Below are positions 1 through 64,000 of a stretch of DNA of 64,000 nt, in pieces. Made by a program: the position numbers and the translations under genes. Position 1 is the stretch's first letter; each line of letters opens with the position of its first letter. The notes under the pieces are model-generated. The model was not told where the DNA came from. It searched no databases and saw nothing but the letters and a program-made list of their open reading frames with translations. Origin of the DNA: Candidatus Gastranaerophilus phascolarcticola (lineage in GTDB: Bacteria; Cyanobacteriota; Vampirovibrionia; Gastranaerophilales; Gastranaerophilaceae); contig MOYE01000003.1 of assembly GCA_001899335.1 (NCBI GenBank), forward strand, positions 195,214 through 259,213, given 5' to 3'.

Positions 1-1
1 G

Positions 2-76
2 GGGGGGGGAGCTGAACAGGTATTATATTTTGGGATTACCGGCATTATAATTGGAAGAATTCTCATACGCAGTTAA
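2..76 (+). CDS. C-terminal fragment of a hydrophobic (membrane?) protein, truncated by window start (...GGGAEQVLYFGITGIIIGRILIRS*)
   Basis: Open frame from base 2 to TAA at 74-76; hydrophobic tail; starts inside a poly-G tract encoding Gly-Gly-Gly. Confidence 0.5.
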   Translation, partial: GGGAEQVLYFGITGIIIGRILIRS

Positions 77-121
77 CGTTCAAACAAATTTTTTTTTGCT
101 ATAATAACTTTGGAGGTTTTT

Positions 122-1285
122 ATGGGCATTCAAGAAATAAGAAAAGAGCACGAGCTTGTTGATTTGTTTTGTAATTTGGCGGAAATTCCGTCACCGTCTT
201 TGCACGAAGAAAAAGTTTCAGAGTGGATAAAAAATTATTGTGCGGAACGTGGCATTCACGCGGAAAACGATACTTACGGAAATGTTTATGTTAATATTCC
301 GGCGACTGATTCTTCAAAACAACCTATGTTGTTATCAGCACACATGGACGTTATCGGGGATGACAGTCCGGTTGTAAGTTATCTTGACGGAGAAGATTTA
401 ATCCGTGCGGAGGACAGAACTCTTGGCGGAGACGATAAAGCAGGTGTTGCTAACGCGTTGTATTTTGCTGCGCAACTTGCTAAATCAGATATGAAACACG
501 GCGGTTTGGAACTTTTCTTTACCCGTGATGAAGAAAGCGGTATGAGCGGCATTCATAATGCTGATTTCAAAAAACTTCATTCAAAATATATTTTGGTATG
601 CGATAGTGATACGCTTGGACAGTTGGAAGTTTCAGGCGCAAGTTATACTCTTGCAACAATAAAGATTAAATCCGCAAAGGGCGGTCATTCCGGAATTGAT
701 ATCGGCGATAAAACCCGTCATAATGCGGCAAAACTTGTTGCTGAACTTGTAAACAATCTTCCGCAGGGCGTATTTTATGAAGAAAACGGCTTTGTTATTA
801 CTTCTTGCAACATCGGCGGAATTGTTGCCGGCAAGCTGGAAGTAACAAATATTATTAACACTGATGCGCTTGTGACATATTCAATCCGCAGTGCAAGCCG
901 TGCAAAAGAGGCTGAACTTAAAGCTGAAATGGAAGCAGAAGTTCAAAGATTTAACGATAAATATGCAACGCTTGCACACGCTGAATTGACTTTTGCCGAA
1001 CACCTGCCGCCATTTGAGGCAAGTAACGACAAAGTTATTCCGGAAGTCTTCAAAAAAGCCGGTGCAAATCTTGGTTTAGACGTAAAGGTTTCATCTTTCC
1101 ACGCAGGTGCGGAAACCCATATTTACGCAAATGAAACCAACGCAAACGGCGAAAAATTTCTGCCATACCTGATTGGTTTGGCGACGGTATGCAATATGCA
1201 CTCACGTGAAGAAAATCTTGATTACAAATCCTTGCTTAAAGGTCAAGAATTGTTGAGCGAAATTTTCAAAATTTTCAACGCTTAA
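122..1285 (+). CDS. M20-family peptidase, PepT/tripeptidase-like
   Basis: LLSAHMDVIGDD, GGDDKAGVA, FTRDEESGMSG metal-ligand motifs; start at internal ATG (ORF track begins at 110). Confidence 0.87.
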   Translation: MGIQEIRKEHELVDLFCNLAEIPSPSLHEEKVSEWIKNYCAERGIHAENDTYGNVYVNIPATDSSKQPMLLSAHMDVIGDDSPVVSYLDGEDLIRAEDRTLGGDDKAGVANALYFAAQLAKSDMKHGGLELFFTRDEESGMSGIHNADFKKLHSKYILVCDSDTLGQLEVSGASYTLATIKIKSAKGGHSGIDIGDKTRHNAAKLVAELVNNLPQGVFYEENGFVITSCNIGGIVAGKLEVTNIINTDALVTYSIRSASRAKEAELKAEMEAEVQRFNDKYATLAHAELTFAEHLPPFEASNDKVIPEVFKKAGANLGLDVKVSSFHAGAETHIYANETNANGEKFLPYLIGLATVCNMHSREENLDYKSLLKGQELLSEIFKIFNA

Positions 1286-1309
1286 TTTTTCTCATGCTAT
1301 CATTATGGT

Positions 1310-3664
1310 ATGGACGTAAAAGCAACATTAGAATTTGATAAAATAACCGAAAAACTCGCAAATTACGCAAAAACAGCTCAATCAAAAGAGCTTTGCAGAA
1401 ATTTGCGGGTTTTTGATGATATAAATATTATTTCTTCCGAACTGAATTTAACAAAAGAGGCTAAAGCGATTTTAGATTCGCCGGCGGAACTTCCGATTTC
1501 ACATTTGACAGACTTTTCGCAGGTGAAATATTCTACAATGCACGGCTACTTGAGTGAAGAAGAAATTTTTGAATGCGGCAAAACGCTCTCAACTTTCCGC
1601 TATATTAAAAGGTTTCTTACAGACAATTCTTCACTTGCTCCAAAACTCGCGGAATTATCGCGAAATATTACGGTTGATAAAGATTTAGAGGATAAAATTT
1701 TTGCTGCGTTTGATGAAAATTTACAAATCAAACACAATGCTACACCTGAACTTGCAGGACTTTATTCATCATTGGGTGACAATGAAAGAAATTTGAAAAA
1801 AACAGTGACGAGTTTAATGAATAATCCGGATTTTTCTAAACACCTGCAGGAAAATCTTTATACAACACGTGACGATAGAATAGTTTTTCAGGTTATGGCG
1901 CCGTCTAAAAACAAAGTTAACGGTATTGTTCACGATGTCTCTGCGACCGGCAGAACTTTCTATGTTGAACCGGAACAAATTGTTCCGCTAAACAACAAAA
2001 TCCGTGAGATTAAATCTCAAATTCACGCGGAAATCGTACGAATTTTAGTAGCTTTTACAAACCTCATAAAATCAAATATTGAAGAGTTTATTAAATCCGA
2101 GAAAATCGCGGCTGAAATTGATTTTCATTTCGCAAAAGCCCGTTATGCAATAAGAATTAAAGCAATAGAACCGACACTTAATAGTGAAAAATTTATTAGA
2201 TTAGAAGAAATGCGGCATCCGCTTTTGATTGATGTGACAGAGCACGTTGTTGCAAATGATTTTGAAATCGGGAAAGATTGTCACTCTATAGTGATTACGG
2301 GTTCTAATACCGGCGGCAAAACCGTTACAATCAAGACTGTGGGGCTTTTTATACTTATGACAAAAGCAGGACTTTTCCTGCCGGCGGCTTCGGCAAATAT
2401 TTATCCTTTTAAAGCTGTTTTTGCTGATATCGGCGATGCACAAAGTATTCAACAGTCACTCTCAACTTTTTCGTCTCACATGACAAATATTATCGAAATT
2501 TTGAATAAATCTGATGATAAATCCTTTGTTATTTTGGACGAAATTTGCGCCGGAACTGACCCTACAGAAGGGGCGCTGCTTGCAAAAACAATTTTGGAAT
2601 ATTTGGCTCAAAAAGGGGTAACTTCTGTTGTTACGACACACTATGGTGAATTAAAATCGCTTGAATACACCAATCCGTATTTCAAAAATGCCTCCGTGGA
2701 ATTTGATGTCGCAACCTTAAAACCGACCTACAAACTTTTGATAGGTATTCCCGGGTTAAGTAACGCAATCCTTGTTGCCTCAAACCTCGGTTTACCGGCT
2801 GAAATTGCAGAAAAAGCCAAAGAAATGCTACATAGCCAAAAAGATAATTCAATTATCGTTGTGGAAAAATTGCAGGAAACCCAGCATAAACTTTCGCAAG
2901 AGCTTCAAACCGCGCAGGAACTTCGCGAATCAACCGACGAAATTAAAAAAGAGTATGAGGAAAATCTTACGCACCTCAAAAAAGACAAAAAGAAAACCGT
3001 TAAGATTATAAAAGACAAGTTTGACCGTGAAATTTTGGAAGTTAAAGCCGAAATCAAAGAGATTATGGACGAACTTCGCCGCGAAAAATCAGAAAAAATT
3101 GCACGCCGCGCTTATGCACGTCTTGCACAATTAGAGGGTGGGTTTAAAGATAAACTTAGTGAACACGAAATCAAAGAAGAATACGGCGAAATCGACTGGA
3201 ACACTGTCAAAACCGGAACTAAGTTGACCGTGAAAGAACTTAACCAAATAGTCGAACTTCTTTCTCTTCCTGATAAGAATGGCAAGGTTCAAGTTAAAAT
3301 GGGTAACTTAACAACAAAACTTCCGATAAAGAAACTTGCGCCATACAACAAGAGTTTCGATAATTCAGGCAAATATTATACGCCTAATACTACCCAAAAC
3401 TTTAATTTGAAGAAATATTCTGTTTCAACCCGCCTGGACTTACGCGGCTACAGGGTTGAAGACGCTCTTGACAGTCTGGAACTTTACCTTGATGAAGTCA
3501 GTCTCGCAAGTCTTCAAGAAGTAATCGTAATCCACGGTCACGGTACAGGCGCTCTAAAACAAGCTGTTCGGGAATATTTGTCAGAGTCACCTTACGTGGC
3601 TTCTTTCCGTCCGGGCAACGATTCCGAGGGCGGCGATGGCGTATGTGTTGTTAAAATTCGTTAA
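1310..3664 (+). CDS. mutS2: Endonuclease MutS2 (MutS ATPase plus C-terminal Smr domain)
   Basis: Walker A GSNTGGKTVTIKT, DEICAGTDPTEGA, C-terminal Smr LDLRGYRVEDAL...VIHGHGTGALK. Confidence 0.97.
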   Translation: MDVKATLEFDKITEKLANYAKTAQSKELCRNLRVFDDINIISSELNLTKEAKAILDSPAELPISHLTDFSQVKYSTMHGYLSEEEIFECGKTLSTFRYIKRFLTDNSSLAPKLAELSRNITVDKDLEDKIFAAFDENLQIKHNATPELAGLYSSLGDNERNLKKTVTSLMNNPDFSKHLQENLYTTRDDRIVFQVMAPSKNKVNGIVHDVSATGRTFYVEPEQIVPLNNKIREIKSQIHAEIVRILVAFTNLIKSNIEEFIKSEKIAAEIDFHFAKARYAIRIKAIEPTLNSEKFIRLEEMRHPLLIDVTEHVVANDFEIGKDCHSIVITGSNTGGKTVTIKTVGLFILMTKAGLFLPAASANIYPFKAVFADIGDAQSIQQSLSTFSSHMTNIIEILNKSDDKSFVILDEICAGTDPTEGALLAKTILEYLAQKGVTSVVTTHYGELKSLEYTNPYFKNASVEFDVATLKPTYKLLIGIPGLSNAILVASNLGLPAEIAEKAKEMLHSQKDNSIIVVEKLQETQHKLSQELQTAQELRESTDEIKKEYEENLTHLKKDKKKTVKIIKDKFDREILEVKAEIKEIMDELRREKSEKIARRAYARLAQLEGGFKDKLSEHEIKEEYGEIDWNTVKTGTKLTVKELNQIVELLSLPDKNGKVQVKMGNLTTKLPIKKLAPYNKSFDNSGKYYTPNTTQNFNLKKYSVSTRLDLRGYRVEDALDSLELYLDEVSLASLQEVIVIHGHGTGALKQAVREYLSESPYVASFRPGNDSEGGDGVCVVKIR

Positions 3665-3719
3665 TATTTATAGCAAAAAATTTTTTCCCCGTTTTTAAAT
3701 AAAACAAAGGACAAGTTTT

Positions 3720-4160
3720 ATGTTTATAAATAATTTACCCCAAAATAATCAAACCCCAAACTTTGGATTTAACGTGAAAGTTAAAGAAAATTCCAGACTC
3801 GTCAGTATGGCAGATTCTTATTTGTTTAGGAGCTTACCTAAAGATTCGATAGAGCTTTTTGAGAAAAAAGCCGCAGAAATTCTTCCTGACAGAAATGTTA
3901 ATATAGAATATTCCGTATGGCGGAGCGAACCTTATGAACTTTTTGCAGTAGATCTTTACACTGACGGAAAATGCGTAGATAAATCACTCGGACATGATGC
4001 AAGAGGCTTGTTGAATTATTTGAAAAAAGCAACAAACAGGTACTATACATTACATTCTAAGTTATTCTACGACGGACAGAAAAGTCCTGAAACCCTTGCC
4101 AAAATTGAACGATTTAAAGAAACCGTTTACAGACCCTTTAATCGCACAAAAGGAAAATAA
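3720..4160 (+). CDS. Hypothetical protein with N-terminal PNFGF motif
   Basis: ORF with AAAGGA-type RBS upstream; motif PNFGFNVKVKEN. Confidence 0.75.
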   Translation: MFINNLPQNNQTPNFGFNVKVKENSRLVSMADSYLFRSLPKDSIELFEKKAAEILPDRNVNIEYSVWRSEPYELFAVDLYTDGKCVDKSLGHDARGLLNYLKKATNRYYTLHSKLFYDGQKSPETLAKIERFKETVYRPFNRTKGK

Positions 4161-4166
4161 TACCCC

Positions 4167-4192
4167 TACAACACAATATCAATTGTGTTGTA
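4167..4192. repeat. 26-bp hairpin TACAACACAAT-ATCA-ATTGTGTTGTA
   Basis: Perfect 11-bp inverted repeat with 4-nt loop; its core is the reverse complement of the core at 4299-4324. Confidence 0.9.
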
Positions 4193-4298
4193 CTTGTCGG
4201 AAACGTCAAGTTAAAACTTAAATAATGGGAGCTTTTTTGCTTAATAATTCGTAATAAATTGTGCCATCAAAAGGCTGAAATGCTTTAAGCACGCCATT

Positions 4299-4324
4299 GA
4301 CAACACAATTGATATTGTGTTGTC
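4299..4324. repeat. 26-bp hairpin GACAACACAAT-TGAT-ATTGTGTTGTC
   Basis: Perfect 11-bp inverted repeat with 4-nt loop, directly upstream of the RBS of the 4349 gene. Confidence 0.9.
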
Positions 4325-4348
4325 ACAAAAAAGAAAGGTGGTAAATTA

Positions 4349-5341
4349 ATGGTGGAATTTTACAATGTAGGCGAAACACAAACAGCAAAAATTGTGCCTC
4401 AAAATGGCAGCGGAGCTGCAAAGGTAGACGGCGGAACAAATATTGTTCCTATGACAAGCGGTAATGTCGCAGACAACTCTCGCGGAACTTCTGTTCAGCA
4501 TCAGGGCGGTAACCCGTTTTATGCGGAAACGGATTTTGAACACTTTGACGGACTTGGCAGCAGCGGCATGACACAGGCTGATAGTGCTACAAAACGTGTT
4601 AAAGGTGAACTTGCACGACTTTACAATGATGTTAAAAGAACTAATCCGGAGGCGGTTGAAAACTTAGAATTTCCACCGCTCCCGTCTGTACCGGCAAAAG
4701 GTAAAAAACCATTAAAGCTGGAGGCTTATTTGAGTGCACTTGACCAATACAGACAAACCTGTGAGGCGCTTTTAGAGGGCGTTGCAGAGCAAACTGTAGT
4801 TGATGAAGTCCGCGGTGCTGCGCAATCCGTAACAAATACTGTTGTTGAAATGGGCAATGCAAATCTTGCCGCAACGCTTGGCGTTGGTGAAGCAATGTTG
4901 AATGGTTTGGCAGAAATTTATAACAAAATTGATACTGATACTCATACGATTTTATCTGCGGTGGATTCTAACGGTAAGAAAATTTTGCGTGCTATAAATA
5001 AACAAACCGGCGAAATTAAACAATTTATTGCAGAAGACGGTGACAGAACACGTTTACAACAATTCTTGAATACTATTGCTCTTGATAATAATATTTCCGC
5101 TAAAATTGATGGTGTTCACAGGCATATTGATGATAAGGGCAACTGGCTTGCCGACCGAATAGATGACGCTAAAGACGAGATTAATGAACATACCACAGCA
5201 GAAAATAAAAAGACACGTCATCGCGTTTCTGAAGAACATGATAAAACACGAAAATTTACGAAAAAAGAAATTGAAGAACATTCAGTTTTCTGGCACGGAA
5301 TCCCTGATCCGGCTGGGATTCTTGATAGAATTTTCAGATAA
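4349..5341 (+). CDS. Hypothetical protein, probable coiled-coil/helical
   Basis: 330-aa ORF, RBS AAGAAAGGTGG, followed by a terminator hairpin. Confidence 0.8.
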   Translation: MVEFYNVGETQTAKIVPQNGSGAAKVDGGTNIVPMTSGNVADNSRGTSVQHQGGNPFYAETDFEHFDGLGSSGMTQADSATKRVKGELARLYNDVKRTNPEAVENLEFPPLPSVPAKGKKPLKLEAYLSALDQYRQTCEALLEGVAEQTVVDEVRGAAQSVTNTVVEMGNANLAATLGVGEAMLNGLAEIYNKIDTDTHTILSAVDSNGKKILRAINKQTGEIKQFIAEDGDRTRLQQFLNTIALDNNISAKIDGVHRHIDDKGNWLADRIDDAKDEINEHTTAENKKTRHRVSEEHDKTRKFTKKEIEEHSVFWHGIPDPAGILDRIFR

Positions 5342-5347
5342 TCTTTT

Positions 5348-5373
5348 AAAGCCCTCGCAAGAGGGCTTTTTTT
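5348..5373 (+). terminator. Rho-independent terminator (AAAGCCCTC-GCAA-GAGGGCTTTTTTT)
   Basis: 9-bp stem, GCAA tetraloop, T-tract. Confidence 0.9.
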
Positions 5374-5378
5374 AGTGG

Positions 5379-5407
5379 TTGATAAAATTTTGAATAACAG
5401 TTATAAT
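5379..5407 (+). promoter_or_regulatory. Sigma-70-type promoter TTGATA-N17-TATAAT
   Basis: -35 at 5379-5384, -10 at 5402-5407, upstream of the 5435 CDS and its RBS. Confidence 0.75.
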
Positions 5408-5434
5408 AGGATTAATATTTTGAAAGGAGAAAAT

Positions 5435-5893
5435 ATGAAAGTAGATTTGAAATTAGTAGCAGTTGCAGCATTAGCTTTGGGAGTAGGTATTGGATCTTCT
5501 AACGTTGCAATGGCTGATGCCGGCAAAGTCGCTGTTGTAGATGTTCCTAAAATCGTATCAGAATCAAAACAGGTTCAGGCATTAAAAGATGAACAAGCTA
5601 AAAAGTCTCAAGAACTTGCAAAATGGTTAGAAGTTGTTAGAGCTGACGTTGCAAAACAACAAACTGAAGCAGGTAAAGAAAAATTATTGAAAAAATATGA
5701 AGCTGATCTCGCGAAAAAACGTGAAGCAAACGCAAAAGATTATGCAAAAAAACTTGCTGATATAGATAAGAATATCTCTGCAACAATCGAAGCTCAAGCG
5801 AAATTAAAAGGTTATGATTTGGTATTATCTAAATCAACAGTTTTATATGGCGGAGATGATTTGACCGCTGAAATCGCAAAAGTTGTTAAGTAA
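5435..5893 (+). CDS. OmpH/Skp-family periplasmic chaperone-like protein with signal peptide
   Basis: GAAAGGAG RBS, signal peptide MKVDLKLVAVAALALG...AMA, KVAVVDVPKIVSES and helical core; ORF track start (5375) lies before the promoter. Confidence 0.85.
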   Translation: MKVDLKLVAVAALALGVGIGSSNVAMADAGKVAVVDVPKIVSESKQVQALKDEQAKKSQELAKWLEVVRADVAKQQTEAGKEKLLKKYEADLAKKREANAKDYAKKLADIDKNISATIEAQAKLKGYDLVLSKSTVLYGGDDLTAEIAKVVK

Positions 5894-5907
5894 GCTAAAA
5901 TTCAATA

Positions 5908-5940
5908 AAAGGGGACACTCACGTAGTGTGCCCTTTTTTA
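5908..5940 (+). terminator. Probable Rho-independent terminator
   Basis: GGGGACACT-CACGT-AGTGTGCCC followed by T6. Confidence 0.7.
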
Positions 5941-5958
5941 TCCTAAAATAGAGGTAAA

Positions 5959-7658
5959 ATGTCACAGGAAAGAATTATAAATGTTGCCCGGGGACTTGAA
6001 AAAGCAGATTTGGTAATTAAAAATGCAAATATTGTAAACGTCCTTTCAGAAGAAATACACAAAGCCGATATCGCAATAACCGACGGAATTATCGCCGGTA
6101 TAGGTGATAATTATTCAGGTGAGAAAGAAATAGATGTCAATGGTGCGTATGTAACGCCATCGTTCATTGACGGTCACGTTCACCTTGAAAGCTCAATGCT
6201 TCTTCCGTCAGAATTTGCCAAAGCTGTTTTACCGGCCGGAACAACTACGGTTATAACCGATCCGCACGAGATTGCTAACGTGTTTGGACTTCACGGAATA
6301 AGTTTTATGCATGAAGCTGTTAAAAATCTCCCGATGGATGTTTATACAATGCTTCCCTCCTGCGTTCCTGCAACCTCGTTTGAAACTTCCGGCTTTGATT
6401 TAAACAGCTATGATTTATCACTTTTGATTGATAAACCTTGGGTTCTTGGTGTTGCCGAAATGATGAACTTCCCGGGAGTTTTAAATCTTGATAAAAATGT
6501 GATGGCAAAACTTGAACTTGCGAAGTCCTATGGTAAACGTATTGATGGACATGCACCATTCCTTTCTAATAAAGATTTATGCGCTTATATCGCCAGCGGT
6601 GTGAAGTCTGACCATGAATGCACTACGCCGGAGGAGGCTATTGAAAAATTACGGCTTGGAATGTATTTAATGATAAGAGAAGGCTCTGCAGCAAAGGATT
6701 TGGATGCACTTATTCCTGTCCTGAAAAATTGCAATTCCAGAAAATGTCTTTTTGTCACGGATGACAGACACCCGTCTGATTTAAAAGAACATATTAACGG
6801 AATGGTAAGGCGCGCCGTTGAAGCGGGGGTTAACCCTATTAAAGCTATTCAATGTGCCAGCTTGAACACTGCAGAATACTTCGGACTGAAAGATTTAGGT
6901 GCTATTTCGCCGGGCTATAAGGCAGATTTACTAATTTTACCGGATTTAAAGAATTTTAAACCTGATTTCGTGCTTAAACACGGTGAAGTTATTGTTGAAA
7001 ATGGACGTTTAACATCGAATTTTGAAGAATGTATGCCGCCTTCAATGAGGGGTTCTGTGAATGTTAAGTGGATTGAAAAAGATGATTTCAGGATTTGTAC
7101 GGCAAACGATACCGTAAGGACAATGGAAATCATTCCTCACCAGCTTGTGACGAAATCAATTTTATCAAAGGTAAAAATTGAAAACGGTAATACTGTAAGT
7201 AATATTGACACTGATACTTTAAAAATTTGTGTTATAGAACGTCACCGTGCGACAGGCAATATCGGTAAAGGCTTTGTAAAAGGTTTTAATCTAAAGGCGG
7301 GAGCTATTGCTTCAACAGTAGCGCACGATTCGCATAATATGATAATTGTCGGCACAAATGATTATGATATGTATATTGCGGCGATTGAACTTGTAAAATC
7401 TCAAGGCGGAAAAGTTATTGTAAAAGACGGAGAAGTCGTTTCAAAACTACCGCTTCCGATTGCGGGTTTGATGTCTGATAAAAATTTTGATTATGTAATG
7501 GAAAAATGTGCCGAATTGAATAATGTTGCACATGAAATCGGTTGTACATTGGAAGATCCATTTATGACATTAGGATTTCTTTCTCTTCCGGTAATTCCGG
7601 AATTGAAAATAACTGATAAAGGGATTTTTGATACCAATAAATTCGATTTCGTTAATTA

Positions 7659-7662
<4 letters not shown>
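5959..7662 (+). CDS. ade: Adenine deaminase
   Basis: FIDGHVHLESSML, DPHEIANVFG, GHAPFLSNKDL, VTDDRHPSDL, GKGFVKGFNLKAGAIASTVAHDSHN. Confidence 0.97.
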
Positions 7663-8777
<1,115 letters not shown>

Positions 8778-8828
8778 AAAGAGCTCCTTAGTATTCTTTC
8801 ATAGTATTTCCCTCGTATTTCTACATCC

Positions 8829-8893
8829 ATTATTTACGATGTTTTTAAAAATAGCAAATACTTATATTGCATTCTTTGTAATGCTTGACAAGC
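8829..8893. promoter_or_regulatory. Conserved intergenic block, copy 1, between the AKR and LysR genes
   Basis: ATTATTTACGATGTTTTTAAAAATAGCAAATACTTATATT...AATGCTTGACAAGC; nearly identical to reverse complement of 14398-14461; contains palindrome AATGCTTG-A-CAAGCATT (8880-8896). Confidence 0.85.
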
Positions 8894-8913
8894 ATTGCAA
8901 GTTTATATATCAT
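8885..8913 (+). promoter_or_regulatory. Promoter TTGACA-N17-TATCAT, 6 nt before the LysR ATG
   Basis: -35 at 8885-8890, -10 at 8908-8913, ATG at 8920. Confidence 0.75.
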
Positions 8914-8919
8914 TTTTGT

Positions 8920-9810
8920 ATGGAAATAAGAGTTTTAAGATATTTTTTAACAGTAGCACGCGAAGGCTCAATTACTGGAGCGGCAAATTATCTGCACCTT
9001 ACACAACCCACACTTTCAAGACAACTTCAAGATTTGGAAAAAGAATTGGGAGAGAAACTTTTAGTCAGAACTAATCACAATGTAACTCTCACCCCTGAAG
9101 GAATGATTTTGAGAAAAAGAGCCGAAGAAATTCTTGATATGGTTGAGAAAACAGAAAAAGAATTTTCTTCTCTTAAACACGAACTTGCAGGAGAAGTTTG
9201 TATAGGGAGCGGTGAAACCGATACTCTTAAAAGCGTTGCAAATTTGATACAAGAAATCCGCAAAACTTATCCGAAAATTATTTTTAATATTTCAAGCGGA
9301 ATACACGAGGATGTTGTTGAAAAAATCGATAACGGGCTTTTGGATTTTGGGATTGTTATGCAACCGGCGGATTTATCAAAATACAATGTCATAAATTTAC
9401 CTGACAATGATGTTTGGGGTATTGTAATGCGAAAAGACTCCGAACTTGCAAAAAAAGAATTTGTAACTTTTGAAGATATGGAAAAAATCCCGTTGATTTT
9501 ATCAACAAAAGTCTTTAGAAAGCCGACCCCTGATAATGAATTTTTTAGATGGTTTAATAAAAATAAAGATAAACTTGAAATCGCAGCAACGCATACTCTG
9601 TTTTACAATGCTGCAATAATGGTAGAACAGGGTGTTGGTTATATGTTTACGTTAAATAATTTGGCTAATACAGCAAAAAATTCTAATCTATGTTTTCGTC
9701 CATTAAAACCCAAAATGGAGGCAAGTTGGGGGCTAATTTGGAAAAAATATCAGGTATTTTCACCGGCTGCCAAACTATTTTTAGAAAAAATGCAAGAAAT
9801 ATTGAAATAA
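8920..9810 (+). CDS. LysR-family transcriptional regulator (paralog 1)
   Basis: MEIRVLRYFLTVAREGSITGAANYLHLTQPTLSRQLQDLEKELG HTH; ORF track start (8695) is unlikely. Confidence 0.95.
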   Translation: MEIRVLRYFLTVAREGSITGAANYLHLTQPTLSRQLQDLEKELGEKLLVRTNHNVTLTPEGMILRKRAEEILDMVEKTEKEFSSLKHELAGEVCIGSGETDTLKSVANLIQEIRKTYPKIIFNISSGIHEDVVEKIDNGLLDFGIVMQPADLSKYNVINLPDNDVWGIVMRKDSELAKKEFVTFEDMEKIPLILSTKVFRKPTPDNEFFRWFNKNKDKLEIAATHTLFYNAAIMVEQGVGYMFTLNNLANTAKNSNLCFRPLKPKMEASWGLIWKKYQVFSPAAKLFLEKMQEILK

Positions 9811-9812
9811 AA

Positions 9813-9833
9813 AAGACCTGAAAGTCAGGTCTT
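9813..9833. terminator. Terminator-like hairpin AAGACCTGA-AAG-TCAGGTCTT
   Basis: 9-bp inverted repeat after the LysR stop; weak T-tract. Confidence 0.6.
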
Positions 9834-9839
9834 AAATTC

Positions 9840-9911
9840 TGGGGCGGAAGGATTCGAACCTCCGAGATGGCTGGACCAAAACCAGCTGCCTTACCACTTG
9901 GCGACGCCCCA
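9840..9911 (-). tRNA. tRNA-Gln (anticodon TTG)
   Basis: Reverse complement TGGGGCGTCGCCAAGTGGTAAGGCAGCTGGTTTTGGTCCAGCCATCTCGGAGGTTCGAATCCTTCCGCCCCA folds as a cloverleaf; loop TT-TTG-GT. Confidence 0.96.
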
Positions 9912-9969
9912 TTATTTATTGCGCTTCGCTAGTGTTTACTCCTTTATTCTACTCGCTCAATTTCTATTG

Positions 9970-10668
9970 TCAAGAATTTGTTTGTATAATCGGACTACTT
10001 TCTTTTGCTTGCAAAATTTCAATTTTATTCGCTAAAAGCCTTGCCAATTCATTAATAACAAGGATTTCGCTCTCAAAATGCCCGATGTCAATTATTGAAA
10101 TTTTACTGTCTAAGGCGGTATGGAATTTTAAATCTCCACTCACCAGCACATCTGCACCAAATTCCATTGCGTCATGCCAGAAATCTGCCCCGCTTCCGCC
10201 GCAAAAAGCTATGCGTTTTATGGCTTTTAAGCCTTTCGGATTAGTATATCGGATATTTTTCGAAATTCTTTTTAAATGTTCAAACAGATCCTCAAAGATT
10301 ATTTCACAGTCGCAAAAACGCAAAAAATCATGTCCGTACGATTGAACATTCCCAAAGCCTAAAACGTTTATAAGTGTTTCTGTTGTTCCGCATTCTGCTT
10401 TATCAAGGTTTGTGTGCGCGCAATAAATATCAATTCCGCGGTTAAAGTCAAGCGGCACAACAAATAACGGGTGATGTGAAATTATCATATCACAGCCGCT
10501 TTTTTGCGCCTGATTTAAAACATCCTCAGTTACTGTCAGGCAAAGCATGACTTTTTCAATGTTTGTGCGCCCGGTCTCGACAACCCAACCGCTCAAATCC
10601 CACGGCTCAGCAGTTTCCGGCGGCGCGACCTGCTCAATAATTTTAGTTATTTCGTGTTTGTTAACCAT
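9970..10668 (-). CDS. Nif3-like dinuclear metal centre protein (YbgI/YqfO family)
   Basis: CDMIISHHPLFV, AHTNLDKAECG, FCGGSGADF, VSGDLKFH, DIGHFESE. Confidence 0.94.
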   Translation of the reverse strand: MVNKHEITKIIEQVAPPETAEPWDLSGWVVETGRTNIEKVMLCLTVTEDVLNQAQKSGCDMIISHHPLFVVPLDFNRGIDIYCAHTNLDKAECGTTETLINVLGFGNVQSYGHDFLRFCDCEIIFEDLFEHLKRISKNIRYTNPKGLKAIKRIAFCGGSGADFWHDAMEFGADVLVSGDLKFHTALDSKISIIDIGHFESEILVINELARLLANKIEILQAKESSPIIQTNS

Positions 10669-11819
10669 ATCTTTTTTAAAATTTCTTTTGCGATATTTTC
10701 TTTTGAAGTTTTCTCAATTTTTTCGATTCCGCCGTCGGAGCTCAAAATATGGACTTCATTTTCGTCGCTGCCAAATCCGATATCTTTACGTGAAATATCG
10801 TTTGCTATTAAGTAGTCGCAGCCTTTTTTTGTAATTTTTTCTTTGGCATTAGCGAGAAGATTTTCGCTTTCTGCACAAAAACCAACGATTATTGCGGAAT
10901 GCTCTGTTTCGCAGATTGATTTTAAAATGTCGGGATTTTTAACGAGTGTTAGCGTTATTTCATCAGTTCCGTCAACTTTTTTGAGCTTTTGCCGTGCAAT
11001 ATCTTTTACTCTGTAATCAGCTACTGCAGCAGCCATAAAAACGGCGTCTTGTGCGGGAAGATTTTTGAGAACAACATTTTGCATTTCTTCTGCGGATTTA
11101 ACCATAATAGCGTTTTCATGTGCCACTGTTGAGACAAGTGTGACGTCAGCGCCAAGGTCATGTGCAGCTTTGGCAAGCGCAAAACCCATTTTACCTGAGG
11201 AGTAGTTGGAAATATATCTTACAGGGTCGATTTCTTCAATTGTTCCGCCTGCTGTTATAAGAATTTTTTTGCCCTTAAGCGGCAAGTCAACTGTCGCGTT
11301 AAAAATCGTTTCTAAGTCACTCAAGCGTCCTTTGCCTTCATAACCGCAAGCAAGGAAACCGCTTTCAGGTTCAATTATTTTATAATTAAGTCCTGAAAGT
11401 TTTTTTAAGTTTTCCTGAATAATTTTGTTTTCCCACATATTGCAGTTCATTGCAGGGGCAAGATAGATTGTTTTTGTGTAAGCACAGGCAACAGAGGTCA
11501 AAAGATTATCACAAATTCCGTTTGCCAGTTTTGAAATCGTGTTAGCCGTTGCGGGCGCAATTACAAAAATATCAGCCTCATCAGCAAGCGAAATGTGTTC
11601 CGGTTTGTAATCTTCAACATCAAATTCGTCTACCGCAACATTGTTTTGAGAAAGGTTTTGCAGCGTTAGTTTAGTGACAAAGTTTAGGGCGTTGGGTGTA
11701 GCTATAACCTTAACGTTAGCACCTGCGCGTTTGTACATACGTATAAGCTCACAAACTTTATACGCTGCAATGCCGCCGGTTATGCCGACAAGAATAGTTT
11801 TTCCATTCAAATTATACAT
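10647..11819 (-). CDS. coaBC: Bifunctional phosphopantothenoylcysteine decarboxylase/phosphopantothenate-cysteine ligase
   Basis: VGITGGIAAYK, APAMNCNMWEN, ITAGGTIEEIDPVRYISNYSSGKMG. Confidence 0.97.
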   Translation of the reverse strand: MYNLNGKTILVGITGGIAAYKVCELIRMYKRAGANVKVIATPNALNFVTKLTLQNLSQNNVAVDEFDVEDYKPEHISLADEADIFVIAPATANTISKLANGICDNLLTSVACAYTKTIYLAPAMNCNMWENKIIQENLKKLSGLNYKIIEPESGFLACGYEGKGRLSDLETIFNATVDLPLKGKKILITAGGTIEEIDPVRYISNYSSGKMGFALAKAAHDLGADVTLVSTVAHENAIMVKSAEEMQNVVLKNLPAQDAVFMAAAVADYRVKDIARQKLKKVDGTDEITLTLVKNPDILKSICETEHSAIIVGFCAESENLLANAKEKITKKGCDYLIANDISRKDIGFGSDENEVHILSSDGGIEKIEKTSKENIAKEILKKIWLTNTK

Positions 11820-12375
11820 TTGACGCCTCGTCTTTTATAATTTTTTCAAGTTCGGCGATAGCCCTGTCAACCTCATCGTTAACAATTACATAATCATATT
11901 TTTTTGAACGCTCAATTTCTGCGCGTACTTCGCTAAGACGTTTTTGAATGGTTTCTTCGTCCTCTGTATGGCGGTTTCTAAGACGGTGCTCGAGCTCTTC
12001 AAAACTTGGCGGAGCTATAAAAATCAAAACCGCGTCTGGCATTTGGTCTTTAACTTTTAATGCACCAATTGTCTCAAGCTCTAGAATCAAGTCTTTGCCG
12101 TTATTCAGACATTTTTCAACAAAAGCGCGTTTTGTGCCGTAAAGGTTTTGTGCAAATTCTGCCCATTCTAAAAATTCGTCATTTTGAACGCTTTTTTCAA
12201 ATTCTTCACGAGTAAGATAAAAATAATTTACACCTTCGGTTTCATCGGGGCGCATTTTGCGTGTCGTACACGAAATCGAAAGGCTATAAGAGGGATTTCG
12301 TTTCAGAAACCCGCTGATAACAGTGCCTTTACCTACACCTGACGAACCGGATAATACAAATAATTTTTTCTTCAT
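11812..12375 (-). CDS. gmk: Guanylate kinase
   Basis: VLSGSSGVGKGTVI, SCTTRKMRPDETEGVNYFYLT; ATG at 12375. Confidence 0.97.
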   Translation of the reverse strand: MKKKLFVLSGSSGVGKGTVISGFLKRNPSYSLSISCTTRKMRPDETEGVNYFYLTREEFEKSVQNDEFLEWAEFAQNLYGTKRAFVEKCLNNGKDLILELETIGALKVKDQMPDAVLIFIAPPSFEELEHRLRNRHTEDEETIQKRLSEVRAEIERSKKYDYVIVNDEVDRAIAELEKIIKDEASNV

Positions 12376-12392
12376 AGTATACTCATTATACA

Positions 12393-13499
12393 ATGAATAT
12401 TTTAAAAGAAAAAGATTTATATAATTTTTTGAGAAATCTTAATATGAAGACGGGGTTAAAAGAGACTTTGACCTATATGACGGATTTTTTGCGAATCGGA
12501 GCGGACGCAGCATGGGTGTTGCTGCTCAATCCTAAAACAAATAAGCCGCTTATAAGAGTAGGTTCCAAAAATCATGCCCGGGCTGCTCAAATAAATAAAC
12601 TTGTAATTGATTACTTTGCCAATGGTTTTGAACAGGATGATATTTTGGAATTTATTAGTTCTATTTCTGATAAAGATCTTGTTATTGAACCGGTTATTTT
12701 TGCGGGAAATCTTCAAGGAATTTTGGGCGTTATCGGGCAGGATAAGGATTTTGTACAACTTGTTTTGGAGTGTGCGTGTCAAAAACTTGAAAACTTTTCG
12801 CTTAAAGAAGAGAATGAACGTACTTTTAAAGAAAGAATGGAGTTTTTGGCAAGTATTTCCCATGAGTTCAAAACCCCGCTCAATTCAATTATCGGGTTTT
12901 CAGACATTATGCAGGCAAAAAATAGAAATCCTGATTTAGAAAAATATATCAAAAATATTTCTAATTCTTCCAAATTTCTACTCGGTCTGATTTTGGATGT
13001 ACTGGACTTATCGCGTTCGCAAAGCCGGCAAATGGAGCTGCAATACGAAACTTTCTCGCCTAAACGGGTAATCCTTGAAACTCTTGATTCTTTGGAAAAT
13101 CAGCTGCGTGAGAAAAATATTGAAGTTCGATATACGCTTATGGAAATGCAAATTTCTGCGGATTTAAGGCGTTTTAGGCAGCTGGTGTTAAATCTTATTA
13201 GTAATGCGATAAAATTTAATAAACTCAACGGGAAAATCACTATAGTTTCTTATCAGAATGAGAAAGGTGAATTTGTCTTTGAGATTAAAGATTCAGGTGA
13301 TGGAATAAGCAAAAAGGATTACGCAAAGATTTTTAAGTTCTTCTCGCAGGTAAATCAGGACCAGCTTAAACGCCAGCAGGGTTCAGGCGTAGGGTTATTT
13401 TTGTGCAAAACAATTGTTGATGCACACAAAGGACATATTGATTTCAAATCCCGTCTGCATTATGGAAGTACGTTTTGGTTTAGGCTTCCTGCACATTGA
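12393..13499 (+). CDS. Sensor histidine kinase (GAF-like N-terminus, HisKA, HATPase_c), orphan
   Basis: ASISHEFKTPLNSIIGF H-box; NLISNAIKFN N-box; DSGDGI; GSGVGLFLCK. Confidence 0.95.
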   Translation: MNILKEKDLYNFLRNLNMKTGLKETLTYMTDFLRIGADAAWVLLLNPKTNKPLIRVGSKNHARAAQINKLVIDYFANGFEQDDILEFISSISDKDLVIEPVIFAGNLQGILGVIGQDKDFVQLVLECACQKLENFSLKEENERTFKERMEFLASISHEFKTPLNSIIGFSDIMQAKNRNPDLEKYIKNISNSSKFLLGLILDVLDLSRSQSRQMELQYETFSPKRVILETLDSLENQLREKNIEVRYTLMEMQISADLRRFRQLVLNLISNAIKFNKLNGKITIVSYQNEKGEFVFEIKDSGDGISKKDYAKIFKFFSQVNQDQLKRQQGSGVGLFLCKTIVDAHKGHIDFKSRLHYGSTFWFRLPAH

Positions 13500-14371
13500 A
13501 GCCTTTCCAAAAAGAGTTTTGCTGCAGGTGAGAATACTTGATTCTTTTTCCACACTATATCTAAACCAGAGTCTAACCTAGGGCTTAGGGGGCGGAAACA
13601 AATTTTACTGTTTTGGGAAGTATTGGCAAGTTTATCAAGTGTTACCGCACATCCTACACCGGTTTCGACCATTATTGCGGCGTTGTATATCAAATTATAT
13701 GTCGCAGTGATGTTTAATTGGTCAAACTTATCGCCAAACCAGTCCAAAAAACCGCTATCCTTGGAATATTTTGGTGACATTTGACGCGAGGCAAGAAGCG
13801 GCACACCCATTAAATCCTCAAGTTTTATTTCACTTTTTTCTGCAAGAGGATTGTCTTTGCGCATGAGTAGTCCCCAAATGTCTTTCTCTGGCATTGGAAT
13901 ATAATCATATTTTGACAGGTCAATTGGCTGTATTAATACACCAAAATCTAAAAGTCCTCTGTCAAGTTTCTCTGTTACATCCTCTGCATTGCCGCTATAA
14001 ATATGAAATTTTATCTTTGGATACTCCGCTTGTAGCTCTTTTATAACTTTTGCAATATATTTAAAAGCATCGCTTTCCCCGCCGCCAATATAAATATCTC
14101 CGCTGACTGTTTCGCTTATTGATTGAAATTCTGCCTCGGTTTTCTCAACCATTTCAATAATTTCTTCAGCCCTCTTTCTTAGGATTAAACCCTCTGGCGT
14201 AAGTGAAATTTTGTATTTACCGCGAATTAAAAGTTTTTGCCCGAGTTCTTTCTCAAGTTCCTGTAGCTGACGCGTAAGCGTAGGCTGTGTTAAATGAAGA
14301 GAATTAGCCGCACCTGTTATGCTTCCTTCTCTTGCTACAGCTAAAAAATATTTCAAAACTCTTATTTCCAT
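13460..14371 (-). CDS. LysR-family transcriptional regulator (paralog 2)
   Basis: MEIRVLKYFLAVAREGSITGAANSLHLTQPTLTRQLQELEKELG; clear paralog of the 8920 gene. Confidence 0.95.
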   Translation of the reverse strand: MEIRVLKYFLAVAREGSITGAANSLHLTQPTLTRQLQELEKELGQKLLIRGKYKISLTPEGLILRKRAEEIIEMVEKTEAEFQSISETVSGDIYIGGGESDAFKYIAKVIKELQAEYPKIKFHIYSGNAEDVTEKLDRGLLDFGVLIQPIDLSKYDYIPMPEKDIWGLLMRKDNPLAEKSEIKLEDLMGVPLLASRQMSPKYSKDSGFLDWFGDKFDQLNITATYNLIYNAAIMVETGVGCAVTLDKLANTSQNSKICFRPLSPRLDSGLDIVWKKNQVFSPAAKLFLERLQCAGSLNQNVLP

Positions 14372-14377
14372 ATTACA

Positions 14378-14406
14378 ATAATAATTATTTTAATTATGCC
14401 TGTCAA
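14378..14406 (-). promoter_or_regulatory. Promoter TTGACA-N17-TATTAT, 6 nt before the LysR-2 ATG
   Basis: Minus strand: -35 at 14406-14401, -10 at 14383-14378, ATG at 14371. Confidence 0.75.
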
Positions 14407-14461
14407 GCATTTTTAGTTATTTAATATAAGTATTTGCTATTTTTTAAAAATCGTAAATAAT
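14398..14461. promoter_or_regulatory. Conserved intergenic block, copy 2, between LysR-2 and alpha/beta hydrolase genes
   Basis: Reverse complement ATTATTTACGATTTTTAAAAAATAGCAAATACTTATATT...AATGCTTGACAGGC matches 8829-8893. Confidence 0.85.
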
Positions 14462-14470
14462 AAATATATT

Positions 14471-15331
14471 ATGGAAATAATTAGAGTAATTACAAATAGA
14501 GGTTTAGAACTTAAAGGCGCAATGTGGGGCGATGCGTCAATGGAAGCCGTTGTCATTATGATGAGCGGAATTTGTTCAAATGTTTTTCAGAATGACTTGC
14601 TGCCGGCAACCGCTGAACTTTTGAGCAAAAATAATATTGCTTTTATTGCAGGACACGCAATGGATGCGTTTTCTTGTATTGCATATTCGGATTTTTCTAC
14701 CGGCAAACAGAAAAATACAGGTGTTGTTTTTGATGACTTCAGTGTTGTTTACGAAGATGTCGAAAGTTACGTAAAATATGCGCGTGAACTTGGGTTTAAA
14801 AAGATAATTCTTGCCGGTCATTCACTTGGTTCAAATAAAATTATTAATTATTTGGGTAATACGTCCGATGATTATGTGGACTACTTTATTGTCAGCGCGC
14901 CCGTTGATTTGGTTCATTGGTTTGACGTTATGCCAAATGTAAAAGAATGCCTTAATCTTGCGCAAAAATTTGTAGATGAGGGCAGGGGAAAGGATATTTT
15001 GCCGTTTATGTTTGGCGGATTCTCACCGATGTGTGCAGAAACAGCTTTGAATTTTTACAATGCTTATAATCTTAAAAACTGTCCTGTTATATCAGGAGAT
15101 GGCGAAACCGTTTCTCTCGGAGCAATTAAACCAAAGGGTTCATTTGTTATCGGCAGCAAAGACAGTCTAACAAACGGTGATGCTAAAGGGTTTATGGAAA
15201 AAATTAACTCTTACTGTAAGCGTCCTGAAGAAAACAAGATAATAGTTGTACCTGATGCGTCGCATATCTTCTATGGGAAACATGCTGAATACGCGAAAGT
15301 TATACTTGAAGTAGTGAAAGGAGTTTTATGA
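14471..15331 (+). CDS. Alpha/beta hydrolase (serine hydrolase-like)
   Basis: ILAGHSLGSNKIINYLG nucleophile elbow; VPDASHIFYGKH C-terminal His region. Confidence 0.88.
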   Translation: MEIIRVITNRGLELKGAMWGDASMEAVVIMMSGICSNVFQNDLLPATAELLSKNNIAFIAGHAMDAFSCIAYSDFSTGKQKNTGVVFDDFSVVYEDVESYVKYARELGFKKIILAGHSLGSNKIINYLGNTSDDYVDYFIVSAPVDLVHWFDVMPNVKECLNLAQKFVDEGRGKDILPFMFGGFSPMCAETALNFYNAYNLKNCPVISGDGETVSLGAIKPKGSFVIGSKDSLTNGDAKGFMEKINSYCKRPEENKIIVVPDASHIFYGKHAEYAKVILEVVKGVL

Positions 15332-16347
15332 GACTGATATTCAAATGTCTGATATTATTTTTAGTTTTAGTTACAGGAGGTTGTCTTATGAGTGAAGCCA
15401 AAAATTGGGATAAAGTTTTTCCTAAAAGTGAAAATGTAAATATCGAAAAAGTTACTTTCAAAAATCGTTACGGTATTACTTTGACAGGTGATTTATATAT
15501 TCCCAAAAGTACCGTTGGGAAACTTCCGGCAATAGCGGTTTCAGGACCATTCGGAGCAGTCAAAGAGCAAGCCTCCGGACTCTATGCGCAAACTATGGCA
15601 GAAAAAGGTTATATTACATTGGCGTTTGACCCGTCTTATACCGGAGAAAGCAAAGGTGAACCAAGACATGTCGCAAGCCCTGATATAAACACGGAGGACT
15701 TTTCAGCGGCAGTTGACTATTTAAGTACCAGAGAAGATGTTGACTCTGATAAAATTGGTATTATAGGCATTTGCGGGTTTGGGGGTTTCGCGCTTAACGC
15801 TGCGGCTATGGATACAAGAGTGAAAGCAACAGTAACTTCTACAATGTACGATATGTCACGCGTAAATGCTAACGGATATTTTGATTCAATGGATGAAAAA
15901 GCACGTTATGAACAAAGAGTGGTTTTAAATAAACAAAGAACTGATGACTTTAGAAACGGCACTTATGCACCGGCTCCAGGGCTTCCTGATAAGTTGACCG
16001 GTGACGAGCCTCAATTTGTAAAAGATTACTATGATTATTACAAAACAGAAAAAGGTTTCCACGCCCGTTCGATTAATTCCAATGGTCATTGGAACATGAC
16101 TTCGGCATTGTCATTTCTGAATATGCCAATCCTAGCATATTCGAGCGAAATCCAAAGTGCTGTATTGATTGTTCATGGTGAAAATGCGCACAGCAGATAT
16201 TTCTCCGAAGATGCATTCAAAAAATTAAAAGGAGAGAATAAAGAGTTATTAATTGTTGATGGCGCGAACCATACGGACTTATATTACAATTTGGATAAAA
16301 TACCGTTTGATAAAATTGGCAAATTTTTTGATAAATATTTGAAATAA
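15328..16347 (+). CDS. Alpha/beta hydrolase, dienelactone hydrolase/YcjY-like, N-terminal hydrophobic signal
   Basis: FDPSYTGESKGEPRH, GIIGICGFGGFALNAA, VDGANHTDLY; ATGA overlap with the upstream gene. Confidence 0.9.
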   Translation: MRLIFKCLILFLVLVTGGCLMSEAKNWDKVFPKSENVNIEKVTFKNRYGITLTGDLYIPKSTVGKLPAIAVSGPFGAVKEQASGLYAQTMAEKGYITLAFDPSYTGESKGEPRHVASPDINTEDFSAAVDYLSTREDVDSDKIGIIGICGFGGFALNAAAMDTRVKATVTSTMYDMSRVNANGYFDSMDEKARYEQRVVLNKQRTDDFRNGTYAPAPGLPDKLTGDEPQFVKDYYDYYKTEKGFHARSINSNGHWNMTSALSFLNMPILAYSSEIQSAVLIVHGENAHSRYFSEDAFKKLKGENKELLIVDGANHTDLYYNLDKIPFDKIGKFFDKYLK

Positions 16348-16372
16348 AAAACGGGGCGTTTGCCCCGTTTTT
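16347..16372. terminator. Bidirectional terminator AAAAACGGGGC-GTTT-GCCCCGTTTTT
   Basis: 11-bp perfect stem with A/T tracts between convergent genes. Confidence 0.9.
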
Positions 16373-17810
16373 ATAATAAAGATTTATATAAATTTAAGTA
16401 TTCAGCGGCGCTTTTCTTCCACGAGAAATCTGCTTCCATTGCTGATTTACGCATTGCGTTGAATACGTATTTATCTTGATATACCCACATCGCAGTTTTA
16501 ATAGCATTCAGCATATCCCAACCATTATAACCCCAGAATTTGAAACCTGTTGAATTATCAAGCGGATATCCCACAACTGTGTCTTCCAAGCCTCCGGTTG
16601 CTCTTACAACCGGCAATGAACCGTATCGCATAGCGATTAACTGGCTCAATCCGCAAGGTTCAAATTTTGACGGCATTAAGAAGAAGTCACTTCCGGCGTA
16701 AATCAGGTTCGCAAGTTTTGCATCATAACCTACATAACATCTGATGTTTGCACTGTTGTTTGAAAGCCAAATAAATAAGTTTTCATACGCGCTGTCACCG
16801 CTTCCGAGGAATACAAAATCCGCGTCAAGGTTTTTAAGCTCGTTTTCCATATCACGGATTAAGTCAATACCTTTTTGGTCAACAAGTCTTGAAACAAACC
16901 CGAAAAGCGGACGGTCAGGGTTATATTGAAGCCCGAAGTATTCGCACAGAGCTTTTTTATTCTCTTCTTTTTTATCCAGAGATTTAACATCGTAATTTTT
17001 AGCGATACATTTATCTTTTTTCGGGTTAAATACATCGTAGTCGATACCGTTTAGGATGCCCGCTATTTTATGTGTGCAGCCCCTTAGCGTGTAATCCATT
17101 CCCTCTCCGTATTCGGAGGTAAGAATTTCACGTGCATAGTTTGGCGAAACTACAAGGATTTTATCGGAGTAGTTAATTGCACCTTTCATCCAGTTAACGC
17201 GTTCATAGTGCTCGCAGCCCCATTCATTATAAACGATGTCTTTGCGCATATTCGCAAAATCAATGATATCGTCAAGCCAAATTCCCTGATATGCAAGGTT
17301 ATGTATTTCAAAAACGCATTTTGTGTTTGACCAAAATTCATCAAATTTATAGTTACTGTGCAGGTATAGTGGCAGCATCGCAGTATGCCAATCATTTGTG
17401 TGAATAATATCTGCGCGGAAGTTTAATTGTTTTGCGTATTCCATAACAGCAAGCGAAAACGCAACGTATCTTTCGTGTTCGTAGCGTGTGTCAAGCCATT
17501 TTGGATAAACTTCGTGAAAACAAGAGAAATACCAATCGTTTTTGACAAAAAATACATTGATATCGGTTCCTGGTAGTTTACCCATAAAAAGGTTGAACTT
17601 TTGCGGCTGCCAGCCGAAGGTTATCCAAAGGTCTGAATTAGGAAGTTCTTTGATATCGTATTTTTCTTTATCAATAAACCCGTGAAGAGGAGTAAACATA
17701 GCGATTTCTGCGTCTTTTTCAAGATATTTGGGCAAACTTCCCATAACGTCAGCTAATCCGCCGGCTTTTGAAAACGGCGCAATTTCGTTAGATGCAAATA
17801 ATATTTTCAT
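16371..17810 (-). CDS. glgA: Glycogen synthase (GT5)
   Basis: MKILFASNEIAPFSKAGGLADVMGSLP; NGIDYDVFNP; PSKFEPCGLSQLIAMRYG; RBS GGAGAGGGAA. Confidence 0.97.
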   Translation of the reverse strand: MKILFASNEIAPFSKAGGLADVMGSLPKYLEKDAEIAMFTPLHGFIDKEKYDIKELPNSDLWITFGWQPQKFNLFMGKLPGTDINVFFVKNDWYFSCFHEVYPKWLDTRYEHERYVAFSLAVMEYAKQLNFRADIIHTNDWHTAMLPLYLHSNYKFDEFWSNTKCVFEIHNLAYQGIWLDDIIDFANMRKDIVYNEWGCEHYERVNWMKGAINYSDKILVVSPNYAREILTSEYGEGMDYTLRGCTHKIAGILNGIDYDVFNPKKDKCIAKNYDVKSLDKKEENKKALCEYFGLQYNPDRPLFGFVSRLVDQKGIDLIRDMENELKNLDADFVFLGSGDSAYENLFIWLSNNSANIRCYVGYDAKLANLIYAGSDFFLMPSKFEPCGLSQLIAMRYGSLPVVRATGGLEDTVVGYPLDNSTGFKFWGYNGWDMLNAIKTAMWVYQDKYVFNAMRKSAMEADFSWKKSAAEYLNLYKSLL

Positions 17811-17829
17811 TTCCCTCTCCTTTCGAGCT

Positions 17830-20800
17830 TTATTCTTGTTCTTGCTGTTCTTCTGTTGCTTCTGCAAGACTTTCTAAAAACTCTCCTGTCTCTTCTGCTT
17901 CAAGGTCTATTGGTTCGCCGTTTTGAATTTTAGCCATAAGCTCGTCACTTATCTGAATACCATAGTTTTTCGGATCGACATCAAACGGGAAGAACATTTC
18001 GTGTTTTTGGGTTATAGACATTGCCTGTTCGATACAAAGCTGTGCTTTGTTGAGTTCTCTTCTAAACATAAACACTTTATAAAGATTATAATTTAATAAC
18101 ATAATTAACAATTCACTATGCAGTCTGTTTTTTTCAAGCTGGATAATTGAGTTGTTAATTACACCGTAAGCGACATCGTATTCTTTTTGTCTAATGTGGA
18201 TATTGCTCATAAAGTACCAGGCAAGAAGTTCAACGCCAGCCATGCCTTTGGCTTGGGCTGTGTTAATCACATCGTAAAGAATATGAGTTGCTTTTTCAAT
18301 TGAATTTATTCTTATGTAAGCGTTTGCAATAAACAAGTCGCAGATTGATTCAATTTTGTGGAGCATACAGTTTTTAGCGTTAATTTTTGCTCTGTAAATA
18401 TCTGTTGCGAACTTTTTCGGATCTTCAAAATTGAATGCGAACGCTGAAATTATGAATGAAATCGCTGGTGAGAACCTGTCGGTTGCAGCTATTTCTATTT
18501 CCGGAACTTCCTGTAACTTACCTTGTACCAATTGTTCCAAAATTACGAAGTATTGATATGATGACGGCAATTGTGGAAGGTCTTGTCTTACAAGTTCTAA
18601 GAATTGACCGACATTTCCGGCAAGCAGACAGATATTGCAAATTGCAATGTAACCGACTGTATCGTAGAGCATTGCTATAAAATCTGTACCCTCCATATCG
18701 TCAGGTTTTAACGTTTCGATATTTTCCGGTGTTACATATTCTAAAATTTTATATCCAATATCCAAACAATCTTTCAACGCTCCCAGGTTGAAGAGGATTA
18801 CGATATGCACCAATGACATAAGGAAGAAGTTTTTATCAAAATTCGGATTGTTCGGATCAATAGATGCGTTAGGCAGCAGCGAGAGAACTTTGTGCATAAG
18901 TTCAAGACACTTGTTGTAGTCGCCTTCTTGCAAGCCGGCTTTAATCATTTTGATACAAAGTTCAACAATTTTTTCTTTCTCGTCGAGACGTTCAAGGTTT
19001 TTAAGCGTATTTTCAGCAATTTCACTTGTTTTATCAGGAATAACCTCAAAAATATTGTTGGAAATCGCGTTGTACATTTGGTCCTTAAATTCATCCGCGT
19101 TCTCAACAAGGTTGTATTCCTCGTTCTGACTAACAAGGTCAATCATTCTTTGTGCACAGTTCAAATATGAGCAGAAATCGCCCAATGAAAGGTTAATATT
19201 CGCAAGTTGTTCCCATTGCTCAAACTCTGCCTTGTGGTCGCCTAAAAGGTTATACAGATATGCTTTTGTCGGGCTTGGAATATTTTCATCAAAAACTTTT
19301 TCAAATAATTCGCCCGCAACTTCTTTTAAGTAATCCTGGTTCATTGTTTCAAGAAGATTTTCTTTTAACAGGTTGTAATTCGGGAAGTAGAAACAGTTAT
19401 TATAATAATAAATATAACCCATTGCGGAAAGCCTGTTAATCAGGTCTTCACTGTTTTCATAGCCGAGTGAATCCATCGTTTTGACGTCAACACGGGTTCC
19501 TAAAAGCATCATTGATGCTAAGAATTTCAACATTTCTTTTTCGTCTTTCATCAAGTTGAGACGTCTAACCAAAAGTTTGTTTAATGAAGACGGAATAAGG
19601 ATAGTTTCAGCTTTTGCAAGTTTTAAACCGTCATCTGTAATCTTGATAACTTCAAGTTCCAAAAGGTATTGAAGCGCGAAATCAAGGAATAAAATACTTC
19701 CGCACGCGTATTTTGCAATACGTTGAAGATAAAAACTATCCAAAATGTTTTTGTACAAATCTTTATTATCCGCGATAATTTTTTCAAACGGTGTTGGTTT
19801 GAGAAGAATTTCGCAGTAGTAAGGCTTGCTAAGAAGGAAACTTGAATTTTTATGCAGTGAAAATTTCTTGTTATAAGAGATTAAATAGCTTATATCAAGT
19901 TCTTCAAAGACTTCCAAAACATGGCGCATAATGTCGAGTGAGCCGGCATCTATTTTTTCAAAGTCTTCAATAAAGATAAGACTGTTCGGAATTGCCTGCA
20001 AAAGGGAGGCAAAAATATCATAATATTTGAACCTTGTTTCTAAAACATCTTCATCATTGTGCTGATTTAGAGTAATTAAATCTCTAATAATCAGGTCAGG
20101 GTCGATGTTTTTAAACATCGTAAAGTCGTTAGTCGAAAATAGTTTTTGCGAAACCGTGTATTCAAAAATCGCGGCAACTAAATCTCTAAAGAAAGAATAC
20201 GGAGCGTATTTCATATCATCGTAGCAGGTTATGCTGATAATATTTTTGTAAAGCCCGAGGTTTTCAATTTCGTTAATGATTTTGAGTGAATACGGCTTGT
20301 AAATCTCGTCGGTTTTAATCGCTAAAATACCTTTCGGATAAGCCTGAAGCCTGTTAACCATGTGCAGAAGCACATCGGCATTTTCAATCCGCATAAATTC
20401 ACTCTGAACATCTTCCAACCCGATTGTTTCCATGTCATAAATCGCATCCGGATCTTTTTTAGCTTCCATTTTGCGCAATGCCTGACCGTCAATTTTGTCC
20501 TGCTCCATAAGCATGTTTTGAACAAAGTTTGGAATTTGTATTTCATCCGGTTCGTCATAAACATCCACGAGTTCTATTTTGTCTTTGACTTTTGCCTCGT
20601 AGAACATAACCATTTGTCCGTTAACCATAACGGAATCAAGTTGTTCAAAGTCATATTCGTTTTTCAATACATCATAAACAGATGAATCTGTGATTACCTG
20701 AAAAGCCGTTAAAATTTGTTCTTCCGGAGAAAGTTTGTCGTGGTTAACGAAACTTACGTTAAAATCAGATTTAACAGAGCGCGGATTGTCTGAAGTTTCT

Positions 20801-21369
20801 TTTTTAACAAGCGAAATATTACATCTGATTGTACAATTCTTTTTATGCGAAAGTTTACAGTTAAGTTTTGTTATTTCCTGAAGAAGGATAAGCGCCGTTT
20901 CCATTGCTTGTGCTGCGGAACTTGAGAACGTATATTCTTTTGTAAAACGAATTATGTAAGAATTACCGTAAATTCTGCATTTATTTTTAGTCTTTTTCGC
21001 AACATCCTTGATAATTTTATCAGTGTTTGATTTGAACTTGTTAAGCAATTTTGACGAACCGATATAGTTTTTCATGTCGTCAATGTTTGGCAAATCAACA
21101 ATCATCATCGTGTAAATATCAGTGTTTGCATCGTTTAGTATACAAGATTGCTCTGTATCAAATCCGCATTTTGCACACTTTCCGTTGATATTAGGAACGA
21201 TTTTGCCGCAGTTGTTGCATTTAACAAGAATAGGGAACCCGCATTTTTTGCAGGAGTTTGAAGTATTGACCGTTCTGCAAACAGGACAAATCAATTTTAA
21301 GACCTTCTTACAATTCGGACAGGTCATTGCATTATCATCAACTTCATAACCGCATTTTGGACATTCCAT
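17830..21369 (-). CDS. Multidomain protein: zinc ribbons, cyclase-homology-like region, STAND-NTPase-like region, helical repeats
   Basis: CPKCG/CPNCKK, CPVC/CKKCG, CNNCG/CAKCG pairs; Walker-B-like LIFIEDFEKIDAGSLDIM; no recognisable GxxxxGK[ST]. Confidence 0.8.
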   Translation of the reverse strand: MECPKCGYEVDDNAMTCPNCKKVLKLICPVCRTVNTSNSCKKCGFPILVKCNNCGKIVPNINGKCAKCGFDTEQSCILNDANTDIYTMMIVDLPNIDDMKNYIGSSKLLNKFKSNTDKIIKDVAKKTKNKCRIYGNSYIIRFTKEYTFSSSAAQAMETALILLQEITKLNCKLSHKKNCTIRCNISLVKKETSDNPRSVKSDFNVSFVNHDKLSPEEQILTAFQVITDSSVYDVLKNEYDFEQLDSVMVNGQMVMFYEAKVKDKIELVDVYDEPDEIQIPNFVQNMLMEQDKIDGQALRKMEAKKDPDAIYDMETIGLEDVQSEFMRIENADVLLHMVNRLQAYPKGILAIKTDEIYKPYSLKIINEIENLGLYKNIISITCYDDMKYAPYSFFRDLVAAIFEYTVSQKLFSTNDFTMFKNIDPDLIIRDLITLNQHNDEDVLETRFKYYDIFASLLQAIPNSLIFIEDFEKIDAGSLDIMRHVLEVFEELDISYLISYNKKFSLHKNSSFLLSKPYYCEILLKPTPFEKIIADNKDLYKNILDSFYLQRIAKYACGSILFLDFALQYLLELEVIKITDDGLKLAKAETILIPSSLNKLLVRRLNLMKDEKEMLKFLASMMLLGTRVDVKTMDSLGYENSEDLINRLSAMGYIYYYNNCFYFPNYNLLKENLLETMNQDYLKEVAGELFEKVFDENIPSPTKAYLYNLLGDHKAEFEQWEQLANINLSLGDFCSYLNCAQRMIDLVSQNEEYNLVENADEFKDQMYNAISNNIFEVIPDKTSEIAENTLKNLERLDEKEKIVELCIKMIKAGLQEGDYNKCLELMHKVLSLLPNASIDPNNPNFDKNFFLMSLVHIVILFNLGALKDCLDIGYKILEYVTPENIETLKPDDMEGTDFIAMLYDTVGYIAICNICLLAGNVGQFLELVRQDLPQLPSSYQYFVILEQLVQGKLQEVPEIEIAATDRFSPAISFIISAFAFNFEDPKKFATDIYRAKINAKNCMLHKIESICDLFIANAYIRINSIEKATHILYDVINTAQAKGMAGVELLAWYFMSNIHIRQKEYDVAYGVINNSIIQLEKNRLHSELLIMLLNYNLYKVFMFRRELNKAQLCIEQAMSITQKHEMFFPFDVDPKNYGIQISDELMAKIQNGEPIDLEAEETGEFLESLAEATEEQQEQE

Positions 21370-21415
21370 AATTAAAATTATACCACAAAAAGATAAAATG
21401 TTACAAGAAAGACTG

Positions 21416-23707
21416 CTAATCTAAATTAACCGGTTCGCGTTGGATTTTTTCTATTGCCTCACGAGCCGTAAACACAAGCCAATCCGGTACATTCGAAATC
21501 GTTGTAAATTGTCTTAAAACATCAATTACTCGTTTGAACGAACGAACCAAATCGCCCTCGCCTATATCAATTTGACCGGCAATTGTATCCCATTCGGCAC
21601 CCTCTACCCACAACTCAATCAATGAGGAGAAGTATGCGTTAATATACAATGGCTCTTCAAGCAGATATTTTCCTTGTAGTTTTTCTATTCTGCGTTTGAT
21701 ATTTCTGATATTGTTAAGCGATTTTCGTACCGGTTCGGAGAACGGTAGATACGGGAAATCTCCGCGTAAATCTTCTGTTGTAATCGCGCAGACTACAGCT
21801 GCCAATTGAGCAGGTGTAAGGTTTTCCAATGCGTTTGAAAAAATTATTTCTGCAAGGAATAGTTCGTTTTCAGAACGGATTTGCGAAATCGTTACGCCGC
21901 CATCTGTCGGGTAGTCGTCTTTTAAGTAACCTGCGTCTGTAAGAGCGTTTCTGTGCGCTAAAAATTTGTTCCAAAAAATATCGCGTTGGCGTTCAATTTC
22001 TTTTTCAAGTTTACGTTTGTGCTCTTTAACACGGGAAATTACTTCAATATTTTTTGAATGTTTTTTGAAAAGTTTGCAATTATCACAGCAGAATGTGTGC
22101 ATTTTTTCAAGATTTTTCTTGTTATCTCGTGAAAATTGGATTATTTCTTCTGAAATTTTTCGGTTTTTAGCGCTCTCTTGTTTAAGGATTTTTTTGTAAG
22201 TGTCCTTGTTTTGAACGTAAAGCGCTTTTATTCCGAGGTATTCGTGAAGGGTTTGGTCATTTTTCTTGTACGGACAGACGATTACGCGTTCTGCAATTTG
22301 AGCGTCAAGCTGTTCGTTAAGTTTCAACAGCGGGAAGAGTCTTGAGCCGGATGAAAAATAGCCGAAACTTTTCATAATAAGTTCTTTTGCCTCATCGAGT
22401 GTGAAACGCTGTAATAGGTTGAGAACCATGGAATAACTCGGGGAAAAACGGCTTTCAAGAGGGTTCGCATCGCTTAAAACAAGTTCTGCGACTTCTTCCG
22501 GTGTTTGGAAATAACTTCCAACGACGGTTACATAACCTACTTCGTCCATGCCACGGCGTCCTGCACGACCGGACATTTGCAAAAATTCGCTTGCCGTAAG
22601 CATCCTGTGTCCGCTGTCAGTGCGTTTGCTGACTGAACTTATAACGGTTGAGCGCGCCGGCATATTAATCCCTGCGGCAAGGGTTTCGGTTGCAAATACA
22701 ACTTTTATTAAACCCTTTTGAAATAATTTTTCAACAAGGATTTTCCATGACGGCAAAAGACCGGCGTGGTGCGATGCTACGCCCTGATAAAGATATTCTA
22801 AGTGTTTGTTATTGTAAAGGTACGGGTTTTCCGCGATATATTCTTCGACAAACTGGCGGATTTGCGCTTTTTCTGCGTTTGTCACAAGGTCTAAATACGC
22901 GCATTTTTCCATTTGTTCATCACATTTTCTTCTTGAAAACGTAAAATAAATTGCCGGGAGCATGTCTTGTTCGTGAAGGTTTCTGACGATTTGTTGAACA
23001 TGATTTTTTTGTTCTTTAATTTTGCCATGTCTTCCGAACGGGCGTTTTTCGGGCTTAATTTTAGAATTAAGTTGTCCGCTTGGTGTTAAAAGCGGAAGAA
23101 GCCTTGTCGGCTGCGAACTGTCAAAATAGAAGAATTTTAGCGGAACCGGGCGGAAATCCGTGTCAACAAGTTCGGTTGCGGAGTGGACGGAATTTATCCA
23201 GTCTGTCAGCTCATCTGCATTAGCAACCGTTGCGGAAAGCGCAACGATTTGGATATTTGTCGGACAGTAAATAATACTTTCTTCCCAAACAGTTCCGCGC
23301 TGCTCATCGTTCATATAGTGAACTTCGTCTAAGATTACATATTTTACGTCTTTTAGGTTGTCGGCAACCGCGCCAAGGTTTGTTCCATAGAGCATGTTTC
23401 TGAAAACTTCCGTTGTCATAACAACGATTTGCGCGCCTCGGTTAATTGAGGTGTCGCCTGTAAGAAGTCCGACTTTATCAGCACCGTATTTTTCGGAAAA
23501 ATCATAAAATTTTTGGTTAGAAAGTGCTTTTAACGGTGTTGTATAAAAAACACGTGTGTTATTTTTTAACGCCTGGTGGATTGCGTGCTGCGCAATAACG
23601 GTTTTACCGGCACCGGTTGGCGCGCAGACTACAACACTTTTGCCTTCTGTTATGAAATCGCAGGCTTCTTTTTGAAACTCGTCCAGCTCAAATGGAAATT
23701 CGTACAT
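21416..23707 (-). CDS. Ski2/Mtr4-like DExH-box RNA helicase
   Basis: VVCAPTGAGKT, DEVHYM, VALSATVAN, QMSGRAGRRGMDEVG, DSHCT-like C-terminus. Confidence 0.95.
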   Translation of the reverse strand: MYEFPFELDEFQKEACDFITEGKSVVVCAPTGAGKTVIAQHAIHQALKNNTRVFYTTPLKALSNQKFYDFSEKYGADKVGLLTGDTSINRGAQIVVMTTEVFRNMLYGTNLGAVADNLKDVKYVILDEVHYMNDEQRGTVWEESIIYCPTNIQIVALSATVANADELTDWINSVHSATELVDTDFRPVPLKFFYFDSSQPTRLLPLLTPSGQLNSKIKPEKRPFGRHGKIKEQKNHVQQIVRNLHEQDMLPAIYFTFSRRKCDEQMEKCAYLDLVTNAEKAQIRQFVEEYIAENPYLYNNKHLEYLYQGVASHHAGLLPSWKILVEKLFQKGLIKVVFATETLAAGINMPARSTVISSVSKRTDSGHRMLTASEFLQMSGRAGRRGMDEVGYVTVVGSYFQTPEEVAELVLSDANPLESRFSPSYSMVLNLLQRFTLDEAKELIMKSFGYFSSGSRLFPLLKLNEQLDAQIAERVIVCPYKKNDQTLHEYLGIKALYVQNKDTYKKILKQESAKNRKISEEIIQFSRDNKKNLEKMHTFCCDNCKLFKKHSKNIEVISRVKEHKRKLEKEIERQRDIFWNKFLAHRNALTDAGYLKDDYPTDGGVTISQIRSENELFLAEIIFSNALENLTPAQLAAVVCAITTEDLRGDFPYLPFSEPVRKSLNNIRNIKRRIEKLQGKYLLEEPLYINAYFSSLIELWVEGAEWDTIAGQIDIGEGDLVRSFKRVIDVLRQFTTISNVPDWLVFTAREAIEKIQREPVNLD

Positions 23708-23861
23708 TGCTACTCCTAATCTGTTATTATTTTAACATGCTTAGCTGCCTATATCAAGATTTAATAAAAATTTACAAATTCGGAGTGCACTGTTATAAAA
23801 GGAAATTTTCTAAATTAACCGTTCGATTGTACGACTGTGCAAACTTGATTTTCTGCATGCT

Positions 23862-24578
23862 TTGAATTATGATGTCAATAAGGTAACGAATTTGTTATCA
23901 TTTATGGGTTTTATCCCGCCAAAGCAATGTACAAGATTGAGGGTTGTTATATTGAATATCAAAAAAACATTGACAATATTGGGCTTAGCGCTTCTTTTGG
24001 GCTGCACACAGGCAAATGCTTATACATTAGATGAGATTAAAACTACTATTGTTAATCAGGCAATTGAATTGGGAATTGATCCTGCGCTTGCGCTTAGTAT
24101 TGCAAAGGTTGAATCAAATTTTAGAATGGAAGCTAGAAGTTCTTGCGGGGCTGTCGGGGTATTCCAGCTTATGCCGTCTACCGCTAAGAAAATCGGAATT
24201 AATCCGTATTCATTAAGTGACAATATTCGCGGCGGTTTGAAATACTATCTTATGATGTACAGAATGTTTGGTTCGGTTGAACTTGCGCTTGCGGCATACA
24301 ATGCAGGTCCCGGAAACGTAAAAAGATATAACAATACTGTTCCGCCGTTTGGTGAAACAAAAAGATTTGTAGAGAAGATTATGGCACTTCAGAATGTTCA
24401 TAAAAACGATCCGGCTGTTCTTCAGGCTAAGGCTCCAAAACCGGTTGTTGTAACTCCGGCAAAAGCTGTTGAAACCGTTGAGGCGGCTGCAGAGCAGGAA
24501 GAAGTTATTGATATTGAACAACAAAAGGCATCTTCTGTTATTATCGAAACCATTGTTCAAGAAATTACAGCTATATAA
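23862..24578 (+). CDS. Lytic transglycosylase (SLT domain), secreted; true start probably downstream
   Basis: LALSIAKVESNFRMEARSSCGAVGVFQLMPSTAKKIG, LALAAYNAGPGNV; signal IKKTLTILGLALLLGCTQANA, possible TTG start near 23952. Confidence 0.92.
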   Translation: MNYDVNKVTNLLSFMGFIPPKQCTRLRVVILNIKKTLTILGLALLLGCTQANAYTLDEIKTTIVNQAIELGIDPALALSIAKVESNFRMEARSSCGAVGVFQLMPSTAKKIGINPYSLSDNIRGGLKYYLMMYRMFGSVELALAAYNAGPGNVKRYNNTVPPFGETKRFVEKIMALQNVHKNDPAVLQAKAPKPVVVTPAKAVETVEAAAEQEEVIDIEQQKASSVIIETIVQEITAI

Positions 24579-24580
24579 TT

Positions 24581-25168
24581 ATGAATATATGTCTCTTTTG
24601 CGGAACGTTTAATCCTATTCATAATGCGCATTTGAGAATGGCTCAATATGTTTTAAGGAAGTTTAATTTTGAGAAAGTAATTTTTATTCCGGCGTGCATA
24701 CCACCGCATAAAACTGTGCAGGGCGGCACTTCTGAACAGCGTTTTGAAATGGTTAAACTTGCTATTGAGGGGCATAAGGGGTTTGAGGTTTCGGATATAG
24801 AGTTTAGGCTCGGGCAAACTTCTTATACTTATTTCACTATTCTTGAGCTGCAAAAAATTTATGGCACCGGTGAAAAATTTAATTTTATTATAGGCACTGA
24901 CGCGTTTGAAAAAATTGAGTCGTGGTATGAAGTCGATAAATTGAAGATGCTTGTAAAATTTATTGTTTCCCGTCGCGAAGACGATTGTAATTTAGCGCGT
25001 TTTGATTATTTGAGGGAAAAAGGTTTTGATTTTGACTTTACAAACCTTGCGTTTTATGATATTTCTTCAACAGAATTAAGAGATAAAATTGCGTGCGGGG
25101 AAAGTATTTCCAACCTTGTTCCGCAAAAAGTTGAGGATTATATTGTTGAAAACGGCTTGTATAGATGA
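24581..25168 (+). CDS. nadD: Nicotinate-nucleotide adenylyltransferase
   Basis: FCGTFNPIHNAHLRMA, FIPACIPPHK, FIIGTDAFEKIESW, ISSTELRDKI. Confidence 0.96.
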   Translation: MNICLFCGTFNPIHNAHLRMAQYVLRKFNFEKVIFIPACIPPHKTVQGGTSEQRFEMVKLAIEGHKGFEVSDIEFRLGQTSYTYFTILELQKIYGTGEKFNFIIGTDAFEKIESWYEVDKLKMLVKFIVSRREDDCNLARFDYLREKGFDFDFTNLAFYDISSTELRDKIACGESISNLVPQKVEDYIVENGLYR

Positions 25169-25730
25169 AATTAAGGAATGGTTAAGGTTAAATTTGACTG
25201 CGGAAAAATATGTTCATTCACTTGGAACAGCAGAAGCGGCAAGAGCAATTGCTAAAAAATGCGGTTATGATGAAGAAAAAGCATATTTTGCAGGTTTAGT
25301 TCATGATTGCGCTAAAAACCTTTCTCACGAGGAACTCCTTGCTCTGATTGAGCGCGCGCCGTTTGAACTTCAGGAGGGTGAGACCTGTAACGGAAAAATT
25401 CTCCATGCTCCGGCTGGTGCTGTTTTCGCACGTGAAAAGTTTGAAATTGAGGATGAAGAAATCCTTTCTGCTGTTAGGTGGCATACTTTAGGTCGTGTCG
25501 GGATGACGGATTTAGAAAAAATAATTTTTCTTGCTGACAAAATAGAACCCGAAACCCGCGGGCGCGAAACGTATGAAGAGCGTCTTAAATCCCTTGATAT
25601 ACCTGGCGGGCTCGAAAATGAAATTTTGGCATGCTATTCATACACAATAAAAAGTCTTGTTGACAGGCAATTAAAAATTTGTTCGCAAACAATTGAAGTT
25701 TACAATTATCTGTTATCATTTGCTAAATAA
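25146..25730 (+). CDS. HD-domain hydrolase, YqeK-like (Ap4A hydrolase family)
   Basis: YVHSLGTAEAARAIA, AGLVHDCAKNL, WHTLGRVGM, FLADKIEP; probable TTG start overlapping nadD. Confidence 0.92.
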   Translation: MKTACIDEIKEWLRLNLTAEKYVHSLGTAEAARAIAKKCGYDEEKAYFAGLVHDCAKNLSHEELLALIERAPFELQEGETCNGKILHAPAGAVFAREKFEIEDEEILSAVRWHTLGRVGMTDLEKIIFLADKIEPETRGRETYEERLKSLDIPGGLENEILACYSYTIKSLVDRQLKICSQTIEVYNYLLSFAK

Positions 25731-25772
25731 TGTTTTTTATGCTAAAATCGCAATGAAGGAGCTGGGTTTTTA

Positions 25773-27839
25773 ATGAAAATATTGGAGATAAAAAATAGTT
25801 TAGTTAAAATTTCTTATGAAGTAGAGGACAATTTAGCGCTTTCTGGCTTTGCGATTATTGAAGATTCCAATACGCCTTATGTTGCGCAAGTGGTGAATTT
25901 AAAAGCTGAAAACGGCAGAAATTTTGCGGTTCTCAAACTTTTATTTACTTTTAATACTGACGGTGTTCTGAAAAATTACAACGGAACGATTCCGTCACTT
26001 GAAGCTACAATTACAAAGCTGCCTTCCGAAGAATTATTGAGCATTTTGCCAATGACGCATCCTGTTTATCTCGGACTTTTAGCACAGCAGGAAGTTCCGT
26101 TTAAGCTGGATTCTTCCGTGCTTGAATCAAATCTTTTAATTTGCTCCAACAATGTTGATAACACCAGCAAACTTCTAAGTAATATTTTACCGCAAATGGT
26201 TGAAGAGGGTAAAAAAGTTGTTCTCCTTGACGTGAACGGTGATTTTTCCTCTGAAGAAAACTTCATTTTCGGTAAAAACTTTAAACTTCCGCTCAATTCA
26301 CAGTTTTTAGATTATATTTTTGAAAACGATTTAGAAGGCGTTGAACCGGTTAGTAAAGCGGTTATTCAGGATATTTTTAAAGAAGTTCAGGATTATATGG
26401 AAAACCTTCCGCAAGGATATCTTCCGATTGACCTCTTTATAAATGTTGTTGAACAACAGTACAAAGAAACCGGTATCGCGGAACTTGTTCTTTTGAAAAA
26501 TAAACTCCTTAAATATCAGGAATCAAATATTTTTGCGGCTGGAAACGACGATATCAATATGTTCAGAAACAAAGTCGCACATTCTGATTCCTTAATCGTT
26601 GACATCTCTAACGTTGATGTTGCGTTGCAAAAGCTGCTTATCCCGCATCTTTTTGACTGCATTTCAACAGTTAACGCGGATACTTTTGTTCTCGTAACGA
26701 TGAACAACGATGTTGCAGATAAACGCCTTCTTAGAAAAACTTTGGAATTTAAAAACATTTATACAACAATTATTTGCGGTCATGAATTTAAGTACTTACC
26801 GGATTTGAAACAGATTATCCAAAACCTTATTCTTTTTGCACCGCAAACATTACAGCACGATTTCGCAAATTATAACACTTTCCTTAATAAATTGAATGTT
26901 GAGGAATTTGTAGTTTACGGTCCTGCAACTCAAAATATGCCGTTTATTGTTCAGGTTAAGCCTTACGAAGAGCTTATTGAACTTGATAAACAAATGGAAG
27001 AAGAGGAACCTCAAGAAGTTGTTGAAACCGAAGAAACCGAAGAACCGGAGGTCGTTTCTTATGAAGAACCTGCGATTATAGATGTTGAGCCGGAAGAACC
27101 GACCCTTACAGAACCGGAAGAAGAACCAGAGGTCGTAGAACTTAACGAAGCTCCGGAATTTGAAAGCGAAAGTGAGGATGTTGAATTGCCTCCCTTTCAA
27201 GATGAACAATCATTCCTTTCTGACGTTGACGAAACTTCTACATTTGAACAAGAAGCTCTCGAAGATAGAGAAACTTTGGAGGAACAGGTAGCAAAAGATG
27301 TAGATGCTGCTCTTTATCGCAAATTTGAAGAGGAATCTTTAGAAACTGAAAACGATGTTAACCCTGAAATTTTGCTTGATGAAGAAGAACCTGAACTTTC
27401 AGACAGTGATTTAGATTTTATTCAATCAATGCCGATGGAAGATAATACACAGGAAGTTTATTCTTCAGAAGAGTTTTTACAAGAGGAAGAACAGCCATCA
27501 GTTGAGGAATTAGAGGCATCTGTATTAGATGAGGGCGCAATTGAAGAGCTTGAAGTAGATTCTACGCCTGATTTTATAGACGAAGATGCAGATGATGAGT
27601 CTCAAATCGTGCCGATTTATACACCTGAAGAAATAAATGAAAGTAATGATGCGCCGTTATTTGAATCAGGGGATGTCGTAACACACCCTAAATACGGTCA
27701 GGGTGTTGTTGAAAAGATGATTAACTACGGAAATAAAACGCTTTGTTCAATCAGCTTTGTTAACATCGGCAGAAGACTTCTTGATCCGAATTTGTCAGAG
27801 TTAACACTTGTTAGCCGTGACGGTGTAATCGTTAGTTAG
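25773..27839 (+). CDS. HerA-like (degenerate P-loop) protein with acidic linker and C-terminal PcrA/UvrD-type Tudor-like domain
   Basis: HerA-like order: YLGLLAQQEVPFKLDSSVLESNLLICS...VVLLDVNGDFS and SLIVDISNVD; E-rich linker; FESGDVVTHPKYGQGVVEKM. Confidence 0.65.
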   Translation: MKILEIKNSLVKISYEVEDNLALSGFAIIEDSNTPYVAQVVNLKAENGRNFAVLKLLFTFNTDGVLKNYNGTIPSLEATITKLPSEELLSILPMTHPVYLGLLAQQEVPFKLDSSVLESNLLICSNNVDNTSKLLSNILPQMVEEGKKVVLLDVNGDFSSEENFIFGKNFKLPLNSQFLDYIFENDLEGVEPVSKAVIQDIFKEVQDYMENLPQGYLPIDLFINVVEQQYKETGIAELVLLKNKLLKYQESNIFAAGNDDINMFRNKVAHSDSLIVDISNVDVALQKLLIPHLFDCISTVNADTFVLVTMNNDVADKRLLRKTLEFKNIYTTIICGHEFKYLPDLKQIIQNLILFAPQTLQHDFANYNTFLNKLNVEEFVVYGPATQNMPFIVQVKPYEELIELDKQMEEEEPQEVVETEETEEPEVVSYEEPAIIDVEPEEPTLTEPEEEPEVVELNEAPEFESESEDVELPPFQDEQSFLSDVDETSTFEQEALEDRETLEEQVAKDVDAALYRKFEEESLETENDVNPEILLDEEEPELSDSDLDFIQSMPMEDNTQEVYSSEEFLQEEEQPSVEELEASVLDEGAIEELEVDSTPDFIDEDADDESQIVPIYTPEEINESNDAPLFESGDVVTHPKYGQGVVEKMINYGNKTLCSISFVNIGRRLLDPNLSELTLVSRDGVIVS

Positions 27840-28185
27840 ATCTTAATTTAGATGCACCATTAAGATAAACGTATTGAGGAACAAAATATTCCTCACAGTT
27901 TAATACGACTAAAATTCTGATACATTTTTCAATAGACCCGTCGATATCAGCCTCGTTGAAACACAACATTGCAACATCTGTCCAGCCTCTGTCAAGGCGT
28001 GCAAATTTTGCCGGAAACGCAGCTGTCAGGTCTTTGGTAAGCGTAAAAATTACATGCGAAACCATTGTTCTGTCAATGTTATTTTTTTCAACGATTTCAT
28101 CAAGAAGTTTTAAAGTTCCCGCCTGAATTGCTTCTACGGTGTTTTCTTCTACTGTTATTGCGCCGCGTATCCCTTTTGTAATCAT
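27832..28185 (-). CDS. aroH: Chorismate mutase, AroH type
   Basis: IRGAITVEENTVEAIQAGTLKLLDEIVEKNNID, ARLDRGWTDVAMLCFNE, IRILVVLN. Confidence 0.92.
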   Translation of the reverse strand: MITKGIRGAITVEENTVEAIQAGTLKLLDEIVEKNNIDRTMVSHVIFTLTKDLTAAFPAKFARLDRGWTDVAMLCFNEADIDGSIEKCIRILVVLNCEEYFVPQYVYLNGASKLRSN

Positions 28186-28193
28186 GATATCTC

Positions 28194-29105
28194 CTAATGT
28201 TTTAAGCCGTTGTACCAGTCACGGGCAAGCATTTCGCCTTTGCCCTCGGGTTTAATCCTGATTAATAAAATACTTTTTTCGCCGCAGGCAACTTCAATAC
28301 CTTCTTTTCCTGTATTGATAAACTCGCCCGGAGTTCCGCTGCCGCTAAGAACTTTGGTTTCAAGAACCTTAATTATCTTGCCGCCATGCATAAAATACGC
28401 GCATGGGAATTTATAAATTCCACGCACCAGATTGTGAATTGTTTCGGCATCTTTGTTCCAGTCAATTAGACATTCTTCTTTATCAAGTTTGTTGGCAAAA
28501 CAAACCCCGTCTTCACACTGTTTTTGAGGTGAAATCGTATTTTCAACAAGTCCGATAAGCGTTTTTTCAAGCAATTCCGGAGACTTGTCGCTAATTTCTT
28601 CGAATAAATCAACACAGTTCGTTGTATCAGCAATTTGTATAATTTCTTTCATACAAACATCGCCGCAATCAAGTCCCAGTTCTGTTATCATTGTACAAAT
28701 TCCGGTTTCTTTGTCGCCGTTTATAATCGCGCGTTGAATAGGGTTTGCACCGCGGTATTTAGGCAATAATGACGCGTGCAGGTTGATTGTTTCATATTTC
28801 GGAATATCTAAAACTTCTTGCGAAAGAATTTGACCGAACGCAAAAGTAACAAAGAAATCGGGTTTTAATGCTTTTAATGCTTCTATAGTTTCTTCGGATT
28901 TTCTGATAGATTTCGGTTGAAAAACCGGGAGTCCTTTTGATAGCGCAAATTCTTTAATCGGTGACATAGTGAGCTTATGCCCGCGTCCGGCAGGTTTATC
29001 CGGCTGGGTGACGACGGCTAAAACATTTATTTTGTCAGAATTATACAGATATTCCAACGATTTAAGCGCTATTTTAGGTGTTCCGAAAAAAACTATATTT
29101 ATCAT
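28194..29105 (-). CDS. fmt: Methionyl-tRNA formyltransferase
   Basis: VFFGTPKIALKSLE, VTQPDKPAGRGHKL, NLHASLLPKYRGANPIQRAI. Confidence 0.97.
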   Translation of the reverse strand: MINIVFFGTPKIALKSLEYLYNSDKINVLAVVTQPDKPAGRGHKLTMSPIKEFALSKGLPVFQPKSIRKSEETIEALKALKPDFFVTFAFGQILSQEVLDIPKYETINLHASLLPKYRGANPIQRAIINGDKETGICTMITELGLDCGDVCMKEIIQIADTTNCVDLFEEISDKSPELLEKTLIGLVENTISPQKQCEDGVCFANKLDKEECLIDWNKDAETIHNLVRGIYKFPCAYFMHGGKIIKVLETKVLSGSGTPGEFINTGKEGIEVACGEKSILLIRIKPEGKGEMLARDWYNGLKH

Positions 29106-29107
29106 TC

Positions 29108-29641
29108 TTAATCCTTAATTAATCTGTCCTGTTGAATTTTTGGAAGGCTATGTTTTGCAAGTTCCTGTTCTGTCGCCTCAACATCTGCACAGCGGTCGAC
29201 AAATAAAATTCCTTCAAGGTGGTCATATTCGTGCTGAATTGCGCGCGCGAGGAGTGAACCGTCTTTTGCTTCCATTACAAAACTTCTGCCTTTTAAGTCT
29301 GTTGCCTTAACCATAACGTATTCAGCTCTTTTTACGTCAGAATACACCTCTGGAAAACTCAAACAGCCCTCTTGCGTGCAAATGGAACCTGATTTTTTAA
29401 TAATTTTCGGGTTAATAAATACAAGCGGGTTTAACGGTTCGTTTTCAGAGCTTACATCAATAACAAAAATTCTTAAATTAACGCCGATTTGCGGTGCCGC
29501 TAAACCTACACCGTTGGCGCTGTACATAGTTTCAAGCATATCATGAACTAAATCCTGAATTTTTTTTGAAACTTTAAAAACCTCTTTTGAAGGTTCTCTA
29601 AGTGACTGTTCTCCATATTTTACAATTCTTTTAATAGCCAT
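29108..29641 (-). CDS. def: Peptide deformylase
   Basis: GVGLAAPQIG, EGCLSFPE, IQHEYDHLEGILFVDR. Confidence 0.97.
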   Translation of the reverse strand: MAIKRIVKYGEQSLREPSKEVFKVSKKIQDLVHDMLETMYSANGVGLAAPQIGVNLRIFVIDVSSENEPLNPLVFINPKIIKKSGSICTQEGCLSFPEVYSDVKRAEYVMVKATDLKGRSFVMEAKDGSLLARAIQHEYDHLEGILFVDRCADVEATEQELAKHSLPKIQQDRLIKD

Positions 29642-29714
29642 TTTTCACCTCTTTAAGATTATACTACAAAAAAGGAACTTTTCAAAATCCCAAATATAGT
29701 GTATAATAATGCTT

Positions 29715-29981
29715 ATGAACAAAATAATTATATTTCTAATATTTGCAAGTGTAGCGGCCTGTAAAGTTTCGGCTGCTGAAGAATTAAAACAGGCAGAGCC
29801 TAAACCCGCAGCGCAAGTTAAGGATTCACGTCTTTTTGTTGGTGCTAAAATTAATCCTCATTACAAAATTGACTGTAAAGAATCTTCTAAAACTTATGAC
29901 CCGTATTACTGCGGTTTGAGAAACTCTCCTGAAGTTATAAAATTCAGCGCACCTAGACCGGGGCTGACTTTTACTTTTTAA
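29715..29981 (+). CDS. Small secreted protein
   Basis: Signal-like MNKIIIFLIFASVAACKVSAAEE; TATAAT at 29702-29707, 7 nt before the ATG. Confidence 0.6.
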   Translation: MNKIIIFLIFASVAACKVSAAEELKQAEPKPAAQVKDSRLFVGAKINPHYKIDCKESSKTYDPYYCGLRNSPEVIKFSAPRPGLTFTF

Positions 29982-30042
29982 TCCTTGAGAATTAGCAAAT
30001 TTTGTTTAATTTATTTTTTTATATATAATAAAGGGGAAATAT

Positions 30043-30408
30043 ATGAAAAAATTATTTGGTTTATGTATATCTTTAGTATTTTTATGTTGCAATGTCGCAC
30101 ATGCATACGGAATGCGTATTGAAAATTATTCAACAGGCGGTACTTTTAATATGTCAAAACCGGCTGTTGTTGCCCCTGCTATCGGTTACGTTAATTCTAC
30201 CGGAGAGGCAAAACTTGTTGGTTATTATCCCCACAGACGCAGCCAAAAGATGATTCCGCGCCACGACGGTCAGTATAAAACTTATGAACGTAAAACAGTA
30301 AAACGCACTGCCGTAAATAAAACTCAATACCGTGATGCTGATTCTACACGCAAAACCCAGTATAAAAATGCTGCGTATCGAAACCAAACATTAGAAGCGC
30401 GACGCTAA
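30043..30408 (+). CDS. Small secreted, basic hypothetical protein
   Basis: Signal peptide MKKLFGLCISLVFLCCNVAHA; AAAGGGGAAAT upstream. Confidence 0.7.
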   Translation: MKKLFGLCISLVFLCCNVAHAYGMRIENYSTGGTFNMSKPAVVAPAIGYVNSTGEAKLVGYYPHRRSQKMIPRHDGQYKTYERKTVKRTAVNKTQYRDADSTRKTQYKNAAYRNQTLEARR

Positions 30409-32265
30409 TTATTTAAGCATTACCATTAAAACTGAAATGTCCGCAGGTTTAACCCCGCCTATTCTTGATGCTTGTGCCAAATCTTTTGGTCTTATTTTCG
30501 CAAGTTTTTGTTTAGTTTCTGTTGAAATATGTTCAATTTTTGAGTAATCAAGGTTTTCAGGAATTATGTACTTTTCAAGTTTTGTAGACTGTTCAACCTG
30601 AAATTCCTGGCGTTTTAAATAACCGTCATATTTTACAAGAATTTCTACCTGTTCACAAATGTCTTTTGAAAGCCCTTTTGCATCCTCGTCAAGCTCTTTT
30701 AATACTTGATAAGTTATATTTGGTCGTTTTAAAAGTTCCGCGGCTTTAATTCCGCGGTCAATGCTTTCTCCGTATTTCGCGAGAATGGCATTTGTTTCTT
30801 CTGTTGCAGAAATTTTAGTCTCTTTAATTCGTGTCATTTCACGCTCAATGGCAGCCTGTTTATTTTTGAAAACTTCAAACTGTGCGTCATCAATAAGTCC
30901 GCATTTGTGACCGATTTCAGTTAAGCGTTCGTCCGCGTTATCCTGACGTAAAAGTAAACGGTATTCAGAGCGTGATGTGAGCATTCTGTAAGGTTCGTCA
31001 ATGTCTTTGGTTACCAAATCGTCAATCAGGGTTCCGATGTATGACGAACTGCGTGAAAGTTCAAGCATTTCTTTGCCATTTATATAATTAAACGCGTTTA
31101 TGCCGGCGATTAAACCCTGTGCCGCAGCCTCTTCATAACCGCTTGTACCGTTAATTTGACCGCCGAAGAAAAGCCCTTGAACATTTTTGGACATCAATGA
31201 ATGTGTTGTTTGAACAGCCGGAACATAATCATATTCAACCGCATAAGCCGGTTTTATTACGTGTGCGTGTTCTAAGCCCGGTAATGTTCTAAGCATTTTT
31301 ACCTGAACATCTGCAGGCAGGCTGCTTGAAAATCCCTGGATATAAACTTCGTAAGTATCAAGTCCTTCAGGTTCAATAAAAATGTGGTGTGACGGGTTTT
31401 CGTTGAAACGTACGATTTTGTCCTCAATAGACGGACAATATCTTGGTCCGACGCCTTTAATTAATCCTTGATACATCGGAGATTTGTCAAGGTTAGCCTT
31501 GATAATTTCGTGTGTAAGTTCGTTTGTGCGTGTTAAATAGCACGGAACCTGTTTCCTAATCGGGCGGTTTGGCTTAAACGAAAAATGCGTAATTTCTTCA
31601 TCACCCGGCTGAATAATCATTTTTGAATAGTCAATAGTTCTGGCGTCAACCCTTGGAGGAGTTCCGGTTTTGAGCTTTTTCGTGATGATACCATATTTAT
31701 TTAAGGATTCAGATAATCCAAGTGCAGGAGCCTCGCCTAATCGCCCTGCAGGATAGGATTTCAGCCCTACAAAAATTCTTCCGTTTAAAGATGTTCCGGT
31801 TGTTAAAACTATTGCACGGCACTTGTATTCAATGCCAAATTCATCAATCGCCCCCGTAATTCTGCCGTTTTCGACAATAATATCGGTTATGCAGGCTTGA
31901 CGAAGTTTAATATTATCGTTAGATTCAAGAATATTGCGCATAAAATGCATATATTCTTTTTTATCAGATTGCGCTCTAAGTGCTCTGACGGCAGGTCCTT
32001 TAGAAGAGTTTAAGACTTTCATCTGAACATAAGTTGCGTCTGTAACTTCGCCCATTACGCCGCCCAGTGCGTCAATTTCTCTTACAAGTGTGGATTTCGC
32101 CGGACCGCCTACCGCCGGGTTACAAGGCATTAATGCAATATTATCTATATTAAGAGTCGCAAAAAGAACTTTTGCGCCAAGACGTGCACAGGAAATCGCT
32201 GCTTCACAACCAGCATGTCCCGCACCTACTACTATTATGTCATATTCGTTTTCAAGGTAATTCAT
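30409..32265 (-). CDS. mnmG: tRNA uridine-5-carboxymethylaminomethyl modification enzyme MnmG (GidA)
   Basis: DIIVVGAGHAGCEAA, MPCNPAVGGPAKSTLVREIDALGG, GTSLNGRIFVG, PGDEEITHFSF, GQINGTSGYEEAAAQG. Confidence 0.98.
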   Translation of the reverse strand: MNYLENEYDIIVVGAGHAGCEAAISCARLGAKVLFATLNIDNIALMPCNPAVGGPAKSTLVREIDALGGVMGEVTDATYVQMKVLNSSKGPAVRALRAQSDKKEYMHFMRNILESNDNIKLRQACITDIIVENGRITGAIDEFGIEYKCRAIVLTTGTSLNGRIFVGLKSYPAGRLGEAPALGLSESLNKYGIITKKLKTGTPPRVDARTIDYSKMIIQPGDEEITHFSFKPNRPIRKQVPCYLTRTNELTHEIIKANLDKSPMYQGLIKGVGPRYCPSIEDKIVRFNENPSHHIFIEPEGLDTYEVYIQGFSSSLPADVQVKMLRTLPGLEHAHVIKPAYAVEYDYVPAVQTTHSLMSKNVQGLFFGGQINGTSGYEEAAAQGLIAGINAFNYINGKEMLELSRSSSYIGTLIDDLVTKDIDEPYRMLTSRSEYRLLLRQDNADERLTEIGHKCGLIDDAQFEVFKNKQAAIEREMTRIKETKISATEETNAILAKYGESIDRGIKAAELLKRPNITYQVLKELDEDAKGLSKDICEQVEILVKYDGYLKRQEFQVEQSTKLEKYIIPENLDYSKIEHISTETKQKLAKIRPKDLAQASRIGGVKPADISVLMVMLK

Positions 32266-32286
32266 AATATAAATTATATGCGAAAA

Positions 32287-35200
32287 TTATCGTGAAACAA
32301 GTGATAATTTTTCGCCGCAAACTGTTGTTGCCGGTGCAGCGTATGAAACCGCGCCAAACGATTTATACTGCGGGTTGTAGAGGAATTTTCTGCCTTTGAA
32401 TGATATATTTTCAACCTTACGTTTCGGGTCGTGGTACAAAATCATGGTGTTTCCGGTAATTTCAATAGGCGCCTCTTTGTACAAGCCGTCTGAATCTTTT
32501 ACTCTGTGTTTAATGCAGTATTTATTTTCGTCATTTTTTTCAACAGTATAAATGTTTTTCAAATCACTGTTATCTTCATTCGCGTCAAGGAATACTGTTT
32601 TGAGCGGCAAGCCGGCAGGAAGACCTACTGTCAGAGAGTGTCGTGGTCTCTCATCTTGTGACAAATCAATTTTATCAAGTGTAACAGTATTAGGGGTAAG
32701 TTCATCTAATGAACCGTGAACCTTATCCAAACCGCTTACGTTAAATAATGAAATCGTCATATAACCGGCAGTGTTTTCACGCAAAATTGTTGGAATTTGA
32801 ACATTTTCATTACCGTTATATGCGCCTTCCTGAAGTTTTAAGGTAAAAATAGCACCGTCGTTTAACGCTTGAAGTTCTGGGCGTTTACGTTGATACATTG
32901 TTTTTCTTAAATTATTATTATTTTCGACAACAAACATACGTCTGTCAGGGCTGTGTTTGTCAACCCATTCATTATGCAGGTACGAACGGTTTTGGAGAGT
33001 AACGTTTTTCGTTGCGTATTCAAAACCTGTTGAACCTAATTCATCGCCGGAATATAATGTCGGGTTACCCGGAAGTGCTACCAAAAATTCCATCATTGCG
33101 TTGTATTTCTGATATGCAGGCTTCATAATTCTTTCAAAAACTTTTTCTGAAAGTGTATTCAATTCTTTATCACTGATTTCAAACCCGGCTTTACGCGCGT
33201 TATCAAGTGTAAAATCAATTGCCATATCTATTGGTTTTACACCGAAAGAATCCATTTCGAACGGACTTCCGTTGAATGTTCCGTTTGCGATTTCAGTTAA
33301 GGATGTTTTAACAGCCTCTTTTAACAGGTGTCCTCTGTCTTCGCCAATGAAATTTTTGTCTACAAGGTCATCAATTTCAGCCATAAAACCGGTTTTCAAA
33401 GCGCTGACCATAGCAAGGTCTTTCGCACTGTAACGGCTCAAGTCATAACTGTCAACATCAGCCGGAACAGTGTCGTATTCGCCGGTGATAAGTTGTACCG
33501 CTTCTTCTCTGTAATCGTGACCGGTCCATTTGTTTTGGAGTCCGTGGAACATATCCATATTTAACGCAAGAGCGTGCAGCGCACGTGTGTTATCGTGGTT
33601 GTTCAGGAATGTATAAGAGTAAGTCAACGCCTGTAATGGAGCGGAACGCAAAAATCCGCTTTCAGGGTCAACTAATTGCATGTGGAGCTTTTTATCCAAG
33701 TAATTCCCGCCGTTTTCAGAATGCTGCCCCTCGTTGAAAGATTTAGCAAAAATTTCAGGTAATGTACTGAAATAATAATCATAGTTTGCAACTGAAGTCA
33801 GGTTTGAATCGGTAAGGAATTTACCGATTAAATTTGTTTTATTAGGATATCTTTTTGAACCTTGTCCGTATTCAGAGTAAATTTCGTTCATATCGGTAAG
33901 TTCTGCAACCATATAAGAACTTGGGTTTTCTTTGATTACATCTCTTGCGAATTTTTCCCAGAAAGATGTTACCTGACTGAAAATAGTATCAAAATCGGTT
34001 TCGCCATCGTTTCTTAAAGAATCTACGTCAGCAACGTCTTTTGCCGCGTCAATACGCCAGTCTAAACCGGATTGGGTTCTGTCAACAATGGCTTCAGCAA
34101 GTCTGAAACTTTGAGCATTTGTTCCTTTAAGTTTTTTCTTCAACGCGTCAGCGAGTGCTTCTTTGTCGCTTTCTGAAATATTTTTCAAGCCGGATTTAAC
34201 GCGTTTAATAAGCTGGTGCGCTTCGTCTTCCGGTGAAATTCCGTTTACACCGATGTCTTTAAGCGTAATTTTTTTAAGTCTTTCGTAATCGTAAGAGATA
34301 TCACCGTTGTCGTTTGTTTGGAAACGAGGTGCCTCGCATAAAGATTTGATTACGGCGTATTTTAGAATTTCTTCTGCAAGGTATGGAAGAACGTAGTTTC
34401 CGTATTCAGTGTTCTCCATTCCGTGGTGAATTTTTTCGTTTTCAGGGCGATCCTTGTGGTCGTTTAATCTATCAATAATATCAATTGCGAAATCCGTTAA
34501 AACGCCGGTTGTACGACCGTCATCACCTATAAATAATCGGTTTGTTTCGTTATAAACTTTTTCGTATTTTGGCTGTAAATGCGGGTTGCCAATTTTGTTG
34601 AGGAAGAATCTGTCATAAGTCATTTCTTCATCATAATCAGGATGATAATATTTAGGTTCGCCAATGTAATCTTCACGGCAAGAACGTTTTGTTATATAAG
34701 GTGTTGCAAAAACCGCTGAAATATCGTCACCAAATTCTATTGAATCTAATGGCATATTCATCATATATTGAGCAACTTGTACTTTAAATTCTTCCGTATT
34801 TTGGTTACCTTTAAGACCCTCATAGTTGTCGGTAAGAATATTTTTTACAGCTTCTTCTGAAAGGTTATTTTTTAATCTTGTAGGGAAAACGCCGGAATTA
34901 ACTTTTTTGATAATAGTTTTATATGCTTCTTTCGGGTCTTCCTCATCAATATGTTTAAGGTTTTGCGCTACGTGAAGATTTAAAATCTGGTTAGTTTTTC
35001 TTGTCCAGTAACGCGCTGAAGTTACAACGTAATCTTTTGCCTCGTTTGAAGCGTATTCAAGTTTTTGAACTTCTTCTTTTTGGTCGATACCTGGTTTAAT
35101 AGACAAAATATTGTCCATATCATTGTTGGAAAGGAAATAATGAATTTTTGCGATATCAAAGTTAGAGTTCCATGTATCAATGTTTCCCTCAATTTTGTTA

Positions 35201-36525
35201 TCTAACTGCATATTTGAGAATTGTGAAATAAATTTCGTTCCCATTCCGCTGTATAAGTTGATTTTAGCGGAACGTTCTTTGTTATGCTCGTTGAGAAGTT
35301 TAACGTTAATATCGTATTCATCAGCATCAATTTCAAAACGATAAGGAATTACGGTATCGTTGTGAGTCGCTTTTGAAAGCGGTTTATCAGAGAAATCTTT
35401 ATCGTATGCTTGAATCGGTTCTTGCGGATCAAGTTTTTTCGCATTAACCAAATCTTTATCATAAATTTCCAAATAAGTTGGTTTCTTTTCGTTATAGTTT
35501 TCGTTTTCTACCGGAACGTAGCTGCCTGTTGCATCCTGTTCGTAGAAGAATTTAGGGTTAACTAGTCTGTGTGTGATGAAATCAGTATTTTGAGAGAACA
35601 CACCAAAAAGAATTTGGTCATTAGGGTTCATACGGAACCAGTTGAAAAATGGTGATTCTTCTTTCCATTTTATAGCGTGGTTGAAGTGAATACCTTCCAA
35701 ACCTTCGTTTACAAACGCACCGTCAGAAACCAAACTTTTTCCTTTTGCAAAAAGAGATTTTGTTAAAGAGGTATAGTTGTTGATGTTTCCGAGTGAAAGT
35801 GCCATTTGCATACAGTTTTTGTTCCAGTAAGCGTGGTGGGTTCTGGAATCATCTGTAAATAGCGGTAAGCTGACAATTCTGTCGTAAGCATCCATATCGC
35901 CGCTTGCAAGTCTTTTTTCCATGCCGGCTAGCGAACCGCCCATTTTGTTTGAAAATAATCTTATGTTATGTCTTAAATCTTCGTAGTTTTCGTTGCGAAT
36001 AATATCGTTGTCAGCATCATAAACCCATTTAGGGTCAAGGCTGTCCGGAACCGCAAGGAGCATTGAACCCCCACGGCTTACGTCTGATGCCGGAACGTAA
36101 AGGTTATAAACATTTTCGTCGGTTAAATCTTCTCTGTCACCTCTGTCATCAAGGAGTGAACCTGCATCAACGCCGTATCTTTCAATGTTTCCGGTTCTTT
36201 TATTGACTAATTTGTAGTGGTAGGCAAAAGGTTCGTCTTCCATAACGCCAAATTCAGCGTGAATATTGACTCTGTTCTTGCCGGAGTATAGTTTTCTGCC
36301 GTCTTCTGAATTGTGGAGTAAATCAGTATATTTATCACCTGTAAGATAATAATTACCGTATTTGTCGCGTTCAACTACAGCAATTTCAAGGTAACAATCG
36401 GTTTCAGCCGGGTCAAACGGATATGAAAATTCTCCGGTGCGATAACCTTCGTCATTTTTAGTTGGCTTGTAGCCTTTAAATGCCATTTTATTAATATAGT
36501 TTGCAGACTCGAAATTTATTTTCAC
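32287..36525 (-). CDS. Very large GH13 alpha-amylase-like protein (~1412 aa)
   Basis: LVSDGAFVNEGLEGIHF, YMVAELTDMNEIY, FLNNHDNTRALHALALNMDMFHG, GNPTLYSGDELGSTGFE; GTG start with GGAGG RBS. Confidence 0.85.
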   Translation of the reverse strand: MKINFESANYINKMAFKGYKPTKNDEGYRTGEFSYPFDPAETDCYLEIAVVERDKYGNYYLTGDKYTDLLHNSEDGRKLYSGKNRVNIHAEFGVMEDEPFAYHYKLVNKRTGNIERYGVDAGSLLDDRGDREDLTDENVYNLYVPASDVSRGGSMLLAVPDSLDPKWVYDADNDIIRNENYEDLRHNIRLFSNKMGGSLAGMEKRLASGDMDAYDRIVSLPLFTDDSRTHHAYWNKNCMQMALSLGNINNYTSLTKSLFAKGKSLVSDGAFVNEGLEGIHFNHAIKWKEESPFFNWFRMNPNDQILFGVFSQNTDFITHRLVNPKFFYEQDATGSYVPVENENYNEKKPTYLEIYDKDLVNAKKLDPQEPIQAYDKDFSDKPLSKATHNDTVIPYRFEIDADEYDINVKLLNEHNKERSAKINLYSGMGTKFISQFSNMQLDNKIEGNIDTWNSNFDIAKIHYFLSNNDMDNILSIKPGIDQKEEVQKLEYASNEAKDYVVTSARYWTRKTNQILNLHVAQNLKHIDEEDPKEAYKTIIKKVNSGVFPTRLKNNLSEEAVKNILTDNYEGLKGNQNTEEFKVQVAQYMMNMPLDSIEFGDDISAVFATPYITKRSCREDYIGEPKYYHPDYDEEMTYDRFFLNKIGNPHLQPKYEKVYNETNRLFIGDDGRTTGVLTDFAIDIIDRLNDHKDRPENEKIHHGMENTEYGNYVLPYLAEEILKYAVIKSLCEAPRFQTNDNGDISYDYERLKKITLKDIGVNGISPEDEAHQLIKRVKSGLKNISESDKEALADALKKKLKGTNAQSFRLAEAIVDRTQSGLDWRIDAAKDVADVDSLRNDGETDFDTIFSQVTSFWEKFARDVIKENPSSYMVAELTDMNEIYSEYGQGSKRYPNKTNLIGKFLTDSNLTSVANYDYYFSTLPEIFAKSFNEGQHSENGGNYLDKKLHMQLVDPESGFLRSAPLQALTYSYTFLNNHDNTRALHALALNMDMFHGLQNKWTGHDYREEAVQLITGEYDTVPADVDSYDLSRYSAKDLAMVSALKTGFMAEIDDLVDKNFIGEDRGHLLKEAVKTSLTEIANGTFNGSPFEMDSFGVKPIDMAIDFTLDNARKAGFEISDKELNTLSEKVFERIMKPAYQKYNAMMEFLVALPGNPTLYSGDELGSTGFEYATKNVTLQNRSYLHNEWVDKHSPDRRMFVVENNNNLRKTMYQRKRPELQALNDGAIFTLKLQEGAYNGNENVQIPTILRENTAGYMTISLFNVSGLDKVHGSLDELTPNTVTLDKIDLSQDERPRHSLTVGLPAGLPLKTVFLDANEDNSDLKNIYTVEKNDENKYCIKHRVKDSDGLYKEAPIEITGNTMILYHDPKRKVENISFKGRKFLYNPQYKSFGAVSYAAPATTVCGEKLSLVSR

Positions 36526-36649
36526 GCAGATGCCTCCACCACACAATTATATTAGTCGGCTGAAAAAATTTTTTTGCCTTTTTCCGCCTATATAGAGGAA
36601 AATTTTTACAATTCTTAAAACATTATTCCGCGATGAGCGCGGGCGGTTT

Positions 36650-38437
36650 TTATTCGATTATTTTTCCGTCAAAAACCTGCAAGGCAAGATTGACTGTATC
36701 AGAATGCATGTAATAGTCTTCAGAATGCGCATTGTAGGATGTCAAACTAACTTCTTTTTCGTCATCTTCGATGCTTTCTTCTTCAATCGGCGGTGTTTCT
36801 TCTTTCAAAGGTGCCGGTTTTGGCTGTTCTTTTTCCGGTGCAGCCGGTGCCGTTGGCGCAGCGGAGCTTAGCCTGGGAGACACCGCAGGTTCGCCGGCTT
36901 TTGGAAGCCTTACCGTCAGTTCAACTTCTTTGCCAAACATCGTATTAATAGCATTTTGAAGTACTTCTCGTTTTGCTCCGTCAGTAAATTGTTTTAAGAA
37001 AATTTCATTTTTAACGGACAATATAACCCCGTCAGCAGAAATCTCAACAGGATTTGACCATTGTTTAAGTAGCGCTCTTGTAGGAGCACTGGAAACACAT
37101 TCGAGCAACTGTCCCCAAAGCGATGCCAAATCATTTCCGGCAGGCGTGCTAGGCGCAGGTTTCGGCATTGGAGAAAACTCTTCAACGACTTTCAGTTCTT
37201 TTGCCGGTGCAGCTGCTTGCGGTGCCGGTTTTGGTGTGGCTGGAGTAACCGGTCTTGCTGGCGCAGGCGCTGCTTGTTGTACTTGAACAGGCGCTCCGCT
37301 TTCTAAGCGTGTTATTCTTTCCTGCAGCTTTTCTAACGTTGTGTTTTGCGTCAGATTTGCCAGGTCAATTACGCCTACCTCAAGCCAAAGTTTTGGGTTG
37401 TTCGTTGTTTTTAATTCTTTTATGTATTCTGAACATTTGTTTACAAGGAATACAATTTGATGTGCATCAAGCGGTGCAGACTGTTTTAACAGCGCCTCAA
37501 TTTGCAGGTCGTTAAGCTGTGATAACTCAATCGCAATTTCTTTTGAACAAGTTTTAACAACAAGCAGGTTGCGGAAATAATCCAAAAGGTTCGTCAGAAT
37601 TTGAACAGGTTCGTTGCCGGAATTGTAGACTTTTTCGAGAATTTCTATTGCTTCATTTGGTTTTGACTCAACAATTTTTTGTGAAAACTCATTTAACAAG
37701 TCAAAAGAAAGCCGTCCGAGCAAGTTGTCGATTTCTGCGGTTGTAATTTCGCCGCCAAGAACGCTCAATTGTTCTAAAAGCGCGATACTGTCACGCATCC
37801 CGCCGGCAGAGTTTTTAGCGATTGAAATAAGCGCATCATCTGTAATATTAATGCCTTCTTTGGTCGAAATCATGCGCAGGTGGTTAACGATATCGTCAGT
37901 TGTAATTCTTCTGAAATCGTAGCGCTGGCAGCGGCTTTTTATCGTATCAAGAACCTTATGAACCTCTGTTGTCGCGAGAATGAAAATAACGTTTTTCGGC
38001 GGTTCTTCAAGTGTTTTGAGAAGCGCATTGAACGCTGTCGTTGAAAGCATGTGAACTTCGTCGATAATGTATATTTTGTAACGGCTGTTTACAGGCGCAT
38101 ACATTACGCGCTCTAAAATATGTTGTGCGTCTTCAACAGAACGGTTGCTTGCCGCGTCGATTTCGATTACGTCCATTGGCGTCGAATTTGTAATGTCAAT
38201 ACAGTTTCCGCATTTGCCGCAAGGATGAACAGTAGGTCCTTCAACGCAGTTTAAGGATTTCGCAAAAATTCTCGCTGTTGAAGTTTTACCGGTTCCGCGC
38301 GGTCCGGTGAAAAGGTAAGCATGCGAAATCTTATTCGTTGTAATCGCGTTTGTTAACGCTTTTTTAATATGTTCCTGCCCGACAACTTCTTCTAATTGTT
38401 GTGGACGATATTTTCTGTACAAAGGCATATAATTCAT
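36650..38437 (-). CDS. dnaX: DNA polymerase III subunit gamma/tau
   Basis: YRKYRPQQLEEVVGQEHI, FTGPRGTGKTSTARIFAKSLNC, CGKCGNC, DEVHMLSTTAFNALLKTLEEPP. Confidence 0.98.
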   Translation of the reverse strand: MNYMPLYRKYRPQQLEEVVGQEHIKKALTNAITTNKISHAYLFTGPRGTGKTSTARIFAKSLNCVEGPTVHPCGKCGNCIDITNSTPMDVIEIDAASNRSVEDAQHILERVMYAPVNSRYKIYIIDEVHMLSTTAFNALLKTLEEPPKNVIFILATTEVHKVLDTIKSRCQRYDFRRITTDDIVNHLRMISTKEGINITDDALISIAKNSAGGMRDSIALLEQLSVLGGEITTAEIDNLLGRLSFDLLNEFSQKIVESKPNEAIEILEKVYNSGNEPVQILTNLLDYFRNLLVVKTCSKEIAIELSQLNDLQIEALLKQSAPLDAHQIVFLVNKCSEYIKELKTTNNPKLWLEVGVIDLANLTQNTTLEKLQERITRLESGAPVQVQQAAPAPARPVTPATPKPAPQAAAPAKELKVVEEFSPMPKPAPSTPAGNDLASLWGQLLECVSSAPTRALLKQWSNPVEISADGVILSVKNEIFLKQFTDGAKREVLQNAINTMFGKEVELTVRLPKAGEPAVSPRLSSAAPTAPAAPEKEQPKPAPLKEETPPIEEESIEDDEKEVSLTSYNAHSEDYYMHSDTVNLALQVFDGKIIE

Positions 38438-38480
38438 GATAATATCATTATAGCAAAAAGTTTTGAGGAAGGGCAAAATT

Positions 38481-39353
38481 GTGAATATTGTTAAACCAAA
38501 AAAGTTACAAAAAGGCGACTGTATAGGAATAATCGCCCCTTGCGGAGTTTTTAAGGCTGCGGACAGGCTTGAAAAAGGTATAGAATTTTTACAGAATGCC
38601 GGTTTTCGTGTAAAGGTTAGCGAAAAACTTTTTGCCCGGGAGCGTTATATGGCGGGAACCGATGCAGAGCGTACAGGCGAGATAGAAAAATTCTTTGCAG
38701 ATGACGAAGTCAACGGCATAATTTGCGCACGCGGCGGCTATGGCGCGATAAGACTTATTGATAAAATTAATTATGATATCATTCGTGCTAACCCGAAAGT
38801 TTTTTGCGGGTTCTCGGATGTGACGGCGCTTTCTGCGATGTTTTTGAAGCGTGCGGGGCTTGCAACGTATTCCGCGCCGATGATTAACGGAGATTTCGGA
38901 AACGATATTTCTGATTTTACATGGGAGAATTTCAAACAGGCTGTAATGAGTGATGTGCCGTTAGTGTTTGATGGCTTCGGTTCGGGTTGCGCAGAGGGTA
39001 TTTCGTTTGGCGGAAACCTCGCGACATTGGTTTCGCTTTGCGGTGTGGATTTTTTGCCGGATGAAGATTTTATTTTATTTATTGAGGATTTGAACGAGCC
39101 TGCGTATAAAATCGACAGAATGATTACACAATTACGTAACATAGAAAAATTCACCCGAAACCTGAAAGGGGTTGTTCTTGGTGAGTTTTCTGATTGTGAC
39201 CATCCTGAATATTTGGACGAAATCTTTGCAGAATTTGAAGTCCCAACCGTTAAAGGTTTAAAGATTACGCATTCTCACGATAAAATAACTGTTCCAATAG
39301 GCGTTCCTGCACGGATAGAAAACGGCAAATTTATTCTTCGTCAGAACAGTTAA
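38481..39353 (+). CDS. LD-carboxypeptidase (S66 family)
   Basis: IGIIAPCGVF, ICARGGYGAIRLIDKI, FCGFSDVTALS, GGNLATLVSLCG, FIEDLNEPAYKIDRM; GTG start after GAGGAAGGG. Confidence 0.94.
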   Translation: MNIVKPKKLQKGDCIGIIAPCGVFKAADRLEKGIEFLQNAGFRVKVSEKLFARERYMAGTDAERTGEIEKFFADDEVNGIICARGGYGAIRLIDKINYDIIRANPKVFCGFSDVTALSAMFLKRAGLATYSAPMINGDFGNDISDFTWENFKQAVMSDVPLVFDGFGSGCAEGISFGGNLATLVSLCGVDFLPDEDFILFIEDLNEPAYKIDRMITQLRNIEKFTRNLKGVVLGEFSDCDHPEYLDEIFAEFEVPTVKGLKITHSHDKITVPIGVPARIENGKFILRQNS

Positions 39354-39912
39354 TTTTTAAACCAAAAACATCACCTGCATTAATTATTATTTCTTCACCT
39401 TTGCTTGCGTATGATAGAACTGAATGGTCATAAACATTTTCGACGGCTGAAGAAATTCTGTTGCCCGCGCCGTTTTCAGACTTCACAGCGCCCTCAACAG
39501 CACGGTATCCCATACTTAAACCCTCAACAAAATGGTTTCCTACTGATAACGCCGCGTCTTTTGCTACCTCTTTTTTATCAAGTTTAAACGGCGGAACATA
39601 TTTTGCAACATTGTTTCCTTTTACTTTTACAGTACAGCCGTTTTCATCTGTTATCGTTTTAATTTCATACTTGAAAGTTGCATCCCGTTTTAGACGTTTT
39701 GGATCTTTAATATCTGTTAATTTGCCGGTTAAAATGTCACCCTCGTTGATTTTAATATCAGGCGTAAGCTGAATAGCACCCAAAGATTTAACTTGGATTT
39801 TTGACGGCGGGTTTTCTGTTGTGAAAGGTGTTAATGCCTCTACCTTTAACGTTTCCGCAAAAGCTGCTGTCCCTAACATTAATACGCTGCATAAAATTAA
39901 TAGTTTTTTCAT
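39331..39912 (-). CDS. Secreted hypothetical protein
   Basis: Signal peptide [20 protein letters not shown]. Confidence 0.75.
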
Positions 39913-42743
39913 TTAACCTCCAATAACGGTTTTAAATATTTTCCGGTGTATGATTTTGAACATTTCACAATCTCTTCCGGCGTACCCTGTACAACAATTT
40001 GACCGCCAGCGTTTCCGCCCTCCGGTCCAAGGTCAATAATATGATCCGCAACCTTGATTAAATCCAAATTGTGTTCAATTATTAAAATTGTATTGCCTTG
40101 ATCAGCAAGTTTTTGCAGGATTTTAATCAATTTATCAAGGTCGTACCAGTGTAGACCGACTGACGGTTCATCAAGTAAATAAAGGGTTTTGCCGGTTGCA
40201 CGTTTGTTGAGTTCGGATGCAAGTTTTATACGCTGCGCTTCGCCGCCTGAAAGAGTCGTTGCATTCTGACCGAGTTTTATGTAATCCAAACCTACATCGT
40301 TGAGTGTTTGGAGCTTGTTTTTGATAGACGGTATGTTTTCAAAGAACTCTAACGCCTCTTTAACACTCATTTCCAGAACGTCGGAAATGGTTTTGCCTTT
40401 GTATTTAACCTCAAGTGTTTCGTTGTTGTAACGTTTACCTTTGCAAACATCGCATTTAACATAAACGTCGGAAAGAAAGTTCATTTCAATCTTGATAACG
40501 CCATCGCCCTTGCACGCCTCGCATCGTCCGCCTTTGACGTTAAAGCTAAAACGTCCAGCCTTGTAGCCGCGGGCTTTTGCCTCGTTGGTTTTTGTAAACA
40601 AATCGCGGATATGCGTAAAGACATCCGTATACGTTGCCGGGTTAGAACGCGGAGTTCTGCCGATTGGCGACTGGTCAATGTCAATAATTTTGTCGATATT
40701 TTCAAAGCCTGTGATTTCGTCAACGCCCTGCGGTTTCGGTTTGTCTTTGCGAAGTTTATAAATCGCGTATTCGTAGATTAAATCCTGCATTAAAGAGGAT
40801 TTACCGGAGCCTGAAACCCCTGTTAAACAAACAATTTTGCCAAGCGGGATTTCAACGTCGATATTCTTTAGGTTGTTGATGTGAGCGTTTTTAACGACAA
40901 GTGAATTTCCGTTTCCCTCGCGGCGTTTTTTCGGGACCGGGATAAATTTTTCACCTGAAAGAAACTTACCGGTAAGTGAATTTTTTGCCGCAATTATGTC
41001 GTCAACAGAACCCTGTGCGATAATTTTGCCCCCGTTAACGCCGGCTTTTGGACCTATATCGACAATGTAATCAGCCTGACGAATTGTGTCTTCATCGTGT
41101 TCAACAACAATAAGCGTGTTGCCGAGGTTTCGCAGGCGCAAAAGTGTATTGATAAGTCTGTCGTTATCGCGTTGGTGAAGCCCGATTGACGGTTCATCAA
41201 GTACATACAAAACGCCTGAAAGCCCGCTTCCGATTTGAGTTGCAAGCCTGATACGCTGCGCTTCGCCGCCGGATAGAGTTCCTGCCATACGAGCAAGGTT
41301 TAAATAACTTAAACCAACGTCTTTTAAAAACTTCAGGCGTGCGCTGATTTCATCTAAAATCTGTTTTGCAATCTGCATTTGAAAATCGTTTAATTCTAAA
41401 TAAAGATCTGAAATAAAGTCATACGCCTCATCAATCGGCAAAAGCGTAAATTCATAAATATTTTTGCCGTTAACGGTTACCGCGAGCGCGAACGGGTTCA
41501 ATCGTGCACCGTGGCATGCCGGACAAGGTTTGGTAATCATATATTTTTCAAAATCTTCACGCGCGTTAATGTCGCCGACAGAATCCTGATATTTCTTTTC
41601 GTAATAAGGGATTACGCCTATGTAACGGTGGTATTGTGTATGATAGCGGCGTGTGCCGAATTTTTTAACGTGAAGTGCCACAATATCAGGACCTCCGTAT
41701 AAAATTATGTCCTGCTGGTCAGGCGGAAGTTCCTCAAAAGGCTTATCCATATCAATCCCGTAATGAGAGCATACAGAGCCCAAAACATCTTCATAATAGG
41801 TATTAGACGTACGCGCCCACGGATAAATTGCACCGTCGCGAAGCGATTTCGTTCTATCAGGAACGATTAAATTCGGGTCGAAAAGATAGTCAAAACCGAT
41901 TCCGCCGCAACGCGGGCAAGCACCGTATGGTGCGTTAAATGAGAAAATTCTCGGTGCAAGTTCTTCAAAGCTGATATTACATTTTGGGCATGCCAGTTTT
42001 TCAGAATAAATTTTTTCTTCGCCGCCTATAACATCAACTATCAAAACACCATCAGCTTTTTGAAGTGCAATCTGTGCACTGTCTGCAATACGCGAACGTG
42101 CGCTTTCTTTTACGACAATTCTGTCAACAACAACGCTGATATCGTGTTTTTTAGTTTTGGCAATCTTAATTTCGTCTTCGTCAAGGTTATAAACCTCATC
42201 GTCAACTTTTACACGGACAAATCCCTCTTGACGAAGTTCTTCAAATACGTTTTGAAACTCGCCTTTTTTGCCCCTCGCAACCGGTGCCAAAATCTGAATT
42301 TTTGTTCCCTCTTCAAGTTTTAAAATAGACGCGACGATTTCATCAATTGATTGTGGCTTAATAACTTCGCCGCATTCAGGACAGTGCGGAATGCCTACAC
42401 GTGCATATAAAAGTCTTAAATAGTCGTAAATTTCAGTAACTGTTCCGACAGTAGAGCGCGGGTTGTTACTGGTTGATTTTTGGTCAATAGAAATAGCCGG
42501 CGAAAGCCCGTCAATTGATTCGACATTAGGTTTATCCATTTGTCCCAAGAACTGACGCGCGTATGTAGAAAGGCTTTCGATATAGCGTCTTTGCCCCTCC
42601 GCAAAAATCGTGTCAAACGCCAGCGAACTTTTCCCGGAACCTGAAACTCCCGTAAAGACAACCAATTGGTCTTTCGGGATTTCCAGTGAAACATCTTTTA
42701 AATTATGTTCTTTTGCACCTTTTACGACAATTTTATCTCTCAT
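39909..42743 (-). CDS. uvrA: Excinuclease ABC subunit A
   Basis: [85 protein letters not shown]. Confidence 0.98.
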
Positions 42744-42778
42744 AACAAGATTATGTCACAAAAAATCATATTGGCAAA

Positions 42779-44272
42779 TTACGCTGCTTTTTTATCCATG
42801 TGCTTGTGGCGTAATTCTTCAACCCAGCTTGCAAGAGGTGTTGCCGCAATAGGTACTGCTAATCTGAAGATGATACCGATAATTGCCATTTTCTTCAATA
42901 ATCCCATACCGTTTACGAGCTTATCAATGTTGGTTGGAAGAACTAATTTTTTGTCTTTCGCATAATCTAACGCTTTCAGAGGCTTCAATTTCTTATTAGT
43001 TTTGATTTGAGCGTTTCTTTCTTTTTGCGCTGTTGCGAACGATTTTGCAAAGTCTTTTTCATCAGCTCTTGCGCCTATGAATTGTGCTGTAACTCTTTCC
43101 CACCAATTATTGAGTTTACTGTCGATTGCGTAAGAAAGGAATGTTGAAATCGCAAATGTTAAGCCTTGGTTTATTGCAAGAATCTTTTTCTTGTCGTCTT
43201 CAAGGTTTTTATTAGCAAGGGTTCGTTGCATATAAACACCGCTGATAACAGTTGAAGTTACTGTTGACATGTGGTTGAACAGGAATTCTGAATCTTTCCA
43301 CTTATCAGAGATATTTTGCATTTTCTTAGAATTTATAATCGGGCTTGTAAATTTGTTTGCGATAAAATCAGTAAATTTATCGTAAAGTCCTCCGGCTTTG
43401 CTGCTCTTTCCTGCGGTTACAACGGTTTCTACCGCTGCTTCCGGAAGTTTACCGTTAAAGTTTACATTTTTAGCGTTATTATTTTTATTAGCCAAGAAAA
43501 TATTGATATCTTTTCCGGCCTTTAAGTTATTAAATTCAGCTGGTTGTTGTGCCTCTGCAGGTTTGTTTTTCGGTGTTTTTGTCAAGCCGAAGACGTATTT
43601 CAGAATCAACGGAATCAATGCAATTGTAAGCATTGCTCTTGGAACGCAGATTGCCCATTCCGGAATATTTTTAACTAACAAGTCGAGGGTTTTCTTTTGT
43701 TTTTGTAAATCTTTTAATTCTTTACCTGTTGCACCTTTTGCTGCCTCTTCGAGTTCTTTGATCTTTTTATTCATATTGACTAAGAAGGTACAATTGTATT
43801 TTTCCGGGTCTTTTTGAACTTTTTTCAGGGCATCATCAAGCGGTTTTGTCATCGCCATTGTTACGCCAAATCCGAGGAAACCTGATGAAACAGCTTGCCC
43901 CGCAGAATAGATTTTGTCTTTTTTATCTTTCATGCCCGGAATTGCCATTGTTAATGTCGGGCGAATCATGCCGGCGGTAACGAGAGCAACTAAAGCGTTT
44001 GCAGTTTGGTTATGAGCATCGGAGTATTCAAGGAAGTTTGCAAATCTGTCGCTGCCCAACCATTTATTAAAACGAGCCCCTTTAAAACTTAAAGCGGCAG
44101 CCTCACTCGTATCCGTAAAGCTGCCGCTATTAATAACCTCGTTTTTATCTCTTGTTGTTACACCACTCTTACACTCTGCCTGGTTAAACACACTCTTCTT
44201 GTGCTTGTCCATCGAACTTTCATGTAAATAAGGGTTATTTGTATAATTCATCGAGTTAATAATCATTTTCAC
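42779..44272 (-). CDS. Hypothetical membrane protein with N-terminal LSFKG motif
   Basis: 497-aa ORF; AAALSFKGARFNKWLGSDRF; several hydrophobic segments. Confidence 0.8.
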   Translation of the reverse strand: MKMIINSMNYTNNPYLHESSMDKHKKSVFNQAECKSGVTTRDKNEVINSGSFTDTSEAAALSFKGARFNKWLGSDRFANFLEYSDAHNQTANALVALVTAGMIRPTLTMAIPGMKDKKDKIYSAGQAVSSGFLGFGVTMAMTKPLDDALKKVQKDPEKYNCTFLVNMNKKIKELEEAAKGATGKELKDLQKQKKTLDLLVKNIPEWAICVPRAMLTIALIPLILKYVFGLTKTPKNKPAEAQQPAEFNNLKAGKDINIFLANKNNNAKNVNFNGKLPEAAVETVVTAGKSSKAGGLYDKFTDFIANKFTSPIINSKKMQNISDKWKDSEFLFNHMSTVTSTVISGVYMQRTLANKNLEDDKKKILAINQGLTFAISTFLSYAIDSKLNNWWERVTAQFIGARADEKDFAKSFATAQKERNAQIKTNKKLKPLKALDYAKDKKLVLPTNIDKLVNGMGLLKKMAIIGIIFRLAVPIAATPLASWVEELRHKHMDKKAA

Positions 44273-44357
44273 ACCATTTAAAATAGTATCTTGTACATTT
44301 ATTTTAAAACAAAGGAAAATTTTTTTTGTTATTAAGTAACAAAAAGTTTACAATTTA

Positions 44358-45212
44358 CTATTTTATAATTAAAATATCGCAAGAAACGTTGTCACTTATG
44401 CGTTTCTCGGTCTGGTTAGAAAATAATTTACTCTTTTTTTCTTCATTTATTCCGTCAAGTATTACTAAATCAATACTGTTTTCATGAGTATAATTAATAA
44501 TTTCCTGCGCAGGGATTCCTGTTAAAATTACACTGCGGGAGGATTTTAACCCCATGCTCTCTAAAATTTCTTCAAGATTTTTTACTATATTATATGCATA
44601 TTTCTTCTGTTCCTGTTCAATTTTAAGGTACCAGTTTGTATCCAGCGTGCCCTCTAAGAACAAAAGGTTAGGGTTTTCGTTGACAATGCAGATATGAATT
44701 TCCTTGTCTTCAAGGTTAAGTTTTTGAAGTTCTTTCCTGAAATGTTCTGCAGAATTGTTTTTATCACCTATTGCAAGAAGGACTTTCTTTGCACTGTTTC
44801 TGTGTTTTGAAACATAAACCGAAACCGGAGAACCGCTTACCAAATCGTATGACACCGAACCTAGCCATTTTTGCAGCCCCTTTTTCCCGTGTGAACCCAT
44901 TAGAACGATATCATATTCGCCGCTGCCTAGCTCTTCAAGAATTAAGTCTGCGACACCGCCGCACATTTTTATGGTTTTGCCTATATTAAGCCCCGTTTTT
45001 TCAAGTTCCTTTCTCGTGTATTCCAAAATATTATCTGCCATATTTGAACACGAAATATTAAAATCTGATTGTTCGACATCAACGTCTTCAGGCAAAAAAT
45101 TCCAATCAATAACACAAATTGCATCAATAGCCTCGCGTTTTGACCAGTTTGAAAAATTATATATAGCATTAAAACTTATCTTTGAACCGTCTGTGCAGAA
45201 TAAAGCCTTCAT
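44358..45212 (-). CDS. Universal stress protein (two UspA domains)
   Basis: MKALFCTDGSKISFNAI, DIVLMGSHGKKGLQKWLGSVSYDLVSGSPVSVYV; AAAGGAG before ATG at 45212. Confidence 0.88.
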   Translation of the reverse strand: MKALFCTDGSKISFNAIYNFSNWSKREAIDAICVIDWNFLPEDVDVEQSDFNISCSNMADNILEYTRKELEKTGLNIGKTIKMCGGVADLILEELGSGEYDIVLMGSHGKKGLQKWLGSVSYDLVSGSPVSVYVSKHRNSAKKVLLAIGDKNNSAEHFRKELQKLNLEDKEIHICIVNENPNLLFLEGTLDTNWYLKIEQEQKKYAYNIVKNLEEILESMGLKSSRSVILTGIPAQEIINYTHENSIDLVILDGINEEKKSKLFSNQTEKRISDNVSCDILIIK

Positions 45213-45311
45213 ATTTTCTCCTTTTTTCAGCCTCATTTTAAAATATGTTAAGGATTTTTAAATTACCTGCTCATCTATTATTTTTATGGTATAGTAATTT
45301 CATTAGGTAGT

Positions 45312-45938
45312 ATGAGTTTTGTAACAATGCCGGCTGACAATAAAGTTAATCTTAAAGAATATAAAGAATTAATAGATACAATAGCAAAGGTTGAATATCA
45401 AAAATTTTCATCATTCAGGCTTATAGAACTTCCTGAATTGGTAAACATAGGCAACCATACTTTGTATATCCTTTTTAAAAACAATTCTAAAGAAAATTAT
45501 AATAACACTTACCTTGCAACTGCAATCAAATGGGCTATAAGAAACGAAGTCAGACGCCGTTATAAGTGGTATACGCTTAAAAACAGCCGCAAAAATGCGC
45601 TTGAAGATGACGGTGAAAACAACGTTAGAGAAGAAGTTTACAAAACAATTCTATCTATTGAAGAGATGCAGGAGGCTGAAGTTCCTACTCAAATCCGCGC
45701 TCTTGACAATACGCCGGAAGAAAATATTGAACTCATAGAACTTAAACACGAAATTATGGAATCTATGAAAAAACTGTCGCCGAGAGAGCGAGAATTGATT
45801 GAATGCAAATTCTTCCAAAATAAAAAGTTAAAAGATATATCGGAAGAGTTTGATATTTCCCAGTCGAGAATTTCAAGAATTATTCAGGCAGGATTGGACA
45901 AAATTAAAAAGGATTTGAAAAAACAGGGGATTTTATGA
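45312..45938 (+). CDS. Sigma-70 family factor (FliA/SigB-like region 4)
   Basis: [51 protein letters not shown]. Confidence 0.9.
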
Positions 45939-47362
45939 AGACTGTATTTGAAAAAAGTAATGGGGTTTTAGGTGTATCTTTAACAGATGAGGAGATTGAT
46001 TTAGGGTTTATGGGCGGCGTTGAGCTGCGTAAAGGGGAGATTGGTCTTCCGCAGATGAGCGAACTCGAAGTTCTGCGCCACTATAAAGAACTTTCTGATA
46101 AAAATTTCTGCATTGAAAAAGGTTTTTATCCGCTGGGTTCGTGCACAATGAAATATAACCCGAAAGTTAACGAACTTCTTGCAAATTTGGACGGCTTTTC
46201 AAACCTTCATCCGCTTGCGGCTGATGAGGATTGCCAGGGTGCGCTTGAATTAATGTACAAATTGCAGGAAAAACTTAAAATTGTTACCGGAATGGATGCC
46301 GTTACACTCCAGCCTGCGGCAGGTGCTCACGGCGAGTTGACAGGTATGATGATTGTCAAAAAATATTTTGAACACATCGGAGAAAAAAGAACCAAAGTTA
46401 TTATTCCGGATTCCGCGCACGGAACTAACCCTGCAAGTGCTGATATGTGCGGTTTTGAAATTGTTTCGGTCAAATCAAACGACAAAGGACAAGTGGATAT
46501 TGAAGCGTTAAAAGAGCTTTTGACACCTGAAGTTGCGGCGATTATGATGACAAACCCTAATACGCTCGGAATTTTTGAGGAAAATGTTCTTGAAATCTCT
46601 AAACTTATGCACGCCAACGGTTCACTTCTTTACTATGACGGAGCAAACTTTAACGCTATCATGGGGCATTCTAACCCGAAATTAATGGGTTTTGACGTTG
46701 TTCACCTGAACCTGCACAAAACCTTTGCAACTCCTCACGGCGGCGGCGGTCCCGGGGCTGGTCCTGTTGGTGTTGTTGAAAAACTAAAAGACTTTTTACC
46801 GGCACCTGTTATCGCTTTTGACGGACAAAAATATTTCAGAAACTATAATATTCCGTATTCAATCGGGCAAGTTAAGGCGTTTTACGGAAACTTCGGCGTG
46901 CTCGTCAGAGCTTACGCTTACATCCTTATGATGGGCGAAAACCTCAAAAAAGCCAGTGAAAACGCTGTTCTTAACGCAAATTATATTAAAGAAAAGCTAA
47001 AAGGCGAGTACAAACTGCCTTATGACGTTCCTTGTATGCACGAATTTGTGCTTTCAGGCGACAAACAAAAAGAAGAAAACGGCGTTTCTACACTGAATAT
47101 TGCAAAACGCATTATGGAAAACAACATTCACCCGCCGACAATTTACTTCCCTCTAATCGTTCACGAGGCTATTATGATTGAGCCTACAGAAACAGAGTGC
47201 AAAGAGCGTTTAGATGAATTAATTGACGTAATGTTAAAAATTGCGCAAGAGGCAAAAAACAATCCTGAAAGGGTTTTGGCAGCACCGCTTACAACCCCTG
47301 TAACCAAGGTTGATGAAACTCTTGCCGCCAGAAAACCAGACTTAAAATATCAAGAAAGTTAG
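45935..47362 (+). CDS. gcvPB: Glycine dehydrogenase (decarboxylating) subunit 2
   Basis: [56 protein letters not shown]. Confidence 0.97.
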
Positions 47363-47366
47363 AACC

Positions 47367-48488
47367 ATGAAAGAAAAAAAGAAAATAAAAGTAGCGTTCC
47401 CGCACATGGGAAACATATACATTGCCTGGTCTTCAATTTTGAAGAAAATAGGTATTGAACCTTATATTCCGCCTTACACAAGCAAAAAAACGCTTTCTTT
47501 AGGTACAAAACATTCACCGGAAGCGATTTGTCTGCCTTATAAACTAATCCTCGGAAACTTTATTGAGGCAATTGAGGGCGGAACTGATTACGTTGCGATG
47601 ATTACGTCACCGGGAATTTGCCGCCTTGGCGAATACGGCGGATGTATTAACAGCGCGCTTAAAGATATGGGCTACGAAACTAAATATCTTGAAATGCGCC
47701 TTTATGACGGTATTAAAGGTATGTATAACTTCTTAAAAGAAGTTTCCGGCAAGAATGACCCTGTTCTTTTCTTACGTGCAATCAATTTAGGTATCAGAAA
47801 AGTTTTTGTGCTTGACGCAATGGAGGCAAGACTTTCCTATCTTAGAGCACGTGAAATCCATCACGGCGATGCTGAAAAACTTTATAACAAGGCTTTAAAA
47901 TTCATCAAAGACGCAAATTCAACCAGAGAACTTAAAAAAGCTGAAAAAGAGGCTTTTGCGCTTATGAACCAAACAAAGATTGATGAAAAGCGTGAAGTCT
48001 TACACGTTGACCTTACAGGTGAAATTTATATTGTTTGCGATGAGTTTTCTAACCAAAATATAATGCGTGAACTCGGCAAAATGGGCGTTGAAGTTCGCCG
48101 CAGTTTGACAGTCAGCAGCTTTTTAAAAGATGCTATTATTCCAAAAGCGTTTAAGAAAGAGGAAACCCACCTTGAACGTGCGGAAAAACTCGCAAAACCT
48201 TACTTAATGCGTGATATCGGCGGTGACGCTTTAGAGTGTGTATCCGACGTAGTTTATGCAGAAAAACGCGGTATTGACGGAATTATCCACGTTTCTCCGT
48301 TCACCTGCATGCCGGAAATCATGTCACAAAATATCTTCCCTGCAATGAGAGAAGACTGTGATATCCCGATTTTACCGCTCATTATGGACGAACAAACAGG
48401 TAAAGCCGGATATATTACGCGTCTTGAGGCATTTGTTGATTTAATGCGCCGCAAAAAACGTAAATTAGCTCTTCAAAATGCGAAATAA
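47367..48488 (+). CDS. Acyl-CoA dehydratase activase/HgdB-related (DUF2229-like) protein
   Basis: VAFPHMGNIYIAW, HSPEAICLPYKLILGNFIEAIEGG, SPGICRLGEYG, SPFTCMPEIMSQNIFPAM. Confidence 0.82.
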   Translation: MKEKKKIKVAFPHMGNIYIAWSSILKKIGIEPYIPPYTSKKTLSLGTKHSPEAICLPYKLILGNFIEAIEGGTDYVAMITSPGICRLGEYGGCINSALKDMGYETKYLEMRLYDGIKGMYNFLKEVSGKNDPVLFLRAINLGIRKVFVLDAMEARLSYLRAREIHHGDAEKLYNKALKFIKDANSTRELKKAEKEAFALMNQTKIDEKREVLHVDLTGEIYIVCDEFSNQNIMRELGKMGVEVRRSLTVSSFLKDAIIPKAFKKEETHLERAEKLAKPYLMRDIGGDALECVSDVVYAEKRGIDGIIHVSPFTCMPEIMSQNIFPAMREDCDIPILPLIMDEQTGKAGYITRLEAFVDLMRRKKRKLALQNAK

Positions 48489-48527
48489 GGTTAATGTTTT
48501 TTCGCGCGGGTAATGTAGGATAGGGAT

Positions 48528-49367
48528 ATGATTAAAATACTAAAAGAGACATTCGCTATATTAAATAAAAACTTGTGGTTATTATTTTTATTTATGACCA
48601 TAAGTTATATTGGTCTCGTTTATTTCAGTGTTCTTCGTGCAGCAGCACATAATACTCTTCAGATAACAGTCGGAATTATAACATTGTTATTTATCGTTGT
48701 TGCTGGTGTTGCGGGATTTTTCCACACTTTGCGCTCAACTATTGATGCCGATGCCAAGAGTCCGCGTTTAGAACTTTTAAAAACTTTTCCAAAAGGCGTT
48801 TCGGAATACTTTTTGCCGGCGTTGGGAATTATTGTAATTTATTTAATTATTACGACCCTGGCGTTTAGTGCTGCAATGTTTATCGGCAAAGCTCTAATCG
48901 GAACTTTTTCGTTTACTCCGGAAGAACTTGGCAAAGCTATGGGTTCTGTTGAATCGCTTGCAGAGTTTCAAAAGAACGTTTCACCGGATGATTTGTTGAA
49001 ATTATCTAAATGGCACCTGCTTTATTTGGTATTGAGTTCAATTTTGACATACCTTTTGATTTACTGGCTGCCTGAAACCTTTTACCAAACCAAAAATTCT
49101 GTTTTGTCTCTTTGGCGTGCAGTGAAAAAAGTTATTTTTAACCCTTTACAAACCCTGCTATTACTAATTACATTGGTTTTGATTAATATTCTTACCTCTG
49201 TAATTATGGCACTGTTTATGCCGATACCGATTTTAACTTTCCTCGTATACTTTGTATATTTTTACGGGCTTTTATATATCCTTATTTTGACATTTAATTT
49301 TTATCGTAATAAGTTTGTAGAGTCTGAAAAAATATATATTGCGGAAGAAACGGATGAAGAAGAATAA
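48528..49367 (+). CDS. Polytopic membrane protein
   Basis: Multiple predicted TM segments by inspection. Confidence 0.75.
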   Translation: MIKILKETFAILNKNLWLLFLFMTISYIGLVYFSVLRAAAHNTLQITVGIITLLFIVVAGVAGFFHTLRSTIDADAKSPRLELLKTFPKGVSEYFLPALGIIVIYLIITTLAFSAAMFIGKALIGTFSFTPEELGKAMGSVESLAEFQKNVSPDDLLKLSKWHLLYLVLSSILTYLLIYWLPETFYQTKNSVLSLWRAVKKVIFNPLQTLLLLITLVLINILTSVIMALFMPIPILTFLVYFVYFYGLLYILILTFNFYRNKFVESEKIYIAEETDEEE

Positions 49368-50226
49368 AGTTATCGCGATTGTTGGAGCGACAGCGAGCGG
49401 AAAAACCGCTTATTCGATTGAACTGGCAAAAAAAGTAAACGGAGAAATTATTTCAGCTGATTCAAGGCTTGTGTATAAAGGGTTTGACATTGGAACCGCC
49501 AAGCCAACGCTTGAAGAGCGCAACGGGATTCCGCATTACCTGATAGACATTGTAGAGCCGGAAGTCGACTATTCTGTCGGGCTTTGGGCAAAAGAGGCGG
49601 AAAAATGTATTGATGAAATCATTTCCCGCGGCAAAGTTCCTATAATCGTCGGCGGAACCGGATTGTATTTTCGGATTTTGCTTGAAAACTACGACCTGCC
49701 AAAAGTCGAGCCAAATTATGATTTGCGCAGAGAACTTGAAACTCTTACGTTTGAGGAGCTTCAAACCCGTCTTGCTTCAAAAGACCCTGAAACAGCCTCT
49801 AGAATAGAGAAAAATGACAAAAAGAAAATAATCCGTGCTCTTGAAATAGTTGAAACTTTAAATCTTCCTATGAGTGAAGCTCGCGGCGTCAAAGACAGTT
49901 CGCCTTACGAGGTTGAGTGGCATGGACGGAATTTCCCGCGTGAAGAGTTGTACGAACGAATTAATAAACGCGTTGATTTAATGATAGAAACCGGACTTAT
50001 TGAAGAAACAAAAAATCTTCTGGAAAAGCACGGGCGTATTCCTAACCTTATTGATACTATAGGTTATCGTGAAATCATTGAATATTTAGACGGAAAACTT
50101 GATTTAAAAGGTGCTTGTGATATATTAAAACAAAATACAAGGCGGTATGCAAAAAGACAATTAACGTGGTTTAGAAAAAATACCATGATTGACTGGAATT
50201 ATTACCCTGAAATTTTTCGAAGATAG
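49354..50226 (+). CDS. miaA: tRNA dimethylallyltransferase
   Basis: AIVGATASGKTAYSIELAKKVNGEIISADSRLVYKGFDIGTAKP, TIGYREIIEYLDG, NTRRYAKRQLTWFRK. Confidence 0.97.
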   Translation: MKKNKVIAIVGATASGKTAYSIELAKKVNGEIISADSRLVYKGFDIGTAKPTLEERNGIPHYLIDIVEPEVDYSVGLWAKEAEKCIDEIISRGKVPIIVGGTGLYFRILLENYDLPKVEPNYDLRRELETLTFEELQTRLASKDPETASRIEKNDKKKIIRALEIVETLNLPMSEARGVKDSSPYEVEWHGRNFPREELYERINKRVDLMIETGLIEETKNLLEKHGRIPNLIDTIGYREIIEYLDGKLDLKGACDILKQNTRRYAKRQLTWFRKNTMIDWNYYPEIFRR

Positions 50227-50260
50227 CAATTTTATTTTTGTTTGGACTTAATAAAAACGC

Positions 50261-51109
50261 ATGCATTTATCAGACAACAAAATAGTAAATACACGAAATC
50301 TTGAAGCGGGCATATTTCTATTAATGGGCGCTGCAAAAACCGTGCACGATTACAAGAGTGTTGGGGAGAAGTATAAGCAAAAAATCCTTTTAAACGATGT
50401 TGTCGTTTTAGGAGCCTCATCAGTAGGTATGCTTGGTTACAGGGCGCTTGGGCATAATAAAACCCTCAATAACAAACTGTTTAAACCAACCGTTGAGTAT
50501 TTACACGGCAAATTCAACAAGTTCTATAACTCTGATTTTGCCCAAAATCATTTGGTTGGCAAATTTGACAGTTTATACAGACCGCTGCAGACACCGATTG
50601 AATACTCAAAAAACATTATCGCAAGCTGTATTTCAAATACCGCAATGGTAGGTGCCGGTTTGTTCTCGGCAATTTTAGCTGATTTTGTGCTTACTAAAAA
50701 CGGGCTGGGTATCCATAAACTTAAAAATAAAAAGGAAGATATTGCGCCGCCAAAACAGCTTGTCATGGTCGAAAAATTTAAGAAAAAGAATGTTGATACT
50801 GTGGTCAGCAAAGATGTTCAGGAAGAAATGTTCTGGCGCATGACCGATTTCAAACTCTTCAGCGCGCTCAACTCTGCATTTGTAGGGCTTGCCGGTCTTG
50901 ACATAACAGATGATGAAAAATATTCTAAACAGGTTAAAAACGCAACAAAATACCTGCTTTTAAACACTATGGTTCCTCTGTTCTTTTTCTCTGTAAGTTC
51001 CGCACTTACTAAAAAATTGAAAAATATCTATCGTTTCCCAATAATGTTTGCCTCACTCGTAACTGGTTCGTTACTTGTTAAAAACGCCGTTGAGAATAAA
51101 AAGAATTAA
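50261..51109 (+). CDS. Hypothetical membrane protein
   Basis: 282-aa ORF with several hydrophobic segments. Confidence 0.7.
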   Translation: MHLSDNKIVNTRNLEAGIFLLMGAAKTVHDYKSVGEKYKQKILLNDVVVLGASSVGMLGYRALGHNKTLNNKLFKPTVEYLHGKFNKFYNSDFAQNHLVGKFDSLYRPLQTPIEYSKNIIASCISNTAMVGAGLFSAILADFVLTKNGLGIHKLKNKKEDIAPPKQLVMVEKFKKKNVDTVVSKDVQEEMFWRMTDFKLFSALNSAFVGLAGLDITDDEKYSKQVKNATKYLLLNTMVPLFFFSVSSALTKKLKNIYRFPIMFASLVTGSLLVKNAVENKKN

Positions 51110-51170
51110 TTCCTTAACATGTTGAAATATTCCTTAAAATATTGTAAAATGGTAGAAACGAGGTGGGCGT

Positions 51171-52619
51171 ATGAAAAGATTTAAGGAAATATTAATTCAT
51201 TTAAGTGAATTTTCCGGTTTGGTTATTGGGTTAGTAATTTTGTTTTTTGCAGTAACAATAACTGTATTTGCGTATTTATTTATGAGAAACGTCGATTATG
51301 CCTTTGACGGAGCTTACGGTGCAGGTGCTTACACCCGCGGCGGCAGAGCAGGGCATGTTTATCACGTTAATACTCTTGAAGACAGCTATAAACCCGGAAC
51401 TTTTAGATATGCGTTAACGCAACAAGGCGCTAGAACTATTGTATTTGACGTTGCCGGAACTATTGATTTAAAATCTCCGTTAATTGTTAAACACGGATTT
51501 GTCACTGTTGCCGGTCAGACAGCGCCGGGAGACGGTATTTGTATTAAAGGCGACTCTGTAATCTTTCAATGTAACCACGTAATTTTAAGATATCTGCGTT
51601 TCCGCTTTGGAACTAAGGCAAAACAAGCATCTTTGATTATTAAAAATCAAAATAACATTATTATAGACCACTGTTCTATTGCCTGGGGAAATCCTAGTAA
51701 CCTTGATTTCTTTGATAATTCTGATTCTACTATTCAGTGGTCAATTATCGGCGAATCCCTTGGACCTTACGGTGCAAGAGTCGGTGGTTATGATGTAAGT
51801 ATTCACCATAACTTCTTTGTAAATAATACTTTGGGTAACCCTTATTTCTGGCAGGAAAAATTAAATCTTCTTGATGACGTTTTAATTGACTTTAGAAATA
51901 ACGTTCTTTATAACTGGGGTTCACAATCAGTCCATGGTGTTCATTTAGGACTTTATAACCTGGTAAACAACTATTACAAATTTGGTTCTTCTACCATTAT
52001 TCCGGCAAGATTCCAAATTGTTGATACCGGTTCTAAAAATAATACTCCGGGCAGGGTCTTTGTTGCGAATAACTTCGTATTCCTGAACCCGCTTAACACT
52101 AAAGACAACGTAATGGGTGTTTATCCAAACATTATGTACCTCGTTGAATCTAAAAACTCTATGATTTCAACAAGAGAATTTCCGCACGAACTTATTTATA
52201 CCCATAGTGTTCAAAGGGCTAAAAATAAGGTTCTTAAATATGCCGGTGCCTCTTTAAAACGTGATATTATTGATACTAATATGGTAGAAACCGTTAACGT
52301 TAAAGAAATGGAACATACTTCATTCCGTAACGATCCTACCATTTATCCAAAATATACTAACTGCGGTGAAAACTCACCTAGTGATACTGATGGTGACGGT
52401 ATTCCTGATTACTGGGAAATCGAGCACGGTTTAAACCCTAAAAACGTTTATGACGGTAGAAAATTCAGCACTAAATATCATAAATATACGAATTTAGAAC
52501 TTTATTTGAACTCTCTTGTAGAACCGATTACAAAATCTGAATACAGAGGTCATAACTTAAACTTCTCATCTTATCTGTTATTTATCAGAAAAATGGTTAA
52601 CAGATACAGAGATAACTAG
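51171..52619 (+). CDS. Pectate-lyase-like right-handed beta-helix protein, N-terminal TM anchor
   Basis: VNTLEDSYKPGTFRYALTQQGARTIVFDVAGTIDL, VTVAGQTAPGDGICIKG, NIIIDHCSIAWG; SDTDGDGIPDYWEIEHGLNP Ca-binding repeat. Confidence 0.88.
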   Translation: MKRFKEILIHLSEFSGLVIGLVILFFAVTITVFAYLFMRNVDYAFDGAYGAGAYTRGGRAGHVYHVNTLEDSYKPGTFRYALTQQGARTIVFDVAGTIDLKSPLIVKHGFVTVAGQTAPGDGICIKGDSVIFQCNHVILRYLRFRFGTKAKQASLIIKNQNNIIIDHCSIAWGNPSNLDFFDNSDSTIQWSIIGESLGPYGARVGGYDVSIHHNFFVNNTLGNPYFWQEKLNLLDDVLIDFRNNVLYNWGSQSVHGVHLGLYNLVNNYYKFGSSTIIPARFQIVDTGSKNNTPGRVFVANNFVFLNPLNTKDNVMGVYPNIMYLVESKNSMISTREFPHELIYTHSVQRAKNKVLKYAGASLKRDIIDTNMVETVNVKEMEHTSFRNDPTIYPKYTNCGENSPSDTDGDGIPDYWEIEHGLNPKNVYDGRKFSTKYHKYTNLELYLNSLVEPITKSEYRGHNLNFSSYLLFIRKMVNRYRDN

Positions 52620-55600
52620 ACTTTTAATCTGTAAATTTTGTAGGTGCCGTGTTCACCTTTACCATCTCCGGCACCTGCAGATTTAAAGTCATCCCAGCGT
52701 AAGTTGTCGACTTCATCCGCATAACCTTGTCCGTTACCGTTTGTGATAAACGCGTGACCTGCTTGTTTTTCATATCCAGGTCCAGGAATAAATACGCCGA
52801 CATAACCCGCCGGAAGATGTTTAATATCCGAACCGTTTAACTCACGTGAGGTTCCGTTGCCTAGGCTTACATATTTTACTTCTTCAAATTTTTCAGGATG
52901 CGCTTTCAGATAATAAACTAAATCTTTTGCATCTTCAATCGGTTTACCCCAGTCTTTATGACCTTTTGGATAAACAACTTCACTTCTGTTGGCTATGCCG
53001 GCACTTTCAAATGCTGCCTTAACACCGGTAAGACATAGACCGCCGGTACCCATATCGGAAGCAACGTCTGAAGCATATTCTGCAAGTTCTCTCTGACGTT
53101 TTGGTATATAATTACCATTTGCATCGTAAGGGTTAACGCCTAAATCCTGTTGGACGGCAAAACCTTTATAATTACCTGCTGCTATAGCGGCATCATCACG
53201 GGCAATAGCTCTTTGTGCTCCGCCGCCTCTGCCGGCACGGTGGTATGAAGTTACAACTGTTTCACGTTTCGCAACAAGACGCTCATTTACAACATCGCCT
53301 GATGCTAAAGCCGGAATAATACTTCCTGCAGGCACATCATGGTTATTGACGACAACTTGTCTTGATTGCAGATAACTTTTACGGAAATCATCTTGCGTTG
53401 CTTGCGCTTCTTTTCTTATCTTAGCCGGATCAACAAGGTTTGCTATCCGGGTTTTTAAAGTATCAAGTTTATTAAGCATTAATTTAACATCTTTAGCGGT
53501 GATTGATGCTGCCTCTTCAGGCTTTAAGCCGTAGCCGAATGATATTTCATTCTTGCGTACTGCCATAAGAAGTTTATCCTTGTCTTCCTGCGGCATATTA
53601 ATTTTGGCAAGTGCATCTTCCAGTGTTTGGATGTCTTTTTTGCTATTGGTAACATCTGTAGTATATGCGGCTGGCATAAAGACTACAGAACCGATTTTAC
53701 CATTATTGCCTTGGGATTCTGCACCTAACGCGTTTGCCCGGTTTCTGGAACCTGCATCTTCTGAAATACTATAAAAATGTTCGGTATAGGCACGGATATT
53801 TCTTGCATAACTTGTACCGTCTTTAATTTCATTGCCATTTTTATCTTTTTTACCACTGTTTTTGTCACGAATAGTAACAACATCATTTGGATCATCAAAA
53901 CGTTTTGCGATTGCTCCCAAACCGTTCCAAGATAATGCGATTATATCGTTTGTGGTCATGTGCAGGTTAGAATCTTCAAGTTTGGCATTATTTTGGGCTA
54001 ATCTATTTTGCCAGGTTGCGCCTTCTGCTGAAATACGTCTGTTATTTAATAAAATCATGGTTAAAATAGCTGCTTTTTCAGGGCTGTCCTCATAATCAGC
54101 TTCACCATGTATGCCAAACGCTGCCGCTTGCGCTCTAAGTTTAGGATTAGGGTCTTTATCACCCTCAAAGTTTAGTTTCCAACGAATTTGCGTTAAACCT
54201 TTAGACTTGGTTTTGCCAACCATATCACCAATATCTTTTAATATAAGACGTTTTTGCCAGTGCTTATTACCGTCGGTGTCCTTGTAATGGTAGTCCCCAA
54301 AGTGAGTTTCTTGCTCAGCAATACCCATTGCTATGTTAGCAAGGTTATCGTATTGTTCGTTGCTTAAACCAAGTTTTTTCATTAACGCCGCTTTATTTTG
54401 TTCCAACGAATTTGCAAACTCTGTACCCTCTTCATTCAGGTGTTCAGGTCTGTTTATACCTATTTTTACTGAAACATTATCCGTAGTGGTTCTTTGAGCG
54501 TCAATTTGTCCGTAACTTACATATTGCGGACGTTTTGTTTCTGTTGATATAGGTTTGCCGGCGTTATCATAATTCGTTACGACGGTTCTATCAAAAAACT
54601 TTTGATTTTGAGATTTAAGATTACCGTCGTTATCAAGAATTAAACTTTTTTCACTGCCGAATATGCCTATTGCATCCGGGAAACCTGGTTTCGTTTGAGT
54701 TGCAGGAATTGGGCTTTCTCCAAACATAGGACGAGTAAAACGCTCTAAATTGTTAGCATTTTCATTTAAATCTAGTTTATAACCGTCACGCATTTTGGTA
54801 ACTGTTACCTCAATACCAGCACGTCTGAGTTCAAGAAGTCTCTCTTGTAAGTTTTTAGGATAAGACAATTCAGACATTGAAAGGTATTTATAAGTATCGT
54901 TTTGTTTTGGTTTTTCAGGAGCTTTTTGTGCAGGTGCTTTTTTCGCGGTTGGCATTGCAACATGCCCTTTTTGTGATGCTTTTCTCGGTTGGTGAATTTT
55001 ACCTTCATTGCCTGCAGCAGGTTTAAACACGTAGCCGTTGTCTTTGTCGGTATTACGTATAATATTTGCAGTATTACTGCACATCTTTTGAATTTGCTCC
55101 ATGCTGTATTTGCTTAAATCATTAGGAATACAGTGTTTGTTCATTCCTAATTCTCTTAACCTGCTGTTAAGCGGATTAATTACATATTTTTTTACATCAT
55201 TAATATCCATACCCCATTCGTCATCAATATCGGTGACTAAATCCGGGTATGCCTCTAAAACATAGGCAACATTTTGATTTGTAACTTTACTTCCAAGCAT
55301 TGACCTGGTATTTGAGTTAATAGATGCGCCTTCAATTTGGTTACGAAGCGCTTGCGCTGATGTTTTTGCATTATTTCGTACACTTGTTATCGCAAGCCTT
55401 TGTGCGGCTGGCGTTTTATCTTTTGGCTGTGGCGGCGGGGCTGTTGGTTTTTGTTTTGCCTTTGCCTCTGCTTCAAGTCGTTCTTGCTCGGCTCTTTTTC
55501 TTGCTGCATCCGCAGCTATGGCTTTTTTACCAGATTCGGTATTAGACCAGCGTTTTTGTAACGTGCCTAAATCCTCTGAATAATCTGCCATATTTTTAAT

Positions 55601-56170
55601 CGCTTCAGAGTGTTCGCCTAAAAGTGTAATTTTTTGGCCTACAGAAAACCAGCCTTTTTTATTCGTTTGGGTGCGTAGATGCTTAATAAATGATTGTGCT
55701 TCTTCACCTTGAAGTCCGAATTTTTGGGCTAATTTTTCCGGAGTATCGCCGGGTTGTACTGTATAATTCGTTAAGGTAGGGGGGGGGGTGTCCTTAACAG
55801 ATTGTTGTGCTTGAGGCGCCTCTTCCGGGATAGTGTCCAAAAGCGAATTTAGATTATTAACATTAAAGTTTTTCTTCTTGCCTTGTTCATCAAGCTGACC
55901 GTAGCCGAACATTTGGTTTAACTCTTCTTGGCTTACGTTATTATCATTTGCCTGATATTTTAAAAATTGGTTTTTAATTTGGGTAACTTCAGCTTCATCA
56001 AAAACATTATTAGCGTTACCGCCGTTTTCGCTGCTGTCAAATTTCGCAAAAACAGAGCCGGCAGTAGATTGCCCGATAAGTTTATCTAACTTTTTAAGGT
56101 TGATAGTCTTACCGTTATATAGCTTGATATTAATTTGATTTCCGTCTTGTCCGCCTACATTGCCTGACAT
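52616..56170 (-). CDS. Large multidomain cell-wall hydrolase: LysM, SLT-like and C-terminal CHAP/NlpC-like domains
   Basis: YTVQPGDTPEKLAQKFGL...VGQKITLLG (LysM); NIAMGIAEQETHFGD...KTKSKGLTQIRW (SLT-like); MGTGGLCLTGVK...GHAFITNGNGQGYADE. Confidence 0.75.
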   Translation of the reverse strand: MSGNVGGQDGNQINIKLYNGKTINLKKLDKLIGQSTAGSVFAKFDSSENGGNANNVFDEAEVTQIKNQFLKYQANDNNVSQEELNQMFGYGQLDEQGKKKNFNVNNLNSLLDTIPEEAPQAQQSVKDTPPPTLTNYTVQPGDTPEKLAQKFGLQGEEAQSFIKHLRTQTNKKGWFSVGQKITLLGEHSEAIKNMADYSEDLGTLQKRWSNTESGKKAIAADAARKRAEQERLEAEAKAKQKPTAPPPQPKDKTPAAQRLAITSVRNNAKTSAQALRNQIEGASINSNTRSMLGSKVTNQNVAYVLEAYPDLVTDIDDEWGMDINDVKKYVINPLNSRLRELGMNKHCIPNDLSKYSMEQIQKMCSNTANIIRNTDKDNGYVFKPAAGNEGKIHQPRKASQKGHVAMPTAKKAPAQKAPEKPKQNDTYKYLSMSELSYPKNLQERLLELRRAGIEVTVTKMRDGYKLDLNENANNLERFTRPMFGESPIPATQTKPGFPDAIGIFGSEKSLILDNDGNLKSQNQKFFDRTVVTNYDNAGKPISTETKRPQYVSYGQIDAQRTTTDNVSVKIGINRPEHLNEEGTEFANSLEQNKAALMKKLGLSNEQYDNLANIAMGIAEQETHFGDYHYKDTDGNKHWQKRLILKDIGDMVGKTKSKGLTQIRWKLNFEGDKDPNPKLRAQAAAFGIHGEADYEDSPEKAAILTMILLNNRRISAEGATWQNRLAQNNAKLEDSNLHMTTNDIIALSWNGLGAIAKRFDDPNDVVTIRDKNSGKKDKNGNEIKDGTSYARNIRAYTEHFYSISEDAGSRNRANALGAESQGNNGKIGSVVFMPAAYTTDVTNSKKDIQTLEDALAKINMPQEDKDKLLMAVRKNEISFGYGLKPEEAASITAKDVKLMLNKLDTLKTRIANLVDPAKIRKEAQATQDDFRKSYLQSRQVVVNNHDVPAGSIIPALASGDVVNERLVAKRETVVTSYHRAGRGGGAQRAIARDDAAIAAGNYKGFAVQQDLGVNPYDANGNYIPKRQRELAEYASDVASDMGTGGLCLTGVKAAFESAGIANRSEVVYPKGHKDWGKPIEDAKDLVYYLKAHPEKFEEVKYVSLGNGTSRELNGSDIKHLPAGYVGVFIPGPGYEKQAGHAFITNGNGQGYADEVDNLRWDDFKSAGAGDGKGEHGTYKIYRLKV
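55779..55788. repeat. G10/C10 homopolymer inside the coding sequence (minus: GAC ACC CCC CCC CCT ACC)
   Basis: Direct reading of aggtaggggggggggtgtcc. Confidence 0.95.
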
Positions 56171-56244
56171 GTTTTACCTCAAAATTTATAACAAAAAGAA
56201 TGTCGGCATTTTGGCGGCGGAAATTTAATTATATTAAAAAATTG

Positions 56245-56943
56245 TTACAAAGATTTTACCGGCATACGACCGCAGGATTTATCCTCATCGCAAAAACCTA
56301 AGCGTTCGCATTTCGGAACAAGGTAAGGTTTAAGCCAAGGTTCTTCTTTAATAAGCTCATCACACATCATTTTTACCATTGTACGGATTTCGTATTGAGC
56401 GCGTGTGCAAAGGCGCAGGTTTGCAATGTGAATCATTTCTCTAAGGTTTAAGCTGCAAACGAGTGAGCTTGCTGCAGCGTTAGGAAGTACAAAACGTGCA
56501 TCTTCTGCAGGGATTCCGGCGTCTACAAATTCCTGATATTTATTTGAAATTTCACTCATAAATTCCTGAAATTTTGCCTTTAATTCAGGATTTCTTTCGA
56601 TTGTAGGCGGAATAATATAGTCAAATTCACCTTTTTCTTTAACATATCTTTGTGATTTTTGAGAGAAAGACATGTGGCGGTGACGCACTAATTGGTGTGT
56701 GCAGGCACGGGAAACATTTGAAATCGCAAACGAAATTTGTATGTGTTCAATAGTTGAGTAGTGACCTGATGAAATAACGCGTTCAATTAGTTTAAGCATT
56801 TTCTCTTCATCGTCTGTTGAATTATAAATGTTAATCGGATAATCTGCGCTATAGCAGGTTCTGCAAGCCGTATATACTGTTTTTAGCATATTGGCAGGTT
56901 TAGAAATCAGGTTTACCACCGGTTTATTGTTTTCGTTTGTCAT
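56245..56943 (-). CDS. thyX: FAD-dependent thymidylate synthase
   Basis: RHRHMSFSQKSQRYV ThyX signature. Confidence 0.97.
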   Translation of the reverse strand: MTNENNKPVVNLISKPANMLKTVYTACRTCYSADYPINIYNSTDDEEKMLKLIERVISSGHYSTIEHIQISFAISNVSRACTHQLVRHRHMSFSQKSQRYVKEKGEFDYIIPPTIERNPELKAKFQEFMSEISNKYQEFVDAGIPAEDARFVLPNAAASSLVCSLNLREMIHIANLRLCTRAQYEIRTMVKMMCDELIKEEPWLKPYLVPKCERLGFCDEDKSCGRMPVKSL

Positions 56944-57009
56944 ACTTTCATACTCCTTATATTAATCATATAATACATTTGTTTATTTGCAAGTTAATTA
57001 ATTTTTGTT

Positions 57010-57015
57010 TATAAT
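57010..57015 (+). promoter_or_regulatory. -10 element TATAAT, 6 nt before ATG of the ABC permease (predicted leaderless)
   Basis: TTGCAA (56987-56992)-N17-TATAAT-N6-ATG. Confidence 0.6.
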
Positions 57016-57021
57016 TCGTTT

Positions 57022-57882
57022 ATGAATAAATACGTGCCTTATTTATTTTTACTACCGGCGTTTGTGTTGTTGGGAATGTTCTTTTTTCTGCCGTTTTTGC
57101 AAACGATAGTTTTGAGTTTTTCCGATTATTCTCAAAGCCTTTATCAACCAGCTTTTGCCGGATTAGGAAATTATGCGGCGGTACTGAAAGATCCGGTTTT
57201 TCAAAAAGTCTTGTTGAATACATTTATGTATTTGATAATTGCCGTGCCGTTTTTAACTATTTTCCCGTTGTTTCTTGCAATATTGGTGAACCAAAAACTT
57301 CGCGCAGTAAAATTGTATAAGGTTTTAATTTATCTGCCGGTTGTTGTTTCTATTGTAGTTTGTGCGATTGCTTTTAAGTGGTTGTACGCGGAACACGGAA
57401 TTTTTAATTATTTTTTATCGCTTTTTCATATTTCACCTATAGGCTGGCTGACAGATACAAAATTTTCACTATTTTCCGTGGCTCTGGTGACCATTTGGAA
57501 AGGTATCGGGTATTATATGGTAATTTATCTTGCCGCGCTGATGAGTGTGCCTAAAGAGCTTTATGAGGCGTGTGAGATTGATGGCGCAAACGCCTGGCAA
57601 AAACATTTTACTGTAACTATTCCGCAGCTAATGCCAACGATTGCTCTTGTTTCAACTATAAGCGCGATTTCTGCAATGAAAGTTTTTGCTGAAATCTATG
57701 TTATGACAAAAGGAGGTCCGTTAAATTCCTCAAAAACTATTGTTTATTATATCTATGAACGCGCATTTGAAAACCTGGATTTAGGCGTTGCATCCGCAAT
57801 GGCTGTAATCTTACTGGTAATTGTGCTGGCAATGTCCGCTATTAACATCTTTGTTTTTGAAAGGGATAAGTACAGATTATGA
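57022..57882 (+). CDS. Sugar ABC transporter permease (MalF/UgpA-like)
   Basis: YEACEIDGANAWQKHFTVTIPQLMPTIAL EAA loop; multiple TM segments. Confidence 0.93.
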   Translation: MNKYVPYLFLLPAFVLLGMFFFLPFLQTIVLSFSDYSQSLYQPAFAGLGNYAAVLKDPVFQKVLLNTFMYLIIAVPFLTIFPLFLAILVNQKLRAVKLYKVLIYLPVVVSIVVCAIAFKWLYAEHGIFNYFLSLFHISPIGWLTDTKFSLFSVALVTIWKGIGYYMVIYLAALMSVPKELYEACEIDGANAWQKHFTVTIPQLMPTIALVSTISAISAMKVFAEIYVMTKGGPLNSSKTIVYYIYERAFENLDLGVASAMAVILLVIVLAMSAINIFVFERDKYRL

Positions 57883-58715
57883 AAATAAAACCCGTTTTGT
57901 CACATATTATTTTAATAACAGTTTCAATTTTGTCGATTTTCCCTTTTTTATGGTTGATTTCAACGTCACTCAAGGGCGCCGGTGAAAATATTTTTGCATA
58001 CCCGCCAAACTTCTTTCCGACCGATTTTACGTTTGAAAATTATATTGGCGTTTGGGGAAAAGTTAATTTCTTAAAATATTTCTTTAACAGCTTTGTCGTA
58101 GCATTTTTTACCGTAATTTTAAACCTTATCTTTTCGTCTATGGCTGCATATCCGCTTGCCAGAATGGATTTTAAAGGTAAAAAAACTGCATTTTTTGCAA
58201 TTCTTGCAACCATAATGATTCCGTTCCAGGCAATAATGCTTCCGATTTATCTTATTATCCTAAAATTAAATCTCATAGACAGTGCAGGAGCTGTTCCGGG
58301 ATATTTGGGATTAATTCTGCCGTTTGCGGTCAGCGCGTTTGGAATTTTCCTGATGCGCCAAGCGTTTTTGGCTATCCCAAAAGAAATGGAAGAGGCGGCT
58401 ATCGTCGACGGCTGCAATTCGTGGCAAATATTTTTCAAAGTTCTTCTTCCTATGGTAAAACCAACGCTTGCAATCCTTGCAATTTTTACGTTCATTGGTT
58501 CCTGGGGTGAATTTCTATGGCCTAGTATCGTTCTAAGCGATGAAAAAATGTTCACATTACCGGTTGGAATTAATAACTTACAAGGGATTTTCAGCTCCAA
58601 CTGGCGCTACATCGCAGCGGGTTCAATTATTTCAATTATCCCTATTATAGTATTTTTCTTATCACTTCAGCGCTACTTTATCGCAGGCGAAAACGAGGGC
58701 GCTGTTAAAGGTTAA
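57879..58715 (+). CDS. Sugar ABC transporter permease (MalG/UgpE-like)
   Basis: MEEAAIVDGCNSWQIFFKVLLPMVKPTLAI EAA loop; ATGA overlap with the upstream gene. Confidence 0.93.
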   Translation: MKIKPVLSHIILITVSILSIFPFLWLISTSLKGAGENIFAYPPNFFPTDFTFENYIGVWGKVNFLKYFFNSFVVAFFTVILNLIFSSMAAYPLARMDFKGKKTAFFAILATIMIPFQAIMLPIYLIILKLNLIDSAGAVPGYLGLILPFAVSAFGIFLMRQAFLAIPKEMEEAAIVDGCNSWQIFFKVLLPMVKPTLAILAIFTFIGSWGEFLWPSIVLSDEKMFTLPVGINNLQGIFSSNWRYIAAGSIISIIPIIVFFLSLQRYFIAGENEGAVKG

Positions 58716-58807
58716 TTAATCTTAACAAATTTATTGACTATATATCCTTTTTATAGTTTATTGGAATTGTAACTACTAAACTAATAGTATTAAGGGGCTT
58801 AGATTTA

Positions 58808-60400
58808 ATGAGAGTTTATGCTATAGGCAGCACGCCGGGTAATTGTTGTGCTGTCAAAAATTCCGACAAACGAGAGAAGTTAAATTTTAATGGCTTTAAA
58901 ATGCACTTAGTTGACGGCGGTATTCACGGTGATACAATGTCGCATTTCGCCAAAGCAATAAGTTCTGATATCGCTAATTATGCAAAACTTGTTTATCACG
59001 AAACCGGGCTTTTACCTCATAATAAAGGACTAAAAGATTTGGCTTCCCTTGATGAATGTTTAACTAAACTTGAATCCCAAAATATAGTTAAACCCGATGA
59101 TTTTATATCTATTCCCTGCACTGCGCCTGTAGATCTTAATTCTTTATGCGGGCACCTGTACTATGCTTTTGAGCATAATGAACGTATTACGCCGGCAAAC
59201 GTAAAAAGTAAAAAAGATATAATACTTAGACTTTTATCACCTGAAAATAACTTCACCTCAAGAATGGACAAAGATAATCAAGGCTTTTCCCACATTTATA
59301 ATATTATTGAAACAATAAACAGACTTGTTAAAAAAGGGGTGAATGTCTATATTCCGTCCGATCATCCTCTTGAAGCAGCGATTAAAGGTAGTGCAAAAGA
59401 GGCTGGTTTAAGTGATTCTCTATACAGATATATCGCAACCGGTTACGACAAAGACGGCGAAATTGAGAAAATAATTAAGAAATTAAAATCCAATAACGTC
59501 TATAAATTTAATCTTTTAACCCTCTCTGATGCCCATATCGTAAATCTTCAAAACCGTTCGGAAACTGGTGATTACATTTTTTCTGCCTTTGACTCGTGTG
59601 TAACTGACAGGGCAAGAGGTGTTTATAATTTCTGTCCTGTACGTGACAATACCGGCAGAGTTTTGGGTTACAGTTTTACAGATAAAACTACTGTTCAGTA
59701 CCCTTACAATGAATACCCCGACAACGAATCAATTGCAAATATTTTGCACTTTGTAGGCAAAAAACCGTCTGATTTTTCCTATGAGGGTAATATTATAAGA
59801 ATTATGGAGCAATTAATCGCCTGGGAAGAACCACATGAAAAAATGCGTAATGTTCCATATCCGATAGGCTGTTTCCCTAAAAAAAGACTGGAGAGTGAAC
59901 ACCTCCTGGAAAAAGGAGACTTTTTCGACCCTACAGAAACCCTGTTTTTTGACTTAAATCGTGACAGAGAGCTTATTTTCCGTAAATGCGACTGTGAAGG
60001 CTCAGGACGTCCGAGTGTAGTCTCTATGTGGGGAAATTGCTTTGCAACTGTAAATCTTATGACAAAACACATCAGAAAACAATTAAAAGAACTTTTTGAT
60101 GTAAAAATTCCTAACCTTATGAAACTTGCAGAAGAAAGCAGAAAAGCAGATTGCTTACCGGCTGCCGAAAGCATACTTAAAAGAGCTTTAGAACTTGCCA
60201 AACCGGAAATTAGACAACCTGGTTTTAGAACACAGCGTGAATACGATATTTACACTGAACTTTATAAATTGTATGGTCAGCAAGGCAGAATTGATGATGC
60301 AGAAAAACTTCTTTATGACGCATTCCCGGATAGAGGTTCCGATATAAACAGAATGATAGAATGTAAACTTGATAACTTGAAGAGAGGGATTATAGGATGA
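58808..60400 (+). CDS. Hypothetical protein with N-terminal LNFNGFK motif and C-terminal helical-repeat-like region
   Basis: 530-aa ORF, AAGGGG RBS. Confidence 0.8.
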   Translation: MRVYAIGSTPGNCCAVKNSDKREKLNFNGFKMHLVDGGIHGDTMSHFAKAISSDIANYAKLVYHETGLLPHNKGLKDLASLDECLTKLESQNIVKPDDFISIPCTAPVDLNSLCGHLYYAFEHNERITPANVKSKKDIILRLLSPENNFTSRMDKDNQGFSHIYNIIETINRLVKKGVNVYIPSDHPLEAAIKGSAKEAGLSDSLYRYIATGYDKDGEIEKIIKKLKSNNVYKFNLLTLSDAHIVNLQNRSETGDYIFSAFDSCVTDRARGVYNFCPVRDNTGRVLGYSFTDKTTVQYPYNEYPDNESIANILHFVGKKPSDFSYEGNIIRIMEQLIAWEEPHEKMRNVPYPIGCFPKKRLESEHLLEKGDFFDPTETLFFDLNRDRELIFRKCDCEGSGRPSVVSMWGNCFATVNLMTKHIRKQLKELFDVKIPNLMKLAEESRKADCLPAAESILKRALELAKPEIRQPGFRTQREYDIYTELYKLYGQQGRIDDAEKLLYDAFPDRGSDINRMIECKLDNLKRGIIG

Positions 60401-61518
60401 TAACATTTAATACTTGCCAGCTTAATTTTAGGGCAAATTTAATAGATGTGCACGCGCATGTAGGCAAACATGAAAGCGTCACTTATACAAAAGATATGCT
60501 TGATGTTTTCGTCAAACAACCGCTCCCGAATAACGATACTGTAGAAAGAATGATAGTTTCTGATACGGACACCTTTAAAGGCATAGGTTTAGATGAGTAT
60601 GAGGGAAATAAAAAAGCTCTTCAATCATTCAACGGCGATAAATCTTATTCCTTTTTGGCAAGCTGCTGCCCTAAAAGTGGTGATGTAAAACTTATTGAAC
60701 AAGTTATGCAGGAATTTCCAGACGATTTTGTAGGTTTGAAATTTCACCCGAATGAAATTTCATTAGCTGTTTCAGACCCGAAATACCAGCCATATTTTGA
60801 GTATGCAAACAGAAATAAAATCCCTTGTATGTTTCATACACATGTTCCCGTAGACGCTTCAGGAAAGCTATTCCGGTTGCCAGACGGAACTCTGGATATG
60901 ACAAGACTTGACCCGTTCAGTGACCCCGGGGCAATCTATAAAGTCGCAAAAAAATATAAAGATACACCGTTCATAATGGCGCATATGGGTGCCGGCTGGA
61001 ATGAGTCACACGACAGAGCAATAGATATACTTGTAGAATCTGTTAGAAAGGGAGATGCAAATCTTTACGCTGATATTTCATGGGTTGATATAGGCATGGA
61101 GGGTGACACCCGCGCTCTGCCTAAAGACCGTGTAGTAAAAGCAATTAAAAAACTTAAAGGTATAGGCGAGCCGGATTGGACATACGGCGATCAATCGTTT
61201 AGACTTATGTTCGGTACAGACGCACCAATTGCGCGCTTTAGAGGAGATTCTGCCCGCAATGTGTATTCAAAATTCGTAGAAGAAATTAAAACCGCAATTC
61301 GTTCTGATAAAGACCTTGCAAAAGATGCGGAAAAAATAATTGAAGATTTATTCTACAACAACGCCAAAAAACTATTTTTTCCCGAAAATATTACGAATGC
61401 TGTAAAAAAAAGTGGTGGCGGACGAGGTAAAGTTATAGGCGGAATAGCTGCTGCTGCAGCTATTTTTGGCGGCGGCGCGGCCCTTCTTCGTAAGAAGAAT
61501 AACGAAAAACAAATGTAA
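60397..61518 (+). CDS. Amidohydrolase-2-like metal-dependent hydrolase with C-terminal Gly-rich TM tail
   Basis: LIDVHAHVG, GLKFHPNE, MFHTHVP, FIMAHMGAGW, FGTDAPI; tail SGGGRGKVIGGIAAAAAIFGGGAALLRKKNNEKQM. Confidence 0.85.
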   Translation: MITFNTCQLNFRANLIDVHAHVGKHESVTYTKDMLDVFVKQPLPNNDTVERMIVSDTDTFKGIGLDEYEGNKKALQSFNGDKSYSFLASCCPKSGDVKLIEQVMQEFPDDFVGLKFHPNEISLAVSDPKYQPYFEYANRNKIPCMFHTHVPVDASGKLFRLPDGTLDMTRLDPFSDPGAIYKVAKKYKDTPFIMAHMGAGWNESHDRAIDILVESVRKGDANLYADISWVDIGMEGDTRALPKDRVVKAIKKLKGIGEPDWTYGDQSFRLMFGTDAPIARFRGDSARNVYSKFVEEIKTAIRSDKDLAKDAEKIIEDLFYNNAKKLFFPENITNAVKKSGGGRGKVIGGIAAAAAIFGGGAALLRKKNNEKQM

Positions 61519-61522
61519 AGAA

Positions 61523-61541
61523 ATATATACTTAGTATATAT
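61523..61541. promoter_or_regulatory. Palindrome ATATATACT-T-AGTATATAT, candidate operator upstream of the RHH gene
   Basis: Perfect 9-bp arms; further ATATATAC half-site at 61579-61586. Confidence 0.55.
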
Positions 61542-61620
61542 AAAATACGCAATTTTTAAATCATGCTTGTTTTTATAGATATATACAGAAAGAGTATAAA
61601 TTTATGAAAAGGAGTTATTG

Positions 61621-61809
61621 ATGGCTCGAATTTTGATTTCAATGCCTGAGGATTTTCTCAACAAAATTGATTTAGTTGCAGACGGCGAAAACCGTTCACG
61701 GAGCGAGTTAATTAGAGAGGCTCTGCGTGTTTACATTCAGAAACAGCAGCGGGAAAATCTTTCTCACGCCCAGCGCGATGCTGATTTACTTGAAAGTCTT
61801 ATGTCTTAA
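61621..61809 (+). CDS. Ribbon-helix-helix (CopG/Arc-type) DNA-binding protein
   Basis: MARILISMPEDFLNKIDLVADGENRSRSELIREALRVYI; AAAAGGAG RBS. Confidence 0.92.
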   Translation: MARILISMPEDFLNKIDLVADGENRSRSELIREALRVYIQKQQRENLSHAQRDADLLESLMS

Positions 61810-61817
61810 CAAAAAAA

Positions 61818-61846
61818 AATGACCTCCGATTTGGAGGTCATTTTTT
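61818..61846. terminator. Bidirectional terminator AATGACCTCC-GATTT-GGAGGTCATT with flanking A/T tracts
   Basis: 10-bp perfect stem extended by A and T runs, between convergent genes. Confidence 0.92.
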
Positions 61847-63732
61847 TATTTTGACTGACGTTCTTCAATCCATCTTTCTGCTGCTCCTCTGTTTGGCAAG
61901 CCGTCAACGTATACGTGACCTGTTTTGCAATCATATACTTTATAGTTACCCGGCGTACCTTGAATAGCTGCAGTACCTTTTCTACCTTGGTAAGTTTTGC
62001 CTTTACCGCCAAGTTTTTTTGCATTTTTCGGCGGTGTATAGCAAATACCTTTAATTTCAAAGTTTTCTTTTCTTTTAACTTTTATAATGTTGCCGTTTTT
62101 GTCTTTAACTTCTAAGTATTCAGGCAAGCCAACAACATCAGGTGCGTATTTGTTATGTTGCGGGTCTCCGTTTACATCACGAACAGCATTGTATACTGCT
62201 TGTTTTTTCATACCTTGAGGAATATCATACGCATCTGCAGTTTGGTACCAGAAGATTACGTTACATTTATCATTCATTCTAAGATTGAATACATTTTCAT
62301 CAGGTGTTCCTTCCTGTCCTTCTGTGCCGTCAACACCGTCAATTTCGTAGCAGGCATCGTCGACCGGTGGAACTTCATGACCGCCTTCGTCGATTTCGAC
62401 CTGTCCGTTAATGTCAGTTACATCTTTGCCTCTGAAGATGTTTTGTGTTGAAATTGTTGCGGCAGTTATACCTTCAGCTTTTCTGTCTCGTGCACCTGCT
62501 GGGTCAACCCAAGGGTTATTGAGTAAAGTTGCCAATGCACTTGCTAAGATAGCGTTTCTTGTCGCTACGTCACGGAAGTTTGCGATAACTTCACTTCTTG
62601 CTTCTGCTATACTTACGCCGTCAACAAATACAGTATATTTACCCGGATCAGCACTGTCTGCAATGATTTCAATTTTGTCTTTGAGTTCTTTAATATCGTG
62701 AATATTTGCGTTTGTCATATATGCAAGGATTGGACCGGCTAATACACCAACCAATGTTTTGGCAAGGTTAATTGTCAACGTATGGTCTTTTTGTGTGTCT
62801 AAACCTGCATATTCAACAGCTTTTTTCATATCACCTTTGCTTAAACCTGTTGCCATTGCGGCGTTTCCACGTTCTGTTGTTGTAAGAGTGTTGTCGCCTT
62901 GAGTATGAGATTTTGCCCATTCTTTGTATTTTTCAGAGCTAAATTTTCCGTTTTCATCGAAGAAACGTTCTCTGTTTTGCGGATTGTTAATATAGTTACG
63001 AACATCCTTATCTTTTACGTATTCAACAGAAGTTTCCATTGTCATCATATCAAGTTCAAATTGGATTTTATCCTGTTCCGTCAAAGCATTACTTTTAGCG
63101 TAATTTTGGAAACGTTTAATACGTTCTTTAGCAGCTTTTTGTTCAGCTTTTAATTTCTTTTCTGCCGCCTTAAATTCATCTTTATCAATGTAGACTTCTC
63201 TAAGTTCAGATTTTTCACCGGCACGAGCATCCTTTTCTGCGTATTTACTCATCTTTTTAGCAGCTTTTTTGTCAAAACTGCCGGATGCAAGTAATTCATC
63301 TTTAACAATATTTTGATAATCTTTTCTTGCTTGTTTTCTGGTATCTTTATCGTAAGAGTTTAAATAGCTTTCAGCGTGTTCTTTGTATCTTAATGAATCT
63401 GCACCTGCGGCATATTCTGATGTATAGAAGTGAGCCGGATGATTATCTTTAAACTCTTCAAACTGTTCGTCTGTTAAGTAGCCTAAACCTGCTCTTGAGT
63501 TAGGAACTGTTTTTCTTTCAAAATAAATCAGGTCTTTAGTTTTTTCATTATGATAATCATAAGTACATACTAATTTCCCGTTAGCATCTTTCTTATAAGT
63601 AAAGATTGCACCAGTCTTTTTATCGGTAAAATTTTCCGGTAAAGTCATACCTGATTCTGAATAAAATTTTTGAATTTCCAATGCACGCGCTTTAAGTTGG
63701 GCATCGGTCATTGTTACCCCATTTGTTCCCAT
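61846..63732 (-). CDS. Large hypothetical protein with one internal hydrophobic segment
   Basis: 628-aa ORF; TLVGVLAGPILAYMTNA segment; basic Gly-rich C-terminus. Confidence 0.8.
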   Translation of the reverse strand: MGTNGVTMTDAQLKARALEIQKFYSESGMTLPENFTDKKTGAIFTYKKDANGKLVCTYDYHNEKTKDLIYFERKTVPNSRAGLGYLTDEQFEEFKDNHPAHFYTSEYAAGADSLRYKEHAESYLNSYDKDTRKQARKDYQNIVKDELLASGSFDKKAAKKMSKYAEKDARAGEKSELREVYIDKDEFKAAEKKLKAEQKAAKERIKRFQNYAKSNALTEQDKIQFELDMMTMETSVEYVKDKDVRNYINNPQNRERFFDENGKFSSEKYKEWAKSHTQGDNTLTTTERGNAAMATGLSKGDMKKAVEYAGLDTQKDHTLTINLAKTLVGVLAGPILAYMTNANIHDIKELKDKIEIIADSADPGKYTVFVDGVSIAEARSEVIANFRDVATRNAILASALATLLNNPWVDPAGARDRKAEGITAATISTQNIFRGKDVTDINGQVEIDEGGHEVPPVDDACYEIDGVDGTEGQEGTPDENVFNLRMNDKCNVIFWYQTADAYDIPQGMKKQAVYNAVRDVNGDPQHNKYAPDVVGLPEYLEVKDKNGNIIKVKRKENFEIKGICYTPPKNAKKLGGKGKTYQGRKGTAAIQGTPGNYKVYDCKTGHVYVDGLPNRGAAERWIEERQSK

Positions 63733-63907
63733 ACAAATTTTCCCTTTCGTGTCTATTTAATTTCCTCTATACCCCTATAAAAAATTTCACTCTTGCAGAA
63801 TTGCTTATTTAAAGAATTTTTATTAAGAAATGTTACATAATTTTGAGATATTGAATATATAAATCCGTAAAAAACTTTATATAATAAAAGAGATAGAGGG
63901 TTTTATT

Positions 63908-64000
63908 ATGGCAGATAATATGAGAATTAAAAGTTTAGATGAGTTGAGAGACGCGCAAGCTGCTGCATCAGCTCAGGGCGGAAGTATTCCGAATTATAAT
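63908..64000 (+). CDS. Start of a hypothetical protein, truncated by window end (MADNMRIKSLDELRDAQAAASAQGGSIPNYN...)
   Basis: Open frame from ATG to window edge; purine-rich GATAGAGGG upstream. Confidence 0.5.
   Translation, partial: MADNMRIKSLDELRDAQAAASAQGGSIPNYN

Follow-up and report, generated by a model that had tools for sequence, protein, structure and literature searches.

A HerA-fold protein without ATPase motifs and with a PcrA/UvrD-type Tudor tail in Gastranaerophilales and related Vampirovibrionia families

HerA is a hexameric DNA translocase (PF01935 with a HAS barrel, PF09378; S. solfataricus HerA, PDB 4d2i), built from an N-terminal barrel, a P-loop core, a helical insertion and C-terminal strands. 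In the DUF4297-HerA and Sir2-HerA anti-phage complexes (8zir, 8sub), HerA is bound to a separate partner protein. PcrA/UvrD is a repair helicase whose Tudor domain docks on RNA polymerase (RNAP) and UvrB. This Tudor (PF21196; 5dma, 6yi2, 7egs, 7egt) sits on an SF1 helicase. Each of the PcrA substitutions H681A, W684A, K712A and L714A strongly cuts RNAP binding (Sanders et al., PMC5397179), and PcrA uses a helicase-interaction motif in RpoB, [VIL]-D-x-x-T-G-E-[VIL]-[VILT] (PMC8318588). No description of a HerA-like body joined through an acidic linker to such a Tudor was found in the open-access literature; the BREX and DndH papers that mention both HerA and Tudor have the two domains on different proteins. 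But what would a HerA-like body without its ATPase motifs do with the tail of a helicase?

Such a protein, called X here, is encoded in the window, that is, the whole stretch of 64,000 nucleotides of Candidatus Gastranaerophilus phascolarcticola DNA that was analysed. Its ORF (25773..27839, + strand) is intact, starts with ATG and encodes 688 aa, as the original prediction, made from the letters of the DNA, had described, and reads as a pseudo-HerA, an acidic linker and a PcrA-type Tudor. The N-terminal beta-rich barrel (25773..26060, +; residues 1-96, with AF2 strands within 2-83) takes the place of the HerA HAS barrel by Foldseek and by hhalign to HerA. It is followed by the HerA-like P-loop core without catalytic motifs (26061..26972, +; residues 97-400), assigned by AF2, Foldseek and HMMER, by a low-complexity linker defined by composition (26973..27656, +; residues 401-628), and by the PcrA/UvrD-type Tudor domain (27657..27800, +; residues 629-676), recognised by profile, Pfam and predicted structure. 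The linker is acidic, as had been noticed: counted from residue 396 to the last 55 residues it has 39% D/E and 3% K/R. Its length among X homologues ranges from 149 to 1707 aa. It contains the stretch ELSDSDLDFI, which reads LTEDDLDFI in relatives and has a related form in 24 of 60 homologues (motif at 27396-27422, its core DLDFI at 27408..27422, +). This is possibly a docking motif.

How secure is the HerA fold? Compared with Pfam on its own, X gives weak, sub-cut-off matches (PcrA_UvrD_tudor E 0.0059; CarD/RID 0.024; DUF87 3.1); the firm matches to HerA and the UvrD CTD came from profiles built on X homologues. The AF2 model of residues 1-400, based on a 25-sequence alignment, has a mean pLDDT of 89.7 and a pTM of 0.85. 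Searched against the PDB with Foldseek, it has 4d2i_B as its top match (E 3.3e-17, TMq 0.69) and reaches a TMq of 0.73 with 8zir_Q; among the 50 matches listed the majority are named HerA or HerA complexes, and the remaining ones are titled merely 'bacterial protein' or 'anti-phage defense complex'. The profile of X homologues matches HerA 4d2i at E 1.5e-4 (HMMER), and hhalign of X with the HerAs of the same class spans 391 columns (probability 93.8, E 1.7e-7) and extends to the C-terminal strands. AF2, Foldseek and hhalign agree on a HAS barrel plus HerA P-loop fold, and the HerA fold proposed earlier survives structure prediction and search, the best PDB matches being HerA. Together with the tail described below, these models make the structural identity of X, a HerA-fold body with a Tudor tail, near certain. 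The body is shorter, at about 400 residues against 537-607 residues for the HerAs of the class. More distant homologues from three further families of the class (f4, f9 and f10) align poorly with HerA when taken as a group (hhalign, E 0.13), and they are assigned to HerA because they are linked to the f1 group (hhalign, E 1.8e-6).

X shares the HerA fold but not its ATPase site. HerA has Walker A, EEAH and D.H.EY, whereas X is without both Walkers, keeps only the D of D.H.EY and has gained a Tudor tail. HerA HLAILAATGSGKSNTVAVL aligns ungapped with the X consensus (HMMER), and X itself reads NLLICSNNVDNTSKLLSNI there. The former Walker A (26145..26168, +; residues 125-132) is SNNVDNTS, aligned without gaps to AATGSGKS of HerA, which bears out its reported absence. 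The former Walker B position (26679..26714, +; residues 303-314, DTFVLVTMNNDV) was placed by hhalign to the class HerAs and a motif census; the EEAH of HerA falls on FVLVTMNND of X and the motif is gone. The stretch first read as a Walker B (SLIVDISNVD...) aligns instead with the HerA strand that precedes Walker B. The loss of Walker A extends across homologues: GxxxxGK[ST], GxxGK[ST] and [DE]EAH occur in the first 450 residues of none of 60 X homologues, compared with 16 of 20 (GxxxxGK[ST]) and 20 of 20 ([DE]EAH) HerAs of the class, and the GxGKS columns and D.H.EY are invariant in a 14-row class HerA alignment (A5). Judged by its motifs, X would be catalytically dead, a part of the original prediction now strongly supported by their loss in 60/60. 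It does not qualify as a HerA translocase, since the ATPase motifs that define one were looked for and are absent. Four f4 members have a partial P-loop: GTCVAGKQ in L078 (GxxxxGK with Q in place of S/T), GNALGVKR in L077, GDSLEAKH in L076 and GPNFLLKY in L075; where HerA has EEAHKFL, L075 and L076 also show PENYL. These partial P-loops may represent stages of Walker A decay. D153, in the strand of HerA D.H.EY, is invariant in the 25 sequences of alignment A1 and nearly so in A4, and D277 is almost invariant in A1; these retained residues are structural. Could the fold, even with no canonical P-loop, still bind a nucleotide or some other ligand and signal through the Tudor? The conservation of D153 and the partly kept P-loops of f4 would suit such a sensor, but the window's lineage has lost Walker B and, from Walker A, both the glycines and the lysine, and a residual sensor seems quite improbable.

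X homologues are found in 141 of the 147 genomes of the window's GTDB family, and the gene is conserved over an entire branch of the cyanobacterial relatives that do not photosynthesise. Those of f4, f9 and f10, reached via the Tudor, have the same order of barrel, degenerate P-loop, low-complexity linker and Tudor, and the Tudor is present in all X homologues examined. The profile of the N-terminal domain (A1) has no match in other families of the class except f2. Class matches outside the order were considered as X homologues; they came via the Tudor domain and were mostly PcrA, the remainder leading to f4, f9 and f10. Across the phylum (196 genomes), the HerA profile A5, built from the class, matches 89 genomes, mainly of other classes plus f7, and the X profile A4 matches 85. 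These all belong to the window's family, of which one listed member, G042, is negative. The two overlap in G144 only, where the HerA match is partial (E 1.7e-21, profile positions 397-548). Within the class, the strong PF01935 matches listed in frames of 470-620 aa belong to f3, f6, f7 and two genomes of f5; f1, f4, f9 and f10 have no listed match of this kind.

In an RpoB tree of 25 rows, the sampled X lineages (f1, f4, f9 and f10) form one clade (support 98/97) flanked on either side by HerA lineages; a catalytic HerA persists in sister lineages and in photosynthetic cyanobacteria. The f5 rows of this tree are labelled 'neither', though the f5 genome G164 has HerA, there adjoining a RhuM/Fic-like gene. 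Because the X lineages form a single clade amid HerA lineages, one event of HerA-to-X conversion is the simplest account, although a single clade is one comparison and no statistical association. HerA also seems to be missing from f8 and from the majority of f5 genomes, all without X, and therefore HerA loss does not require X. No shared syntenic position of X and HerA was found, and no recognised common neighbours, in the loci compared, so the case for their orthology is built on fold, residual motifs and distribution. X likely descends from the phylum's HerA. A scan of viral contigs for close matches found no close relatives of X. Three f3 genomes (G162, G171 and G147) have a second, divergent rpoB beside the normal one (L145/L165, L147/L166 and L150/L167), scoring about 617-634 bits over the main segment.

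Is X still under selection? Within the genus, the linker has a dN/dS of 0.17-0.35, against 0.045-0.09 (about 0.06) for residues 1-400 and 0.016-0.043 for the Tudor; these ratios come from the pairs of L001 with L002-L006 that gave an estimate of dS, and they are approximate, as dS exceeds 1 in some of them. Such low ratios mean that X is not a relic. The weak single-sequence Pfam matches, all under the cut-offs, are what a non-functional remnant or a chance resemblance might give, but this is extremely improbable for a protein present in nearly the whole family, with a low dN/dS, a confidently modelled fold and a Tudor in all homologues examined.

The Tudor tail, also foreseen by the original prediction, is well defined. 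The X Tudor profile matches the PDB UvrD-CTD at E 2e-8, and PF21196 is matched by 31 of 31 X members, all at E 0.01 or better (best E 6.6e-9), the X of the window scoring 21.1 bits against a curated cut-off of 23.9. The predicted structure of its 80-residue C-terminal stretch is a five-stranded Tudor barrel with the C-terminal Tudor of PcrA as top structural match (5dma, TMt 0.84), followed by 9dqs (9dqs_B, TMt 0.86), 6yi2, 7egs (RNAP lobe/UvrD-CTD complex) and 7egt (UvrB complex). X has no SF1 helicase core: matches to PcrA/UvrD models cover the C-terminal tail alone. X and PcrA/UvrD thus have in common the Tudor fold and its binding residues (H, aromatic, F, K/R, L), which sit on an SF1 helicase in one case and on a pseudo-translocase, via an acidic linker, in the other. 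By the UvrD alignment and the numbering in PMC5397179, H638, Y641, F662, R668 and L670 of X align with H681, W684, F705, K712 and L714 of PcrA. Among X homologues H638 is H in 51/60, Y641 is Y/F in 59/60, R668 is R/K in 60/60, L670 is L in 59/60 (L/M) and F662 is invariant. Genomes with X also encode a PcrA bearing its own Tudor (at L134:826-3345(-) in the genome of the window). In many genomes of the window's family the PcrA Tudor has drifted (L169-L195), reading HEKLG and GKKAMD against HxKFG and GKKLLDP in other families; X keeps the binding-position residues where these have drifted.

Which protein does this Tudor bind? In the genome of the window, UvrB fits the helicase-interaction motif in full (IDNVTGEIL). 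So does an MnmE-like protein (L139:1224-2585(-)), near its C-terminus (LDEITGEVI); both proteins were named from sequence, and the genome was searched for the motif with a degenerate DNA pattern. The strict motif is found in none of 25 RpoBs, drawn from lineages with X, with HerA or with neither and from photosynthetic outgroups; many of them have a near-match in beta1 such as NRD[ST]GEIK, which is not confined to X lineages. On sequence grounds UvrB is the better-supported candidate partner, since it has the full motif and RpoB a near-match alone. RNAP would be a possible candidate through the beta1 NRD[ST]GEIK hairpin, and the Tudor may bind both. Could X then be a transcription tether, its Tudor holding RNAP beta and bringing the dead HerA body to RNAP during transcription, where it might, for instance, keep collisions or R-loops in check? 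Each of the four PcrA residues on which RNAP binding depends is matched by a conserved residue in X, 7egs is among the top structural matches of its Tudor, and X-lineage RpoBs offer the partial match in beta1. However, these RpoBs are without the strict motif, the hairpin is also present outside X lineages, and beta1 is the Mfd site, separate from the PcrA site (PMC8318588). The tether to transcription, put forward in the original prediction, is at present a tentative reading.

Alternatively, the Tudor might act as a decoy, filling the sites on UvrB or RNAP and so regulating how PcrA reaches them, while the HerA body would be a mere anchor or oligomerisation core. Free PcrA CTD does inhibit the PcrA-RNAP interaction (PMC8318588), UvrB has the motif, and X is intact at the positions where the PcrA Tudors of the family have drifted (HEKLG, GKKAMD). 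Yet a dN/dS near 0.06 over the 400-residue body suggests a role beyond anchoring, and the PcrAs of f4 retain the GKKLLDP tail despite X, so that a competitor is rather unlikely. We infer that X is best read as a scaffold or adaptor.

X is probably a dead member of the HerA fold, most likely descended from the HerA of cyanobacteria and related lineages, serving as an ATP-independent scaffold whose Tudor captures UvrB and/or RNAP beta. The ancestor of Gastranaerophilales and related Vampirovibrionia families would have lost Walker A, Walker B and other catalytic residues of HerA while keeping the fold, and would have acquired a PcrA/UvrD-type Tudor at the end of a long, flexible acidic tether. 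The HerA-fold body would then form an ATP-independent platform, perhaps one that is still oligomeric and close to DNA, and the tethered Tudor would catch proteins with a helicase-interaction hairpin (UvrB and/or RNAP beta) and hold them there. A bolder and doubtful extension is that the whole clade turned HerA into an adaptor of this kind, gathering the Tudor clients RNAP and UvrB, replacing HerA and partly assuming the docking role of PcrA. In X one could follow the decay of a DNA motor into a likely scaffold, with apparent intermediates in living relatives, and X would make the PcrA/UvrD Tudor a portable docking module beyond helicases. If X binds UvrB or RNAP, a repair or transcription factor of gut bacteria has been overlooked by family databases.

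The likeness to the DUF4297-HerA and Sir2-HerA complexes lies in a HerA-fold body that works with further domains or partners. In contrast to these systems, X occurs in almost every genome of its family, and Pfam scans of its neighbours turned up no effector gene. Upstream on the same strand lie a nadD-like gene (24581..25168, +; PF01467) and a yqeK-like HD-domain gene (25128..25730, +; PF01966); the latter ends 42 bp before X and may share an operon with it. This context was considered as a pointer to function and rejected, neither gene being found beside X at 20 more distant X loci (0/20). No conserved neighbour ties X to repair or transcription throughout the loci examined. Elsewhere in the window are a 1419-aa protein (32287-36546(-)) with no Pfam match at E 1e-5 and a 1179-aa protein (17830-21369(-)) with a double zinc ribbon as its only Pfam feature. 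At the f4 and f10 loci scanned by Pfam, X is flanked by RarA/Maf and IleRS-like genes. In both L076 (f4) and L080 (f10) it lies between a same-strand downstream IleRS-like class I tRNA synthetase and a divergent RarA/MgsA, and in L076 Maf comes after RarA.
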